Of a DNA stretch of 64,000 nucleotides, positions 1 through 64,000 are shown piece by piece; the stretch's first letter is position 1; each line of letters starts with the position of its first letter. The translations under genes and the position numbers were made by a program. Source of the DNA: Erysipelothrix anatis (GTDB lineage Bacteria > Bacillota_I > Bacilli_A > Erysipelotrichales > Erysipelotrichaceae); NCBI RefSeq assembly GCF_009828745.1, contig NZ_WTSX01000007.1, positions 62,001 through 126,000 on the forward strand, read 5' to 3'. The notes under the pieces are model-generated. The model had not been told where the DNA came from, searched no databases, and saw nothing but the letters and a program-made list of their open reading frames with translations.

Positions 1-2
1 AC

Positions 3-2450
3 TGGGTCAACTGGGTCAACTGGGTCAATTTTTACTAAATTATTTACTGCCTTTTGTATTTCCAAAATTAGATTATCAATGATATCTTGAGTCAATGACT
101 CACTTTGCAACAGTTGCTGTGCATTATCTGTTAATGCCTTTAGTACCGTCATACTTTCTGGAGTATACAATGATGTATTCATCGCATCAACCTCTTGAAT
201 TAATGTTGCTAACTCAGCGGTATCAACTTTAACAACGGCTTTAATTGATACATTGTCAATATACGACGCTATAGCGGGGCCCGATGCTTTATAATAATAC
301 AAAGTCACTGCATTCACACCTTCAGGTGTCGTGAATGTTATGGTACTTGGTTGATATTCAGTATGCTTAATTTCAACAAACTGCTTATCTTCTTTACCTT
401 GATTATCTTTCCATTTCACGCCAAGCGTCAATTTTTGACTTGGATCGCCACTCATCGTCATCGCATCAATTTGATATTCGGTGTTTGGCGCAACAGCAAT
501 AATATGTTCGATTGAGGCACCACCATTAACAGCCTTTATCTCTCCTGCATACTTACCTTCAAATGGATTATTGGTAGTAATTGCGCCATTCCATTGGAAG
601 TTCCAAGGATCTTTATTTGTATGCTTCGTTGTATCTTCAAATGTTCCATTCTCAAGCTTTACTTCGAACGCTGGAATGGAAGGTTCAATTACTGTTGCCG
701 GTATAAATGGTGTTACATTCTCAAACTTAGTATCTGAAAACTCATGGGCTCCAATATCTGGTAACCCGTTGTAAACAACGTTTCCATCATGAATTGAGTT
801 CTTAAAGAAATCGGTTCCTGCTGTTCCAGGATGTTTGTTGATATCAAGGCTTACAAATCGACCTGCATTAACCGCTGGAGATGCAGCATTAATTTTAAAT
901 CCATCAAGTGCAGACCAATCGGTAATATCACGGGTTTCCATATCTTTATCAAGAACTGTACCTGGGAAGGTTATATCCGTAAACATTGGATCAACACCCA
1001 CCAGATTGCTACCTGGAATTTGATTAGGTTTCGGAACATTACTTCCAGCAAAGATATTATTGGAGTACTCCCAACGTGCTTTTGTTGCGTAACCACCACG
1101 TCCATTATTAACAAAAATATTATTATAAATATTTGCTTGAACATTTCCCCCTTGATTGACAAGAGGTGCGGTATTCATGGTTTCATCAATATAAAAGACA
1201 TTGTTGTAGATATTAATGCCTTCAAGATTGTTTCCTTGGCAAACAGTGAATGTTTGATATTTATCATTGTAACTAATATTGTATCTAAAAGTTCCATCTT
1301 TAACACCACCACGGCTTTCAGCACATAATAGCAACGTACCACCATCATTATTATAAGAATAGTTGTATTGATAAACGACGCCTTGAGACCCTTGGTCAAA
1401 GTCCCATGGCATTCCATCTCGTGTTGAGAAGCCTCCGGTTACTTCATTGTATTGGAACAATGTATCATCTGCGTTCCATACCCACATACCTGCATTATAA
1501 CCTGTTGATTTTAAGTTATAACCGTCTAAGAAGTTATACTCTACAAGCGCACCTTTCGTCATATGCGGTGCGATACCATCGCCTCCAATATTATAAAGTT
1601 TATTTCCACGAATTTTAACATTTGTAATTGGTGTCCATGGTGTAACTGAATTTTCATTGAAAGCAGGGTCTTCTGGTCGGAGTAAGTCTCTATTTTTCCA
1701 GTCAGTCCAAAATAGAATTCCTGAACGATGGACATCTTCGATTATATTATTTTCAATCACAATATTGTCAAAGGTTGTCCGTTGATTAATGCTGTCCTTA
1801 TTATGAATTTTTCCATCAACCATATCTGGAATATTTACAGTCACCTGAATCCCAGAACTTCCTTTTGCATCTTTTTTATCTTCACCCTTGACGTCATGGA
1901 TGTACAAATCATGAATGTAGAAGTCATTTAAAGTTGTGGTAGTTTTTGTATTATGCTCCGTTAGATGCTCACCGCCATAATTAACGTTTAAAAGATGAAC
2001 GCCACGTCGTGGTGATTGTGGCACTAAGCCATTTAGATCTTCATTGGTTATTTCTAAATGACCAATTTCCCAATGTTCTTGATTTTTTAAGAGAATGGTA
2101 TTTTCAACGCCATTACCATCGATTCGCGGTAATGCTCCTGTGCCATAGGCTCCAATAACAATACGATTGCCCTGGATTCCACTTCCTTGAGGTGCAAGTC
2201 CCCCTTTCCAGTTTCCGCCTCGTTTAAATAGAATTTGATTACCTGGTTCAAACACATGCTCATTCACACGTTCTAAGGATTGCCACGCTTGATCTGGTGC
2301 AGTTCCACTGTTGGTATCATTTCCAAGTAAATTATCAATATAGTAGATTGTTTGTGACGTGTTGGTGCTTTCTTCAGCAGCAACGGGTACAAATGTTCCC
2401 ATCATCATGAATGAAATCATAAGGGATAACATCAATTTTCTAAACTTCAT
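3..2450 (-). CDS. Secreted parallel beta-helix surface protein (3' end outside window)
   Basis: Reading the minus strand from an ATG at 2450 gives an open frame of 816 codons that runs off the window. It is preceded by AAGGAGG. The N-terminus is a signal peptide (MKFRKLMLSLMISFMMMGTF, then cleavage near VAAEE). Residues of about 30-560 contain many short Asn/Gly-rich turns (such as NNIFVNNG, YNYSYNNDGG) typical of right-handed parallel beta-helix (pectate-lyase-like) proteins. A carbohydrate-binding-like beta domain follows, then a FIVAR-like helical segment (around TAELATLIQEVDAM). The visible end is a DPVDPVDP linker. By analogy with the neighbour at 2774, a cell-wall anchor probably follows outside the window. 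A polysaccharide-binding or lyase role is inference; no catalytic residues were assigned. Confidence 0.85.
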   Translation of the reverse strand, partial: MKFRKLMLSLMISFMMMGTFVPVAAEESTNTSQTIYYIDNLLGNDTNSGTAPDQAWQSLERVNEHVFEPGNQILFKRGGNWKGGLAPQGSGIQGNRIVIGAYGTGALPRIDGNGVENTILLKNQEHWEIGHLEITNEDLNGLVPQSPRRGVHLLNVNYGGEHLTEHNTKTTTTLNDFYIHDLYIHDVKGEDKKDAKGSSGIQVTVNIPDMVDGKIHNKDSINQRTTFDNIVIENNIIEDVHRSGILFWTDWKNRDLLRPEDPAFNENSVTPWTPITNVKIRGNKLYNIGGDGIAPHMTKGALVEYNFLDGYNLKSTGYNAGMWVWNADDTLFQYNEVTGGFSTRDGMPWDFDQGSQGVVYQYNYSYNNDGGTLLLCAESRGGVKDGTFRYNISYNDKYQTFTVCQGNNLEGINIYNNVFYIDETMNTAPLVNQGGNVQANIYNNIFVNNGRGGYATKARWEYSNNIFAGSNVPKPNQIPGSNLVGVDPMFTDITFPGTVLDKDMETRDITDWSALDGFKINAASPAVNAGRFVSLDINKHPGTAGTDFFKNSIHDGNVVYNGLPDIGAHEFSDTKFENVTPFIPATVIEPSIPAFEVKLENGTFEDTTKHTNKDPWNFQWNGAITTNNPFEGKYAGEIKAVNGGASIEHIIAVAPNTEYQIDAMTMSGDPSQKLTLGVKWKDNQGKEDKQFVEIKHTEYQPSTITFTTPEGVNAVTLYYYKASGPAIASYIDNVSIKAVVKVDTAELATLIQEVDAMNTSLYTPESMTVLKALTDNAQQLLQSESLTQDIIDNLILEIQKAVNNLVKIDPVDPVDP

Positions 2451-2483
2451 AATTCCTCCTTAACACGCTTGTGCACCGATATT

Positions 2484-2496
2484 GTACCGAAATAAG
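2484..2496 (-). promoter_or_regulatory. Shared leader motif upstream of the beta-helix gene
   Basis: The minus strand carries CTTATTTCGGTAC about 35 bases before the beta-helix gene start. Twelve of its 13 bases match the motif at 2743-2755 in front of the divergent LPNTG protein. A common binding site or leader RNA element is inferred. Confidence 0.4.
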
Positions 2497-2707
2497 AACT
2501 GAAACCGCTATCAGATGATTGCTATATCCATGTGTTTAATTGTTTTTTCATTTTACTGATTATATTTAGTCCCGTTTTTTCTAATCCTGTCTTAACATTC
2601 AGCTCTAATTTGGACACAATATTTAATTAGCAAGTGTCGTTTATGACATCAAAAGCGGTATTTATTACATCAAACCCAAACTTTTTTAATTTTTCGTTAA
2701 TATTTGT

Positions 2708-2755
2708 GTATCGAAACAAACATTGTGCAAAATTTAACATGACTTATTTCGATAC
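2708..2755 (+). promoter_or_regulatory. Inverted repeat and shared motif before the LPNTG surface protein
   Basis: GTATCGAAA (2708-2716) and TTTCGATAC (2747-2755) are perfect 9-bp inverted arms 30 bases apart. The right arm lies within CTTATTTCGATAC and ends five bases before the GGAGG ribosome binding site. In RNA this would pair just upstream of the binding site, so a leader control element or an operator are both possible. Confidence 0.4.
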
Positions 2756-2758
2756 TAA

Positions 2759-4849
<2,091 letters not shown>

Positions 4850-4850
4850 T

Positions 4851-4878
4851 AAAAAAAGGACCTCAGGGTCCTTTTTAT
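4851..4878. terminator. Bidirectional intrinsic terminator
   Basis: AGGACC-TCAG-GGTCCT hairpin flanked by an A run and a T run lies between the convergent surface protein and RCK genes. Confidence 0.85.
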
Positions 4879-5537
4879 TTTGAGAACAAATCATTCAGGA
4901 CAAATTGTCCTTTTTCATTGGTAAGGGCGATCACCGTATCATTCGGTTTAAGCTCAACACTACCGTTTATTACAATTGCTTCGTCTTCGCGAATTAAAGT
5001 AATTAATACTGTATCTTCAGGTAATTCTAAATCCTTAATCATTTTATTGGCAGCTTGTGATCCTTCTTGAATCCCCATCTGAACAATAGAATTTTTTCCT
5101 TTATTGATTTTAAGAAGCGTCGAAAGACTCTTCATATCAATTTCGTCCATAACGATACGTGATACTAAGTCTGCCTGATTAACCGCAACATCCACACCCA
5201 TTGATTGATTAAACAACCATGTATTTCGAGGATTATTGACGCGAGCAATGACACGTTTAGTCCCATACTCATATTTTGCAATCGTTGCGACAACAAGATT
5301 GACCTGGTCTTCTCCTGTGACCGCAACAACGACATCTGCTTGATGTATCCCCGCACGTTCGAGTGTGTCAGGATCACTACCCGTTCCACGCACAAGCATG
5401 TCTTCAGTAAAATCGTGTTTAATTTTTTCTAATGGTTTTTCCCGATTCTCAATAATTGATACTTCATAGTTATTTTGTAAGAGTAATTTTGCAACATATG
5501 ACCCTACTTGGCCACCACCGATAATTATCGCTTTCAT
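4875..5537 (-). CDS. TrkA/KtrA-type RCK domain protein (second of pair)
   Basis: 220 residues, the normal length of a single RCK protein. Residues 1-135 are a TrkA-N Rossmann domain with GGGQVG near the N-terminus and an acidic residue at the end of strand 2 (IIENR), as needed for NAD(H) or ATP binding. Residues 140-220 are a TrkA-C domain. Such proteins gate K+ channels of the Trk/Ktr type from the cytoplasm. No TrkH/KtrB channel is nearby; the gene lies 11 bases downstream of another RCK gene and in the same operon as a P-type ATPase. The partner may be encoded elsewhere, or the pump itself may be the target (inference). Confidence 0.88.
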   Translation of the reverse strand: MKAIIIGGGQVGSYVAKLLLQNNYEVSIIENREKPLEKIKHDFTEDMLVRGTGSDPDTLERAGIHQADVVVAVTGEDQVNLVVATIAKYEYGTKRVIARVNNPRNTWLFNQSMGVDVAVNQADLVSRIVMDEIDMKSLSTLLKINKGKNSIVQMGIQEGSQAANKMIKDLELPEDTVLITLIREDEAIVINGSVELKPNDTVIALTNEKGQFVLNDLFSK

Positions 5538-5548
5538 CGTCTGTCCCC

Positions 5549-6196
5549 CTAAAGACCGAGGACACTTTTAAGTGTGTCTAGGTCATTATTTTGAACTGCT
5601 ACATAGAGTTCATCGTTTGCTTCAAGTACTGCACCACGTTCCGGTATAAATGCATTGTTGTTACGGAGTACGCTAACAACTTGTACGCCTAAATTGTTGA
5701 CAGTGTCAATATTTTTTCCAATCAGCAACGGAGTGACTCTTAATTTTATAATTTCAACATCACTATTACCAATTGTTGCAATACTATCCATATCAGTTTT
5801 TGTTAACAATTTAACAACACGTCGTGTCCCCCATTCCGTAGTCGAAATGGTTTGAACACCGAGCATCGCATAGATCACAGCATTTTTAGTGTTATACTGA
5901 CGTGCTATGACTTTTGGTACCGAATAAAGATTCCGAGCAATGCGACCAATTAATGCATTGGTTTCATCACTATCCGTGCATGAGACTACAGCATCTGCAT
6001 GACTAATGTCTGCATTTTCAAGAACTTCTTTGTCAAAGCCAACACCTGACATATACGTAACGTTGTTGTACTTGGGTAAGCGATTTAAAACATCCGTATT
6101 CGTATCAATAGCTACGATATCATTGTTGTCTTGACTTAATGTGTGGATTAGCTCAGTTCCCATACGTCCACATCCAATTATAATAATTTTCATCAT
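5549..6196 (-). CDS. TrkA/KtrA-type RCK domain protein (first of pair)
   Basis: 215 residues. The ATG at 6196 is preferred over the TTG at 6199 because AAGGA, inside the end of the ATPase gene, then lies six bases away. It has a TrkA-N domain with GCGRMG and the acidic VAIDTN motif, and a TrkA-C domain (about 140-215). It is only distantly similar to the following RCK protein, suggesting two different subunits rather than a recent duplication. The ATPase stop codon is three bases upstream, so translation is probably coupled. Likely a cytoplasmic nucleotide-binding regulator of monovalent cation transport. Confidence 0.88.
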   Translation of the reverse strand: MMKIIIIGCGRMGTELIHTLSQDNNDIVAIDTNTDVLNRLPKYNNVTYMSGVGFDKEVLENADISHADAVVSCTDSDETNALIGRIARNLYSVPKVIARQYNTKNAVIYAMLGVQTISTTEWGTRRVVKLLTKTDMDSIATIGNSDVEIIKLRVTPLLIGKNIDTVNNLGVQVVSVLRNNNAFIPERGAVLEANDELYVAVQNNDLDTLKSVLGL

Positions 6197-6199
6197 CAA

Positions 6200-8995
6200 T
6201 TATCCTTTCACGATGTTATTGCGAATATATTTTTTACGTAATTCATCCAATAAAATAGCAGGAATTGGAACAAGGATTAAGATCATCCATTCCATCCAAC
6301 CCAAAGGCGCAGTATCAAAGATATTTTGTAATGCTGGTATGTACATTAACGATGCAATCAAGATTATTTCAACAGCGATACCAATTAGAACTTTGCTATT
6401 GGTAAAGATACCGCGTTTGAAGATTGATTGATTTTCTGTACGACAGTTGAGTACCATTCCAATTTGACCAAAGACAATCATTGCAAGTGCCATTGTGGTT
6501 GCTTGGCGGTACACATTGCCATTTGCAAGTAAACTTGTTTGTGGCCAGTTGCTGTGCATAAAGTAAATAAAGAAGTAACCAAACATTGCAAAGGCTGAAA
6601 GGATGAGACCGTACCAGAAGAATGCGATAATGAAGGTCTTTTTGTTTAAGAGAGCTTCACCACGTTTACGTGGCGGTTTGTTCATAATACCTTCTTCCGG
6701 TTGTTCGGTTCCAAGTCCAAGTGCTGGTAGCATATCGGTTCCAAGGTCAATTGCAAGAATTTGCATGATTGTAAGTGGCAATGGAATTGCACCACGTGAT
6801 AATAGAAACGCAACTGAAGGAATGGCTTCTGCCATGTTACTGTTAAGAATATAGGTTAAGAATTTACGGATATTACTATAGACCGCACGACCTTCTTCAA
6901 CTGCTTTAACGATTGATGCGAAGTTATCGTCGGTTAAGATGACATCGGCTGCTTCTTTCGCAACATCGGTACCGGTAATTCCCATGGCAACGCCAATATC
7001 TGCTTTTTTAAGTGCTGGAGCGTCGTTGACACCATCACCCGTTACCGCGACAATGTGACCTAATTCTTGTAAAGTTGCAACAACGCGATATTTTTGTTCA
7101 GGTGCTACACGAGCGAAGATGACTTCATCTTCTAATGCGCGTTTGAGCTCATCATCTGATAACTTATAAAGTTCAGATCCAGTAATAACACGTGGGTGTT
7201 CTGTTTTAACAATGCCGATTTTCTTAGCAATACTTTCAGCAGTAAGTCCATAGTCTCCTGTAATCATTATAATACGAATACTTGCATCATGACAGATTTT
7301 TACGGCATCACTAACTTCGGGACGTGCTGGATCTGACATAACGACAAGTCCTAAGAATGTAAGATCATCTTCAATAATCTCAGGTGTATATTGACTCATC
7401 GTGTTGGGAAGAGATGTTTCATGATCTAAAGCACGATAAGCGACTGCTAAAACACGCAATCCATTTCGAGCATACATATCATTTGCTTCCATTGCTTCAT
7501 CAAAGAACCCTGATTCCATTGCCACACGTTCGCCATTACGCTCTACGTGGCTTGAGATTTCAAGAATTTCACGAGGTGCTCCTTTTACAAAAGCAATGCG
7601 TTGATCACCATGAATTTTGTAGGAATAATCATGAATCGTCGTCATTCGTTTACGGGTTGAATCAAAAGGAAGTTCACGAAGGCGTAAAGCCTCTGTGGTT
7701 AAGGAATCAAGATTAATGCCACCCTTTTGTGCCACAACACCCAAACATGCTTCTGTTGGGTCACCTAAGACGGTATAACGATCATTGTCTTCATTCGGAG
7801 CGACTACTTTCGCATTACTACACAATGCAGCAGCACGAAGGATTGTTTGAAGGTTTGCATGGTCATACACTTTAATTGCTTCACCATCGAGTGTAATCTG
7901 ACCTTCAGGCGCATATCCTAAACCACTGACATCATATTCATGATCTAGTGTCCAGACATTGCTGACAGTCATTTCATTTTGGGTTAATGTTCCCGTTTTA
8001 TCAGAACAGATAACTGAGGTCGAACCCAGTGTCTCTACAGCTGATAATTTTTTAACTAATGCGTTCTCTTTAGCCATTCGTTTAACAGCGATTGCTAAAG
8101 AAAGTGTCACTGTAGGTAAAAGTCCTTCTGGAATAAATGCAACAATCATTCCTAATGCAAAGATAAATGATTTCGCAAGTGTTTCCTGTACAAAGAATAC
8201 CGAGATGATGAAGAAGAGAATCCCAATGGATGTTGCGATTATTGAGATTTGTTTGGTAAGAACATCCAGTTCTTGTTGGAGTGGACTTTTTTCTTCTTTC
8301 ATATTTTGGGTAAGATCCGCAATTTTTCCAAATTCCGTATTCATCCCCGTTGCATAAACGATTGCTTTTCCTGTTCCGCTTGAAACTGAAGTTCCAGCGA
8401 AAATTAAGTTGCGAATTTCAAATCGTGATAAATCATCACCTAAAACAGCGTCTGCATTCCGACGAACAGGATTCGATTCACCGGTTAAGGTTGATTGATC
8501 GACATTCAAATCACTGCATTCAACAAGACGCGCATCAACGGAGATACGATCGCCTTCTGCAATAATTAAAATATCACCCACAACTAATTCTTCAGTAAGA
8601 ATTTGTTGTTCTTCACCATCACGTACGACACGCGCAAATGAAGGCAACATTTTTTTCAATGCATCCGTAGCTTTCCCTGCTTGGAATTCTTGCCAGAAAC
8701 CAAAGACACCATTGATGACATTGACGAGCCAAATTGAAATACCCAGTTGTGGCATATCAGCAAAGATTGCGATTCCCCCACTGAACCATAACAAAATAGC
8801 CATCAAGCTGGAAAAGTGATGTAGAAATTTCTTCCACGTTGGTTCCCCTTTCACTTCTCTTAGCACATTTTTTCCGTATTCGTGTTGACGTTTTTTTACT
8901 TCATCAGTACTTAATCCATTACGATCAACATCAAGATGTTCGTAGACATCTTGTGGCGTAACTTTGTAGACTGAGTCATTGTCATATTTCTTCAT
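6200..8995 (-). CDS. Na+,K+-ATPase-like P-type cation pump (P2 class)
   Basis: 931 residues with cation-ATPase N-terminal, actuator (LTGES at 170-174), phosphorylation (D332 in DKTGTLT), nucleotide-binding and C-terminal membrane domains. Around the ion sites it resembles animal Na+,K+-ATPase: PEGLL in helix 4 (E290), NSNMAE in helix 5 (S719, N720, E723) and IDLGTD in helix 6 (D750, D754). These match E327, S775/N776/E779 and D804/D808 of the sodium pump. The stretch around VETLGSTSVICSDKTGTLTQ is also sodium-pump-like. Na+ export, perhaps with K+ uptake, is the likely activity, though Ca2+ cannot be excluded. It leads an operon with two RCK proteins. Confidence 0.92.
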   Translation of the reverse strand: MKKYDNDSVYKVTPQDVYEHLDVDRNGLSTDEVKKRQHEYGKNVLREVKGEPTWKKFLHHFSSLMAILLWFSGGIAIFADMPQLGISIWLVNVINGVFGFWQEFQAGKATDALKKMLPSFARVVRDGEEQQILTEELVVGDILIIAEGDRISVDARLVECSDLNVDQSTLTGESNPVRRNADAVLGDDLSRFEIRNLIFAGTSVSSGTGKAIVYATGMNTEFGKIADLTQNMKEEKSPLQQELDVLTKQISIIATSIGILFFIISVFFVQETLAKSFIFALGMIVAFIPEGLLPTVTLSLAIAVKRMAKENALVKKLSAVETLGSTSVICSDKTGTLTQNEMTVSNVWTLDHEYDVSGLGYAPEGQITLDGEAIKVYDHANLQTILRAAALCSNAKVVAPNEDNDRYTVLGDPTEACLGVVAQKGGINLDSLTTEALRLRELPFDSTRKRMTTIHDYSYKIHGDQRIAFVKGAPREILEISSHVERNGERVAMESGFFDEAMEANDMYARNGLRVLAVAYRALDHETSLPNTMSQYTPEIIEDDLTFLGLVVMSDPARPEVSDAVKICHDASIRIIMITGDYGLTAESIAKKIGIVKTEHPRVITGSELYKLSDDELKRALEDEVIFARVAPEQKYRVVATLQELGHIVAVTGDGVNDAPALKKADIGVAMGITGTDVAKEAADVILTDDNFASIVKAVEEGRAVYSNIRKFLTYILNSNMAEAIPSVAFLLSRGAIPLPLTIMQILAIDLGTDMLPALGLGTEQPEEGIMNKPPRKRGEALLNKKTFIIAFFWYGLILSAFAMFGYFFIYFMHSNWPQTSLLANGNVYRQATTMALAMIVFGQIGMVLNCRTENQSIFKRGIFTNSKVLIGIAVEIILIASLMYIPALQNIFDTAPLGWMEWMILILVPIPAILLDELRKKYIRNNIVKG

Positions 8996-9026
8996 TTTAT
9001 TCCCCTTCTTTTCAAAAGATAAAAGT

Positions 9027-9061
9027 ATTCTAACACCACCGGTATTAAGACGGTATTAAGA
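9027..9061 (-). promoter_or_regulatory. ATPase operon promoter with 11-bp tandem repeat
   Basis: On the minus strand two perfect copies of TCTTAATACCG (9061-9051 and 9050-9040) lie just upstream of a -10-like TAGAAT (9032-9027). There is no consensus -35; the repeats occupy that position. An 11-bp direct repeat on one helix face is typical of OmpR/PhoB-family activator sites. The regulator is unknown. Confidence 0.5.
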
Positions 9062-9084
9062 TTGATTTTTCGACTTGAAAATAG

Positions 9085-9115
9085 AAAGAAAGAGTATCAT
9101 TGATACTCTTTCTTT
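9085..9115. terminator. Intrinsic terminator after the NAD(P)-binding gene
   Basis: A near-perfect 15-bp stem (AAAGAAAGAGTATCA and its complement) with A and T runs on either side lies just past the stop of the 9127 gene. Confidence 0.8.
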
Positions 9116-9126
9116 TGGAATAAATT

Positions 9127-9759
9127 TTATTTAGAAACGACAGAAATACGTTCTTGAATATGTTGTGCATGCTCGATTTCATCAACCATTGCAATGGCAT
9201 AATCAGCATAACTAATCGTACTTTCGCCTTTACTATTCAATGTTAGCATTTCGCCGGCTAGAGTATAGGATCCAGTTCGTTCACCATCGGCTCTAAAATC
9301 CGCAGCCGGTGAGATGTATGTCCATTTTACATCACTTCTCATTCGAAGTTGTTTGAGTGCTTCTCCCATATTCGATGCCATAGGTAGATATGCCACCGGA
9401 AATCCTTCTGTATCCATTAATTGAGTTGTTAATTCCTCATCCGCATAAAGACTTCCCGCACCGCCAACAACTAAAAGACGTGTTGGTGTTGTGGCTATGA
9501 GATTTGCGATGTGATTAAGTGATGTAACATGCACGCTTTGATCGTCTCCAAAGAAACCGAATGCATCAACAACACTATCATACCCTTCCAAATCTTCTGG
9601 TTTTAAATCAAACAAGTCGCTTTCAAATACGAATGCTTTATTATTTTTGACTTTACTTGCATTTCGGACGAATGCTGTAACTTCATGTCCGCGGGCAATT
9701 GCCTCATCAACAATCAAACTTCCTGCTTTTCCACTTGCGCCAATTACTGCTATTTTCAT
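9127..9759 (-). CDS. NAD(P)-binding protein, NmrA/atypical SDR type (YwnB-like)
   Basis: 210 residues. A Rossmann fold starts with GASGKAG (residues 7-13), and the next strand carries VRNASK, suited to NADP(H) phosphate binding. There is no SDR YxxxK catalytic motif, as is usual for NmrA-like redox sensors or quinone-oxidoreductase-like proteins of this size. It is divergent from an Rrf2 regulator over a shared operator, the arrangement I recall for ywnB/ywnA of Bacillus subtilis. A redox or electrophile stress role is inferred from that context. Confidence 0.82.
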   Translation of the reverse strand: MKIAVIGASGKAGSLIVDEAIARGHEVTAFVRNASKVKNNKAFVFESDLFDLKPEDLEGYDSVVDAFGFFGDDQSVHVTSLNHIANLIATTPTRLLVVGGAGSLYADEELTTQLMDTEGFPVAYLPMASNMGEALKQLRMRSDVKWTYISPAADFRADGERTGSYTLAGEMLTLNSKGESTISYADYAIAMVDEIEHAQHIQERISVVSK

Positions 9760-9780
9760 TTTAAGTCCTCCTGGTTATTG

Positions 9781-9873
9781 GTTGTAATCACAACACTTAC
9801 AACTAAAGAATATACCTGTTTTGTTGTAATGTCAATAGTTACAACAAATAATTGTAATCATTGACATTACAAC
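9781..9873. promoter_or_regulatory. Divergent promoters with nested Rrf2 operators
   Basis: GTTGTAATGTCAAT (9823-9836) and ATTGACATTACAAC (9860-9873) are perfect 14-bp inverted arms. Inside, GTTACAA/TTGTAAT (9838-9858) share the same centre at 9848. A further pair, GTTGTAA/TTACAAC, lies at 9781-9803. The outer arms contain both -35 boxes: TTGACA at 9861-9866 with TATACT at 9885-9890 for the plus gene, and TTGACA at 9835-9830 with TATTCT at 9812-9807 for the minus gene. A bound repressor should block both promoters. Confidence 0.75.
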
Positions 9874-9912
9874 GGTTCGTATCCTATACTAAAGATAATT
9901 AGAGGTAATATT

Positions 9913-10332
9913 ATGCAAATTAGTAGTCGTTTTACCATTGCTTTACATTCGTTAATATGTATTCACACTTTCGATGGTGCGCATAAAATCACCAGTGATT
10001 TTATCGCTGAAAGCGTCAATGTTAACCCTGTTATCATCCGAAATGTTCTCGGACAATTGAAGAAAGCGGGACTCGTTGAAGTTCAACGTGGTGCCGGCGG
10101 GGCTCATATCGTTCCGGAATTATCTGAGTTCACACTTTATGATGTTTTCATTGCAGTTGACAGCATCCAAGATGATCTTTTTGCCTTTCATGATAATCCG
10201 AATCCCAATTGTCCCGTCGGAAAACAAGTTCACACGGTACTTGATGGATACCTTGATGATGTTCAAAACGCCATGATCAATGAATTAAAGAAAACAACAT
10301 TCGAAGATGTCATGCAAAAAGTAGAAATCTAA
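9913..10332 (+). CDS. Rrf2-family transcriptional regulator (YwnA-like)
   Basis: 139 residues, typical for the family. The N-terminal winged helix (about 1-75: SSRFTIALHSLICI, SVNVNPVIIRNVLGQLKKAG, RGAGGAH) is the Rrf2 signature. There is one cysteine, in NPNCPVGK, and no three-cysteine Fe-S cluster motif as in IscR/NsrR. It may therefore sense thiol-reactive compounds through that residue (inference). It is divergent from the NAD(P)-binding gene and probably represses both through the nested palindromes between them. Confidence 0.9.
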   Translation: MQISSRFTIALHSLICIHTFDGAHKITSDFIAESVNVNPVIIRNVLGQLKKAGLVEVQRGAGGAHIVPELSEFTLYDVFIAVDSIQDDLFAFHDNPNPNCPVGKQVHTVLDGYLDDVQNAMINELKKTTFEDVMQKVEI

Positions 10333-10360
10333 AAAGGACTGAGTTTATCTCAGTCCTTTT
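10332..10360. terminator. Bidirectional terminator between Rrf2 and amidase genes
   Basis: AAAAGGACTGAG-TTTAT-CTCAGTCCTTTT. The stem includes the amidase stop codon region. Confidence 0.85.
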
Positions 10361-11753
10361 CATTCATTAGTGTCTTCGCAATTGAAAATAACAAAGCTTC
10401 GTTGCCTTTAGCAGCCATCAGTTGAGTCCCAAAATATTCATTGTTTTGATTACGATATAATGGAATACTCAATGCAGGTTGTCCAGTGATATTCGCAAGC
10501 ATCGTAAATGGTGTGTAAGATAAGGACTCTTCAAACATATCCCACACGACTTGATACGGATTTTCATCTGATTCAATTCTTTCCATACGCCTTACAAATG
10601 TATCGGTGTGGTAAACATGATTTACAGAAGGTGCAGCTTTGGCCGTCGTAGGTGTTAAATACAAATCATATTTTTGATGGAATTGATGCATGATATCACT
10701 CACTCGATCCCAATAATTTAGAGCATCTACCATTTGCCACCCTTGAACACGTAAACCATAATGGTACAAAACCCATGACATGAGTTCAATTTCATGCATT
10801 GCCACCGGACGCTCGAGCGTTGTTTCTATATCTTTAAACATCGCGGCTGTTTCAACACCATTTACCATATAGTATGTTTCCATGAGTTTCATACCGTCAT
10901 AATCAGGTGTTTCATAGACCAATGTATGACCCAATGCCTCAAGCTGTTGGACAGTTTGCATTAATGCAGCTTTCGCATCCTCACTAACAACACTACCGAC
11001 AGGTGATACATCAGTATAAGCAATTCTTAAAGTTTTTTTAGGAATTGCTTTTGCTACTACATAATTAAATGGTGAAGCAATTGTATTCTGTTTTATAGAT
11101 TCAAAGAGAAGTTCTGTATCGCCTACTGTCTTTGTCAAAAAGAAGTTCATCGATGCCCCTTGCCATCCACGATGCATATAAGGACCCGTTGGGATACTGC
11201 CTCGTGTCGGTTTAAGACCTACCAAGCCCGTATAGCTTGCCGGAATGCGAATCGAACCACCACCATCACTTGCCGCAACGACGGGAGTAAAGCCTGCAAC
11301 CAACGCTGCTGCCGCACCACCACTTGATCCACCTGGTGTCGTCTCAAGATTTCGTGGGTTGCGTGTAACACCATATAACTTTGAATCTGTGATATTTTTA
11401 AATCCAAACTCTGGACTGTTTGTTTGTCCGATAACAATAAAACCAAGATCTAAGATGTTTTGAACAAAGTTGTTCGTATGCTGTGCCGTGGCATCTTTAA
11501 ATAAATTGGATGCCGCCGTACTTGGTTCATCCGCTAAGCTATGGCCTAGACTCTTCAGTAGAATGGGAATTCCTTTAAATATTGTGTGACTGTAATCATT
11601 CTCAGCTTCAGCTAATGCTTTCTCGAAGCGTGGATGAACAACCGCATTCATTGTTGCATTATGATTGTTGATTGCTTCTATTGATGCCTCAACCAATTGC
11701 TTCGGGTTGATTGTTTTTGCCTCTAGTTCTTGAATGTATGCTTTTAAATCCAT
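10350..11753 (-). CDS. Amidase-signature family hydrolase
   Basis: 467 residues, the usual length. The Ser-cisSer-Lys triad is complete: K67 (ILLKS), S143 in GGSSGG and nucleophile S167 in SDGGGSIRIPAS, with the 24-residue spacing between serines seen in GatA. It is not GatA itself in context (no gatC/gatB), and the GGGSIRIPAS form is typical of catabolic amidases. It would hydrolyse an unknown amide to acid and ammonia in the cytoplasm. Last gene of a four-gene minus-strand run, 20 bases after the kinase. Confidence 0.88.
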   Translation of the reverse strand: MDLKAYIQELEAKTINPKQLVEASIEAINNHNATMNAVVHPRFEKALAEAENDYSHTIFKGIPILLKSLGHSLADEPSTAASNLFKDATAQHTNNFVQNILDLGFIVIGQTNSPEFGFKNITDSKLYGVTRNPRNLETTPGGSSGGAAAALVAGFTPVVAASDGGGSIRIPASYTGLVGLKPTRGSIPTGPYMHRGWQGASMNFFLTKTVGDTELLFESIKQNTIASPFNYVVAKAIPKKTLRIAYTDVSPVGSVVSEDAKAALMQTVQQLEALGHTLVYETPDYDGMKLMETYYMVNGVETAAMFKDIETTLERPVAMHEIELMSWVLYHYGLRVQGWQMVDALNYWDRVSDIMHQFHQKYDLYLTPTTAKAAPSVNHVYHTDTFVRRMERIESDENPYQVVWDMFEESLSYTPFTMLANITGQPALSIPLYRNQNNEYFGTQLMAAKGNEALLFSIAKTLMNEKD

Positions 11754-11773
11754 AATACCGCCTCCTTTGTCCT

Positions 11774-13123
11774 TTATAAGTTATTTACTATATACGCTTT
11801 TTGTTTTGTAAGATTAGTGTCCAAGGATTGCGGCACAACTGTCGTCATTGCTTTCAATGGTAAATTGACGTCTAAAAGCCGTACAGCAGCCTCACAGACA
11901 CTGTTCTCATCTGCTACTTGAATAAGTATCACCCCTAGCAAATCCGCGACACGTTGGGCCATACGTTGATTTTTTAAAAATCCCCCGGTAACAAACAACG
12001 GCATATGTCGTTCAAATGCAAGACTCTCTAACATTAAATCAATGTTCGCAAGCATTCCAAGAAATATAGCCTGTGCAATTTGTTCGCTTGAATTTGATTC
12101 AAAACTAAGCTTCATGCCTTGGTGAATCCTCCAAAAAGGACCACGTTCACCAAAAGCATAAGGTTTAGCGTAAAGTTCCATTTCATCTGGATCGGCAAGT
12201 TCGAGTAATTCAATGAGCCGTTCAAATGATAAGGTGTTCTTAAAATAGGTTTGATTCACCCACTGGTACAAGTTACCGCCATTGTTTGATGCATTCCCGC
12301 AGAGATAGGAACCTTCATTAAGGATATAACAAAACGTATTTCCCGTCTTAGATAAAACGGGTTGCTGCGCATAGTATCGGACACCAATACTGGTACCAAT
12401 GCTCATGACATAGGGAGATTGATCAAGATATGCTTTTTCTCGAAAAAAATGAGACGCCATTACGCCATCTGTTGACCCAATCGTTATGGTAATGTCCTGC
12501 TTAGAGTTAGTCATCCGTGCTTGATGCGTTACAGCAACAACTTCAGGGAATTGTATTGGACTTCGGTGAATGACATCTAAAATTTCACCATCCCAGCAGT
12601 GTGTATGAATATTAAAACACCCCGATGCAGATGCGCTCGAGACATCTGTTAGGAAAAGACCTGTTAAATGCATCATAAGGTATGATTTTAAATCATGAAT
12701 CCGATATACGGACTCATTACGCGCTTGATACAACTTCGTTAGAGGGGACATTGGATGGAGCGGTGTTCCTGTTTTCTGATAAAAAGGTATCGACGTTGTT
12801 TGAAGAACTTCAATTACTGCTTCAGAACGGTTATCCGACCAAATAATCATTTCGGAAAACTTATCTAATTCAGTTTCATAAATTAACGTATGCATCGCGG
12901 TCGTAATCACAACATCCGTAATGTCATGAATATCAACACCTGCTTCAATAAGTGTTTGAACCGTTTTTAAAATATCTTTCGGGTTTTGGGTTTGCATGCG
13001 ACCATTGCTGTAAGTTGTTACTTCCTTAGCTTGTATATCAATGCATCGATTACCATAAAAAAAAGCTGCTTTTATATTTGTCGTACCTATATCAATACTT
13101 AGGATTCTTTTGATTGTCATCAT
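11774..13123 (-). CDS. FGGY-family sugar kinase, gluconokinase-like
   Basis: 449 residues, shorter than typical FGGY kinases (about 500). The N-terminal phosphate motif is SIDIGTTNIKAAF, followed by ITTAMHTLIY, WSDNRSEA and TGTPLHPMSPLTKLY. The last two closely resemble gluconokinases of the GntK/FGGY type. The C-terminal lobe has FVTGGFLKNQ for ATP binding. Gluconate or a related acid is a plausible substrate, but no transporter or dehydrogenase is beside it. The start overlaps the stop of the upstream gene (TAATG), so the two are co-translated; a second ATG at 13120 is also possible. Confidence 0.85.
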   Translation of the reverse strand: MMTIKRILSIDIGTTNIKAAFFYGNRCIDIQAKEVTTYSNGRMQTQNPKDILKTVQTLIEAGVDIHDITDVVITTAMHTLIYETELDKFSEMIIWSDNRSEAVIEVLQTTSIPFYQKTGTPLHPMSPLTKLYQARNESVYRIHDLKSYLMMHLTGLFLTDVSSASASGCFNIHTHCWDGEILDVIHRSPIQFPEVVAVTHQARMTNSKQDITITIGSTDGVMASHFFREKAYLDQSPYVMSIGTSIGVRYYAQQPVLSKTGNTFCYILNEGSYLCGNASNNGGNLYQWVNQTYFKNTLSFERLIELLELADPDEMELYAKPYAFGERGPFWRIHQGMKLSFESNSSEQIAQAIFLGMLANIDLMLESLAFERHMPLFVTGGFLKNQRMAQRVADLLGVILIQVADENSVCEAAVRLLDVNLPLKAMTTVVPQSLDTNLTKQKAYIVNNL

Positions 13124-13692
13124 TAATCCTCATTTGCAGAAGTAGTCATTGTGGCTGCAAGTGCAAGAATTTTTCGCACTGTATTGGCCGTACGAATCGT
13201 TACAAAATTACGGGCGTCCGTGCTCGCAATTTTAGACCACTTTGTCTGAGAAAAATAAGCAACCACCGCTGTCCAATAGATCATTGCCTCACCGACCTCT
13301 ACATATTCCTTACCATCTAAATGCGCACCCATAATTTCCATAATTGCCGATGCATCCTTTGGCGGAATTACAAAAACCGCTGTATGATAGTATTCCTTAT
13401 TACCGTCTCCCCACCATTCTGGTGCGTTATCCGAAACACGTTGCAATGCCTCGACACTCACAACTGTAATAGGAATTTCAAAATTAAATGTTTCGAGTAG
13501 GATAGGCTCCAAACTTGCTATTAGAATCCCTTGGTTTTTCTCTGGACTTGAAAAGATAACATTACCACTGTTGATGTAGGTTTTAACATTAACATACCCT
13601 AAATCCTCAAACAATTTCTTTAAGTCTTTCATTGGCACCTTATTTTTTCCACCAACATTAATCCCTCTCAAAAAAGCAACATATTGAATCAT
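13123..13692 (-). CDS. DUF1697 family protein
   Basis: 190 residues from the ATG at 13692, which has AGAAGG eight bases upstream; a longer frame would overlap the preceding gene. The N-terminus YVAFLRGINVGGKNKVPMKD with INSGNVIF is the DUF1697 signature. The family is widespread and has no established function. It sits 13 bases after the SIR2-like gene and overlaps the kinase, so it belongs to the same transcript. Confidence 0.85.
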   Translation of the reverse strand: MIQYVAFLRGINVGGKNKVPMKDLKKLFEDLGYVNVKTYINSGNVIFSSPEKNQGILIASLEPILLETFNFEIPITVVSVEALQRVSDNAPEWWGDGNKEYYHTAVFVIPPKDASAIMEIMGAHLDGKEYVEVGEAMIYWTAVVAYFSQTKWSKIASTDARNFVTIRTANTVRKILALAATMTTSANED

Positions 13693-13705
13693 CGATAATA
13701 CCTTC

Positions 13706-14560
13706 TCACTTTCTTTCATAAATTGCATGATAGGTTTCATAAGGAACCATTGCAATCCCTACCGCTTTGAAAAACAAGGTATACTGTGCCAACGTTGTAT
13801 CATCTTTGAAATCTTGGGTACAGTATAGATAATAGCCACTAGTTCCGTTCATCATCATTTTCTTACGGTAAAGCGCCCGTTGGATCAAGACATTACGAAT
13901 AAAAATTTCTTCATCACCTAATGCAAGACCAAAAATAATGACGTCTTTATCAAAGAGACAGTTAATCCATGTTTCATCATTGGCGTACTTCGAGTTTTTT
14001 TGTAAAGGATTATAACGGCGATTGAAATAGGTTATATTTCCCGCATAATCTTTAACCGTAAGCTTTAATGACCGTTTGTAGTATTGGTCTCCATTGATAT
14101 GAAAGAGACGAATTCCTTGATCAGAGTTTTTATGGCCTTGTTCAGTATAAAAAACTTGCCATGGATAAAAGTCAGTAAATTTCTTATCCAGTTTGCGTGT
14201 GCTAGTTTTTACTAAATTATTGGTCTTTTGAAACGCATGGTCGAAGTTCGTTGTTAAAATATCAATGTGATGTCGATTGCAAAATTGATAAACTTCCTTA
14301 TGGTAATTATTTCCGACCAACGCATCAATTGCTTCAACAAATTGTGTTCGATGGAGGGTATCGACACCATCTCGATTGTATAATGACAACAACTCAAAAA
14401 ACTCCGGTAATGGATATCCATCGACATAACTTAGCTTTGAATTAACTTCAAAGTTTTCAAGAATTTGTTGCCAACTTATATCATGACTTCCGCCAATACG
14501 ATTTATTCCATTACCAATCAAAAACACATACTTAGAATTTGCATAGTCTTGATAGGACAT
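13706..14560 (-). CDS. SIR2-like domain protein
   Basis: 284 residues. The start at 14560 is chosen because an AGAGGGGGG site precedes it. SIR2_2-like motifs are GNGINR (NAD-binding loop), TTNFDHAF, the HINGD segment with the likely catalytic histidine, and IFGLALGDEE near the C-terminus. SIR2-like domains of this class hydrolyse NAD+ in several phage-defence systems (such as ThsA and DSR), but those carry extra sensor domains that this short protein lacks. It heads an operon with a DUF1697 protein, a sugar kinase and an amidase. Either an NAD+-dependent metabolic role or a compact defence role is possible. Confidence 0.75.
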   Translation of the reverse strand: MSYQDYANSKYVFLIGNGINRIGGSHDISWQQILENFEVNSKLSYVDGYPLPEFFELLSLYNRDGVDTLHRTQFVEAIDALVGNNYHKEVYQFCNRHHIDILTTNFDHAFQKTNNLVKTSTRKLDKKFTDFYPWQVFYTEQGHKNSDQGIRLFHINGDQYYKRSLKLTVKDYAGNITYFNRRYNPLQKNSKYANDETWINCLFDKDVIIFGLALGDEEIFIRNVLIQRALYRKKMMMNGTSGYYLYCTQDFKDDTTLAQYTLFFKAVGIAMVPYETYHAIYERK

Positions 14561-14647
14561 AAATATCGCCCCCCTCTCATGTATATTCATTATAACAATT
14601 TAAAGTCTCGCTTTCGATACACAAGCGCGAAGATTACAGTCATTATA

Positions 14648-14676
14648 TTGAGCTTTCGAAGCACAGCTTATATAAT
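14648..14676 (+). promoter_or_regulatory. Sigma-A-type promoter of the GNAT gene
   Basis: TTGAGC (14648-14653), 17-base spacer, TATAAT (14671-14676), about 34 bases before the start codon at 14710. On the other strand TATAAT at 14594-14589 probably serves the SIR2-like operon. Confidence 0.6.
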
Positions 14677-14709
14677 GAGGCTACCACCGCGAGACGAAAG
14701 GAATTAACT

Positions 14710-15114
14710 ATGATAAAACCTGTAGATTTAGAAACGGTCTATACGATTCGACACCACGCAATGTATCCCAACGAAAGCCGCGATTTTGTTCAAGTTAATG
14801 GTGATGATTCAGCACAACATCTTGGATTTTACCTTGGTGATTCCTGCGTCAGTGTCCTATCTATTTTTGAAGATAACGATTTTATCCAAATTCGGAAATT
14901 CGCAACACTTCCGGAGTATCAAAATAAAGGCTATGGAACAACCCTAATTCAGCGTGTTCTTGTGTCAGAATCACGACCTATTGTATTAAATGCACGTTTG
15001 GAAAAAGTACCATTCTACGAACGCTTGGGTTTTATTCCAACGAACACAACCTTTACCCGACATGGCTTATCGTATACCATGATGACTTTCAATCCAAATC
15101 ATCATAACTTCTAA
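14710..15114 (+). CDS. GNAT-family N-acetyltransferase
   Basis: 134 residues. The acetyl-CoA motif A is visible as FATLPEYQNKGYGTTLI, preceded by the IQIRK strand; motif B is VPFYERLGF. The GAAAGGAA ribosome site is well placed. Substrate unknown. It is monocistronic, between its own promoter and a strong terminator. Confidence 0.85.
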   Translation: MIKPVDLETVYTIRHHAMYPNESRDFVQVNGDDSAQHLGFYLGDSCVSVLSIFEDNDFIQIRKFATLPEYQNKGYGTTLIQRVLVSESRPIVLNARLEKVPFYERLGFIPTNTTFTRHGLSYTMMTFNPNHHNF

Positions 15115-15150
15115 AAAAGGTTATTCAGAGATTCCTGAATAACCTTTTTT
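15113..15150. terminator. Bidirectional terminator between GNAT gene and glpK
   Basis: AAAAAAGGTTATTCAG pairs with CTGAATAACCTTTTTT around a 6-base loop. It serves the two convergent genes. Confidence 0.9.
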
Positions 15151-15157
15151 TATCGTA

Positions 15158-16651
15158 TTACTCGTGTTCTTCCCAGTCAACCGCGCGGCTCACTGCTTTA
15201 TGCCACCCTTTTAAATATCTCAAACGACGATCTTCATCCAAGTTCGATTGCCATGTTTGCGAGTACTTGTGCATCTTTCGAATAGTCTCTTGATCTTTAA
15301 AGAAACCCGTTGCAAGCCCGGCAAGATACGCGGCCCCTAAAGCCGTTGTTTCTGATACAGTCGGACGGCGCACATCAACACCTAAGATGTCAGATTGAAA
15401 TTGCATAAGGAAGTCATTCGATGAAGCACCACCATCGACTTGAAGTGTTTGAATTTTAACACCACTATCCTTCTCCATTGCTTTGATTACATCATACGAT
15501 TGATATGCAATCGATTCCAATGCAGCGCGGATAATATGGTTACGATTTGAACCCCGTGTCAGTCCCGAGATACTACCACGAGCATACATATCCCAATGCG
15601 GTGCACCCAAACCAGTAAATGCAGGAACGAGATAAACCCCATTATTATCTTCAACCTTTTTAGCACATACTTCAGATTCACCTGAAGTACGAATTAAACC
15701 AAGTTCATCACGAAGCCACTGGATTACTGCTCCACCCACAAAAATCGAACCCTCTAAAGCATACTGTACATGATCATTTATTCCGATAGCGATTGTTGTA
15801 AGTAAGCCATTGTTAGAAGTTACAGGTTTTTCTCCGGTATTCATTAGTAAGAAGCAGCCAGTTCCATAGGTATTCTTTGCTTCTCCTTCATAGAATGCAG
15901 TTTGACCAAAGAGTGCTGCTTGTTGATCTCCAGCAATTCCAGAAATTGGGATTTCATGACCTTGAATATTTGCATATGCATAAATCTCCGAACTTCCTCG
16001 GACTTCTGGCAACATATTCATAGGAACATTCATAAGTGCACACAATTCAGGGTCCCAACGTAAATTATGAATATCATACAACATCGTTCGTGAAGCATTG
16101 GTCATATCAGTAATATGAACTTGTTTATTACTAAGGTTGTAGACCAACCAGCTATCAACGGTACCAAATAGTAATTCACCACGCTGTGCACGTTCACGCG
16201 AACCTGGAACATTATCAAGAATCCACTGAATTTTGGTTCCTGAAAAATATGCATCAACTTCAAGACCTGTTTTATGTCGAATGAATTCTTTATGACCATC
16301 GGCCACAAGTTTTGACGCCATCCCCGATGTACGACGACATTGCCAGACAATAGCGTGATAAACAGGGCGCCCTGTCTTTTTATCCCAAACAACCGTAGTT
16401 TCCCGCTGATTCGTAATTCCAATCGAATCAATTTCTTCAATCGCAACACCCGAGCGTGCGACGACATCATTCAGTACTGCCGACTGTGTTGCCCATATCT
16501 CCATTGGATCATGTTCAACCCACCCTGGCTTTGGATAGAATTGTGTAAACTCGGTTTGCGCAGCTGCAATAATATTTTGATCACGATCAAACATGATTGC
16601 CCGCGAACTTGTCGTTCCCTGATCCAGCGCAATAATATATTTTTTTTGCAT
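15158..16651 (-). CDS. glpK: Glycerol kinase
   Basis: 497 residues, full length. FGGY kinase motifs: [13 protein letters not shown] at the N-terminus, [49 protein letters not shown], and [17 protein letters not shown]. It converts glycerol plus ATP to glycerol-3-phosphate in the cytoplasm. The segment that carries the HPr-phosphorylated histidine in enterococcal enzymes (YHFYG) reads [11 protein letters not shown] here, with no histidine at that position, as in Escherichia coli GlpK. No glpF or glpO is adjacent. Confidence 0.97.
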
Positions 16652-17227
16652 AGTTCAACATCTCCTCAATACGTTATCAATAAAGCTTAGTATTTTAACC
16701 CGAACACAGTGTACTCTCATATACTTTCGGAATCGTAGTTCTATAATAAGTATACTTAAAAATTCGATTGAATGATACGCTCCGATTCTTTAATCAGTTA
16801 ATCTATCCTTAAACTTCTCTATCTAAATTTTAAATATTTCCAAAGTTTGATTACGATTATTCCTTACCATCCCAAACAATTTTTTGTCGATAAACGCATT
16901 CTTAAATATGTGAAAATTTTCATGTTACCACTTAGACATGTTTCACTCTAAAATTCGAAGAACATTTTGTATAAAATGATTCATAACAAAGTTGTTCTAT
17001 ATCCACTTATAAGTGACTGTATTGCCATTCTCTTCAAAATTATCTTGCTAGAAATAGCTACGATTTTACCACATAAAAAAAGTGATTTACCGTCTTAACA
17101 ATCAACTAATAAATTGATTTAATTTTTTCATAAGCAGAAAGGCAGGGATCAAAATAATTAGTATCAATCATACGCAGTGTAGCATTCACTACTGTCACCT
17201 AAAATAGCATTTGCGATATCAGGCAAA
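16652..17227. other. Intergenic region, no gene recognised
   Basis: AT-rich, stop-dense DNA between divergent glpK and the VanZ-like gene. TTGATAACGTATTGA at about 16666-16680, just upstream of the glpK ribosome site, is a two-mismatch approximation to the CcpA cre consensus. TATTAT/TATAAT-like hexamers around 16740-16750 could be the glpK -10. No RNA gene was recognised. Confidence 0.4.
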
Positions 17228-17899
17228 TTGAATCTTACACACTTCAGAATTACTCACATTAATTCTGCACAGAAAGGAAGGATTAATATCATTGTTAGAT
17301 CTACTTTAATCGGCACCTTACTGACCAATCGTAGAGGATGGGAGATTTTATCAATCTACCCCTTTACGCTGCTCATCATCCCCTTTGTACTGTTCTTTCT
17401 TAGAAAACGAAAAGTATCTTATCGGATCGTTGTAACGGTGGCGATAATTTATACTTCCGCCATCTTAGAAGTCACGTACTTTCCTCTCGATTTTAATCAG
17501 ATGTTTAAGTCAGGTGAACGTTACTTCAATTTTCTTCATATTGCGTACCATTTCGATGTACTAACCCCACTTACAAATCTAAATGCTCGCGTTATCAACA
17601 ATTGGCTTTTACAGTTCTACTTCTTTATCCCCTTTGGCATGCTTATTGCACTATTCCAAGACACCTTAAGTTTAAAGAAATTGTTTAAGGTTGTATTCCT
17701 AACAGCACTAATTCTGGATACTTCCCAATTAGTCCTCCTATTCATCCTAGATGCACCGGTTGGAATTGCTGATATTTACGATGTCATCATGAATACACTA
17801 GGGGGAATCGTTGGAATTCTCTTATTGAAATATGCACTTTCCCCAATTTACACAAAAGTCACAAAAGGAGCCTCAATTTATGACATCAAAAATCACTAG
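17228..17899 (+). CDS. VanZ-like membrane protein
   Basis: About 223 residues from a TTG at 17228. The true start is uncertain, since the best ribosome site (GGAAGGA near 17276) lies inside this frame without a common start codon after it. There are five predicted membrane helices. The segments LEVTYFPLDF, NNWLLQFYFFIPFGMLI and DIYDVIMNTLGGIVGILLL (the charged, Asn-rich motif between helices) are typical of VanZ-like proteins. VanZ gives low-level teicoplanin resistance, but most family members have no known role. It overlaps the next gene by 20 bases. Confidence 0.75.
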   Translation: MNLTHFRITHINSAQKGRINIIVRSTLIGTLLTNRRGWEILSIYPFTLLIIPFVLFFLRKRKVSYRIVVTVAIIYTSAILEVTYFPLDFNQMFKSGERYFNFLHIAYHFDVLTPLTNLNARVINNWLLQFYFFIPFGMLIALFQDTLSLKKLFKVVFLTALILDTSQLVLLFILDAPVGIADIYDVIMNTLGGIVGILLLKYALSPIYTKVTKGASIYDIKNH

Positions 17900-18341
17900 A
17901 AAATGCCTAATCTTCACCTTATGCGCAATGGCATTACTCCCCCTCTTATGTAACGATATTCATGCATCTGAATCTGGTCGCACTTACTATGTTAGCTTTG
18001 ATCAGGACTATTCCAATGGTTATGATAATAACCAAATGTGGTACGCTGGACCGGGAACAATTAGAGTTCGGGGCAAACACTGGATGCCTATTAATGGATA
18101 CCGAGAAGCAACCATGTACATGCAATTACGCCGTGATAACTGGCCTGCATCGATTCAGTACGAAACAAAATCATTAGGGACAATGAACTCAAATGACAAC
18201 AATAGTTGGAGTAATGGAAAACCCTTCGACGTATCGTGGCAAGTTGGTGACTTCAATAAGCGATATTACCTTCATGTTACTACTGGGTCTAAATATGTAA
18301 ACAAGACTGGAATGGGAACCATCAGCTATACCCCACGTTAA
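17880..18341 (+). CDS. Small secreted protein of unknown function
   Basis: 153 residues from the ATG at 17880 (AAAAGGAG upstream). A clear signal peptide (KITRKCLIFTLCAMALLPLL) ends near IHASES, leaving about 125 exported residues rich in Tyr, Trp, Asn and Gly (FDQDYSNGYDNNQMWYAGPG, WQVGDFNKRYYLH) that look beta-rich. It has no cell-wall anchor. The size and composition resemble small secreted bacteriocin-like or carbohydrate-binding proteins, but I do not recognise the family. It overlaps and is co-transcribed with the VanZ-like gene. Confidence 0.7.
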   Translation: MTSKITRKCLIFTLCAMALLPLLCNDIHASESGRTYYVSFDQDYSNGYDNNQMWYAGPGTIRVRGKHWMPINGYREATMYMQLRRDNWPASIQYETKSLGTMNSNDNNSWSNGKPFDVSWQVGDFNKRYYLHVTTGSKYVNKTGMGTISYTPR

Positions 18342-18396
18342 AACTCTATGGAAAGGTGATGTATAAACCTTTAACCAACACTAAACGCATTAAAAC

Positions 18397-18420
18397 TGTC
18401 CTAAGTTTTTTCTTGGGACA
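18397..18420 (+). other. Hairpin after the secreted-protein gene
   Basis: TGTCCTAAG and CTTGGGACA pair imperfectly around a T-rich loop. No T run follows, so it is a weak terminator or an RNA-stabilising structure. Confidence 0.35.
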
Positions 18421-18475
18421 ATTCCACTTGCAGTCAAAATAACTTAAAAACAGAATAATACCTTAGGAGAAGATT

Positions 18476-18682
18476 ATGAATAATACAAGCAACGAAAACA
18501 TCCGCGTAATGTCTGATAGTACTTACGTCACTCTAATGTTACTTTTGAAAGAGAATGGATATTGCCCATCAGAGGCAAACGGCTTACTTTGGAATTTTTT
18601 GATAAATAACGTACATCTCATCACAGGAGAACGAGAGCGTTTAATATTTAGAGATGAAAAACTTTATGACGAAATAGTTTAG
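18476..18682 (+). CDS. Small hypothetical protein
   Basis: 68 residues with a strong AGGAGAAG ribosome site. It is soluble, with no membrane segment or recognisable domain; ENGYCPSEANGLLWNFLINN has a helical, amphipathic look. It follows the secreted-protein gene by 134 bases and is closed by a strong terminator at 18749-18794. I do not recognise the family. Confidence 0.55.
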   Translation: MNNTSNENIRVMSDSTYVTLMLLLKENGYCPSEANGLLWNFLINNVHLITGERERLIFRDEKLYDEIV

Positions 18683-18748
18683 TCAGATATAACACACTTT
18701 AGATTAGTCCCCAAATCAAAGTATTATCTGATTTGATACTCGATAAAA

Positions 18749-18794
18749 AACGATAATAAGAATAGAGTATTGTTACTCTTTCTTATTATCGTTT
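18749..18794. terminator. Strong intrinsic terminator
   Basis: A 20-bp stem (starting AACGATAATAAGA) with one mismatch and a short loop ends in GTTTG. It marks the boundary between the small-protein gene and the defence island. Confidence 0.8.
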
Positions 18795-18969
18795 GCTTTA
18801 AATTCTTTCGCTGTGACACCACAGAAATTATATTTTACAATAGTTATGCAAACCCTTTATTGTTATCATACACACTACTGTCATTCAGGTTAAGGTTAAC
18901 AGTGCTCACGCTTAAAAATTACTAGTAGCATCAACCCCATCATTCAATCAACTTAGCTTATAGATTAAA

Positions 18970-19215
18970 CTAGTCTATAAAATACTTGATAGTAATTGTA
19001 GAACTCATACCGCTTGGAGTCGAATGCATGATTACATCCTTGCTATCCATACATTTATACATTGCCTGACAAACAGAAGGCATTCGATCCGTATATCCTA
19101 GATGATTATGAATTTCTCCAGAAACAAGAGTTACCTCAGCTAATCCTTTATTTTTAGCTTGTACCATTTCATTGTGTATATATGCAATTATTTCTTCCTG
19201 TCTGGCTGATTTCAT
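18970..19215 (-). CDS. Small winged-helix-like protein (DUF7669-type)
   Basis: 81 residues with AGGAGGAGC upstream. The pattern SGEIHNHLGYTDRMPSVCQAM matches the short helix-turn-helix domain I know from DUF7669-like proteins, where (S/G)(G/D)IH...NRMPxVCxAM is conserved. Such domains occur alone or fused to restriction enzymes. It lies downstream of and on the same strand as mcrC, with a 145-base gap. A DNA-binding accessory or regulator of the restriction locus is likely but unproven. Confidence 0.6.
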   Translation of the reverse strand: MKSARQEEIIAYIHNEMVQAKNKGLAEVTLVSGEIHNHLGYTDRMPSVCQAMYKCMDSKDVIMHSTPSGMSSTITIKYFID

Positions 19216-19360
19216 AGTATTGCTCCTCCTGTAAATTATAATACATACTCTCCGATTAGCATTCTATGTAGTCTACTACCCTAAAAATCTATCAACACTC
19301 ATGCATGCATTTGTCCTAACTACGGTTCCTGAAGTCAAATAGGCTTTCAATGACTCAATA

Positions 19361-20734
19361 TTAGAACTGATTCAAATTTTCATTCCGCAACATTACAATT
19401 TTTTCTATAAGACTCTGTTCAGAAAACTCCATCTTTTCTACAAAATCAGAATACTTTTTCACATCAAGAGTCGGAACCATGAATGGTATTTTTTCAATTA
19501 TCGTAGAGTCTTCATTGCTAGAGACTGAGTCACCAAATCCCTCAAGTAGGCTTAATTTTGATAGTTTAGAAACTCTGTCTGTTTCAGTCTGCGGATAGAA
19601 AAAATAGCCAGCCTTTCTATCAAACCTAAACATATAAGACAAAATTTGATGATAATCTTGACCAGATATATTATTAAATGGTTTATATTTTACATCTGCA
19701 ATAACTTTAGAAAAATCATTCTTACCAATCAAATCCGGATAAATAGCTCCAAGTCTCTTTCCTTGTTCATTTTCAAACAGAAACTGCTTGTGCAAACCCG
19801 TTCGATTCTCAGGATGAATAAAGTAATCGTTCAGTAAATTCGCGATATATTCTTCCCATAACCAAGCTACATCGAAAACAATACCGCTCAATTCATTATC
19901 ACTTTGTTTAATTCCGTGCTTTCTTCCTGTTAAAATCATGATACATAGTTTTTGCAATTGACGATATTCGTAGAAGAATGCATGATTTACCGGGCTCATA
20001 ATATTTTGGGAAATCACTTGATTTCGGTTAAATTTCGAATAACTGGGAGTATTTCGTATTACTTCATCTATATTTTCTTTTAGACGTCGTTGTTGAAGTA
20101 AACTACCAACAAGTAAATTATTTTTAGATTTCATGACTTCAATAGTATGTCGAACAAGTTGCGTTACATTGTTATCAAATGAAAATTCCCTCGTAGTATA
20201 GGATATTTTTCCATTAAAAGGTGTATTCTTTTTTACAAAATTCGGTATGTCTATCTTTCCTTTTACATTCATATCATTATGAGAGAAAATATTGTATTTC
20301 TTAAACATACCTTTCTTCATTGCGGAATCTAAATATTGAGGAAAGATAAATTCGATAAAATTAAAAATAGTGTCTTCCAACCCGTAACTGGTCGAATAAT
20401 TCAAGAAGTTAATTCCTAGTACTTTTTCCAATAAGTAAAATAGAAAATAGTCATTATCCTTCGAACCGAATCGTGACTTCAAAATAATATTTTCTCCCTT
20501 AACTCCAAAGTAGCCAATAAAATTCGAAGTAAAAATTTTTCCATCACGGGTTTCAAAAATTTTACTCTCATTTGCAATAGGCATAAATTCTACAGATCCG
20601 TTTGGAAACACGAGAACATTCCCACTACTGAGTAATCGTTGCATGGTAATATCTACAAATTTGTCATGAATATTTGGATAAATCAATCGAAATTCATCTG
20701 ATGTTGCTACACTAGAATTATCATATAATCTCAT
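19361..20734 (-). CDS. mcrC: McrC-like restriction subunit (PD-(D/E)xK nuclease)
   Basis: 457 residues. The N-terminal half is a beta-rich McrB-contacting region; the C-terminal half has the nuclease core YPDLI (D334) and VIADVKY (D347, K349), preceded by the FDVAWLWEEYIANLL helix typical of McrC. In McrBC complexes McrC stimulates the McrB GTPase and cuts DNA. Its start is two bases past the mcrB stop, so they form one translational unit. The active site looks intact. Confidence 0.92.
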   Translation of the reverse strand: MRLYDNSSVATSDEFRLIYPNIHDKFVDITMQRLLSSGNVLVFPNGSVEFMPIANESKIFETRDGKIFTSNFIGYFGVKGENIILKSRFGSKDNDYFLFYLLEKVLGINFLNYSTSYGLEDTIFNFIEFIFPQYLDSAMKKGMFKKYNIFSHNDMNVKGKIDIPNFVKKNTPFNGKISYTTREFSFDNNVTQLVRHTIEVMKSKNNLLVGSLLQQRRLKENIDEVIRNTPSYSKFNRNQVISQNIMSPVNHAFFYEYRQLQKLCIMILTGRKHGIKQSDNELSGIVFDVAWLWEEYIANLLNDYFIHPENRTGLHKQFLFENEQGKRLGAIYPDLIGKNDFSKVIADVKYKPFNNISGQDYHQILSYMFRFDRKAGYFFYPQTETDRVSKLSKLSLLEGFGDSVSSNEDSTIIEKIPFMVPTLDVKKYSDFVEKMEFSEQSLIEKIVMLRNENLNQF

Positions 20735-20735
20735 T

Positions 20736-22526
20736 CTAAATTCTCTCTAATTGTGTCAGACTCAAAGATTCGTAAACATTACGTATTCTTTCAATCTGGG
20801 ACTCTTCATCATAAGTCCCACGAAGATACTCCCTAAATAGCGGTTCTAAATAATCATTCCAAAGATATGAAAAATTACCATTTAGCTCAGCAATTTTTAA
20901 AAAATAACTTGCGCCAATGTGATAGTTGCTATTTAACTCTGGGAACTCATCACTTGATATTAAATCATTAATTATCGTCATTCTTGAAATTGACTCCTCG
21001 ATGACGTTTTCCGACAGCAGTTGCTCCCCATCATTCCCCAACGCTCTTTCTAAAATTCTCGTGCTTTCATTTGCGCTAATATTGATAAATCTAAATCTTC
21101 TTCTCATTGCAAAATCAAAACTATCAACTGATCTATCAATATCATTCATTGTTCCTATAATATATACATTTTCTGGGATATAAAATTCACTGCTGTCACC
21201 ATGAAGACTCGAGTATTGGGTTTTTACCGATCCGACCACACCTCTGTACCCAGGGTCAATACTAAAAAATAACTCACCAAATATTTTTGAAATCTCACCT
21301 CTATTTATTTCATCAATTATAAAGACATATTTTCTCTTCGTTTCCTTATGTAGACTAGTCTCACTTTCAACATATTTTTGTAAATAGTTCATTGGAGTAA
21401 TTAACCATTGTCGAAATCCATGTCTTTTGTCTATTTCTTTTATTCTATCAGCATCATTGTAGATGCTCATCAAGCTGTCATATACTGGGAAATCGTCAAT
21501 TTTGTTCCCTGAGTATTCTTTTAGACCGAGCAGCTGTTCAATGATATAGAAGTAGTTTTGCTCTTCATTATTTCCAAGTGTTCTTAAATATTTTCTAAAC
21601 CCCTCTAGCGAGATTTTACCATTCGTAGCTTGTGTCGCTCGTTTACAGAAAGATTTAAAAATCCCATCTGTTAATTTGAATCCAATCTGATTATCTTTGC
21701 TGATTGGTCTTAAACCCTCAACGAAATCTGTATAATCGTAACTTGGGTGAAATTGTACAAATTCAATTTGTTGTAACTCTTGTTTAGTCAGTGATAACTG
21801 ATTAGTCGTGCGGCCCTCACTTACAATGAATGCTGCTATCTCTTTAGCAAGATATGATTTTCCTGTACCTGGTGCACCTCTATAAATGATGTTTTTAGAG
21901 GATATTAGCCTTTTGGCATGCGATTCTATGTAAGTATCTACTTTTAGATCTGGATCCGTATCAACACCTGCGGCAATGGCATCATTTTGCGAGACATATA
22001 CTTTAAAGTAATCATCATCTGCTCCAAACTCATTTAGAAAGCTCTGTGCTAAAAATAAAGAATCATAAAGTCCTGCATTATAAAAGAAGAACTTCTTATC
22101 CGCAGTCGACGGGTACACGTTTCCAATAAACTTATCCGCAACATATTCTCTAGATGGTTTTATACCCTTGTTACTACTATTTCCCCACTCTACAGTTAAA
22201 TCTTCGACGTTATTCCATAAACCTATTCTATTGCCTGTTGCATCAGTGACTAAATTTCTCCGTTCTTGTTCAGAAAGACGATCAAGCTTCTCTTCAAAAA
22301 CTTGAATGGCCAAACGTGCAATAACTAAGCCACTTTTTTGACGCTCATGCTTTTGAAAATTTCTCTTGATTGGTGGTAGATTTCCACTATAGAATTCTGC
22401 ATCCTCTAGAAATAAATAAGTTGGTGAATTTTTACCTGATTCAGAAATGTACTCCCATGAATATTCAAAATCAGAAATATTTGATTCAACTTTATCCTTT
22501 TTTACTATAATATACTTATCAACCAT
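20736..22526 (-). CDS. mcrB: McrB-like AAA+ GTPase restriction subunit
   Basis: 596 residues. Walker A is GAPGTGKS (217-224); Walker B is VFIIDEINRGE; the McrB GTP-specificity signature appears as TMNDIDRSVD (usually MNTADRS); the arginine-rich sensor is RRRFRF. The first 200 residues should be the DNA-reading domain. I do not recognise it, and it is not obviously the Escherichia coli type, so the target (methylated or not) is open. It follows the C5-methyltransferase gene by 106 bases on the same strand. This resembles LlaJI-like systems, in which McrBC-type proteins pair with C5-methyltransferases. Confidence 0.92.
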   Translation of the reverse strand: MVDKYIIVKKDKVESNISDFEYSWEYISESGKNSPTYLFLEDAEFYSGNLPPIKRNFQKHERQKSGLVIARLAIQVFEEKLDRLSEQERRNLVTDATGNRIGLWNNVEDLTVEWGNSSNKGIKPSREYVADKFIGNVYPSTADKKFFFYNAGLYDSLFLAQSFLNEFGADDDYFKVYVSQNDAIAAGVDTDPDLKVDTYIESHAKRLISSKNIIYRGAPGTGKSYLAKEIAAFIVSEGRTTNQLSLTKQELQQIEFVQFHPSYDYTDFVEGLRPISKDNQIGFKLTDGIFKSFCKRATQATNGKISLEGFRKYLRTLGNNEEQNYFYIIEQLLGLKEYSGNKIDDFPVYDSLMSIYNDADRIKEIDKRHGFRQWLITPMNYLQKYVESETSLHKETKRKYVFIIDEINRGEISKIFGELFFSIDPGYRGVVGSVKTQYSSLHGDSSEFYIPENVYIIGTMNDIDRSVDSFDFAMRRRFRFINISANESTRILERALGNDGEQLLSENVIEESISRMTIINDLISSDEFPELNSNYHIGASYFLKIAELNGNFSYLWNDYLEPLFREYLRGTYDEESQIERIRNVYESLSLTQLERI

Positions 22527-22632
22527 CTAATTATCCTCCTATTATTCATTTAGTAAATTACGAATGTCTTATCGAAAGTGTTCATAAATCATATTGAATC
22601 TATCTTACTAAAAAACGTACATTGTACGTCTT

Positions 22633-23907
22633 TTAAGTTATCTTTTGTATTTCATCTGCAATTCTTTTAACAATTTCTGTAACCAAAGCGTTACCCATGA
22701 AGAACATCCGCATTCGGTCGGATACTTCAACAACTTCACCTGAGTCAAGCTTTTTATATCTTGTCCATTCATCAGGGAAATCCTGCAATCTTTCCGCTTC
22801 TATTGGAGTAAGTAATCGATGTTTACCATTTATTTTTAGAAAATGTGTTGATCGATTAATTGACCCTTCAGAAGTCAACATAGTCCTTCCAGGCATATCT
22901 AATGAATCGTACTCTGACATACTCCCTTCCGAGAAAGTATAAGTATGTCCCGAAGCAGAGGTTCGGATTTTTTTCTTTGCAGCACGCAATTCTTTGAATT
23001 TAGCAAGCTTCTTCTCGTCAGTAATAAAGTATTTTTCTTCAACATCGCTCTCATCTTGAATGATATCACCGAGTTTTAAACACTTCTCTGTTTCCAAGTC
23101 AACTGGTGCTGTTTCGATACTATAGTACTTGCCGTGACGCATCACACCTGTATTCCAAACTACACCTGTAAAATTGTCTGAAACTTCTACAATATCCTCT
23201 GAGAGTTCGTAATAAGATTGCCTATTCTTAACAATTTCTTCTTTTATCGGGAAGCCTTTGGCGAAAAGTCCATCTTTGAAAATGTACTCATTGTATGCAT
23301 CTTCTCCGTGTTTTTCTCCATATTTCTTCTCTATTTGTTTTGCGAACTTCGTATCATTTTTGTAGATAAAGAAGAATACTCGACGCCTTCTTTGACTTCG
23401 TCCATAATCTGCCGCATTGATTACCCGCCATTCAACTGAATAGCCAATACTATCAAATGATGCAAGCATAATTGCGAAGTCACGTCCTCGTTGCTTGGAT
23501 GGTGACTTTAGAAGTCGATCAACATTTTCAAGAATTAGAAAGTCAGGTTTTGAATGTTTCGTTGCACGTATTATTTCCCAGAACAACACACCTTTCTTTC
23601 CCTCAATCCCCATTTCATGTTTTTTACTTCTAGCTACTGAGTAGTCTTGACACGGAAAACCACCTACAATCATGTCTGCATTGATTTCTTCAAAAAACTC
23701 ACTCTCAATTTCACTAATGCTGATATTTAAATTCTGACTATCTGGAAAGTGAAAGTTGTATACTTCAAAGGCATCTTGGGATTTACGTGAGGGTTCCCAT
23801 TGATTTGCCCACTTTGTTTTAAATAGATTTGGATTTGAGTTTTCAAGGCCAATTCTAAAACCACCAACACCCGCGAATAACTCAAGCACTTTTAATTCTT
23901 TTCCCAT
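22633..23907 (-). CDS. DNA (cytosine-5)-methyltransferase, M.Sau3AI type
   Basis: 424 residues. Motif I is LELFAGVGGFRIGLE, motif IV GGFPCQDYS with catalytic C86, motif VI LENVDR, motif VIII QRRRRVFF; motifs IX-X (NALV near the end) are present. Its architecture and its divergent neighbour, a Sau3AI-like nuclease, suggest it methylates the cytosine of GATC to protect the host; the site is an inference from the family. The variable region (about 190-330) is the target-recognition domain. It may be co-transcribed with mcrB and mcrC. Confidence 0.93.
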   Translation of the reverse strand: MGKELKVLELFAGVGGFRIGLENSNPNLFKTKWANQWEPSRKSQDAFEVYNFHFPDSQNLNISISEIESEFFEEINADMIVGGFPCQDYSVARSKKHEMGIEGKKGVLFWEIIRATKHSKPDFLILENVDRLLKSPSKQRGRDFAIMLASFDSIGYSVEWRVINAADYGRSQRRRRVFFFIYKNDTKFAKQIEKKYGEKHGEDAYNEYIFKDGLFAKGFPIKEEIVKNRQSYYELSEDIVEVSDNFTGVVWNTGVMRHGKYYSIETAPVDLETEKCLKLGDIIQDESDVEEKYFITDEKKLAKFKELRAAKKKIRTSASGHTYTFSEGSMSEYDSLDMPGRTMLTSEGSINRSTHFLKINGKHRLLTPIEAERLQDFPDEWTRYKKLDSGEVVEVSDRMRMFFMGNALVTEIVKRIADEIQKIT

Positions 23908-24042
23908 ACTAACTTCCCTTCAATAACTTCATTCATTATACTACATTCCGTTTGATTTGAATAGATCAACAATCAATGTTTCTCAAAATTATTATTTATC
24001 TCTCAGCATTATGATTTCAACTTAACGTTAACATACTTTGCG

Positions 24043-24063
24043 TGATATGATGTAAACATATCA
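24043..24063. promoter_or_regulatory. Inverted repeat over the endonuclease promoter
   Basis: TGATATG (24043-24049) and CATATCA (24057-24063) are perfect arms seven bases apart. They overlap a -10-like TATGAT that has TTAACG about 18 bases upstream. The placement suits repression of the endonuclease gene until methylation is established. No separate controller gene is visible. Confidence 0.5.
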
Positions 24064-24084
24064 ATCTACAAGGGGAGGATTCAA

Positions 24085-25611
24085 ATGTCTAATTATAGAT
24101 GGAAATCAGTAAACGAAGTTCATAATAAAGCTTTAAGCGCTATCAACAAACCAATACGAGATTTAGTTTCTAGTGAAACGCTTCAGAAATATCATGACAA
24201 ACCAAACAATAAAGGTTGGATAGGAAATTCAATTGAATCTGATTGGTTCTACGTACCAAACAACAGTAGAAATGAGGCAGACATTCCCTATTTAGACCTA
24301 GAAATTAAAGTTACCCCAATAAAAATGACAAAAGCAGGTTGGTCAGCTAAAGAGAGACTTGTTCTAAATATTTTTGATTTCCATGATGAAATCAATCGGA
24401 CTTTCGAAAATGCCTCATTTTTAGAAAAAGCTAACCAAATTGAGTTAATGTATTACGAGCATATAGAAGGTGCCATAAGCCCAGACTTGATTATTAAAAA
24501 TGCACTAACATTAGATTTAAAAGAATTACCTTACGAAGATCTACTTATTATAAGAAATGATTGGCTAACAATCACAGATATGATTAAACAAGGGAAAGCT
24601 GAAGAACTATCAGATTCTCTTACGCAATACTTAGGAGCGACAACTAAAGGTTCTAAAACCGAAGCAAATATGACGACCCAGCCCTTTTCTGATGTAAAAG
24701 CTCACAGGCGTTCATTCACTCTTAAAACTTGCTATATGACCAGTTTAGCTCGAAAATATATGGACGAAGATTACATCTCTGGAGAGAAACTCATAACTAA
24801 TACTAAGGAATTAGAAGTTAGAAGTTTTGAAGATATTATTAAAGATAAGTTTACACCTTATATTGGTAAGTCAAAAAACGAACTAGCCAAGATATTCGAT
24901 GTAATAATTCCCGATAAAAACGATAAAGCTAGCTCACGCATTATTGCTAACAAAATGCTGAACCTTAATGGAGATGCGGATCAGACCGAAGAATTTGAAA
25001 AAGCAAATATTGCGCTTAAAATTGTCACTGTTGACACCAGGGGTAAGAAAAAAGTAAATAAAACAACAGAAGGCTTTAAGTTACAAAACTGGACTGCTGA
25101 TTTTACTAATGTGGATGAGCAATTTGAAGAATCTAGACTCTACGAGTATCTAACCGAAACCAAGTTCTTACTCGCTGTATATGAAATAACTGACTCTGAC
25201 GAAATTTTCAAAGGTGTTAAATTCTGGCGTATGCCACTCAACCATATAGAAAATGAAGTTAAGCGCGTATTTGAAGATACAAAAAGAAAAATAAAAGAAG
25301 GAGTAATTCTGACTTATAAAGAAGGGAAAAACACCAATTCTTATACTGTAAGCAATAATTTTATGAAGATATCACATAACCTAATAGTTCACGTTCGCCC
25401 TGACGCTGTTAAACGAAGCTATGTAGAAGATTCAAATGCAATGTACTTAGACACACCGTTTAATTGGATTAATAAGCCAACTGATCAAGATGACGTTTTA
25501 TCCTCTCATTATATGACTAAACAAGCATATTGGATTAACCCAAGTTATATGTTTTCTGCCGTTTCTAGCCTTTTGACTGCACCAAGCAAAATAGAAAAGA
25601 AGAATACTTAA
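24085..25611 (+). CDS. Sau3AI-like (MutH-fold) type II restriction endonuclease
   Basis: 508 residues, close to Sau3AI (about 490). The N-terminal MutH-like domain has the full catalytic set with MutH spacing: E51 (GNSIESDW), D66 (EADIPYL), E73 and K75 (LEIKVTP). The C-terminal half (about 230-500) corresponds to the second, allosteric MutH-like domain of Sau3AI and lacks these residues. Predicted to cut before GATC. It starts with GGGGAGG 7 bases upstream and is divergent from its presumed methyltransferase. All key residues are intact. Confidence 0.9.
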   Translation: MSNYRWKSVNEVHNKALSAINKPIRDLVSSETLQKYHDKPNNKGWIGNSIESDWFYVPNNSRNEADIPYLDLEIKVTPIKMTKAGWSAKERLVLNIFDFHDEINRTFENASFLEKANQIELMYYEHIEGAISPDLIIKNALTLDLKELPYEDLLIIRNDWLTITDMIKQGKAEELSDSLTQYLGATTKGSKTEANMTTQPFSDVKAHRRSFTLKTCYMTSLARKYMDEDYISGEKLITNTKELEVRSFEDIIKDKFTPYIGKSKNELAKIFDVIIPDKNDKASSRIIANKMLNLNGDADQTEEFEKANIALKIVTVDTRGKKKVNKTTEGFKLQNWTADFTNVDEQFEESRLYEYLTETKFLLAVYEITDSDEIFKGVKFWRMPLNHIENEVKRVFEDTKRKIKEGVILTYKEGKNTNSYTVSNNFMKISHNLIVHVRPDAVKRSYVEDSNAMYLDTPFNWINKPTDQDDVLSSHYMTKQAYWINPSYMFSAVSSLLTAPSKIEKKNT

Positions 25612-26300
25612 AAATTAATTGAAAGATGTAGTGTTATGGATTTCCCGACATTTCGCAATTAAGTTTTGTACTGATTTTTCCCCGACAACATGCAAACGAC
25701 CTTACCTTAATATGGGTCTAAAATTTCTGGTGTTATTGAGATTCATGCTCACTGACACCATATTTTCATCTGTCTGATATTTGCAACTGACTGAGTAAGT
25801 ACATAAAAAGACATAGTGATCTCCGATATGCTTGAGTAATTACACACAATGCAGAAAGGAGAATTACTACGTCTATGTCTCATTCTTTACTATTGCTCTT
25901 AAATATTAAAGAAAAGAGGATACGTTTCTCAAAAAGTTGTGTCATAAGAAATCTATCAATGGAACTCATTGCCTTTTATTCAGAGGTACTTTATCACCTA
26001 TGACTCCTGATTTATGTCCTAAGCGCGGAGGCATTAATCACCTCTTCGACTTCATCACGCTTGGCCCTAAATCAATTCGCATTAAGATGCCATACGTATC
26101 CAATTAACGAACTTTTCTAAAATTGAAGAAATAACGCTATGTATTGATCATACTTTTACTGTTTCACGAGTATCGTTAAAGATAACCACTCCATTTCAAA
26201 CAACATGGACGGGTTTATATTTCATTTCTGCATTGTACTTTATTATAAACAGATTTACATATTCACCATACCATTGTAGAGCCAAATTTGGCATTTCTAT
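25612..26300. other. Decayed DNA between the endonuclease and UDG-like genes
   Basis: No intact gene. The right half holds an ISL3 transposase fossil (listed separately). The left half (25612-25860) has no recognisable coding content and no clear terminator. Confidence 0.6.
25875..26200 (+). pseudogene. ISL3-family transposase N-terminal remnant
   Basis: Across several frames the DNA encodes MSHSLLLLLNIKEK, then FRGTLSPMTPDLCPKRGG (the zinc-finger region), KSIRIKMPYVSN, TFLKLKK and HTFTVS. These follow the order of the ISL3 transposase N-terminus (LLNIKDKN, then CPKCG, then LKKQRYxCxxC, then HTFT). At least one frameshift near 25970 and several stop codons interrupt it, and the DDE catalytic part is gone. 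It records an old insertion at the edge of the restriction island. Confidence 0.7.
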
Positions 26301-27002
26301 TTAAGCAGTCATTTTATTAACATATTCGATAACTTTACTAAAACCAGAAGTTCTATTCAAATAGTTCGGATGGTAAGTCCAAAAAGCTTTTACACCTATA
26401 TTTAATGTTGATGTTAAGTCAACTATAGTCTCACTCCGACTAGGTTTCATCCCAATCAACACGGCCTCATCAATTTGAAGTGACGATGACATTGATTTAA
26501 TATAATGAGGACCCGTTAAAAACAATAAGATGTCGGGGTTAAAATATTCAATTTCTCTTTCCAGTAGGGTTTTATTATCTTCTCCATATACGGAGTTTAT
26601 AATTAATTCATCTCCCTCTGTCGCATCTTTGAATTTTCCATTTTCAATTCTATTAATTTTGTCAATATTATTCCATATTATTTCATACTCATGAAATTTC
26701 AAGTCTCTAATAAATTTCCAAAAGGGAGAAGAGTTTCTTTTATGACCATTATTTACTCCATACACTTGCATTTCTAAATAGCCATTATAATAGTTTTGTT
26801 GATTCGATAATGCTTCTGAGTGAAATTTCGTTTCGATTCTAGCATTTTGGCCAATTACCATAATCGTCATATTATTTGGATGACCTTTTCCCAACCTTGT
26901 AATAAAAAACAAATCAGAATAAACATTCTTCGGATTTTTTGCCAACATAGGAATAATTACTTCCTCTTTATATTGTTCATATATGGATAGAATATAAATC
27001 AC
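26301..27002 (-). CDS. Uracil-DNA-glycosylase-superfamily-like protein
   Basis: About 233 residues. The start is uncertain: the frame opens with GTG at 27002, only one base after AAAGGC. MTIMVIGQNAR recalls the water-activating GQDPY-type loop, FNPDILLFLTGPHY the central strand, and FWTYHPNY the HPSPLS-type intercalation loop. The WNNIDKIN segment is shared with uncharacterised proteins of this kind. The fold is plausible but the catalytic Asp/Asn is not obvious. Its place beside a restriction island suggests a DNA-modification-sensing or defence role (inference). Confidence 0.5.
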   Translation of the reverse strand: MIYILSIYEQYKEEVIIPMLAKNPKNVYSDLFFITRLGKGHPNNMTIMVIGQNARIETKFHSEALSNQQNYYNGYLEMQVYGVNNGHKRNSSPFWKFIRDLKFHEYEIIWNNIDKINRIENGKFKDATEGDELIINSVYGEDNKTLLEREIEYFNPDILLFLTGPHYIKSMSSSLQIDEAVLIGMKPSRSETIVDLTSTLNIGVKAFWTYHPNYLNRTSGFSKVIEYVNKMTA

Positions 27003-27539
27003 GCCTTTCGTTTATTTAAAACATTTCTAACCGAATTAATTATATCATTGTTTTTAGCATTTTTTATGAAGTACTCTACTTTACTAATTTACTTCTAAAT
27101 AGGAAGTAGTTTCAAATCCTACGACTCAAAACGTATAAATAATTTTTAATAATGAATAATTACAAAATTCAACTTACTTGAATTACACTTTTCGGTGCAC
27201 CACTATTTAGCTAAAATAGTTTTACTTATTTCAAATACACTGAATCACTTCGTCATAAAAAAACCACCATCATAGAAATGATGGCGGTAGTATCTCGGCA
27301 ATACTAGATAGCTAAGAGCATGTACATTTAATTACTCCCACTCTACAACCTTAATCGTATCACCAGTCTCAAATCAGCCATTTTAAAGGCTATTTAGACA
27401 CCATTTTTCTCCGTATTATCACTATTCTCATGGTTATCGAAGTTTTTGACATCAATTTGACATCACTTTGTACCGTCTAAAAATATAATTGATATATATG
27501 GAAGAGTAATCAAATCTCTTAAATTACAACTACTTTGAA
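27003..27539. other. Intergenic region with an orphan minus-strand gene end
   Basis: No intact gene. On the minus strand 13 codons ending FETGDTIKVVEWE-stop (27373-27332) are followed by a strong terminator (27288-27257), as if the 3' end of a deleted gene remains. The rest is AT-rich and featureless. Confidence 0.45.
27257..27288 (-). terminator. Intrinsic terminator on the minus strand
   Basis: ACCGCCATCAT-TTCT-ATGATGGTGGT (one mismatch), followed by seven T on the minus strand. No intact gene ends directly upstream of it. Confidence 0.75.
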
Positions 27540-30500
27540 CTAAAAACGCTCCAGATATTCATCATATAGAGCTTTTTTTATCTCTTTTTGTTGACTGCCA
27601 ATTATATCTTCAAAGTAAACTCTATGTTCAAGATAATCGATACCTTCTAACGAGTCTCGAATAGATTTGACAAAAGCGACATCCTTCTCGATATATGGAA
27701 CTCTGCTACCTGAAAAGCTTTGAGACATAGGTAATATAGAAATTTGCTTAAAATGACTAAAGTCCTTATTAAGTGATAAATACCTTAGTACAAATAATTT
27801 TCTTCTTTCTGTAGTTGCAGTACTTAACAACTTAAACAATATCTTCATCAAATCAATTTGATTGTATTTATTATCTATATATGACTCAATCCACTTATTA
27901 CAACTTGGACTATCGATAAAAAACGCATCATATCTTCCTAAGGATAAATATATTCTATCTTTGCTCTCAAACTCACTAATTCTCTCGAAAATGAGATCTG
28001 CGAGTTCCATATAGTTATTCATGCTCCAAATTACAGTAAGTTTTGTAACCATATTAGGTATATTATTCTTTAGTGCTAAATCAATATACGTATCTAAAAA
28101 TTCTTTATCTTTTTCTAGAAGAAATGATAGAATATTATTATTGAAATCAAAACTGTTCTTATAAATCATGGCTGAAAGGTATATTTTTTGGAATTTCTTA
28201 TTGTCGCCTTCACTATTTATACCTTCAAAACAATTATGAAGTTCACTGTTATCGATTTGAAGTGGTCTTAAAAACTCAATAATTAAGTTTGGTTCTTCCT
28301 TGCTTAAACTCTCTAATCTACTTGTGTATTCTAGAATCACCTTTGTATTACCTTGACAAATATCAAATAGCTCATCAATAGAAATAACATATTTTATTGC
28401 ATCGGACTCATAGTCTAAAGTTTTTATTATCCTCTCTTGCCTTTTATTACTTTTACTGCTTAGAATCAAAATAGTTTTTAAAGTTTGACTATTAGTGAAT
28501 GATGGTTCATCAAATAACTCAAACGCTTTTTCAAATCCTAATTGATTTTCTATAGAATTTACAATGTAAGTAATAGTCCAACTATCTTTTACTGTTTGAA
28601 GAATTTTTTTATAGAAAGCTATTGATAAAATAGTATTCCGTAATCTAAACTCTTCAAGTAAAAATCTAACTCCTTCACTAAACGACCAATCAATATCAGC
28701 AGTGTTCCTTATTTGAATAAAATCAAACATCTGTGTCAATTCACCAAGACTGTTTTGATCAACCAGCTCTCTTATTTTTCCCTTTTTAAAAAATTCAAAT
28801 TCATCGTAATCTATTTCCTTAGTGGCAAAATAGCCGATAGTGTAAACTTTCTTGCCAGAAATAAACAAGCCAAAAGCAACCAATGCATCTACAATCCACA
28901 AGACGATTTGATAGACAGCGATTCCATTACTGAAGGTGCCACCATCGGTTAGTCCGTTCATTGCTAAACTATTAGCAATATTGAAGAGAACATTCTTACT
29001 TGAACGTCGTAATTCAGCTCGACTCCAGTCTTGCTTTGCATCACTTAACGGAATTGCACCAGTAGCAAGGAACATATCGCCACCTGCTGCTAGGAATTGA
29101 TCCGCAAACTCAGGACTCATACCAGACATATAGTCAGTGATAATTACCCCTTGGAAGCCCCATTCACCACGCGTTACATTTGTTATTAAGTTATAATTTG
29201 TGGTTGCATGGGTTGAACCAATTCTATTAAGCGACATCATGAGACCTTTCGCACCACCAGTTTCAATCGACATTTGGAAAGGTTTTAAGTAAATTTCACG
29301 AATTGCTTGTTCATTTGACCAAGTCGCAACCGAATTGTAAGCAGCTCTGTTTGTTTCTTGATCATTAAGTGCAAAGTGTTTTACATACACATAAACACCT
29401 TTGTCCTGGACTGCCTTAACCACATTCAAACTTACATTTCCTGACAAATATGGATCTTCGGAGTAATACTCGTAGTTTCTGCCAGAGAATGGTGTTCTAT
29501 GTATATTAACTGCCGGCGCATACCAACCACTCGTCTTCGTATTGATTGCATCTTCGCCGACTAATTTACCAAATTCAGCAGCTAAATCCGTGTTAAAGGT
29601 TGCCGCAACCATAGTACTGGTAGGGAAACCAAAACCACTTTCACCAGTGATAAAGTTTGAAATACCACTTGGACCATCGTATTCAAAAGTCTTAGGTTTG
29701 CCAACGCTATCAATAGCCGCAGTACCGTAACCTGATTTATTGAATAGACCATGTTGTTCACTTAGTTTCATTGCATTAAGAAGTTCATCCCATTTTGGGT
29801 CATCGAATGGAAGTCCTACCATATCTGAAAGAACTAAATTAGTTTTTTCATCATACTTATAGGAATCTTTATTTGGATAGCCCACTGAATCAATGGCCGG
29901 AGCACCTGATGCATCATACCCTTCAGCCGATAAGGCATCACGTAACGCTTCACTAATGGTTAGTGTGGCAACATTGCCTTCTAAATCAGTAACTTCTGAA
30001 ACACCGGAAATTGAAGAACTCGCATACTCAAGCTGCCCATTATCAAGAACTGACCAGTTACTACGAGAAAGATATAAGGCATCTTCAGCAATCACATCAT
30101 CAAATTGATTAGTAATTTCAGAATTTGTCACCGAAGTATTGAATAATACTTTTTCGGCAACATCAAACTGTGAGACCAGTGATGAATTACCATCATAATC
30201 CATTCCGTTTGCAGTAGAGAATCCTTTTGCACTAAGAACATTGTTGACAGCATCATGAGCATTTTTTGCTGCAGTGATATAATACGAACCAGAATCAAGT
30301 ACATAAGTTTTCTCACCAATGTAATCATATGAAGCTAAATCTTTTTGATCAAACTTAATTTCAATAACTTCTTTTTCATTAGGTTGTAACTCTTTCGTTT
30401 TAGCGTAACCAACTAACTGCACTGATGATTTTTCAATACCACCAATCGTATAAGGTGTCTGAGCGTAAAGTTGGATAACATCCTTACCCGCAACTGTTCC

Positions 30501-30809
30501 ACTATTTGTGACTTCTACACTCATGGTATAAGAGCCATTTTCTTCAACTAGTTTTTGTTCACCCCATGTAAATTCAGTATATGATATACCGTGTCCGAAT
30601 GGGTATTTCACTGTAGACTTGTAGTCATAGTCGCCTACACCATCTGTCCCGATTACTTGATTTTCATATCGGGTTTCATAATAACGGTAACCTACATAGA
30701 TACCTTCACCATAATTCACATATGATTGTCCTGTAAGTTCACCATTTGCATCAACATATCGATAATCGCCAAAGTTTTGCATCGCTGCTGAGGACTTATT
30801 GTCATACAC
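27540..30809 (-). pseudogene. GH3 beta-glucosidase, 3' part fused to an unrelated helical domain
   Basis: 1,089 codons, in frame with the 30825-31724 piece but separated from it by a TAA. Residues 1-190 are the rest of the GH3 alpha/beta and fibronectin-like domains (YPFGHGISYTEF); about 340-630 are the TIM barrel with nucleophile D559 (IITDYMSG). A membrane helix follows (IVLWIVDALVAFGLF). From about residue 652 (28856 downwards) the sequence becomes a 438-residue, Lys/Asn/Ile-rich all-helical region unlike any GH3, ending in FSGSRVPYIEKDV and LEHRVYFED. That ending resembles the C-termini of large STAND-type or other defence proteins. It probably arose by a deletion joining two genes; function is doubtful. 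Confidence 0.75.
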
Positions 30810-30824
30810 ATAGGTATCAATAAG

Positions 30825-31724
30825 TTATCCTGATGGATTGATTTCACCATTGATCACTTTTCCGATAGCATCGATACCGTTACTTCCAGTACCTGTGTAC
30901 CACAAGGCAGCATCGACACCATATTCATCTTGATCAACAAAGCCAAGTTCCATTGCACCTGCAGAATTAATAATGACAAGTGTTTTAGCGAAAGTTCCAG
31001 AATCCTTGATTGACCGTAAGAGATCTTTCTCTTCTTGTGATAAACTTAAGTAATTATCTTCAGCATTCCCTCCAAAACGTGACATTTCAGTAGGCAAATC
31101 GCCACCTTCACCACCTTTTCGAGAAAATACGACAATGGCTGCATCATTGTATGAAGCATAGGAATTAAATACTTCTGAAGCATACTCGCTTTGAGGCACC
31201 TCATCAATTTTCCAGTCTCCTTTTGCACTACCACCACCATGTGCTGCGCCTGAACCATGAGAATGAGTAGAATTAGCATAAAAATCGTATAGAGTTTCAT
31301 TAATTTCATACCCCGAAGCTATTAAGGATTCCTTAAGTGATTTCACTTCGCCAGAAACCGCTCCAGACCCACTTCCTGACACAATTTTCCCGGCTGAAGA
31401 TATACCAAACAAACTGATTTTTTTCGCATCAGTAAATGGCAAAGCACCATTGTTTTTCAAAAGAACGGTCCCTTCAGCAACAATTTGTTCAGTTAAATCT
31501 GCTTGAGCAGTTTTACGTTCTTCTTCCGATGCAAATTCGCTTGGGAACAAGTAATTAGAAGTATCACCCGTACTACCCTCTCCAATAACCCCAAAGTAAT
31601 CCGACAATGGTTTTTCCCAATATGCTGCCACACTGTTTAAAGCCACAGTCAAGACAATCCCAATGATCATCATTGTCGAAGTTAAACCTATAAATCCTTT
31701 TTTACCTCTCTTCTTTTTCTTCAT
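30825..31724 (-). pseudogene. GH3 beta-glucosidase, 5' part cut by a nonsense codon
   Basis: 299 codons starting MKKKKRGKKG with GGGAGGT upstream. There is an N-terminal membrane anchor (residues about 10-32), then the GH3 alpha/beta-sandwich domain (EGTVLLKNNGALPF, SRKGGEGGDLP). It ends at TAA in NPSG-stop-LIDTY, whereas the paralogue at 32743 reads NPSGKLVDTF. A single A-to-T change in a lysine codon explains the break, and the frame continues unchanged. Without readthrough the catalytic TIM barrel (nucleophile) is lost. It follows the lipoprotein gene by 30 bases. Confidence 0.85.
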
Positions 31725-31754
31725 GAGTACCTCCCAAGTGAAATTTATTACAAT

Positions 31755-32348
31755 TTATTCATCATCGGAACTTTTTGTTTCATTGTATGTAAAAGTCGAT
31801 GTTTCTTTATCAACCGTTACAACAACACTTGAATCATGTTTTTCACTATCCAAATAATACTCTGTTAGGAATAAGTCTAAGGGTTTATGAAACTCATCTT
31901 CCTTTACTTGTACTAAGTCTCCAGCCGAAGCTTTTCCACTACTGTTTAATAAATATCCTGTTTCACTAAGCGATGCCCAATTTTCATCAAATTCATTATC
32001 TTCAGGCGACTCTAAGGTAACAACAAAATCCTCAGATGTATACTTGCCAGTGAATTTATGAGTTAAATTAATTCCATTCGAATCCACTTTTCCTGAATCA
32101 TTTAATACTACAATTTGCTTAGTATATTCATATGTACCATCATCATTAAGTACAAGTGTATTGATTTGCGAAGCCCCCAATGCTGAAATAAATCCGTTAT
32201 GTGATGTTTGTCCTGCTAATTGTTCTGGGCTAATTTGATACGTATATGTCCCAGCAATTTCTGATCCTTTTGCACCACATCCAGATAAAATCAACACTGT
32301 GGCTAAAGCAATTACAATAAATCCTGTAAATCTATTTTTGTTTTTCAT
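31755..32348 (-). CDS. Lipoprotein of unknown function
   Basis: 197 residues. A type II signal peptide ends in the lipobox LSGCG, so it should be lipidated and held on the outer face of the membrane. The rest is acidic and looks like a beta-rich domain (GTYTYQIS, NDDGTYEYTKQI, KFTGKYTSEDF) similar to small lipocalin-like or DUF4923-like lipoproteins. It lies upstream of and is co-transcribed with the membrane GH3 gene, so a glycan-binding or enzyme-assisting role is plausible. Confidence 0.8.
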   Translation of the reverse strand: MKNKNRFTGFIVIALATVLILSGCGAKGSEIAGTYTYQISPEQLAGQTSHNGFISALGASQINTLVLNDDGTYEYTKQIVVLNDSGKVDSNGINLTHKFTGKYTSEDFVVTLESPEDNEFDENWASLSETGYLLNSSGKASAGDLVQVKEDEFHKPLDLFLTEYYLDSEKHDSSVVVTVDKETSTFTYNETKSSDDE

Positions 32349-32742
32349 ATTATTTCTCCTTTGACATTATTATACTACCCAAAAAGTAAACCCTTACAGA
32401 GATGCATACTCTGCCGAAATACATGCATAATTTGCTCATAATTTAATAAAAGTTTACTACCATCCTCAAATATGACTACCCGAATTATTCGAACACTTAC
32501 TAAATTGTCATGACTCCACATACATCAACAAGTTATTGATATAAGAAATATTTAGTTTCACACCAAGATTTCTTATCATCTGTTGAATCTGCCATATAAT
32601 AATCTACTCAACATACAAAAAAAGAAACATCCGTAACCTTTCGTTTTATATCGAAAATCAGGTGGTGGATTATTTCTTTTTATTTGTAATTCTATAAAAT
32701 TAATTTCTATCTTCGTACCATACTTCCTTCACTACTTTAATA
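32349..32742. other. Intergenic region upstream of the lipoprotein gene
   Basis: It holds the lipoprotein promoter region (TTGACA-like and TATACT-like hexamers near 32360-32380 read on the minus strand). At about 32617-32675 (minus strand) a long interrupted hairpin (TTTCG/CGAAA inner stem, GGATGTTTC outer arm) followed by TTTTTTT probably terminates the upstream GH3 gene. Confidence 0.45.
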
Positions 32743-35700
32743 CTATGAGGAGATTTTTTTTGATTTTCTATGACGTCTGTATGTAAACCAACCAAGGACT
32801 ACAATTGTCAAAGAGGCAGCTCCAGTTATGCTATAACGAACTAAATCAGTTGTTCTTACCCCAAGATTAAACTCTTGTTTGAACACGCTACCGCTCATTG
32901 CTCCATTCATAGCGTTCGAATTAGCTATTGTATACAAAATTCTATGCATAGCTTTTCTACCATAATGATATGTTGCTGGATCATTTTCATCGAATATATA
33001 ATCGGTTGGATCTTCTGCGTTTAGGAGTTTTGCATCCGCTCCTGCTTCAATCATTTGATATGTGTCCATAAATACACCAGTATTCGCATTATCGGTTATA
33101 ACAAACCCATTAAATCCCCATTCAGTCCTCAATAGGCCAGTAATCAGTGGATACGAGCCACCAGTCCATGTCGTACCTATTCGGTTAAAGGCAGTCATTA
33201 ACGCCATATTAGCTGGAACTTGCTTTGATTTATTAATAAATGTTTCTCCATCAGTGGTTGAAACATATTCTAAGGTAACATCGCCAACCTTCATGGTTGC
33301 CTCAAAAGGCTTTAGATAAATTTCTCGGATAGCTTGCTCATTACTCCAAGTCACTAAACCATTTTGTCCTTCCGAATCACCTCGATGATTCTCCTGGTCA
33401 TTGAGTGCAAAATGTTTGACAAACGTGTAGAGTCCCTTTTCAGAAGCCCCGTACACTGTTTGAGCTGCAAACACACCAGATAAATAACCATCTTCTGAAT
33501 AATACTCGCCGTTTCTACCCGAGAATGGAGTTCTGTGAATATTCATTGATGGTGAATACCAACCATTTGCGCCACCTTGTAATGCACCGTTTCCTATTGC
33601 TTTACCGTAGTCGTATGCAAGATCTTTATTCCATGTCTGAGCCAATGTTATCATCTTCGAGAACATAGTTCCTGTTCCGCCATACACAAGACCAGAAGCA
33701 GTATCTCCATCTACATTGTAAGACTTACCTACTGACTTTAGCGGGTCACTTCCGTACCCAGAATTTCCGATCAATTTTTTGTAATCGTCTGCTTTTAGTT
33801 GATTAAGTAATTGTTCCCATTTGGGATCATCAAAATTCAGACCACGCATGTCAATTAAATCAAGACCGTTTTTTTCACCATAAACTGGTTTATCAGAAAT
33901 TGAGCTTGCCTCAACTGGGTTTTTTGAATCTTTGCTCTTAATCGAATCAAGCAGGGCGTTAGAAGCGGTTTTTTTACGCGCAAACGAAGCAGGCAACCCA
34001 TCGATTTCACCATTTATCTCATTACCCCATGTACTAATTACATCAGAAATTTCACCATCAGGTTTAGGAAATGTACCTTCCCAGTCGCTTCTGCTTAAAT
34101 ACAACAAATCGCCATTTGCTTCATCGAACAAGTTTGAAATTGACATATTGGTCGCTGTATCCTTACTGTATTTCAACAAATCTTCTGTAGCATTTTTAGG
34201 CATATATTCTGAAACTAAATCTTCGCGGCCGTTGTATGTCATGCCATCCACACTGGTATATCCCTTGTTACTCAATATGTTATTTATTGCATCATGAGAA
34301 TCGTGAGCAGCTGTAATATAGTGCGTGCCAGGACTTAGTATATATGTTTTAGCTCCAGTGTAATCATATGACTTTAACTGTTCTTCACTAATCTCAATTG
34401 TAACAGTTTCTGTTTCTCCGGATTTTAGCAAACCTGTCTTAGCAAACCCTATAAGTTCAACTGATGCCTTTTCTACCTTATTTAATTTATCATAATCAGT
34501 ATATGGAGACTGAGCATAGATTTGAACTACTTCTTTACCTTCAACATCCCCGATATTTGTGACTTCAATGTTAATCGTTGCTATATCCTTGTTCCAATCT
34601 ATAGCGAAGTTCGACCACTCAAACTCAGTGTAGGAAAGTCCATATCCGAACGGATATCTGACTTCCTCATCATATTGAAATTCGCCAGGATTTCCTTGCG
34701 ATAAAACAACATCCTCATATCGGGTTTCATAGTAACGATAGCCGACATAAATTCCTTCCAAATAGCTAATATAATTGTAGTCTGACATTTGACCCGTTTC
34801 ATCATAATAGTAGTAACTACCAAAGTTCTGCGCTGCTGGTGAAGCTAGTGCATCATTCGCAAATGTATCTACCAACTTTCCTGACGGATTTACTTCACCA
34901 GTTAATACTTCACCTAACGTATCCAAATTTGGAGCAAGCACAATCGATTTCAAATTTTCAAACTCATCAGTCCATCCTAGTTCAATAGCAGAGTTCACAT
35001 TCAAAACAAGAATGAAATTTTCGTAATTATCATTAAGATAAGAAATAATTTCTTTTTCAATGCTATCCAATTCGAGATAGTGCTTTACCTTATCTTCCTG
35101 AATATCCGTATGATTATACATTGAGCGAGGCATATCTCTACCCTCACCAGCTACACGACTTAGAACATACACTGGAATCGTATTCTCTACTGAGGCTAGA
35201 ACTCCTGAATTTTCTAAAATCGATAGTGGTGCTTCGTTAATCTTGAAATCCTCGTCTCGACCATAATTAACTGAGCCAGATCCCAAACCATATCCTTTTC
35301 CATCTCCTTGTGCATAAAAATTCCATAACTCCTCATTGACTATTAATCCAGCTTCTTCCATAAAATCTTTTAAGTTGTTTGACTTCCCCCCTGACATTGC
35401 TGAAATAGCGCTCGGATTGAATCTAGTTTTTGCATTTGCACTAAAGAAACTAAAAGTCTCGTTTTTTGAAACTGGTAAATAATCATCATTATTTTGAAGC
35501 AGAACTGTACCTTCTGCCACCATGTTGTACTTTAAAGTGTTTTCAAAATCAGTTAATTCCTGTGCAGTGAAATCAGATTTATTGTATTGTAAATCGACAC
35601 CATCGGTCTTAGCTTTTTCATTATCAATTGTAATTGAATAATCTTTAGTCACATTAGTGACCATCTTATTATTTAGTAAGTTAGAAACAGTAGTATTTGT

Positions 35701-35811
35701 AACTACAATTACTATCACCATAGCAATAATGATGATTGTAGAAATAACTGTTTTAATAATTTTTTTTCTTTTACTCTGAACATTTTTTCTTTTACTTTGA
35801 ATTTTTTTCAT
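32743..35811 (-). CDS. Membrane-anchored GH3 beta-glucosidase with reversed domain order
   Basis: 1,022 residues. There is a basic N-terminus with a repeated QSKRK, a membrane helix (about 20-45), the alpha/beta-sandwich domain first (EGTVLLQNNDDYLPV, about 95-330), a fibronectin-III-like domain (YPFGYGLSYTEF), then the TIM barrel with nucleophile D907 (VITDNANTG), and a C-terminal helix with the basic tail YRRHRKSKK. Canonical GH3 enzymes have the barrel first. The reversed order is known in Ruminococcus albus and Butyrivibrio glucosidases. Both ends should be in the membrane with the enzyme outside, acting on beta-glucosides or wall glycans. Intact paralogue of the broken gene at 27540-31724. 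Confidence 0.9.
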   Translation of the reverse strand: MKKIQSKRKNVQSKRKKIIKTVISTIIIIAMVIVIVVTNTTVSNLLNNKMVTNVTKDYSITIDNEKAKTDGVDLQYNKSDFTAQELTDFENTLKYNMVAEGTVLLQNNDDYLPVSKNETFSFFSANAKTRFNPSAISAMSGGKSNNLKDFMEEAGLIVNEELWNFYAQGDGKGYGLGSGSVNYGRDEDFKINEAPLSILENSGVLASVENTIPVYVLSRVAGEGRDMPRSMYNHTDIQEDKVKHYLELDSIEKEIISYLNDNYENFILVLNVNSAIELGWTDEFENLKSIVLAPNLDTLGEVLTGEVNPSGKLVDTFANDALASPAAQNFGSYYYYDETGQMSDYNYISYLEGIYVGYRYYETRYEDVVLSQGNPGEFQYDEEVRYPFGYGLSYTEFEWSNFAIDWNKDIATINIEVTNIGDVEGKEVVQIYAQSPYTDYDKLNKVEKASVELIGFAKTGLLKSGETETVTIEISEEQLKSYDYTGAKTYILSPGTHYITAAHDSHDAINNILSNKGYTSVDGMTYNGREDLVSEYMPKNATEDLLKYSKDTATNMSISNLFDEANGDLLYLSRSDWEGTFPKPDGEISDVISTWGNEINGEIDGLPASFARKKTASNALLDSIKSKDSKNPVEASSISDKPVYGEKNGLDLIDMRGLNFDDPKWEQLLNQLKADDYKKLIGNSGYGSDPLKSVGKSYNVDGDTASGLVYGGTGTMFSKMITLAQTWNKDLAYDYGKAIGNGALQGGANGWYSPSMNIHRTPFSGRNGEYYSEDGYLSGVFAAQTVYGASEKGLYTFVKHFALNDQENHRGDSEGQNGLVTWSNEQAIREIYLKPFEATMKVGDVTLEYVSTTDGETFINKSKQVPANMALMTAFNRIGTTWTGGSYPLITGLLRTEWGFNGFVITDNANTGVFMDTYQMIEAGADAKLLNAEDPTDYIFDENDPATYHYGRKAMHRILYTIANSNAMNGAMSGSVFKQEFNLGVRTTDLVRYSITGAASLTIVVLGWFTYRRHRKSKKISS

Positions 35812-36119
35812 TTTTTCTCCTTTACCGCCGTGAGACGGTCACAAAAATTTCATTAATTAGTTCCTAATAAGTACTTTTAAAACTGATACCACGAAAGGCT
35901 AGCATACTAAGGTCACCATTAAAAGACTAGGGAAAAGTATCTTGAAAATTGTTAGAAGTACCACCACTGCCTCAGAAACAAATTATACTTGATTGTTTTT
36001 CCGGGAGAAGTTATTAGTAATATTAACTACGCCACTTAATTCTCAAGTGAAAACTTATACATTCTAGATTTTATTTTTATGCAATACTTCTAGAACATAT
36101 GGTGGGTTCAATTAGATTT
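35812..36119. other. Intergenic region between GH3 and GT2 genes
   Basis: No gene seen. On the minus strand CCGT-CTC-ACGG forms a small hairpin just upstream of the GGAG ribosome site of the GH3 gene. No convincing terminator for the GT2 gene was found. Confidence 0.4.
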
Positions 36120-37130
36120 CTAGTTTAAACCGTAAACTATTTGAATTGCTTTATAAACACCAATCGTTAACTTACGATTTAACCATAGATCAGGACTTAA
36201 CACCGCCCCTATAAGACCCCGTTTTAGGTCTTTATATAAGGGAGTGTTACTCTCTTTAATGTAGTTCCACAACCAAGTTTTCTTTTCTAGGTTTTCTTCC
36301 GTGTTGCTACGAATCATCATAACCGATGATACACCAGTTATGATTTCTAAATAGTGAAACAGATATTTTCGAAGGTTTATCTCCTCTGTTTCAATGCGTT
36401 TATACTCATCGATTAAAACTTTATTGACAAAGAGTTGTTGATCAATTTGGCGAATCATATTTTTTTCATTTACAGACTGTTCTTGGCGACCAATGTGATA
36501 TCGATATAAGTCAACATCCATATAATACATGGTCTTTACCGCCTGTAAAGGTACAAATGCATAAATATTATCAACATAGAATGAATGCTTCGGAAGTTCT
36601 AAATTTAATTCCTTTAACATTTGCGTTCGGTAAACAATCGAATGCATCAATAGATACTTACCCATTGGGAGTTTAAATTCACCCCAGCCAAAGTACTGAT
36701 TGAGTGGTAAGGATTTCGTATACCGCATAACTTTTTTGCTTTTTCGGCCTTCTTTTTCATAAACATAATTAGCAATAATCATATCAACAGCTTCTGTTTT
36801 AGAAAAATGTTCAATTTGCTTTAGCAAAGCTTTCAACGCAATCTGATCAAGCCAATCATCACTATCGACGATCTTAACATAACGTCCACTTACCAATTCA
36901 AGACCCGCATTAATAGCACCACCATGACCAGCGTTTGCTTGTTGGTGAACCTTAACAATAGTTGGATATCTGGCTCGATACTGTTCCGCGATAGCTTGTG
37001 TATTGTCAGTTGATCCATCATTAACAATAATTATTTCAATCGAATTATCATCAATTAATAATGAATCAATACACCGTTCCAAAAAAGCTTCGGAATTGTA
37101 GCTAGGAACAATAATGCTTAAGTTTTTCAT
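36120..37130 (-). CDS. Family 2 glycosyltransferase
   Basis: 336 residues. A GT-A domain starts SIIVPSYNSE, with IIIVNDGSTDNT (nucleotide binding) and VDSDDW (the DxD metal site). The C-terminal part (about 230-336) is basic and helical and resembles GTs that work on lipid carriers or wall polymers. It is the third gene after GH3 and GtrA, two bases from gtrA. A paralogue of equal length lies at 44045 (shared RIDQQL-type and GRxxQSVNEK motifs). The transferred sugar is unknown. Confidence 0.9.
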   Translation of the reverse strand: MKNLSIIVPSYNSEAFLERCIDSLLIDDNSIEIIIVNDGSTDNTQAIAEQYRARYPTIVKVHQQANAGHGGAINAGLELVSGRYVKIVDSDDWLDQIALKALLKQIEHFSKTEAVDMIIANYVYEKEGRKSKKVMRYTKSLPLNQYFGWGEFKLPMGKYLLMHSIVYRTQMLKELNLELPKHSFYVDNIYAFVPLQAVKTMYYMDVDLYRYHIGRQEQSVNEKNMIRQIDQQLFVNKVLIDEYKRIETEEINLRKYLFHYLEIITGVSSVMMIRSNTEENLEKKTWLWNYIKESNTPLYKDLKRGLIGAVLSPDLWLNRKLTIGVYKAIQIVYGLN

Positions 37131-37132
37131 TT

Positions 37133-37624
37133 TTAATCATCTCGTTTCATTATCTTAAACTTCATCATTGGATAATTAATCACTACCTGAACAACAATAT
37201 TAACAATATTAGCGATAACCGTTGCGAAACCACCCACATATGGTGTTAAGAATTGGATAATATATGGAGGAAGCCATATCGAGATGATTCCTGCAACAGT
37301 AACGGTCAGTATGTACCAGTGAATTACTTTTTTAACACTCACATTCGAATCAAAGACATACTTCCTTTGAACGATGAAATTAACGATTTGTGCGATTACA
37401 TAAGCAAGCAAGAAACTTAAGAATCCACCAAGACCACCATTTTCAGGTGCGTAGTCAAAGATAAACCAATGAAAGGGAATACTACTAAACGACTTAAATA
37501 AAACCGACATGCATATTGCCAAAACAACAAAGTTGGTAATCGTTGCTACATTACTCAATAAGTTAAACATAATAAATTCATACATATCAGGATACTTCAC
37601 TTTAAAATTTCTTATCGCATCCAT
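37133..37624 (-). CDS. GtrA-like membrane protein
   Basis: 163 residues, four membrane helices, with the GtrA pattern FLSFLLAYVIAQIVNFIVQRKYVFDS. GtrA-like proteins are proposed to flip undecaprenyl-phosphate-linked sugars or assist GT2 enzymes. It lies one base after the GH3 gene and two bases before the GT2 gene, so the three form one unit. Confidence 0.88.
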   Translation of the reverse strand: MDAIRNFKVKYPDMYEFIMFNLLSNVATITNFVVLAICMSVLFKSFSSIPFHWFIFDYAPENGGLGGFLSFLLAYVIAQIVNFIVQRKYVFDSNVSVKKVIHWYILTVTVAGIISIWLPPYIIQFLTPYVGGFATVIANIVNIVVQVVINYPMMKFKIMKRDD

Positions 37625-37625
37625 A

Positions 37626-40034
37626 CTACACCACCGCTTTCTTACTATCTTTTACCAGTTTTTGATTACTGAAGAAAGTACTGATCAATAAACGCAAACC
37701 TCGAATAAAACGTCCATTTACGACGACAAGCATAGCATCAACCATATCCGCACTCACGATTCCATTTGTCATTTTAGCAATAGCTCTAAAAGGCATATTG
37801 TAAATGAATAAGATATTTAGATTCGGTTTCCCTTTTTTCTTACTTCTATTTAGAATCATGTCCATTACTTTAAAGACAGTACGAGCGAGCCCACTTTTAG
37901 CGTATTGGATACACTTAATCGGGTCATTAGATTCGATTGTTACACGTTTTTGATAAGGCATACTCTCAATATCGCGTTCTAATAATGTTGAATAGACAGA
38001 ATCACTCACTGATTCCAGTTCTACTGAATAATAAGGTTGAATTCCGTCAATATGATTCAAAACGACGCCATCCAGTTCAATTACTTCGCTTAGTTCGACA
38101 TCATTAACATTTCGTGCAACCATAATTTTATATTCGCCCGCTTCAACAACCCATTGATTAAGAGATGCATCATACACTCGAAAACTCATTTCATTAAGTG
38201 GTAAGAAAACTTCCTTACTTTCGCCTTTATTTAAGAATACTTTGGTGAACGCTTTTAGTTCCTTACCAGCCCGAGGAATCGCAGAATTCTTCTTTGCAAT
38301 GTAAACTTGAATAATCTCTGCAGCATCATACTCACCCACATTTTCAATAACAACAGTGACTCCTTTTTTATCAGCTTTCATAGACTTGTATTTAAATTCT
38401 GAGTAACTTAGACCATAGCCGAAAGGATACTTCACTGATTTGTTAATGGTATCAAAGTAACGATACCCAACAAAAATACCTTCTTTGTATAGAACATCCT
38501 CTTCAGTACTTGGAAACTCTGTAGCAAAGGGAATATCACGATATGAATGTGGGTATGTTTCATTTAGTTTGCCGCTAGGCGATACATGACCACAAAGCAC
38601 ATCCAAAATTCCTAACGCTCCCATCTGTCCGGATAAATAGGTATGAAGTACAGCTTTGGCATCGACATCCCAAGTCATCTCAACCACCGATCCCGCCGAA
38701 AGCACAGCAACGATATTTTTATTCACTTTAGCAAGCTCCTGAACAAGTTTTCTTTGGTTTTCAGCCAATTTAATATGCTCACGATCCATGCCTTCACTTT
38801 CACTTTGTTCACTCAAACCAAGATAGAGTAAGACCTTATCTGCTCTTGAAGCTACGTCAAGTGCTTCATTAAGGAGCTTTTGATCAGCTTGGCCATTTCT
38901 TTGAAATCCTTGCGCATAGGCAACAACATTCAATGGATAATTATTTATCTCATCTAGCGTATTGACCAGCTTCATTGGATTAACAATTGATGATCCAGAA
39001 CCCTGATAACGTGGTGTTTTAACAAAATCACCAATTAAAGCAATCGATTCATTATTTTTTAAGGGCAAAATATGATCTTCATTCTTTAGAAGAACAATAC
39101 TTTCTCGAGCCGCTTTCTGAGCTAATTCATTATGAGCATCATAGTCGATTTTTGCTATTTTAGGAATTTCTTGTTTGGCAAGAATCACATCCAACAATTC
39201 ATCAACCCGCTCATCCAGTATCGCTTCACTTAGTTTACCCGATAGAACTGCATCAATAATTTGTTTTTGTCCATCTGGGCCAACGGTTGGCATGGCAAGA
39301 TGTGCACCATTTTTAACAGAGAGCACATGATCATTACTACCACCCCAATCAGAAACAACCATTCCTTCGAATCCCCAATCATCAAGAAGAATATCTCTCA
39401 GCATTTTTTTATTTTCATGAGCATAAACACCGTTAATTTTATTATAGGCAGACATAATACTCTTAGGTTTACCTTCTTTTACAGCAATTTCAAAGCCAGT
39501 CATATAAATTTCTCTAAAAGTGCGTTCATCAATGATTGAGTTTGACGACATTCGAATGGTTTCTTGTGAATTGACAGCGTAGTGTTTTGGACAAGCATAT
39601 GTGCCACTACTCTGAATACCCCGAATGTGAGCCGCAGCCATCTTACCCGTTAAAAATGGGTCTTCACTAAAATACTCAAAGTTTCGTCCACACTTCGGAT
39701 TTCGCTTAATATTTAAACCAGGTCCTAAAATGACATCAACATCCTTATATGATGATTCCGCCCCAATTTGGTACCCAACTGCTTCAATTAGTGACTCATC
39801 CCATGAATTAGCCAGGGTTGCGGCTGTAGGAAAACAGGTTGCGGGTAGACTTTCATTTAAACCCAAATGATCAGCAGCACCTGTTTGTTTTCTAAGTCCA
39901 TGAGGACCATCAGATAAGAAAATTGAAGGAACTTCTTTATCTACATACGAAACTGTTTCCCACATATTTTTTCCCGACATTAATGCTGCTTTATTTGACA
40001 ATGTTAGATTCTTTATAATTTCTTTATGCTTCAT
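37626..40034 (-). CDS. GH3 glycoside hydrolase, canonical domain order
   Basis: 802 residues, no signal peptide or membrane helix, so cytoplasmic. The TIM barrel comes first, with nucleophile D229 (MVVSDWGG). The alpha/beta domain follows (ESIVLLKNEDHILPL) with the acid/base candidate in SESEGMDREH, then a fibronectin-like domain (YPFGYGLSYSEF) and a C-terminal tail of about 110 residues often seen in Firmicute members. Likely a beta-glucosidase or beta-xylosidase. It is the first gene of the operon with GtrA and GT2, an unusual pairing of a hydrolase with glycan-building genes, and is divergent from a LytTR two-component system. Confidence 0.92.
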   Translation of the reverse strand: MKHKEIIKNLTLSNKAALMSGKNMWETVSYVDKEVPSIFLSDGPHGLRKQTGAADHLGLNESLPATCFPTAATLANSWDESLIEAVGYQIGAESSYKDVDVILGPGLNIKRNPKCGRNFEYFSEDPFLTGKMAAAHIRGIQSSGTYACPKHYAVNSQETIRMSSNSIIDERTFREIYMTGFEIAVKEGKPKSIMSAYNKINGVYAHENKKMLRDILLDDWGFEGMVVSDWGGSNDHVLSVKNGAHLAMPTVGPDGQKQIIDAVLSGKLSEAILDERVDELLDVILAKQEIPKIAKIDYDAHNELAQKAARESIVLLKNEDHILPLKNNESIALIGDFVKTPRYQGSGSSIVNPMKLVNTLDEINNYPLNVVAYAQGFQRNGQADQKLLNEALDVASRADKVLLYLGLSEQSESEGMDREHIKLAENQRKLVQELAKVNKNIVAVLSAGSVVEMTWDVDAKAVLHTYLSGQMGALGILDVLCGHVSPSGKLNETYPHSYRDIPFATEFPSTEEDVLYKEGIFVGYRYFDTINKSVKYPFGYGLSYSEFKYKSMKADKKGVTVVIENVGEYDAAEIIQVYIAKKNSAIPRAGKELKAFTKVFLNKGESKEVFLPLNEMSFRVYDASLNQWVVEAGEYKIMVARNVNDVELSEVIELDGVVLNHIDGIQPYYSVELESVSDSVYSTLLERDIESMPYQKRVTIESNDPIKCIQYAKSGLARTVFKVMDMILNRSKKKGKPNLNILFIYNMPFRAIAKMTNGIVSADMVDAMLVVVNGRFIRGLRLLISTFFSNQKLVKDSKKAVV

Positions 40035-40130
40035 ATCTTAACCTCCGAAAGTGCTTTCATACTATATTCGAGATTATAGCATTCCCTTGTAAAGTTAAAA
40101 TTACGTCTTCGTAGATTGTTGTTTTTACCA

Positions 40131-40176
40131 CATATTCTGTGTGAAATTTGCTTTGCAAAGAAACATAACTTGCTTT
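40131..40176. promoter_or_regulatory. Candidate LytTR direct-repeat operator and shared motif
   Basis: AATTTGCTTT (40145-40154) and AACTTGCTTT (40167-40176) are direct repeats with a 22-bp period, the spacing of AgrA/LytTR sites. The second contains TTGCTT, a possible -35 for the regulator operon with TAGATT at 40193-40198. CATATTCTGT (40131-40140), followed by AAATTT, recurs before the PTS gene. On the minus strand TATAAT near 40080 is a likely -10 for the GH3 operon. Confidence 0.5.
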
Positions 40177-40234
40177 TTTATCAATTTTCGCTTAGATTGT
40201 AAATGATAAACACTCATAAATAAGGAGGTATATT

Positions 40235-40942
40235 ATGCGCATCGCTGTCGTCGAAGATAATGAAGAACATCGCACTACACTTGTGAACCATTTAAACTCT
40301 TTTGCCAAAGAATTTGGTATCGCCATAACGGTTGATTCATATGAAAGTGGATTTTCTTTTTTTGATCACTTCCATAGTAATTACGACATAATCTATTTAG
40401 ATGTTCAAATGCCACATATGGATGGCATGGAAACCGCCCATGAAATTCGCAGTCGCGATACACTCGTTGATATTGTCTTCGTCACTAACTATGTTCAATG
40501 GGCAATTTACGGTTATGCCGTCAATGCCAGTGATTTTTTATTAAAACCACTAACCTATTTTAACTTTCAAGAACACTTCAAAAAAATCAACAATAAAATT
40601 GCTCAAAGAGGCAGTAATTTTATATCAATTAAAACACCTTCGGGAATACGAAAACTCAATGTAAATGAAATTCTCTACATTGAGAGCGAAGGCCATTATT
40701 TAAGCTTCCACTTACTTGAAGAAACATTCTCAATTTTAGAAACAATGCGCGAAATGGAAGAAACCCTTGTCCCCTATAACTTCTTTAGATGCAATAATAG
40801 TTACATCGTTAATTTAAAATATGTTCAAGGCGTCGAAAAAAATATCGTCAGTGTCGGTTCATCCGAGCTACAAATTAGTCGTCCGCGTCGAAAAGAATTT
40901 CTTGAAGCACTGACCAACTACATAAGTGAGAATCGAAACTGA
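40235..40942 (+). CDS. LytTR-family response regulator
   Basis: 235 residues. The receiver domain (1-120) has the acidic pair in VVEDNEE, phospho-acceptor D56 (IIYLDVQMP) and K104-type switch residue (FLLKPL). The LytTR DNA-binding domain (about 130-230) shows FISIKTPSG, ILYIESEGHY and FFRCNNSYIVNL. It binds direct repeats with a 21-22-bp period. It is translated together with the kinase (TGATG overlap). Confidence 0.93.
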   Translation: MRIAVVEDNEEHRTTLVNHLNSFAKEFGIAITVDSYESGFSFFDHFHSNYDIIYLDVQMPHMDGMETAHEIRSRDTLVDIVFVTNYVQWAIYGYAVNASDFLLKPLTYFNFQEHFKKINNKIAQRGSNFISIKTPSGIRKLNVNEILYIESEGHYLSFHLLEETFSILETMREMEETLVPYNFFRCNNSYIVNLKYVQGVEKNIVSVGSSELQISRPRRKEFLEALTNYISENRN

Positions 40943-42270
40943 TGGAAAATCTACCGAATATACCACGACTTTATACCGCGATTGCAGAGTGGCTCACCTG
41001 TCTTCTGTTTATTCTTCCCGCAAGTAAGAGAAAAAACTGGATTCCCTTACTTGGCTTGGCTTTAGTTGGACAAATCCTGCTCCAATCATTCGCCGGAACA
41101 TGGCCCTTATTCTTCTGGATACCAGGAATGATTCTTAATGTCGTTTGGATGTATATTACAATCATCATCACAACAAACATTAATCCCCGAAACGCAATCT
41201 ATATTTGTAGTAAGGCCTTCATATTTGCGGAATTCATTGCCTCCTTAGCATGGCAACTATTCTGTCATATGCTTTGGACACCACAACGAACAATTTCTGC
41301 CATATCTTTTGCATTCATGTCACTAGTTTATCTTTTACTCATTCTTTGTTCTTCCGTTCTCGAAAAACGAAGCGGCAATATCAGTGCGCAAACCGAAATG
41401 AGTACCAAAGATATCTTTATCGCCGTATTTACAGTGATCATCATCTTCTCAATGAGTAATGTAGGGTTTGTATTATCAACCTCGACCAATCATTTCAGCT
41501 CACCGACAACTATTTTCGTTACCAGAACACTCGTCAATTTATGTGGTATTTGCATTCTCTATCTGCAAGACAAACAGAAACATGAACTAAGACTACTCAC
41601 TGAAATTAACGCGATTAATAATATGTTTCAAACACAGTATGAACAATATATTGCCTATCGCGAAAGTAGTGAACAAATAAATCAGAAATTTCATGATTTA
41701 AAATATCAAATTGATATTATCAGAGCTGAGAAAGAACTTCCCAAAAAAGAAGCATACCTTTCTGAAATGAGTCAAGTTCTGAATGCATACAGTGTCAGCA
41801 TTAATACGGGAAACGGCATCATTGATACCATATTAACAAGAAAAAATGCCTATTGTGTTGATCACGAAATCACCTTTACTTGCATTGTAGATGGTAAATT
41901 ACTGGATCATCTTGACATCATGGATACAGTCGCATTATTCGGAAATGCGCTAGACAATGCCATTGAAGCCGTCGAAAAAAACAAGAAAAAAGAAGAACGC
42001 TTGATAAATCTCCGTGTCTTCCGTAAGGAACAATTTATTATGTTTCACATTGAAAACTACTGTAATGAAGTGATTGACTTAAGTACTGGGCTTCCCGAAA
42101 CTACCAAGTCGAATAAAGATAACCACGGATTTGGCATTAAAAGCATCCAGTTTATTACGGATAAGTATAATGGCAATATGAATTTAACTTATAAGGATAA
42201 GTGGTTCTCACTAAAAATATTATTTCCTCTTAACGCTATAAACACAAACAAAAATGAGCCCTTGCACTAA
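40942..42270 (+). CDS. AgrC-like sensor histidine kinase (GHKL ATPase)
   Basis: 442 residues. About six membrane helices (1-210), then a coiled segment with the phospho-acceptor H251 in KFHDLKYQ, then a GHKL ATPase domain (N-box GNALDNAIEAV, G-box HGFGIKSIQ). This class senses peptides or membrane ligands. No AgrD/AgrB genes lie nearby, so the signal may instead be linked to the neighbouring glycan or PTS genes. Confidence 0.92.
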   Translation: MENLPNIPRLYTAIAEWLTCLLFILPASKRKNWIPLLGLALVGQILLQSFAGTWPLFFWIPGMILNVVWMYITIIITTNINPRNAIYICSKAFIFAEFIASLAWQLFCHMLWTPQRTISAISFAFMSLVYLLLILCSSVLEKRSGNISAQTEMSTKDIFIAVFTVIIIFSMSNVGFVLSTSTNHFSSPTTIFVTRTLVNLCGICILYLQDKQKHELRLLTEINAINNMFQTQYEQYIAYRESSEQINQKFHDLKYQIDIIRAEKELPKKEAYLSEMSQVLNAYSVSINTGNGIIDTILTRKNAYCVDHEITFTCIVDGKLLDHLDIMDTVALFGNALDNAIEAVEKNKKKEERLINLRVFRKEQFIMFHIENYCNEVIDLSTGLPETTKSNKDNHGFGIKSIQFITDKYNGNMNLTYKDKWFSLKILFPLNAINTNKNEPLH

Positions 42271-42288
42271 GTAAGCAGCTCATTTTTT
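42250..42288. terminator. Bidirectional terminator between kinase and PTS genes
   Basis: AAAAATGAGC and GCTCATTTTTT arms enclose a structured loop. The left arm lies within the last codons of the kinase. Confidence 0.7.
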
Positions 42289-42295
42289 AATTCAT

Positions 42296-43828
42296 TTAGT
42301 TATTCTGTAGGTACTCATCAATTTCAGTTTTGATAGTTGCAACTTTAGGACCAAATATCAATTGAATATTCTGTTCTTGAATCATGACACCTAGAGCATT
42401 AGACTTATTTAAAATTCCTTCATCTATTAGGGATTCATCCTTTACATAAATTCTCAATCTTGTGGCACAGTTACCAATATCCACAATATTATCCTTACCA
42501 CCTAATCCCTTAAGAATGGTGCTTATCATACTATCCTTATCTTCGTCATTAGACTCATTCTGTATCCGTCCCAAGGTTTTGATGTCTTGTTTGTTAACGA
42601 TAAATCTAAAAGTAAGATAGTAAAGAATAAAATAAATTATGCCTACGAGTGGAATCAATATCCAAGAGGTACGATCATTACCAGGTAGTATTCCATAGAA
42701 AAATAAATCCAATAATCCACCAGAAAACGTAATACCAACTGCAATATTTAAAATATGCGCAATCATATAGGCAAGGGCTGAATAAATGATATGAAGCGTA
42801 TAAAGGACGGGGGCGACAAGCATGAACATAAACTCAATTGGTTCTGTGACACCCAATGAAATACAAACAAGAGCCGCACTCATATACCGTGAGCGCACTT
42901 TATCTTTTTGCGACTTATCAGCACTATGATAAAGCGCTAATGCTGCACCTGGGAGACCAAAAATCATAAAAATATATTCTCCTGAGAAAAAACGGCTGGC
43001 TTCAACACTGAGATGACCCGCTGACTCTGTTGCCAGTTGAGCAAAAATAATATTCTGACCACCATGGATAAGTTCACCTCCTACTTCCATAGTTCCGCCT
43101 AGCACACCTTGCCAAAAGGGCATGTAGAACACATGATGCAAACCCAGCGGTATTAAACTGCGTTTGATTAATCCAAATAAAAGTGTACCAACATATCCTA
43201 AGTTAGAAATAAGCAGTCCCAATTGAAATAAAAGTGAAAATAAATAAGGCCACACAAGAAATATAAGCCATCCTAATACGATTGCTACTAGACTTGAAAT
43301 GATGGGTATAAACCGCGTGCCCCCAAAGAAGTTCAGTGCCTCAATAAATTCAATCTTATAGAATCGATTATGAAGTTGTGAAGTGACTATACCAATCAAA
43401 ACTCCTCCAAAAAAGCCCGTATCCAGACATCTCACGCCTAAGATAGTCTTAATACCTGTACGCAACAATTCAGAATCACTCGCGCTCGGATTCATTTCAA
43501 TCAATGTAGCTACCGTAACATTCATAACTAAATATGCAATTGTTGCAGAAAAAGCAGCCGTTTCTTTCTCCTTATGAGATAAACCAAAAGCAATCGCGAT
43601 TGCAAATAATAAGGGTAACAATTCAAAAATTAGTTTGCCAACCCGAACCATAATAACCATAAACTGATTTAAAAACGAACCCGACTGCAATATTGTATAA
43701 CTACTAAATATGTTCCCCGTAAAATAACTACCAACTGAAATCAAGATACCCGCGATTGGTAATAGGCCAATAGGTACCAATAAACTTTTACCCAGCTGTT
43801 GTAAAAACCGATTTATTTTTTGTTTCAT
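42296..43828 (-). CDS. PTS permease IICB, glucose/N-acetylglucosamine superfamily
   Basis: 510 residues from the ATG at 43828 (AAGGGGTG upstream); a longer frame lacks a site. Residues 1-400 form the IIC channel (SLLVPIGLLPIAGILI, GVTEPIEFMFMLVAPVLY); the C-terminal IIB domain (about 430-505) has phospho-cysteine C454 in IGNCATRLR. There is no IIA domain, so it needs a separate IIA. GTRFIPIISS-type loops occur in the family, but sugar choice cannot be told from sequence. It shares an upstream motif with the GH3/TCS intergenic region. Confidence 0.9.
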   Translation of the reverse strand: MKQKINRFLQQLGKSLLVPIGLLPIAGILISVGSYFTGNIFSSYTILQSGSFLNQFMVIMVRVGKLIFELLPLLFAIAIAFGLSHKEKETAAFSATIAYLVMNVTVATLIEMNPSASDSELLRTGIKTILGVRCLDTGFFGGVLIGIVTSQLHNRFYKIEFIEALNFFGGTRFIPIISSLVAIVLGWLIFLVWPYLFSLLFQLGLLISNLGYVGTLLFGLIKRSLIPLGLHHVFYMPFWQGVLGGTMEVGGELIHGGQNIIFAQLATESAGHLSVEASRFFSGEYIFMIFGLPGAALALYHSADKSQKDKVRSRYMSAALVCISLGVTEPIEFMFMLVAPVLYTLHIIYSALAYMIAHILNIAVGITFSGGLLDLFFYGILPGNDRTSWILIPLVGIIYFILYYLTFRFIVNKQDIKTLGRIQNESNDEDKDSMISTILKGLGGKDNIVDIGNCATRLRIYVKDESLIDEGILNKSNALGVMIQEQNIQLIFGPKVATIKTEIDEYLQNN

Positions 43829-43899
43829 GATGACACCCCTTAAAATTATAAAATGTAAACTTAGCATACGTGATACGGCTTTTTATTTGAACAAAATCT

Positions 43900-43916
43900 C
43901 ATATTCTGTCAAATTT
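43900..43916. promoter_or_regulatory. Motif shared with the GH3/TCS intergenic region
   Basis: CATATTCTGT followed after one base by AAATTT, about 75 bases upstream of the PTS start. The same 10-mer and AAATTT occur at 40131-40149. On the minus strand TTGACA overlaps it. A common operator is possible. Confidence 0.4.
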
Positions 43917-43982
43917 ATCACATACATGGTTAATCAAGTTGTTCATCTTTGAAATCAAATTAGACCCTGGCAGTCTCTTAAG

Positions 43983-44025
43983 GACAAAAAAAGACCGCCT
44001 ATATCACAAAAGCGTGTCTTATATG
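43983..44025 (-). terminator. Terminator of the glf-GT2 operon
   Basis: On the minus strand AAGACACGC pairs imperfectly with GCGGTCTT, followed by TTTTTTT, just past the GT2 stop. Confidence 0.6.
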
Positions 44026-44044
44026 GTTATTCTAAAGTTTGCAG

Positions 44045-45058
44045 TTAATTAAAACCAAATATCTTTTGGGCGATACGATAGAAAAGAATTACAAACCGAC
44101 GACTGATAACATTCTCTTTGACCAACCAAAAGCCCATAAAACTTCGTTTAAATCTTTGATAAGTGAACTCATCTTGCGCTTCAAAGTCGCGAAGTAACTG
44201 TTGCCCTTTAGCATTGCTCTCTTCCGTGTCCGATATGCGAATCATAATTAATGAAATCGCACTCACAATTTCGAGGTGATGATACATCGGATTACCCATT
44301 GCCGATCTTTTATCTTCAAATGAAGCATAATAAGCAATCATCGCTTGGTTTACACGTAATTGTTGGTCAATTCGTTGAATCATAACTTTTTCATTCACCG
44401 ATTGATCATCACGACCAATATAATAGCGATATAAATTAACATCATGATACATGATTTGTTCCGTATAAGGAAGCGACTTGAAAACAAACAAACTGTCAAC
44501 GTAGAACGTATGTTCAGGTAATCTGGGATGATGCTTTTGTAAGATTTCAGTTCGATGAATCAGAGAATGCATCATCAAATAAGTTCCCAGCTGTAATTCA
44601 ACCTCACGCCACGAAAAAGTCAAATCGATGGGTAATTGTTTACGATAATTCATCGTTTTTTTATGCTTGACGCCAACTTTTTCATAAACATAATTGCAAA
44701 TAAGTAAATCAAGTGGCTCTGGTTTATGACTGTTTTTCGCTAAAATTGACAAGACCTCTCTCAAAGCATCTTCATCAAACCAATCATCACTATCAAGCAC
44801 TTTGAAATACCATCCGGTAGCCGCTTCAATACCGACATTCACGGCCGATCCATGCCCACCATTTTCTTTGTGTATGACACGAATTTGATTAGGGTAATCA
44901 ACTTGATACGCATCCGCAATCTGCGCGGTGTTATCACTTGATCCATCATTAACAATGATAATCTCAATGCGATCATCACCAATCAACAATGAATCAATAC
45001 TCTTACGCATGTATTGTTCTGAATTATAGCAGGGTACAACGACACTCAACAGTTTCAT
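44045..45058 (-). CDS. Family 2 glycosyltransferase (paralogue of 36120 gene)
   Basis: 337 residues: SVVVPCYNSE, IIIVNDGSSDNT, LDSDDW. It is colinear with the GT2 at 36120 through the C-terminal MIQRIDQQLRVNQAMI segment. It follows UDP-galactopyranose mutase by 51 bases. A galactofuranosyl or related transferase on a cell-surface glycan is a reasonable guess from that neighbour only. Confidence 0.9.
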   Translation of the reverse strand: MKLLSVVVPCYNSEQYMRKSIDSLLIGDDRIEIIIVNDGSSDNTAQIADAYQVDYPNQIRVIHKENGGHGSAVNVGIEAATGWYFKVLDSDDWFDEDALREVLSILAKNSHKPEPLDLLICNYVYEKVGVKHKKTMNYRKQLPIDLTFSWREVELQLGTYLMMHSLIHRTEILQKHHPRLPEHTFYVDSLFVFKSLPYTEQIMYHDVNLYRYYIGRDDQSVNEKVMIQRIDQQLRVNQAMIAYYASFEDKRSAMGNPMYHHLEIVSAISLIMIRISDTEESNAKGQQLLRDFEAQDEFTYQRFKRSFMGFWLVKENVISRRFVILFYRIAQKIFGFN

Positions 45059-45109
45059 ATTATTCTCCGCTTCACTTGCTCACTATTATAAAAACACAAT
45101 CGTTGAAAG

Positions 45110-46216
45110 TCAAATACTTAATTCAAGCTCGACAAGCTTAAGTGCATTTTCAATCACCTGGTGCATATCATAATATTTATATTCACCCAAGCGACCACCA
45201 AAAACAACATTAGGCATGTTTGCTGCCAAGGCTTGATATTTCATTAATTTTTGATTGTTAGGAAGATCATTCAAAGGGTAATAAGGTTCATCACCGAGTT
45301 CCCAGTCTTTTGAATATTCCTTCGTGATGACAGTTTTATCTTGGGTCCCAAAGGCAAAATGCTTATGCTCAATAATGCGCGTATACGGTGTTTCACTGTC
45401 TGTAAAATTCACTACAGCGTTACCTTGATAATTTTCTTCATCCAAAATTTCATGTTCAAACCGCAAACTACGATAGTCCAAAGCACCAAATTGATAATCA
45501 AAAAACTGATCAATCATACCGGTAAAAATAATTTTATCGGCAATTTTTTCATAGTGATCACGATCCGCAAAAAAATCAGCATTTAATTTCACATCAACAT
45601 CTTTAAGCCATATATCAAAAAGATGATTGTATCCCTTCACAGGAATCCCTTGATAACGATCATTAAAATAATTATTATTGAAGGTAAAGCGCACCGGAAG
45701 TCGACGAATAATAAAAGCCGGTAAATCCGTGCAAGCGCGTCCCCATTGCTTTTCAGTATAGCCCTTAATCAGTTTTTCATAGATATCACTACCAACTAAC
45801 TTGAGCGCTTGTTCCTCTAAATTTTTTGGTTCATCAACAAAATGTTCGGCTTGCTGTTGGGCAATAATGGCATGTGCCTCTTTGGGATAACGAATGCCCC
45901 ACAATTTACTAAAGGTATTCATGTTGAAAGGCAGGTTAAATAATTCTCCCTTATAGTTGGCTATTGGACTATTAATATAATGATTAAACGAAACAAATTG
46001 ATTAAGATAGTCCCACACCGCTTGATTATTGGTGTGGAATATATGTGCACCATACCAATGCACTTGAATCCCTTCAATTTCTTTGCAATACATATTACCA
46101 CCTACATGATCCCGCTTATCAATCACAAGCACACGCTTGCCTTGTTTTTGGGCTTCGTAGGCAAAAACAGAACCAAATGGGCCTGCTCCCACAACTAAAT
46201 AATCATATGGTTTCAT
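45110..46216 (-). CDS. glf: UDP-galactopyranose mutase
   Basis: 368 residues, full length. The FAD-binding Rossmann motif is VVGAGPFGSV; RDHVGGNMY, WYGAHIFHTN (with the FAD-contacting His), WGRACTDLP and GRLGEYKYYDMHQ are Glf signatures. It converts UDP-galactopyranose to UDP-galactofuranose, the donor for galactofuranose in surface glycans; this implies the organism makes a galactofuranose-containing polymer. First gene of a two-gene operon with GT2. Confidence 0.96.
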   Translation of the reverse strand: MKPYDYLVVGAGPFGSVFAYEAQKQGKRVLVIDKRDHVGGNMYCKEIEGIQVHWYGAHIFHTNNQAVWDYLNQFVSFNHYINSPIANYKGELFNLPFNMNTFSKLWGIRYPKEAHAIIAQQQAEHFVDEPKNLEEQALKLVGSDIYEKLIKGYTEKQWGRACTDLPAFIIRRLPVRFTFNNNYFNDRYQGIPVKGYNHLFDIWLKDVDVKLNADFFADRDHYEKIADKIIFTGMIDQFFDYQFGALDYRSLRFEHEILDEENYQGNAVVNFTDSETPYTRIIEHKHFAFGTQDKTVITKEYSKDWELGDEPYYPLNDLPNNQKLMKYQALAANMPNVVFGGRLGEYKYYDMHQVIENALKLVELELSI

Positions 46217-46307
46217 TGTTCACCTCATATGAATTTATCATCTCATACTGCATACCCATAAATCAACCATCCCAAGAAACATTTCATAAGCATCTCATTT
46301 TTTGTAT

Positions 46308-46493
46308 TTAAACCTGTAAATAACTAGCAAGTAAAATAGCGATTAACCCTAAAATAAGGCCACCTCGTTTACAAAAAACCAATGTTCTAATTCGTTTTTC
46401 ATCACTATCATCCTTAAGTTTCGCATTTTCAATTTGAGCATAGCCAACTAAGGCAATACCACAAACCATTACAGTTAATGGAATTAAAATCAT
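46308..46493 (-). CDS. Small membrane protein
   Basis: 61 residues, two predicted membrane helices (ILIPLTVMVCGIALVGYA and GLILGLIAILLASYL) joined by a charged loop. GGGAGG lies seven bases upstream. Not recognised. It follows the 46510 gene by 16 bases and may be co-transcribed with it. Confidence 0.55.
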   Translation of the reverse strand: MILIPLTVMVCGIALVGYAQIENAKLKDDSDEKRIRTLVFCKRGGLILGLIAILLASYLQV

Positions 46494-46509
46494 ACCTCAT
46501 CCCTCCCAA

Positions 46510-46734
46510 TCATTTGAAACATGGTACGTAAATAAGCTCATAATTACCGATTAAACTACGCAAATAAGAACTCATCGATAAATCATGTTTTATCAAATAA
46601 CGAAAGCTATATTCAGAAAAAGACGGAAAGAAATATTTCATTATTGAATCATTATAGGACCTATACTGATGTCTCCCTTTGAATATAAGCATGAGTATTA
46701 AAGACTCAAGCAATGCAATGATAAATCCGATCAT
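46510..46734 (-). CDS. Small hypothetical protein
   Basis: 74 residues with one N-terminal membrane helix (GFIIALLESLILMLIF) and a basic, Tyr-rich remainder. The ribosome site is weak (GAG). It is adjacent to the 46308 gene on the same strand, which is the main support for it being real. Confidence 0.4.
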   Translation of the reverse strand: MIGFIIALLESLILMLIFKGRHQYRSYNDSIMKYFFPSFSEYSFRYLIKHDLSMSSYLRSLIGNYELIYVPCFK

Positions 46735-46928
46735 TATCTCATACCCGTTTTACTAAGTCTAACAGAATTTAATCAAGTGTTTCCAACCTATTTACGCACA
46801 TTAATACGGTAATATTTTAACTAAAATCACCTAAGTCATTTCTCAAAAAAACCACTTTTTCGTCAAGGTGATGATTAACCCTACTACTTAAGTGGCCCTT
46901 ATCCATTCATTAAATTACCGTTTAGATT

Positions 46929-47303
46929 TCAGGAAAAAAGAGCATCAATCATATCGAAATCAGTCTGCTCTAGCACGACAACATTCATGTTATCAGCGAC
47001 TTGACCAACCTGTTTGGCTCCAGGAATTATGGCCGAAATGGCATCATTCATCAAATACCAACTGAGCACAATATTTGTGATATTCGTATTGTATTTAACA
47101 GCTAAGGGTTTTAATTGATTAACCTTGGCCACTGTTTCTTTAAACGATTCACCTTGAAATTGTGCTTGTTTCGAACGTAAATCATCTTCCGGAAAAACAA
47201 AACTCTCTTGGTATTTTCCGGTTAAAAGACCCGATGCGAGCGGGAAAAACGGAATTAATGAAATATTATTTTCTTGTAAATAAGGGAATAATTCCTGTTC
47301 AGC
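46929..47303 (-). pseudogene. Aldo/keto reductase, 3' fragment
   Basis: 125 codons in frame (AEQELFPYLQENN, IPFFPLASGLLTGKY, then MAKVNQLKPLAV, IIPGAKQV) match the C-terminal third of aldo/keto reductases. The catalytic N-terminal part (Tyr, Lys, Asp, His) is missing. The frame is cut exactly where the inverted repeat 47304-47366 begins, and no 5' part is found on the other side. The breakpoint therefore marks the left edge of foreign DNA. Confidence 0.85.
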
Positions 47304-47366
47304 GATAGTGTCAAGTATCTTGTGTAAACATCTAATTGATGTTTACACAAGATACTTGACACTATC
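47304..47366. repeat. Perfect 29-bp inverted repeat (collapsed insertion sequence or MITE)
   Basis: Arms 47304-47332 and 47338-47366 are perfect reverse complements over 29 bases with the 5-base centre TAATT. The arm begins GATAGTGTCAAGTA and ends with TGTGTAAACATC, similar to terminal repeats of IS256-family elements (GATA at the outer end, TGTGTAAA inside). Both arms are oriented as the left and right ends of one element with its interior removed. No 8-bp target duplication is seen. Confidence 0.7.
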
Positions 47367-47369
47367 CGC

Positions 47370-47809
47370 AAAATAATATGTCCTAGCATTACTTATAAAA
47401 TAAATTATAGACTATTCTCCAAAAATTTTATACAAGTTATGTAAGAAAGCTATGTTTCTCAACGGAAAATCAACAAATATAGTCAAAACTATTCCTCAAG
47501 AACAAAGTAACAATTCAATTCCTCAAATTTTTATCTTATATATGAACTAGGTGGAAGTATCCCACTATTTAAAAAATCTCATTAATATAGAGACGTGGTT
47601 TAATAAAATTAAAGGTCTCTACATCGACGTAACACCATTCTAGTACGCACACACGAAATCATATCCAACTGAAGAAATTTATCTAGCACTCAAATCTGAG
47701 TTTTTTTATACCTTGAATGAAAGGAGTTGATAATTAGTGAATCAGCCAATCCGTGGAAGTCCAAATTCGGACTTCTTTTTACATTTAACTATCCCAAGAA
47801 AGGAATTCT
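47370..47809. other. Non-coding left flank of the conjugative element
   Basis: Stop-dense DNA with several hairpins: GAGAC/GTCTC around TTTAAT/ATTAAA (about 47591-47620) and ACTCA-AATC-TGAGT followed by seven T (47688-47706). Scattered codons between them vaguely recall an IS3 transposase end but are too degraded to name. No integrase or attachment repeat was recognised. Confidence 0.45.
47757..47781 (+). terminator. Terminator or attenuator before the adhesin
   Basis: GAAGTCC-AAATTC-GGACTTC followed by TTTTT lies 30 bases upstream of the adhesin start. A short GTG frame at 47737 with AAGGAG upstream runs through it, so leader-peptide control is possible. Confidence 0.55.
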
Positions 47810-50800
47810 ATGAAAAACTTAAAAAGAAAAATACTACTAATTCTAACACCAATAATCCTTATATTATCGACATTTATGAATACTGCACCAGTATTTGCTG
47901 ATAGCATTCATATCACAACACAATCATCCGGTGTTATATCAACTGGTTATTTTGAAGCTGTTAATAGTCGTGGTTGGGCAGTTCAAAGAAAGACGGGTCA
48001 TAACTCAAATATTATTTATGTCAATGATGTCGTTGCCTTTTGCATCGAGCCTGAAATACAACGAGGTGATGGCGACGGTTATACTATGTCCGACTTCACT
48101 CATTCACAACGCGAAACTTTCTCTCGTATCATTTACCATGGATATGATAATACCGCAAAAACTGGTAAAGATTATGTCATCACTCAGAATGTTCTGTGGG
48201 AATATATTGCATCCATCCGTAACGATTTAGATATTAATGGATCCTGGGGATTTGAGAGTATAGATTATCATGCTGAAAAAGATTTAATTTGGAGTAAAGT
48301 GAATAATCATAATACTCGTGCAAGTTTCCACCACACATCCATTAAACTAAAAACTGGCGAGTCAATCACCTTAACTGATACAAACAATACCATAAGTCAA
48401 TCAACTATCATTGATAACGGCGGTCTTTATGTTTCACTATCTGGAAACCAAGTAACACTTACTGCAAGAAATGATTCTCCAGAATTAACACAAGTATCTT
48501 TTAAGAAATATGGCAACATCAATCACAATACCGAAACTTCCCCTATTCTGTATTCTCACCCTTCCATGCAAGATGTCATCAGCGGTGGTAACCCTGATCC
48601 GATTCCATTCGTATTAAATGTTGAAGTGGAACACAAAGGTCACTTAAAAATTGGCAAAGAGAACCAAGAAACAGGTGCAATGGTAACTGGCACCGTCTTT
48701 GAATTGTCTAAACATTCAGACATGTCACAGGCAACTCGCTATACTACGAGTTCCAATGGATACACTGAATCAATAGAACTGGATGAAGGAACTTACTATT
48801 ACAGAGAACACTTTGTGCCAAGTCCGTTGATCATTGATACTTCAATTAAAAAAGTTGAAATTAAAGCAGGACATTCACTCGAAGTCATCGCCACCAATGA
48901 AGTTGTTAAAGGTCAGATTCAACTTGAAAAGCGAGACAGCGAAACGGGTGATTTATTGAAAGATGCAGAATACACAATCTATCGCGATAAAGGTCTTCAA
49001 GATGTTGTGGAAGTTCTTACTACAAACGATCAAGGAACAGCAACATCCACTACCCTACCCCTAGGAACGTACTACATTAAAGAATCAAAGGCACCCATCG
49101 GTTATCTTGTGAATGAATCCGTCTATACCGTCAATCTGAACTACAAAGACCAAAACACAAAAGTTGTAATTGTAAACCTAGGTGTTCAAGATCAAGTTAT
49201 TAAGGGTAAAATTCAGATCGTTAAAGTTGAGCAGGATCAACAAACTCCGATTCAAGGTGCCGTGTTTACAGTTAAAGACGGTAATGGAAATATCGTCCAA
49301 GAAATCACTACAGATAAAGACGGGTTCGCCTTTACCGATGACTTACGCTATGGACAATATTTTATTCAAGAGAAATCAACACCATTAGAGTTTTGGATTG
49401 ATAAAACAATCTATCCCATTTCCATTCTAGAAAATGGTGTGACCATCGTTAAGTATATTCCAAACAAAACGATTGAGATCAAACTTCAAGTTGAGAAAAT
49501 TGACTTTGATACAAAAACACCATTATCCGGTGCAATCTTTGAAATTCATGACAAAGATGGTTCTACGGTATCATTTGACACTGTCAATGATACTGGTGAT
49601 ATCGTGAGCCAAACTCAGCTAACTACCAACGACAAAGGAATTGCCACAACACGAGGATTCTTAAAAGCAGGGTTATATACTTTAGTAGAAGTTCAAGCGC
49701 CAAAAGGTTACTTAAAATCCGCCCCTATTGAATTCGAGATTAATCAAGCCACTGAGTATGTTGAACTTCCAGCCATTGGTAAAACAAAGATTCAAACGGT
49801 GTCCAATCACCCGACACAAACTGAAATCATCAAGGTATCAGAAAATACAGGTCTTCCACTTGAAAATGTCACCCTTCGTTTAAGTCATAAACAATCTAAA
49901 GAAGTCATTCTTGAATGGGTCACTGATACAGAACCAACATTATTTAAAGGTTTAGAAATTGGTGAAACTTATATTGTTGAGGAAATCAAAACACCCGATG
50001 GATACTTCACAATTTATCCTGTAGAGTTCATGGTTAAAGAAACAGCGGAACTCAAAACCATCACATTACTCAATGAATGCATTCCTGAAATCCAAACACA
50101 AGCATTTTACGAAAACGGTCAAAAGGAAACAACTGTAAGTGAATCCATGACAGTCATTGATTCTGTAACTTACAAAGATTTAATTATTGGTAAAGAGTAT
50201 ACACTCAAAGGACAGTTACTTGATGTGGAAACAAAGGAAGTCATTACAACTGCTGAAATAACCTTTACGCCATCAACGCCAGATGGTTCCATTGACTTGA
50301 CCTTCACCTTTGATGGTAGAAAACTACTGGGTAAAGAAGTGGTTGTGTTTGAAGATTTGTATCGTGGAACACGAAAAGTCGCAACACACTCTGAAATCAC
50401 AGATCAAGATCAAACCGTCAATATCCCCTCTATCGAAACTCAAGTGAGCGTATCAAAACTGGATCCAAGTAATCCTACCAAAATATCACTAACTGATACT
50501 GTATCCTACAAGCAATTAACGATTGGAAAGGAATATACTGTAAAAGGTTGGTTAATGGATAAGCAAACAGGTGAGAAATTACTGATTAATAATAAACCTG
50601 TGACTGCAGAGAAAACATTTACTCCTGAATCAAAATCTGGAAGCTTTAAAATGACCTTTTCATTTGAGACTTTAGGTTTAGATAAAGGTGACTATGTTGT
50701 CTTTGAAGAAGTCTATCTAGGCAATGAGTTAATTGCAGAACACAAAGATCTAAACGATGACAACCAAACTTTCTCACTTATTGAGATTATTGTATTCAAA

Positions 50801-51190
50801 ACCGACAAAGCATCTGGCAATTCACTCCAAGGTGCAGAATTTACCCTTTATGATTCAGAGTATAGTCCCCTCTATAACCAAACAACAGACGAGCATGGAA
50901 TGGCTCGTTTTTTAGTACCAACAGGTTCATACATACTAAAGGAATCAAAAGCTCCTAAAGGGTACCAATTAAATAAAACATTATATCCCCTGGAACTAAC
51001 AGGACAAGAAATAAATCATGAAGTTCATTTAGAAATTCCAAATGAAAAGATTCCTGAACTTCCTAATACGGGTGTTTCTGATACTGGAATGATAGTACCA
51101 CTTCTTTTGCTTGGATCAGGTGCTGCTCTTAGTCTAATCAGTTATTTCATAAAGAGAAAGGAAAGGTCTGATGAAACCAGAAATGTTTAA
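47810..51190 (+). CDS. Thioester-isopeptide (TIE) adhesin with VaFE repeats and LPNTG anchor
   Basis: 1,126 residues. Signal peptide (1-30). The thioester domain has C78 in VAFCIEPE and Q126 in VITQNVLWEY, the residues that form the internal thioester able to bond host amines. Four to five Cna_B/SpaA isopeptide domains follow (about 275-640, such as GKIQIVKVEQ, LKAGLYTLVEVQAPKGY with the conserved Glu). Two VaFE repeats follow (about 760-985, VTYKDLIIGKEYTLKGQL), then another Cna_B domain and LPNTG with a hydrophobic helix and KRKERSDETR. A surface adhesin carried by the element, possibly for mating contact or host binding. Confidence 0.92.
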   Translation: MKNLKRKILLILTPIILILSTFMNTAPVFADSIHITTQSSGVISTGYFEAVNSRGWAVQRKTGHNSNIIYVNDVVAFCIEPEIQRGDGDGYTMSDFTHSQRETFSRIIYHGYDNTAKTGKDYVITQNVLWEYIASIRNDLDINGSWGFESIDYHAEKDLIWSKVNNHNTRASFHHTSIKLKTGESITLTDTNNTISQSTIIDNGGLYVSLSGNQVTLTARNDSPELTQVSFKKYGNINHNTETSPILYSHPSMQDVISGGNPDPIPFVLNVEVEHKGHLKIGKENQETGAMVTGTVFELSKHSDMSQATRYTTSSNGYTESIELDEGTYYYREHFVPSPLIIDTSIKKVEIKAGHSLEVIATNEVVKGQIQLEKRDSETGDLLKDAEYTIYRDKGLQDVVEVLTTNDQGTATSTTLPLGTYYIKESKAPIGYLVNESVYTVNLNYKDQNTKVVIVNLGVQDQVIKGKIQIVKVEQDQQTPIQGAVFTVKDGNGNIVQEITTDKDGFAFTDDLRYGQYFIQEKSTPLEFWIDKTIYPISILENGVTIVKYIPNKTIEIKLQVEKIDFDTKTPLSGAIFEIHDKDGSTVSFDTVNDTGDIVSQTQLTTNDKGIATTRGFLKAGLYTLVEVQAPKGYLKSAPIEFEINQATEYVELPAIGKTKIQTVSNHPTQTEIIKVSENTGLPLENVTLRLSHKQSKEVILEWVTDTEPTLFKGLEIGETYIVEEIKTPDGYFTIYPVEFMVKETAELKTITLLNECIPEIQTQAFYENGQKETTVSESMTVIDSVTYKDLIIGKEYTLKGQLLDVETKEVITTAEITFTPSTPDGSIDLTFTFDGRKLLGKEVVVFEDLYRGTRKVATHSEITDQDQTVNIPSIETQVSVSKLDPSNPTKISLTDTVSYKQLTIGKEYTVKGWLMDKQTGEKLLINNKPVTAEKTFTPESKSGSFKMTFSFETLGLDKGDYVVFEEVYLGNELIAEHKDLNDDNQTFSLIEIIVFKTDKASGNSLQGAEFTLYDSEYSPLYNQTTDEHGMARFLVPTGSYILKESKAPKGYQLNKTLYPLELTGQEINHEVHLEIPNEKIPELPNTGVSDTGMIVPLLLLGSGAALSLISYFIKRKERSDETRNV

Positions 51191-51542
51191 TCTTGCAATC
51201 TGTAAAGGACACTTAGTTGCCTTTACGTATGGTCGAATATCCAGTGATGAAATATTAGACGGCTTACACAAATATGATATTCAATCTTCTGATGATGGCT
51301 TTGAGCCTTCGGCTATCAAACCTTCTATTCTCGTTCATCATTGGGGAACCCTTGTTTCAAGAGTTCCCCTTCCTTTGGATGAATCCGGTTGGCTCATGCT
51401 CGATGATGATAAAGACTTTATCGAACTCAATCGGATGATTCTCACACAAAAAGAGTATGCAGAATTATCCGAAGACGTCATTCATACCTTTTTAAATCTA
51501 GAAAACACGAAAGGATACATCTATGATACCCATCAAATTTAA
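51171..51542 (+). CDS. Conjugative-element accessory protein (LPD28-like)
   Basis: 123 residues. It overlaps the adhesin end by 20 bases and has AAAGGAAAGG upstream. VHHWGTLVSRVPLPL followed by GWLMLDDDKDF resembles the small LPD28-type domain found in mobile-element accessory proteins. The role is unknown. It is co-translated with the next gene (20-base overlap). Confidence 0.6.
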   Translation: MKPEMFNLAICKGHLVAFTYGRISSDEILDGLHKYDIQSSDDGFEPSAIKPSILVHHWGTLVSRVPLPLDESGWLMLDDDKDFIELNRMILTQKEYAELSEDVIHTFLNLENTKGYIYDTHQI

Positions 51543-52668
51543 AATGAATAACGGCGATTTAGGATCTTACGATTTCCCACTACCGCTTGAATTGCTAAAG
51601 GAGTTCTTTCCAAATAAGAAAATCGAACTTTTAGAAAACAACCTCTTTCCATGGTTGAAAGCACGAAACCATCACGTATTGAATGTTTATGAACTCAATG
51701 CATTCTCACGGTTATACTCAGGTTTAAATTCACTTGAACAAAAGAAGATCAATGCATTGTCCTCACTCAAGCCTGAACTAACATTGAATGAGCTTATGTA
51801 TCATGTAATCCATCAACACTGCTTTGCTTTGATTGATACATTTGATGATTACAATATCCCAGAAAATCTTGCGCGTGAATTGTATATGCAACACTATCCT
51901 GATGGCTACCCTGATGAACTCTTGGGATCAGATTTAGAACCTGAATGGATTGAGGATGGAACAATCGCAAAAGAAACACTGGAACATACATTAACTGATT
52001 ATGGTTGGCTCTTTACGCTATACAAAGATCTACCGCCGATTCCCAAACATCAACAGTTCTTCACGTCTCAGTGGTCAGATATTCCATCCATTTTGCTCAC
52101 AGTCTCCAACCGTCAAACAAAAGACTTCATTACATTACCGCTTTGGATTGATGACGATGAAATCGAAGAATCCTTACTTCGCTTAGATATTGATACACCT
52201 GATAACTTAGTGATCTCACTTGAAAACATCCAACTTAATGAAGTACTCTTCAAAAGACTCGAACCGTTACTCGTTCAAACAGATTGTCTCATGATTAATG
52301 CACTTGTCTCGGATATCAATAACCTTAATCAAAACGACGTAAATTGTCTTCTTGCTATCTTGGATCAAATTACAGTTTATGACATTGGTCAAGTACAAAT
52401 GATTATCGATGCATTGGATGATTTCGAACTCGTTAAGACAGAATCCAACACTGCTGCAGAATATGCAGCACTTAAACTGGAAGACTTACTTTTCAATGAT
52501 CGTGATGTTTATCAGGATTGGATTCGTGACTTCTTAGATTACGAGGGCATTGGTAAGAAGATGTTGGAAAACGAAACAATACTTTCAACTGACGCTGGCT
52601 TCCTAAAAGTCCCTGAAACATTCAGTCACTTTTTTGATGATTTTGACTTAACGGATCAAAAACGATGA
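51523..52668 (+). CDS. ArdA-like antirestriction candidate
   Basis: 381 residues, acidic (many Asp/Glu). NVYELNAFSRLYSGLNSLEQKK near residue 50 and DFLDYEGIGKKMLENE near residue 340 match the helical region and C-terminal end of ArdA-type proteins from Firmicute elements; the middle is not recognised. ArdA mimics DNA to block type I enzymes. Its place directly before a D12 DNA methyltransferase supports an anti-defence role, but this is inference. Confidence 0.55.
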   Translation: MIPIKFKMNNGDLGSYDFPLPLELLKEFFPNKKIELLENNLFPWLKARNHHVLNVYELNAFSRLYSGLNSLEQKKINALSSLKPELTLNELMYHVIHQHCFALIDTFDDYNIPENLARELYMQHYPDGYPDELLGSDLEPEWIEDGTIAKETLEHTLTDYGWLFTLYKDLPPIPKHQQFFTSQWSDIPSILLTVSNRQTKDFITLPLWIDDDEIEESLLRLDIDTPDNLVISLENIQLNEVLFKRLEPLLVQTDCLMINALVSDINNLNQNDVNCLLAILDQITVYDIGQVQMIIDALDDFELVKTESNTAAEYAALKLEDLLFNDRDVYQDWIRDFLDYEGIGKKMLENETILSTDAGFLKVPETFSHFFDDFDLTDQKR

Positions 52669-53576
52669 AATCCTTTATTCCATGGATTGGTGGTAAAGGT
52701 GCACTTCTTCATGAAATCATCCCACGTATACCAAAAGACATTGACACCTACATTGAAGTCTTTGGAGGTGGCGGATCAGTCCTTCTTGGAAAAAGTATTG
52801 GTAAAAATGAAGTCTACAACGATTATCAAAGAGATCTCGTTAATCTATTTCAAGTTATAAGAGAACGCCCCCTAGCCTTTCTAGAAGCACTCAAGTTCTT
52901 ACCACTTAATGCGAGAGAGGAATACAAATACGTACTAGATATCATCGAAGGTAAACAAACACAGTATGCATACTTAGAAGATGAACTTGAAACTGCAGCA
53001 GAACACTTTGAACCGCCACTCCTTACCGAAATCATGGAACTTCTTACTAAGAAAGCGAATCAATTTGATGTTAATCGTGCAGTCGTTTATTATAAAGCGA
53101 TTGTTTATAGTTATGGGTCACGAGGGAAATCCTATGGAAGTCGAGTACTCACGCTTCATAAATTGGATGCGACTATTAAACGAGCCAGCCGAAGACTGCG
53201 ACGTGTCGTGATTGAGAATCAGGACTTTGAGAAATTGATTCTTTCTAAAGATACCGAAACCTCCTTCTTCTACTGTGATCCACCTTATTTCGAAACTGAA
53301 AAACATTATGATGCACCGTTCACAGTTGAAGACCATAAACGACTTTACAACGTCCTAAGTACTATCCAAGGACGTTTTTTACTTTCTTACAATGATTCTG
53401 ATTTTATTCGCGAACTCTATAAAGACTTCGACATCATCAGTGTTTCAAGACTGAATAATCTGAAGCAACGGTATGAAGCTGGAAGTGAATTCAAAGAAGT
53501 ATTAATTGCGAATTATGATATTGAGCTTGAACCAACACCAAGACATTATCAACCAGACCTATGGGAGGATATCTGA
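52665..53576 (+). CDS. D12-class N6-adenine DNA methyltransferase (Dam-like)
   Basis: 303 residues. PWIGGKGALL and EVFGGGGSVLL form the S-adenosylmethionine site (motifs X and I); YCDPPYF is catalytic motif IV (DPPY). LSYNDSDFIRELY follows, as in D12 enzymes. No partner nuclease is beside it, so it is probably an orphan enzyme protecting the element on transfer or marking its DNA. ATGA overlap with the preceding gene. Confidence 0.92.
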   Translation: MKSFIPWIGGKGALLHEIIPRIPKDIDTYIEVFGGGGSVLLGKSIGKNEVYNDYQRDLVNLFQVIRERPLAFLEALKFLPLNAREEYKYVLDIIEGKQTQYAYLEDELETAAEHFEPPLLTEIMELLTKKANQFDVNRAVVYYKAIVYSYGSRGKSYGSRVLTLHKLDATIKRASRRLRRVVIENQDFEKLILSKDTETSFFYCDPPYFETEKHYDAPFTVEDHKRLYNVLSTIQGRFLLSYNDSDFIRELYKDFDIISVSRLNNLKQRYEAGSEFKEVLIANYDIELEPTPRHYQPDLWEDI

Positions 53577-53866
53577 TGAAACAAAATAATGTACTTATAA
53601 AAGTACTTGATGATAAAGGGCGAATCGCGATTCGTAAAGACTTACGTGATATCGCCTCTTTTGAATTAGGTGACGTCATAAAAATTATCGCAACACCAAC
53701 TGAAATAACACTTCGAAAAGTTGGGATTGTCTATCATATCTCTAACAGTAATCAAGATATTGAATCATCGATTAAAAACGGATTCAATGCTTTACCACTA
53801 AAACGACAGATTGCGATTGCAAAATCTGTCATTGAAACTCTAGAAAGGACACAATTCAATGATTAA
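53576..53866 (+). CDS. SpoVT/AbrB-like protein
   Basis: 96 residues from the ATG at 53576, which overlaps the methyltransferase stop (TGATG) and has GGGAGG upstream. The swapped-hairpin motif KVLDDKGRIAIRKDLRD...LGDVIKI is typical of AbrB-type DNA-binding domains, followed by a short helical tail. It probably regulates the transfer operon. Confidence 0.8.
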   Translation: MKQNNVLIKVLDDKGRIAIRKDLRDIASFELGDVIKIIATPTEITLRKVGIVYHISNSNQDIESSIKNGFNALPLKRQIAIAKSVIETLERTQFND

Positions 53867-54209
53867 AAAACTCACACAACCTAAAGTATTGCGATGGATT
53901 GGGATACTGTTCATCGTAACCTTCTTACTAGTTATCTTTGCATCACCTACCTACGCTGCAGCCAATGTATCTGGTGTGATTGAAGAAACATGGAATAATG
54001 CGGAAAGTCAGATCCGACTAGTCGTCAACAATGTCATCTTCCCAGCACTGAGTATTATTCTTGCGATTTTCTTCTTCGTAAAACTCGGATCAAGTTACTT
54101 TGATTACAAACGAAATAACGATCGCTTCGAATGGACTGCACCTGCGATTCTCTTTGTCTGTCTTGTCTTTACCTTAACTGCTCCATCCTACATTTGGAAG
54201 TTACTCTAA
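53859..54209 (+). CDS. VirB2-like conjugal pilin subunit
   Basis: 116 residues: signal or first helix (IGILFIVTFLLVIFASPTYAAA with an AxA cleavage site), then two membrane helices (VIFPALSIILAIFFFVKL and APAILFVCLVFTLTAPSYIW). The topology and size fit VirB2-type subunits of Tn1549-like elements (DUF3852 type). Overlaps the preceding gene by 8 bases. Confidence 0.75.
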   Translation: MIKKLTQPKVLRWIGILFIVTFLLVIFASPTYAAANVSGVIEETWNNAESQIRLVVNNVIFPALSIILAIFFFVKLGSSYFDYKRNNDRFEWTAPAILFVCLVFTLTAPSYIWKLL

Positions 54210-54210
54210 G

Positions 54211-55059
54211 ATGTTTATCTGGGATTTTATAGCTGAGAAGATATTCGATCAACTCGTTGATTGGATTCATTCGATGCTGGTGGGATTCTTGGGTGAATTC
54301 TTTGGAATGATGAACAACATGGGTGCTGAACTCTTTGACTTTGTATGGGTACAGTCCATTGTATTATTCTTTCAGTATCTTGGATGGGCTCTCTTTACAG
54401 TAGGATTCATTCTCACTGTATTTGAAACAGCCATCGCTTATCAAAGCGGGCAAGGTGATTTAAAAGGAACATTCCTGAATATTTTAAAAGGATTTATGGC
54501 TACATCACTCTTTACCATTCTACCCATTGAACTTTATAAGTTTGCGGTGACCCTGCAAACTTCGTTCTCATTAAATCTAGCATCAACACTGGGTGCTGAA
54601 AAAACAATTGGTGAGATCGCCAATAATTCCATTGGGTTTGTGAATACCGTATCACTTTCGGGTGTCTTTATGATCTTCTTACTGATTGCCTTAGGTTATG
54701 CAGTGATCAAAGTATTCTTTGCGAACCTTAAACGTGGTGGTATCTTATTGACACAAATTGCAGTTGGGAGTTTATATATGTTATCAATTCCTCGTGGATT
54801 TACTGATGGTTTTATTGGATGGTGTAAGCAAGTAACTGCCATCTGTCTAACAACCTTCTTACAGTCCTTATTTTTGATTGCAGGACTGATGGTATTCAGA
54901 GATAACCTCTTACTCGGAATTGGTCTGATGATGTCAGCAAATGAAATACCACGTATTGCGGATCAATTTGGTCTTGATACATCAACACGTGGTAATATGA
55001 TGGGAACAATTTATGCAACACAGAGTGCTTTAAATGTAATAAGAAATATTAAGAATTAG
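54211..55059 (+). CDS. VirB6/TrbL-like conjugal transfer membrane protein
   Basis: 282 residues with six or seven membrane helices. GDLKGTFLNILKGFMAT, GGILLTQIAVGSLYMLSIPRG and WCKQVTAICLTTFLQS are characteristic of TrbL/VirB6 proteins of Tn1549/CTn elements. It forms the inner-membrane channel. One base separates it from the VirB2-like gene. The metal cassette begins right after its stop. Confidence 0.85.
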   Translation: MFIWDFIAEKIFDQLVDWIHSMLVGFLGEFFGMMNNMGAELFDFVWVQSIVLFFQYLGWALFTVGFILTVFETAIAYQSGQGDLKGTFLNILKGFMATSLFTILPIELYKFAVTLQTSFSLNLASTLGAEKTIGEIANNSIGFVNTVSLSGVFMIFLLIALGYAVIKVFFANLKRGGILLTQIAVGSLYMLSIPRGFTDGFIGWCKQVTAICLTTFLQSLFLIAGLMVFRDNLLLGIGLMMSANEIPRIADQFGLDTSTRGNMMGTIYATQSALNVIRNIKN

Positions 55060-55161
55060 TAACCTTGACTCGGGACGTTACAAAAGAAATTGAATTTTCT
55101 AATTATTAATGATAGAATAATATTCTAATGAACACTTGAATGAAATAGAGAGGTTGACTGT

Positions 55162-55500
55162 ATGATTGAAAATTGTGATGTAACAGTATTTGAAGAAGAG
55201 AAAATAGAAAACGTTCAAAATGCAATAAAATCTTTGGACATAAATTTTACGTCTTCTGTATTAAAGTCTATTTCTGATAAAACACGTCTTACAATTATGT
55301 ATGCTCTCTTGGTAGAAAACGAGCTTTGTGTTTGCGATTTATCAGCAATTACAAAGTCAACAATTGCAAATACGTCTCATCATCTAAAGAAACTTTCATC
55401 TTCTAAAATTGTAAAAAATGAAAAAGTGGGAAAAATGGTTTACTATTCATTTTACGATGAAAATATAAAGCAACTCGTATCTTCCTTAATTACTCCATAA
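55162..55500 (+). CDS. cadC: ArsR/SmtB-family metal-sensing repressor (CadC-like)
   Basis: 112 residues. A winged helix is preceded by the metal motif ELCVCDL (C56, C58), and an N-terminal C5 is placed as in CadC. CadC of pI258 has two N-terminal cysteines, whereas only one is present here. TIANTSHHLKKLSSSKIV is the recognition helix region. It should release its operator on binding Cd2+, Pb2+ or Zn2+. AGAGAGG ribosome site. Confidence 0.88.
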   Translation: MIENCDVTVFEEEKIENVQNAIKSLDINFTSSVLKSISDKTRLTIMYALLVENELCVCDLSAITKSTIANTSHHLKKLSSSKIVKNEKVGKMVYYSFYDENIKQLVSSLITP

Positions 55501-55512
55501 TCTTTCCCATCA

Positions 55513-55545
55513 CAACATTCAAACATATACTTGAATGTTGTTTTT
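55513..55545 (+). terminator. Terminator after cadC
   Basis: CAACATTCAA and TTGAATGTTG around an 8-base loop, then TTTTTATTT. The stem itself contains the ATTCAA/TTGAAT half-sites of the CadC operator. Confidence 0.75.
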
Positions 55546-55561
55546 ATTTATGTTAATATTG

Positions 55562-55589
55562 TTTCATTCAAGCGTACACTTGAATGAAA
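55562..55589. promoter_or_regulatory. CadC-type operator before cadA
   Basis: TTTCATTCAAG and CTTGAATGAAA are perfect 11-bp arms with a 6-base centre (CGTACA), overlapping the start region of cadA. A half-copy, CACTTGAATGAAA, lies at about 55133-55146 before cadC, so both genes are probably under the same repressor. Confidence 0.75.
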
Positions 55590-55601
55590 GGGCTTGTAAA
55601 T

Positions 55602-57719
55602 ATGAATGAAGATAAAGAAATTGTTTATCGTATTAATGGATTATCATGCACTAATTGTGCTGCAAAATTTGAAAAAAATGTCAAAGCAATTCCAGGAGTA
55701 ACTAATGCCACAGTTAATTTTGGTGCAAGCAAAATCTCTGTAGTTGGAAACACATCAATAATTGAACTCGAGAAGGCAGGTGCATTTGAAAATCTCAAGT
55801 TATCGGCAGAAAACTCATTCAAATCTAGTAGTGATAACAAAAAATTTGCCATTATTAAGAATAATTTGAACGTTTTTATCTCTGTGTTGCTTTTAATACT
55901 TGCGTTTTTTCTACAAGCTACAATTGGTGAAGATAACACAATTACAATTATAGTGTTTATACTTGCGATTGTTATTGGTGGTTACAAACTATTTATTGAA
56001 GGCATAGAAAACATTATACATCTCGACTTTACAATGGAGTCTCTTATGACGATTGCCATAATTGGCGCATCAATAATTGGTGAATGGTCTGAAGGATCGG
56101 TTGTAGTGATTCTGTTTGCAATAAGTGAATCCTTGGAACGATATTCAATGGATAAAGCTCGAAGTTCAATTAGAGGTCTTATGGAAATTGCACCGAGAGA
56201 AGCATTGATTCGGCGAGACGGAGTAGAAGAGATTATTAGTGTTGAAGATATTAAAATAAACGATATTATGATAATTAAACCTGGTGAGAAGATTGCAATG
56301 GATGGAGTTGTTATCAAAGGTAACTCGCATGTAAATCAGTCTCCAATAACTGGTGAATCGATTTCTGTAGAAAAAGTGTTAGATAGTGAAATTTTCGCAG
56401 GTTCGTTGAATGAAGATGGTCTTTTAGAGGTTTCTATTACAAAATTGGTAGAAGATACAACAATTGCCAATATTATTCATTTAGTAGAAGAGGCACAAGG
56501 TCAGAAAGCACCAGCACAAGCTTTTGTTGATAAATTTGCAAAATACTATACCCCTATCATTATGATGATTGCATTATTCGCTGTGATAATACCCCCATTA
56601 TTCCTTGGAGAAGATTGGTCAAAATGGATTTATCAAGGCTTATCAATCTTGGTTGTTGGTTGCCCTTGCTCTTTAGTCATTTCAACACCAGTCACAATTG
56701 TTTCTGCGATAACAAACGCTGCGAAAAATGGCGTTTTAGTTAAAGGTGGCATTCACCTTGAAGAGGTCGGAAAAGCAAATGCTGTTGCATTTGATAAGAC
56801 AGGAACTTTAACAAAGGGAAATCCCGACGTCACTGATTTTATGATATTAACTAAGGATAATTCAAATAATATCCTTAAAATTATCGCCTCACTTGAAGAA
56901 ATGTCCCTTCATCCGATCGCTAATGCGATAACGAAGTATGCTAGAGAGCAAATAAGTAACTACAAGAGCTATCAAGTTGAAAACTTTCTATCCACATCAG
57001 GAAAAGGTATTCAAGGAGATATTCTAAATTCAACATACTATTTAGGGAATGAAAAGCATATTAGAAATTATGTTTCGATTGAATCTACACATTTAGAACA
57101 ATATCAAGCACTTGAAAAGCACGGAAAAACTACAATGTTCTTATCAAGTTCAAATGAAGTTTTGGCAATTATTTCTGTAGCTGATCAACTTAGAGAATCT
57201 AGCGCAGCAACACTTAAAGAACTTCATAAAATCGGTGTTGTACATTCCATTATGTTAACAGGTGATAACAAGAATACTGCTGAATATATCAGTTCAATTT
57301 CTGGTGTTTCTGAGTATAGAAGTGATCTGCTACCCCACCAAAAACTTGATGTTATAACAGAGCTTCAAAATACCTATGGTACAACGATCATGATTGGAGA
57401 TGGCATAAATGATGCTCCAGCTCTTGCAAAAGCAAACGTAGGTATCGCGATGGGTGGTGCAGGATCTGACACCGCTCTAGAAACCTCTGATATTGCCTTT
57501 ATGGGAGACGACATATCAAAACTTCCATTTATAATTAAATTAAGTAGAAAGTCAATGAGAATTATAAAGCAAAACATCACCTTCTCAATTGCACTTAAAT
57601 TGTTAGCATTGCTATTAGTTGTACCTGGTTGGTTATCTCTATGGATTGCAATTGCAGCAGATATGGGAGCAACATTACTGGTTACTTTTAATGGAATGAG
57701 GGCATCAAAAACTGAATAG
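55602..57719 (+). CDS. cadA: Cd2+/Zn2+/Pb2+-exporting P1B-type ATPase (CadA-like)
   Basis: 705 residues from the ATG at 55602 (AAAGGG upstream); the earlier in-frame ATG lies within the operator. The HMA domain has C16 and C19 (GLSCTNC); six to eight membrane helices include the metal motif CPC in [21 protein letters not shown] is the phosphorylation site; HPIANA is the P1B His-Pro motif. It exports divalent soft metals with ATP and is controlled by the CadC-like protein. Confidence 0.94.
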
Positions 57720-57732
57720 AGAAAGGAAACAT

Positions 57733-58023
57733 ATGTACCTATACCCAAACAATCTCAAAGGAAAACCTATCCTTTGGTTGTGGTATATGAAAGACGTTGT
57801 CATCATCGGAATCACGATACTTGGCTCCGTCTTTTTTTATACCCAATTAAACTTAATTCAACCCTTAGTCGGAAGTGCTGTTTACGCACTGCTATCACTA
57901 AGATTTGACGATATGAGCATTCTTGACTTTATTGTTAACTCATGTCGTTTTTTTATAACGCAACCACAATCGTATTCGTGGTCACTAGAAAGGAACTCAC
58001 TTAATGACAAAGATTCAAAATAA
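57733..58023 (+). CDS. PrgI-family conjugal transfer protein
   Basis: 96 residues with two adjacent membrane helices (VVIIGITILGSVFFY and LIQPLVGSAVYALLSL) and YPNNLKGKPILWLW at the N-terminus, as in PrgI/DUF5592-like proteins that precede VirB4 in Gram-positive elements. AGAAAGGAAA ribosome site. It resumes the transfer operon after the metal cassette. Confidence 0.75.
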   Translation: MYLYPNNLKGKPILWLWYMKDVVIIGITILGSVFFYTQLNLIQPLVGSAVYALLSLRFDDMSILDFIVNSCRFFITQPQSYSWSLERNSLNDKDSK

Positions 58024-58327
58024 AGTTATTGGCTATGTGTTCAATGAAGATGGCATGTACGATAAGAAACACTATTTCGAGGATACACCGTCAAACATCG
58101 CAAATTTCATTATTCAAAATTCTAACAATGTCTGTGTTGTTACCGATACTGCCGACACCTTAATTGTTAATTCAACCGTAGGAGGATTTGTAGACCGATG
58201 TCCGAATCAAAGATACCTACAAGAAGAACTACTACCTGTACTGATACCACTGCAAATGGGCGATGTTGAAGCCGAAGAAATCGAGTTTATTGAAACAGAA
58301 TACTGTTATGAACAGGTGATGCAATGA
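58004..58327 (+). CDS. Conjugative-element protein of unknown function
   Basis: 107 residues, acidic, with no membrane segment. It overlaps the PrgI-like gene by 20 bases and the next gene by 4 (ATGA). Not recognised; the tight coupling suggests a part of the transfer machinery. Confidence 0.6.
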   Translation: MTKIQNKVIGYVFNEDGMYDKKHYFEDTPSNIANFIIQNSNNVCVVTDTADTLIVNSTVGGFVDRCPNQRYLQEELLPVLIPLQMGDVEAEEIEFIETEYCYEQVMQ

Positions 58328-58896
58328 GTTTCATAAAACGCAAAGGATCCTCAACGCGTCGATTCTTGAATCTTAAAGAACTCACAGATTTTAGTATTGT
58401 CGGCTATAACAATCATTATCTTATTTACTACTCACTGTCACCCTTTAACCTATCCGTATTATCTAAAGAAAACATTCAGGCAAAAGTATTTGACCTCATG
58501 AACCTTATCAAAGGAATAGAGGTTTTGGAGTTTCTTTGTCTCAATGGTCGTGAGAACTTCCGCTTCAACAAAATCAACATGCGTAAGCGGATTGATGAAG
58601 AAACTAACCCCAAGATTCGAGATCTTCTTGAACAAGATTTAAAACAAATTGATACGATTCAAGTTCAGACCGCAACTGCTCGGTCTTTTTTAATCGGTAT
58701 CCGAATTAAACATGGTATTGATAATGAACTTCACACGACTCTAAATCGGATTGAAAAATTATTTGAATCTCATGGACTCACGATTCGTAAGCTATCCAAA
58801 GATGATTTGAAAACCATGCTTGCGGTTTATTACGAACAAAATGTTACGACTGATAGATTTGAAGATATTGATGGAAAGCAATGGCAACACCAATGA
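58324..58896 (+). CDS. Conjugal transfer protein upstream of VirB4
   Basis: 190 residues, soluble (KRKGSSTRRFLNLKEL at the N-terminus, then LYYSLSPFNLSVLS-type beta strands and long helices). It resembles the N-terminal accessory domain that in other elements is part of, or just before, the VirB4 ATPase. Translationally coupled on both sides. Confidence 0.65.
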   Translation: MSFIKRKGSSTRRFLNLKELTDFSIVGYNNHYLIYYSLSPFNLSVLSKENIQAKVFDLMNLIKGIEVLEFLCLNGRENFRFNKINMRKRIDEETNPKIRDLLEQDLKQIDTIQVQTATARSFLIGIRIKHGIDNELHTTLNRIEKLFESHGLTIRKLSKDDLKTMLAVYYEQNVTTDRFEDIDGKQWQHQ

Positions 58897-60746
58897 AAAA
58901 ATTAAATATCCCCTACTTTTTTAAGAATAAAGAAACCGACCCAGAAGTGCTAAGAACCCAAGAATTTCTTGATATGATCAGTCCTTCGCATATTCGATTC
59001 TATACCGATTACTTCATTTGCGGTAATACCTATCGTTCCGTTTGGGCAGTTCGTGAATACCCTACATCAACGGATGAACAAGCACTTCTTGATTATCTAG
59101 GTGAAAAGGAAAATGTCACACTCAAAATCTATACCCGATTAGTGACACCGGTTGAGGAAAAACGAATCATCACCAATGCCTCCAATAAGAATAAAATGCG
59201 AACCACTTCTTCCACACAAGTCCAAGATACCATTGAAGCACAAGCGGACAGTCAAGACTTAACTATTATGATTGCGAACATGCACCGTACACGTGAACCC
59301 CTGGTTCATTGCGCGGTATTCATTGAAATGATTGCTTCAAATTATGAAGAACTTAAGACACTTCAAAATGATGTTCTGGCTGATTTGATCCGTTCAAAGA
59401 TTAATGTTGATAAACTCCTACTTCAACAAAAAGAAGGATTCCTCTCCTTGAACCCATCAGGATCCAATCAATTCAAAGAACAATTTGAACGTGTGCTGCC
59501 TGCATCCTCGGTTGCGAATCTCTTCCCATTTAATTACTCCGGTAAAACTGATGAGAAAGGATTCTACCTTGGTCGTGATAAGTATGGTTCCAACATTATC
59601 GTGGATTTCAATAAACGATCGGATGATAAAACTAATGCGAATACCTTAATTCTTGGAAACTCCGGACAAGGGAAATCGTATTTACTCAAACTTATTATTT
59701 GTAATCTATTGGAAGCAGGAACCAGCGTTATCATCTTTGATCCAGAAAGTGAGTATATGGATTTAACTTTAAACCTTGATGGTGACTATATTGACCTAAC
59801 AAGCGGTCAGTATAAAATCAATGTACTAGAACCCAAACGTTGGACTGATGATGAAACATATATCGAAGATGACCTTGAGGCATTACCTGAACCCTTTAAG
59901 AAGACAACTGTCGTTTCACAACACATTTCATTCTTAAAAGATTTCTTCAAGAGCTACAAAGACTTTGATGACGTACATATTGATACGATTGAAATCATGG
60001 TTAAACATTTGTACGACTCTTATAACATTCATGATGATACCGATTTATCGTTACTATCACATATCGATTATCCTACACTATCTGAACTCTACGAGTTAAT
60101 GGAAACTGAATACAAAAACTATGATGATTCGCAGAAACATCTGTATTCAGAAGAAGTCATTCGTCATGTTTGTCTTGCCTTAAACTCAATGTGTGTTGGT
60201 GCAGAAGCGAAATACTTTAATGGGCACACTAACATCAAACATGGATCACTGGTAACATTTGGGGTTAAAGGATTATTGTCTACCAATGAAAATCTTAGAA
60301 ATGCCTTGCTTTTCAACACACTATCCTACATGTCTAATGAACTGTTAACCAAAGGCAACACTGCAGGTGCTCTAGATGAATTTTATCTCTTCTTAAGTAA
60401 TCTAACTGCAGTCGAGTATATTCGCAACTTCATGAAGCGCGTCCGTAAAAAAGACAGTTCCATTATTCTTGCTTCTCAAAACCTAGAAGATTTCAACTTG
60501 CCGAAAATCAAGGAATACACAAAACCATTATTCTCAATTCCAACCCATCAATTCCTATTCAATGCTGGAAACATTGATAAAAAGTTCTATACGGATACGT
60601 TACAGCTAGAAGCGTCTGAATTCGAACTCATTCGTTATCCACAACGGGGTGTCTGTTTGTATCGTTGTGGTAATGAACGTTACAACTTGGAAGTCATAGC
60701 ACCTGACTATAAAGAAAAACTTTTTGGAAATGCAGGTGGACGTTAA
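58893..60746 (+). CDS. VirB4/TraC-like conjugation ATPase
   Basis: 617 residues from the ATG at 58893, which overlaps the previous stop as ATGA. Walker A is GNSGQGKS (about 255-262), followed by IIFDPESEYMDL; ALDEFYLFL is the Walker B region, and VRKKDSSIILASQNLEDF the downstream motif. It powers type IV secretion and pilus assembly in the cytoplasm. The whole ATPase core is intact. Confidence 0.92.
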   Translation: MKKLNIPYFFKNKETDPEVLRTQEFLDMISPSHIRFYTDYFICGNTYRSVWAVREYPTSTDEQALLDYLGEKENVTLKIYTRLVTPVEEKRIITNASNKNKMRTTSSTQVQDTIEAQADSQDLTIMIANMHRTREPLVHCAVFIEMIASNYEELKTLQNDVLADLIRSKINVDKLLLQQKEGFLSLNPSGSNQFKEQFERVLPASSVANLFPFNYSGKTDEKGFYLGRDKYGSNIIVDFNKRSDDKTNANTLILGNSGQGKSYLLKLIICNLLEAGTSVIIFDPESEYMDLTLNLDGDYIDLTSGQYKINVLEPKRWTDDETYIEDDLEALPEPFKKTTVVSQHISFLKDFFKSYKDFDDVHIDTIEIMVKHLYDSYNIHDDTDLSLLSHIDYPTLSELYELMETEYKNYDDSQKHLYSEEVIRHVCLALNSMCVGAEAKYFNGHTNIKHGSLVTFGVKGLLSTNENLRNALLFNTLSYMSNELLTKGNTAGALDEFYLFLSNLTAVEYIRNFMKRVRKKDSSIILASQNLEDFNLPKIKEYTKPLFSIPTHQFLFNAGNIDKKFYTDTLQLEASEFELIRYPQRGVCLYRCGNERYNLEVIAPDYKEKLFGNAGGR

Positions 60747-61822
60747 TGGGAAAACTCCTGAAAATTGGAATCTCATTACTTACTACTAAAAATGGTCGAA
60801 AGACACTTTCAAAGATGCTACTGGTTGCAATGGCACCACTGCTTCTAGTGTTATTAATTGTATCGGGTGGTGCAGATGGTGCAGCACAGCATAACAATCA
60901 TCTCATTGATGTGTTATTTAATCAGAAAGAGGTATCCTCATCTGCACCTGTTGAGTATCAAGAATTCATTCAAAACTATAAAGTTATATTTTCAGAAATT
61001 GATGATGAGATTACATCACTCCAGAATGTCAAGGGATTCGCCGACACAACTTTAATGAAAAGTATCATTCTTGCTTCATCACTTGATAAAGATTCCAATG
61101 CTTATCTTCTAGATCTTAAACCATCAGAATATATCAAAAACTTCTATGAAGAAGTTGAAATTGAGTTAGACGATAATCAAGTTGAACAAGACTCAACTAT
61201 AACATCATTTCAAATGATTACGGATATTGAAACGATACTTAGTAACACTTCCAAATTTCTAAACGTTGATATGCACACCAAGAAAGTTGTGATGTATGAG
61301 ATCTATTACGTTGTTTTAACTGGACGAGATAAGCCGCTCGATGGTTTTGTTCCGATGAAAACACTGCTTAAAGATGCCTACATTGAATCTGTGAAAACTA
61401 ACTATATTGGTGGCGAGTTTGGGAGCCCCTTTAAAGATGATTGGCGTGATGATGTGACATCTGAATTTGGTCCAAGAGATCCTATCACATTACCGGATGG
61501 AACCAAAACGGGTGATATGCATCGTGGTATTGATTTTGGGAAACCACTCGGTACACCGATTTCATCAGTTGCAGACGGTAAAGTTGTAGCAGTTCAATAC
61601 ACTGATGTTGGTCTTGGTTTCTTTGTCGTTATTGATCATCGTGGTGGCGTCTTTACGGTTTATGGTCATAACTCCCGAATCTTAGTAGCCCAAGGTAATG
61701 ATGTGAAGAAAGGTCAGATTATCGCAGAAGTAGGGTCTACTGGTGCAAGTACAGGCGCTCACCTTCACTTTGAAGTCATCGTCAACAAGCAACATGTAAA
61801 CCCAAGGGTTTATCTTAAATAA
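60746..61822 (+). CDS. M23 (LytM-type) peptidase of the transfer apparatus
   Basis: 358 residues. One N-terminal membrane helix (MLLVAMAPLLLVLLIVSGG), an alpha-helical middle (about 60-220), and a C-terminal M23 domain with HRGIDFG, an HNSR segment and HLHFE (zinc ligands). It has a single hydrolase domain, without the lysozyme-like domain often found in such proteins. It opens peptidoglycan for the mating channel. Confidence 0.9.
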   Translation: MGKLLKIGISLLTTKNGRKTLSKMLLVAMAPLLLVLLIVSGGADGAAQHNNHLIDVLFNQKEVSSSAPVEYQEFIQNYKVIFSEIDDEITSLQNVKGFADTTLMKSIILASSLDKDSNAYLLDLKPSEYIKNFYEEVEIELDDNQVEQDSTITSFQMITDIETILSNTSKFLNVDMHTKKVVMYEIYYVVLTGRDKPLDGFVPMKTLLKDAYIESVKTNYIGGEFGSPFKDDWRDDVTSEFGPRDPITLPDGTKTGDMHRGIDFGKPLGTPISSVADGKVVAVQYTDVGLGFFVVIDHRGGVFTVYGHNSRILVAQGNDVKKGQIIAEVGSTGASTGAHLHFEVIVNKQHVNPRVYLK

Positions 61823-61837
61823 CGAAAGGAGCAACTT

Positions 61838-62158
61838 ATGAATCTATCTGAAGATCAAAAAATTATACGTGATCTTATTTTATCAACAGACGTAATTCAA
61901 GATTACGTAGAAAATGAAATCAAATTTGAAGAATGTATTGATGAATTTCAATCACTCAAAGAAAGACTGGATGAACACTATCACAGTAAATCAAACATCA
62001 TTGATTCAAGAGATTATCAAAGACTGTCGGAGTTCAATGAACTGTTAGTCCAAAGAAGTTTGACACTAGAATTGGATGATATACCTTGTCCAATATCTGA
62101 AAATCAACTTCAAACTGAATTATTGAAACACCTTAATAAAACGGACGAGATGCACTAA
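61838..62158 (+). CDS. Conjugative-element hypothetical protein
   Basis: 106 residues, acidic and helical, no membrane segment. CGAAAGGAGC upstream. Fifteen bases after the M23 gene, so in the same operon. Not recognised. Confidence 0.6.
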   Translation: MNLSEDQKIIRDLILSTDVIQDYVENEIKFEECIDEFQSLKERLDEHYHSKSNIIDSRDYQRLSEFNELLVQRSLTLELDDIPCPISENQLQTELLKHLNKTDEMH

Positions 62159-62193
62159 TAATATGGTGCATCTTTACTACGAAAGGAAACCGT

Positions 62194-63120
62194 ATGAAAC
62201 TAAAACAACTTAAAGAAAAATATATTAAAGGAATGCGTGTTGAATGCATCGCAATGAGTGATACTCAAGCAGTACCACCACACACTCATGGCACTGTTCA
62301 ATTTGTGGATGACATGGGTACAATCCATGTTGCATGGGATAATGGTCAATCACTTGGTTTAATACCTGAAGAAGATAGCTTCAATATTATCCATGAACAA
62401 CAAAAAGACTACTCAGTATCTCGAGTGAGTTTAGAAATTGATGCAACACTTATTAGAAAAGCAACACTTGATGTACGAAAGAATATTGTAAATACCGCCA
62501 TTAAAGTACCCTATGCAGAATATCATAATTTACTAGAGAATCCCGAATTAAAACGTAACTATATTGCAGATCATGTAGATGAGATGTACCAAGATGAAGA
62601 TGGCATCAATCACTGTATCTTAGTTTACTGTGATGAAGAATCCGGTGGAATTCTGATTGAATCAGAGGGCTATCACTATCCACGTTATCAAGGTTATGTA
62701 AATAATGTTCATGAATTGTTGGATACCCATACTCATGCATCGCTTGATCCAGATGACAGACTAACCAAAATAAAAGCACTAGTAGTAGAACCACATGCGA
62801 AACCCTATGTTGCAATACTTGATAACGATTTAGAATCATTGCAAGCCATGGTTAGTGGTTCTATTGAACTGGTATCTCTATCTGATTCAGCAGAATTAAT
62901 ATGTAATGAGGATGGAAAAATATACGATCTACCGCCAAACAGAGTCGTTGGTCATGACGTCATTGCAGGACGATTTATTATAGTAGGTTGCGATGAATCA
63001 GAACACTTTATCTCCCTCTCGGATAATGATATTCATGACTATTCAGAACAATTTAAAGATCCTGAAATGATAGATCAATCTCAGGTTCACCAGCAACATA
63101 AATACACCATATTATATTAG
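62194..63120 (+). CDS. DUF4314 / DUF6329 / DUF3846 multidomain element protein
   Basis: 308 residues. Residues 10-70 are DUF4314 (GMRVECIAMSDTQ, GTVQFVDDMGTIHVAWDNG). About 80-185 match DUF6329-like text (CILVYCDEESGGILIESEGY). About 195-285 match DUF3846 (VEPHAKPYVAILDNDLESLQ, LICNEDGKIYDLPPNR, DVIAGRFIIVG). All three occur on Tn1549-like elements, often as separate proteins, so this is a fused form. Function unknown. Confidence 0.8.
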   Translation: MKLKQLKEKYIKGMRVECIAMSDTQAVPPHTHGTVQFVDDMGTIHVAWDNGQSLGLIPEEDSFNIIHEQQKDYSVSRVSLEIDATLIRKATLDVRKNIVNTAIKVPYAEYHNLLENPELKRNYIADHVDEMYQDEDGINHCILVYCDEESGGILIESEGYHYPRYQGYVNNVHELLDTHTHASLDPDDRLTKIKALVVEPHAKPYVAILDNDLESLQAMVSGSIELVSLSDSAELICNEDGKIYDLPPNRVVGHDVIAGRFIIVGCDESEHFISLSDNDIHDYSEQFKDPEMIDQSQVHQQHKYTILY

Positions 63121-63129
63121 GAGAAAACA

Positions 63130-63366
63130 ATGAAAAAAGTAAAATTCACTATTGAAATAAGTGATGAACAATTAAGTGCCATTAATCTTTATAATAAAGA
63201 AACTGATACCGATTTGAAATCTGTTATAAACGATGCAATTCAAAGACACTATGAATCAATTGTTCCTCAAGAAGTACGACATTTCTTGGATTCAAAAGCA
63301 GAACAAGAACGCAACAAACCTGAACCAAGTATTCATAAATTTAAAGGAAATACTAAACAAAAGTAG
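63130..63366 (+). CDS. Small element protein (DUF6103-like)
   Basis: 78 residues. KVKFTIEISDEQLSAINLYNKETDTDLKS suggests a ribbon-helix-helix-like start with a basic tail. Ribosome site AGGAGAAAAC. Last gene of the plus-strand run. A DNA-binding role is likely but not shown. Confidence 0.6.
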   Translation: MKKVKFTIEISDEQLSAINLYNKETDTDLKSVINDAIQRHYESIVPQEVRHFLDSKAEQERNKPEPSIHKFKGNTKQK

Positions 63367-63811
63367 CCAAAGGTCACTCCTCAAGTAAACAAAATCTCAA
63401 ACAATATATATGATGAATATAGGGATATATTTCATCGTATTTCGGTACCGAATAGTATATCAAAAAGCGGTACCACAGAAAACTATCGTGGTACCGCCCA
63501 TTTTGGGACTATTTATAGTAAATTTTTGCACTATCTTTCTTGTAAAACAATCTAGAAGATTTAATTGTTTATTTACTTTAAACGTGTGCGATTCTTTGGG
63601 CAGTGTGTGCCATTTTTCATACCCAGATGGCACATACACTCATCCATCCTTATTTAATCGCCACTGTGAGCCTATTTTGTGATATTCAATTTTACGGCAA
63701 TTATTGCGATATTAGCCATTTTTCGACCTTAGAATAATCCGAAGCAGGTTAAAGGAGCGGTAGTACTCCGCTCCTCATTACATCGCCGCGCAATGCTCGG
63801 CGAATTATATA
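63367..63811. other. Non-coding region at the end of the transfer operon
   Basis: A GC-rich hairpin (GCGGTACCAC and GTGGTACCGC, 63467-63497) probably ends the transfer operon. TATTTCGGTACCGAATA at 63438-63454 is a palindrome resembling the leader motif at 2484. No gene recognised; a plus-strand open frame at 63410-63682 has no ribosome site. Confidence 0.5.
63751..63776 (-). terminator. Terminator of the minus-strand gene at the right edge
   Basis: GGAGCGG-AGTACTA-CCGCTCC followed by TTTAA on the minus strand, just past the stop of the partial gene at 63812. Confidence 0.65.
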
Positions 63812-64000
63812 TTATCCAAACTTCGCTAGAGTCAGTTCAGAAATATTATAGCTAATATCTTTCCCAAAATTATTAACAATAATATCTTGTATTTCTCTAT
63901 AATCAATTTCTCTATTATTTACGGCAATATGATTGTATAAATACTCAGATAATGTGTTTGCTTTTATAATTACAATATTCTGTTCTTGAATATCGAATCT
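63812..64000 (-). CDS. 3' end of a minus-strand gene (5' end outside window)
   Basis: 62 codons to the TAA at 63814-63812 (RFDIQEQNIVIIKANTLSEY at the start, ELTLAKFG at the end). Rich in Ile and Asn and soluble in appearance. Too short to name. It points against the transfer operon, so it lies outside that transcript. Confidence 0.55.
   Translation of the reverse strand, partial: RFDIQEQNIVIIKANTLSEYLYNHIAVNNREIDYREIQDIIVNNFGKDISYNISELTLAKFG

Follow-up and report, generated by a model that had tools for sequence, protein, structure and literature searches.

A Na+,K+-ATPase-like P-type ATPase encoded with a split TrkA: a probable nucleotide-controlled K+ pump of bacteria

The window (the whole stretch of Erysipelothrix anatis DNA that was analysed, 64,000 nucleotides) contains a gene for a P2-type cation ATPase followed by two genes, RCK-A and RCK-B, whose products correspond by sequence to the two halves of TrkA. 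The near-constant pairing of this ATPase with the RCK genes, together with the retention of the trio in several small genomes in which no known K+ importer was recognised, suggests that the three genes probably encode an undescribed, nucleotide-controlled K+ pump.

RESULTS

Organisation of the locus

The features of the locus are collected in Table 1. The initial annotation, made from this DNA alone, had described a P-type ATPase gene followed by two genes for TrkA-type RCK proteins, and both the coordinates (8995-4875) and the Pfam domains confirmed that arrangement. An AAGGGG ribosome-binding site lies immediately 5′ of the ATG of the ATPase gene, and sequences resembling ribosome-binding sites precede all three genes. 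RCK-A starts with TTG-ATG-ATG immediately after the stop codon of the ATPase gene, and 11 bp separate RCK-A from RCK-B. The hairpin in Table 1 sits between the operon and the upstream gene for an NAD(P)-binding protein (9127-9759); given this hairpin and the ribosome-binding-site-like sequences, the three genes look like a single transcription unit. The direct repeat CTTAATACCG found upstream is a possible operator, although not one common to all the loci, since it is kept in the nearest relative (L036) only. No Rfam match to a riboswitch (e.g. for c-di-AMP) was found upstream of the trio or anywhere else in the window, and the same scan of 18 other loci returned only tRNAs and one TPP riboswitch located away from the trio. 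The product of the convergent gene at 2759-4849 is a surface protein; it combines List_Bact repeats and a long VDP repeat with a C-terminal, LPNTG-like sorting signal.

Table 1. Coordinates of the operon and its upstream elements in the window
Feature	Position	Strand	Basis
P2-type cation ATPase of 931 aa, encoded first in the operon	8995-6200	minus	Pfam E1-E2_ATPase, Cation_ATPase_N, Cation_ATPase_C
RCK-A, 216 aa, TrkA_N + TrkA_C, first half of TrkA	6199-5549	minus	Pfam, profile match, tree
RCK-B, 220 aa, TrkA_N + TrkA_C, second half of TrkA	5537-4875	minus	Pfam, profile match, tree
Terminator-like hairpin, 14-pair stem and T-rich tail	9115-9085	minus	sequence
Putative promoter and leader of the operon	8999-9060	minus	read from sequence
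Direct repeat CTTAATACCG, two copies 11 bp apart	9060-9051 and 9049-9040	minus	read from sequence
TAGAAT in the putative promoter	~9032-9027	minus	read from sequence

The ATPase and the RCK genes are linked across three phyla

Both RCK genes were found 3′ of the ATPase gene in 53 genomes of Bacillota, Actinomycetota and Thermodesulfobacteriota. The search for co-occurrence that the initial annotation had proposed thus revealed a conserved linkage, and its persistence over three phyla rules out a chance adjacency. All ten ATPases of at least 57% identity in the order sample have both RCKs downstream, and the phylum sample (392 genomes) contributed fourteen more, so that every ortholog above 50% identity in these two samples (24/24) carries RCK-A and then RCK-B. 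A scan of named genomes found the trio in an Erysipelotrichaceae MAG, Bacillus marasmi, Collinsella tanakaei, a Lachnospiraceae MAG, a Clostridia MAG and Geomonas anaerohicana. In the Coriobacteriaceae (23 further genomes) every complete locus has both RCKs, while in a Nitriliruptoraceae locus the contig stops inside the first of them. The flanking genes vary by lineage and the trio alone is constant; no conserved gene for a fourth subunit (e.g. a beta subunit) was seen in the flanks of 19 loci. At one locus (L044:7877-10701, genome G059) the ATPase gene is divided into two ORFs, by a frameshift or an assembly error, and both RCK genes are intact.

ATPases of about 40% identity have no RCK beside them, and the same profile search, applied to the fetched loci of more distant P2 ATPases (some on short contigs), found RCKs in the flanks of none of 73. 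Seven orthologs from Lactobacillales (52-59% identity) also have no RCKs alongside, and two of these seven genomes have no convincing RCK gene anywhere; the RCKs are therefore not essential to every member of the clade.

On the ATPase tree, of which several inner branches are weak, the RCK linkage requires 3 changes, compared with a mean of 18.9 when the linkage is shuffled. This is consistent with a single ancient association of the ATPase with the RCKs, followed by a loss in Lactobacillales. The RCK-A orthologs form one clade (SH-aLRT 100), as do those of RCK-B (SH-aLRT 86), and both stand apart from the TrkA halves and from the KtrA clade (SH-aLRT 100 for the separation from KtrA). Several RCK subclades mirror subclades of the ATPase tree.

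Other P2 ATPases showed distinct arrangements. The sister of the RCK-linked clade, from a member of the Brocadiaceae (L106:2152-5355), carries an in-frame N-terminal PTS EIIA_2 domain, and in a Nitratiruptor MAG (L144:1226-5146) a Na+/H+ exchanger domain is fused in frame at the N-terminus of the ATPase. Three small-genome relatives (genus g140; L087, L088 and L091) encode a different P2 ATPase, with the motifs PEGLLP, SNIPQ and IDLLTD, Gln in place of the M5 glutamate and no RCK alongside; no TrkH match is listed in these genomes.

Cation sites and the link to K+

The phosphorylation site, D332, lies in the motif DKTGT and is invariant among 16 orthologs. The residues E290, S719, N720, E723, D750 and D754, which are the ligands of cation sites I and II in M4-M6, are all present and equally invariant in the 16 orthologs. 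In the alignment with animal and archaeal P2C Na+,K+-ATPases, the first four correspond to E327, S775, N776 and E779, and D750, D754, Q844 and E876 correspond to D804, D808, Q923 and E954. The earlier statement that the enzyme carries every major ion ligand of the Na+,K+-ATPase is thus correct as to the six residues, but four of them (E290, N720, E723 and D754) recur in nearly all the P2 ATPases compared, which makes the set weaker evidence than had been stated. Similarly, the term sodium-pump-like fits sites I and II but not the third Na+ site, in which Q844 and E876 are kept while the equivalent of D926 is M847, a position variable in the clade. Without a D926 equivalent, the stoichiometry of the Na+,K+-ATPase cannot be assumed.

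No TrkH/KtrB was found within the window. The only one in the genome is a KtrB on another contig (C22:132795-133964, the window lying on C27), adjoined by a KtrA-like gene (C22:132360-132707); KdpA is encoded in the genome as well. The initial annotation had noted that no channel is present, which holds for the operon and the window but not for the genome as a whole. Since the genome carries KtrAB and KdpA, the pump would not be the sole K+ importer there.

Most of the trio genomes have KtrB or TrkH, but six do not. These belong to one family (f8) and are 95-99% complete (G115, G192, G272, G273, G276 and G378). Searches for four families, TrkH/KtrB, Kup, KdpA and AA_permease_2 (the Pfam family that presumably includes KimA), gave no match in them, the lack of TrkH/KtrB in G378 being read by elimination from the list; an overlooked importer of another family, such as a channel, could exist in these genomes. 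Apart from the two next to the ATPase gene, they have no clear TrkA_N gene. In a seventh genome (G428), TrkH is matched only weakly (E 3.1e-5) and an internal stop interrupts an RCK fragment, which looks like the remains of a decaying Ktr system. Within the phylum sample, TrkH was missing from 6 of 17 trio genomes and from 34 of 375 others (Fisher p = 0.004, a value that ignores kinship, the six being of one family, and that we take as supporting evidence only). In B. marasmi, a KdpD-like and a KdpE-like gene lie directly upstream of the trio (L093:3537-5606). The best family for the histidine kinase is KdpD (261 bits; next, 158), although the N-terminal part of KdpD is missing, and that for the truncated response regulator, which consists of the receiver only, is KdpE (139 bits; next, 129). 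PtsN, a member of the PTS EIIA_2 family, regulates K+ transport. The TrkH-less genomes, the KdpDE-like pair and the EIIA_2 fusion of the sister ATPase are each circumstantial, but jointly they point to K+ as the ion concerned.

These data bear on the strongest of the alternatives, in which the enzyme is mainly a Na+ exporter, i.e. a Na+-ATPase for which K+ or H+ is incidental, the RCK ring damps its activity in response to energy or redox state, and K+ homeostasis is affected indirectly. The likeness of its M4-M6 ligands to those of the Na+,K+-ATPase would suit such a role, as would a host genome already supplied with KtrAB and KdpA for K+. However, this explanation accounts neither for the six genomes without another known K+ importer nor for the KdpDE-like genes of B. 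marasmi, and no D926 equivalent is present at the third Na+ site; we therefore regard it as unlikely.

The RCK pair corresponds to a TrkA divided over two genes

Both RCKs contain TrkA_N and TrkA_C domains above the Pfam cut-off. In profile comparisons, RCK-A matches TrkA best over residues 1-225 and RCK-B over residues 234-455; as judged from these matches, the pair is one TrkA divided over two genes, its two RCK units being encoded separately rather than on the single polypeptide typical of TrkA. Two RCK genes are indeed present, as had been annotated, but they are better described as a single split TrkA than as two different regulators. In four loci RCK-B lacks the C domain (134-143 aa).

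In the structures of TrkH-TrkA, R100 of TrkA is required for the ATP-induced opening of TrkH (PMC6987127). With the roles of the TrkH-contact and nucleotide-site residues taken from the same study, 18 RCK-A and 18 RCK-B sequences were compared with three TrkAs. The position of R100, an Arg in all three TrkAs, is occupied by Tyr in 18/18 RCK-A and by Asn in 18/18 RCK-B. Among the TrkH-contact residues, D44 was found in none of the 18 RCK-A and E293 in one of the 18 RCK-B, both being kept in 3/3 TrkAs; D286 is mostly kept in the RCKs, and Q40 is variable even among the TrkAs. The nucleotide-site residues D76, N79 and R98 (the last with one Lys) are kept in the RCKs, as are the Rossmann glycine motif and the acidic residue after strand 2. 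As judged from sequence, the replacement of R100 and of TrkH-contact residues would fit an altered partner and an altered ligand.

RCK proteins normally gate TrkH/KtrB, and the window's genome has one KtrB; the RCK pair might then regulate KtrB/TrkH, or another K+ transporter, in trans, and merely be co-transcribed with an independent pump. This is quite improbable: the KtrB has its adjoining KtrA, the pair is retained in the six genomes without TrkH/KtrB, the residues for contact with TrkH are largely gone, and the linkage to the ATPase persists over three phyla. Because KtrB has its own KtrA, the RCKs of the operon are an additional set, and RCK-A and RCK-B were ruled out as its missing partners. 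The initial annotation had considered that a ktrB/trkH partner of the RCKs encoded elsewhere, together with a lack of interaction or conserved linkage between the pump and the RCK genes, would speak against a regulated pump, and the KtrB found here, with KtrA beside it, is not such a partner.

Class and fold of the ATPase

The DKTGT motif and the Cation_ATPase N and C domains, which score above the Pfam cut-off, place the enzyme among the P2-type ATPases. It falls below the NCBIfam cut-offs both for TIGR01106, the P2C Na+,K+-ATPases (629.5 bits; cut-off, 946.1), and for TIGR01522, the PMR1-type Ca2+-ATPases, which gives its top NCBIfam score (640.3 bits; cut-off, 798.3). By sequence, the nearest solved structures are animal Na,K-ATPases (E 7e-154), with LMCA1, SPCA and SERCA close after. 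D750 and its PEGLL context distinguish it from the Ca2+-type paralogs, which have Asn at the position of D750: the M6 motif is IDLGTD (I/V-D-L/I-G-T-D in the clade) as opposed to NLxTD in the paralogs, and PEGLL stands where these typically have PEGLP. The fold of the AlphaFold model (pLDDT 85) is that of an ordinary P2 ATPase and matches Na,K-ATPase, H,K-ATPase, LMCA1 and SERCA; the Z-scores for Na,K-ATPase and Ca2+-ATPase were tied and indicate the P2 fold only, so this comparison was dropped as a discriminator of ion type. The ATPases of family f8 (L075, L078, L079, L081, L083 and L084) have DGE (DGEA or DGEP) in the A domain and not the usual TGES. That the enzyme pumps Ca2+ or another divalent cation in the manner of PMR1 or LMCA1, with the RCKs as Ca2+- or nucleotide-sensing regulators, is very improbable, since against the top score of TIGR01522 and the presence of LMCA1 among the closest solved folds stand the shortfall of that score from its cut-off, the PEGLL and M6 aspartate motifs, the best sequence matches to Na,K-ATPases and the K+-linked genomic context.

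DISCUSSION

The strict and ancient linkage, the co-diversification of the ATPase and the RCKs, the loss of TrkH-docking residues and the six genomes without TrkH/KtrB strongly support, at the level of sequence and gene context, a P-type pump regulated by RCK proteins. The proposal that such a pump would be a new K+/Na+ homeostasis module thus gains from comparative genomics, although its premise of a channel-less genome did not hold. We consider K+ import by the ATPase, at an activity set by a ring of RCK-A and RCK-B that binds a nucleotide or c-di-AMP, to be somewhat more likely than not. The P2 pump, with its Na+,K+-ATPase-like sites I and II, would import K+ at the expense of ATP, probably in exchange for Na+ or H+ moving outwards; RCK-A and RCK-B would assemble as a TrkA-like ring of Rossmann domains and dock on the cytoplasmic side of the pump, raising or lowering its activity with the nucleotide state of the cell, as signalled by NAD(H), adenine nucleotides or c-di-AMP. 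Of this scheme, the operon, the protein families, the conserved linkage, the residue changes, the split-TrkA origin and the lack of other known importers in six genomes come from the data; which way K+ moves, which ion is exchanged for it, how the ring meets the pump and what ligand it binds are inferred. The broader claim, that a Na+,K+-ATPase-like P2 pump gated by a split TrkA ring represents an undescribed class of K+ importer and provides the sole dedicated K+ uptake of some reduced-genome Bacilli, seems to us evenly balanced.

The components have counterparts in known systems. In Thermotoga maritima, TrkA is also spread over two genes (TM1088A/TM1088B, a close PDB sequence match), but there the N-terminal part is short, while here it is RCK-B that is sometimes short; the partner of TM1088A/TM1088B is a TrkH channel. 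Compared with TrkH-TrkA of Vibrio parahaemolyticus (PMC6987127), RCK-A and RCK-B align with the halves of TrkA and keep the equivalent of R98, but the partner gene encodes a P-type ATPase, there are two RCK genes, and R100 and most TrkH contacts are replaced. KdpFABC likewise includes a P-type ATPase that drives K+ uptake with ATP, as proposed here, and KdpDE-like regulators lie upstream of the trio in one relative; Kdp, however, is of the P1A class, has the channel-like KdpA and no RCK, and no KdpA-like subunit is encoded in the present operon. The P2C Na+,K+-ATPases differ in the D926 position, in the TIGR01106 score and in the RCK partners found here, for which no conserved extra subunit gene was seen. 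The nearest precedent is the trkB-trk-pacL locus of Streptococcus mutans, annotated as a K+ system, in which a P-type ATPase gene (SMU_1563) lies beside trk genes (PMC7082836, citing Binepal 2016); as far as the description of that locus goes, it differs in the presence of a trkB gene. S. mutans PacL was considered as the same system and set aside on the basis of Streptococcus ratti, which has two such ATPases, neither of them beside its TrkA. No prior description of an RCK-linked P-type pump was found in the literature searched, which is not the whole literature; as far as it shows, the components are known and the combination of this ATPase with a split TrkA is undescribed.

RCK domains are known to regulate K+ channels and certain secondary transporters. 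If the proposed reading is true, an RCK ring on a primary P-type pump would bring ATP-driven transport under the logic of nucleotide-gated K+ uptake; among the genomic hints, the strongest comes from the bacteria without any other recognisable K+ importer. Archaeal Na+,K+-ATPase-like pumps have been described as an open enigma in a 2023 review (PMC10654040). Prokaryotic pumps of this kind have no established function, and the trio family offers a testable bacterial case that, if the reading holds, would give a functional answer to their role.
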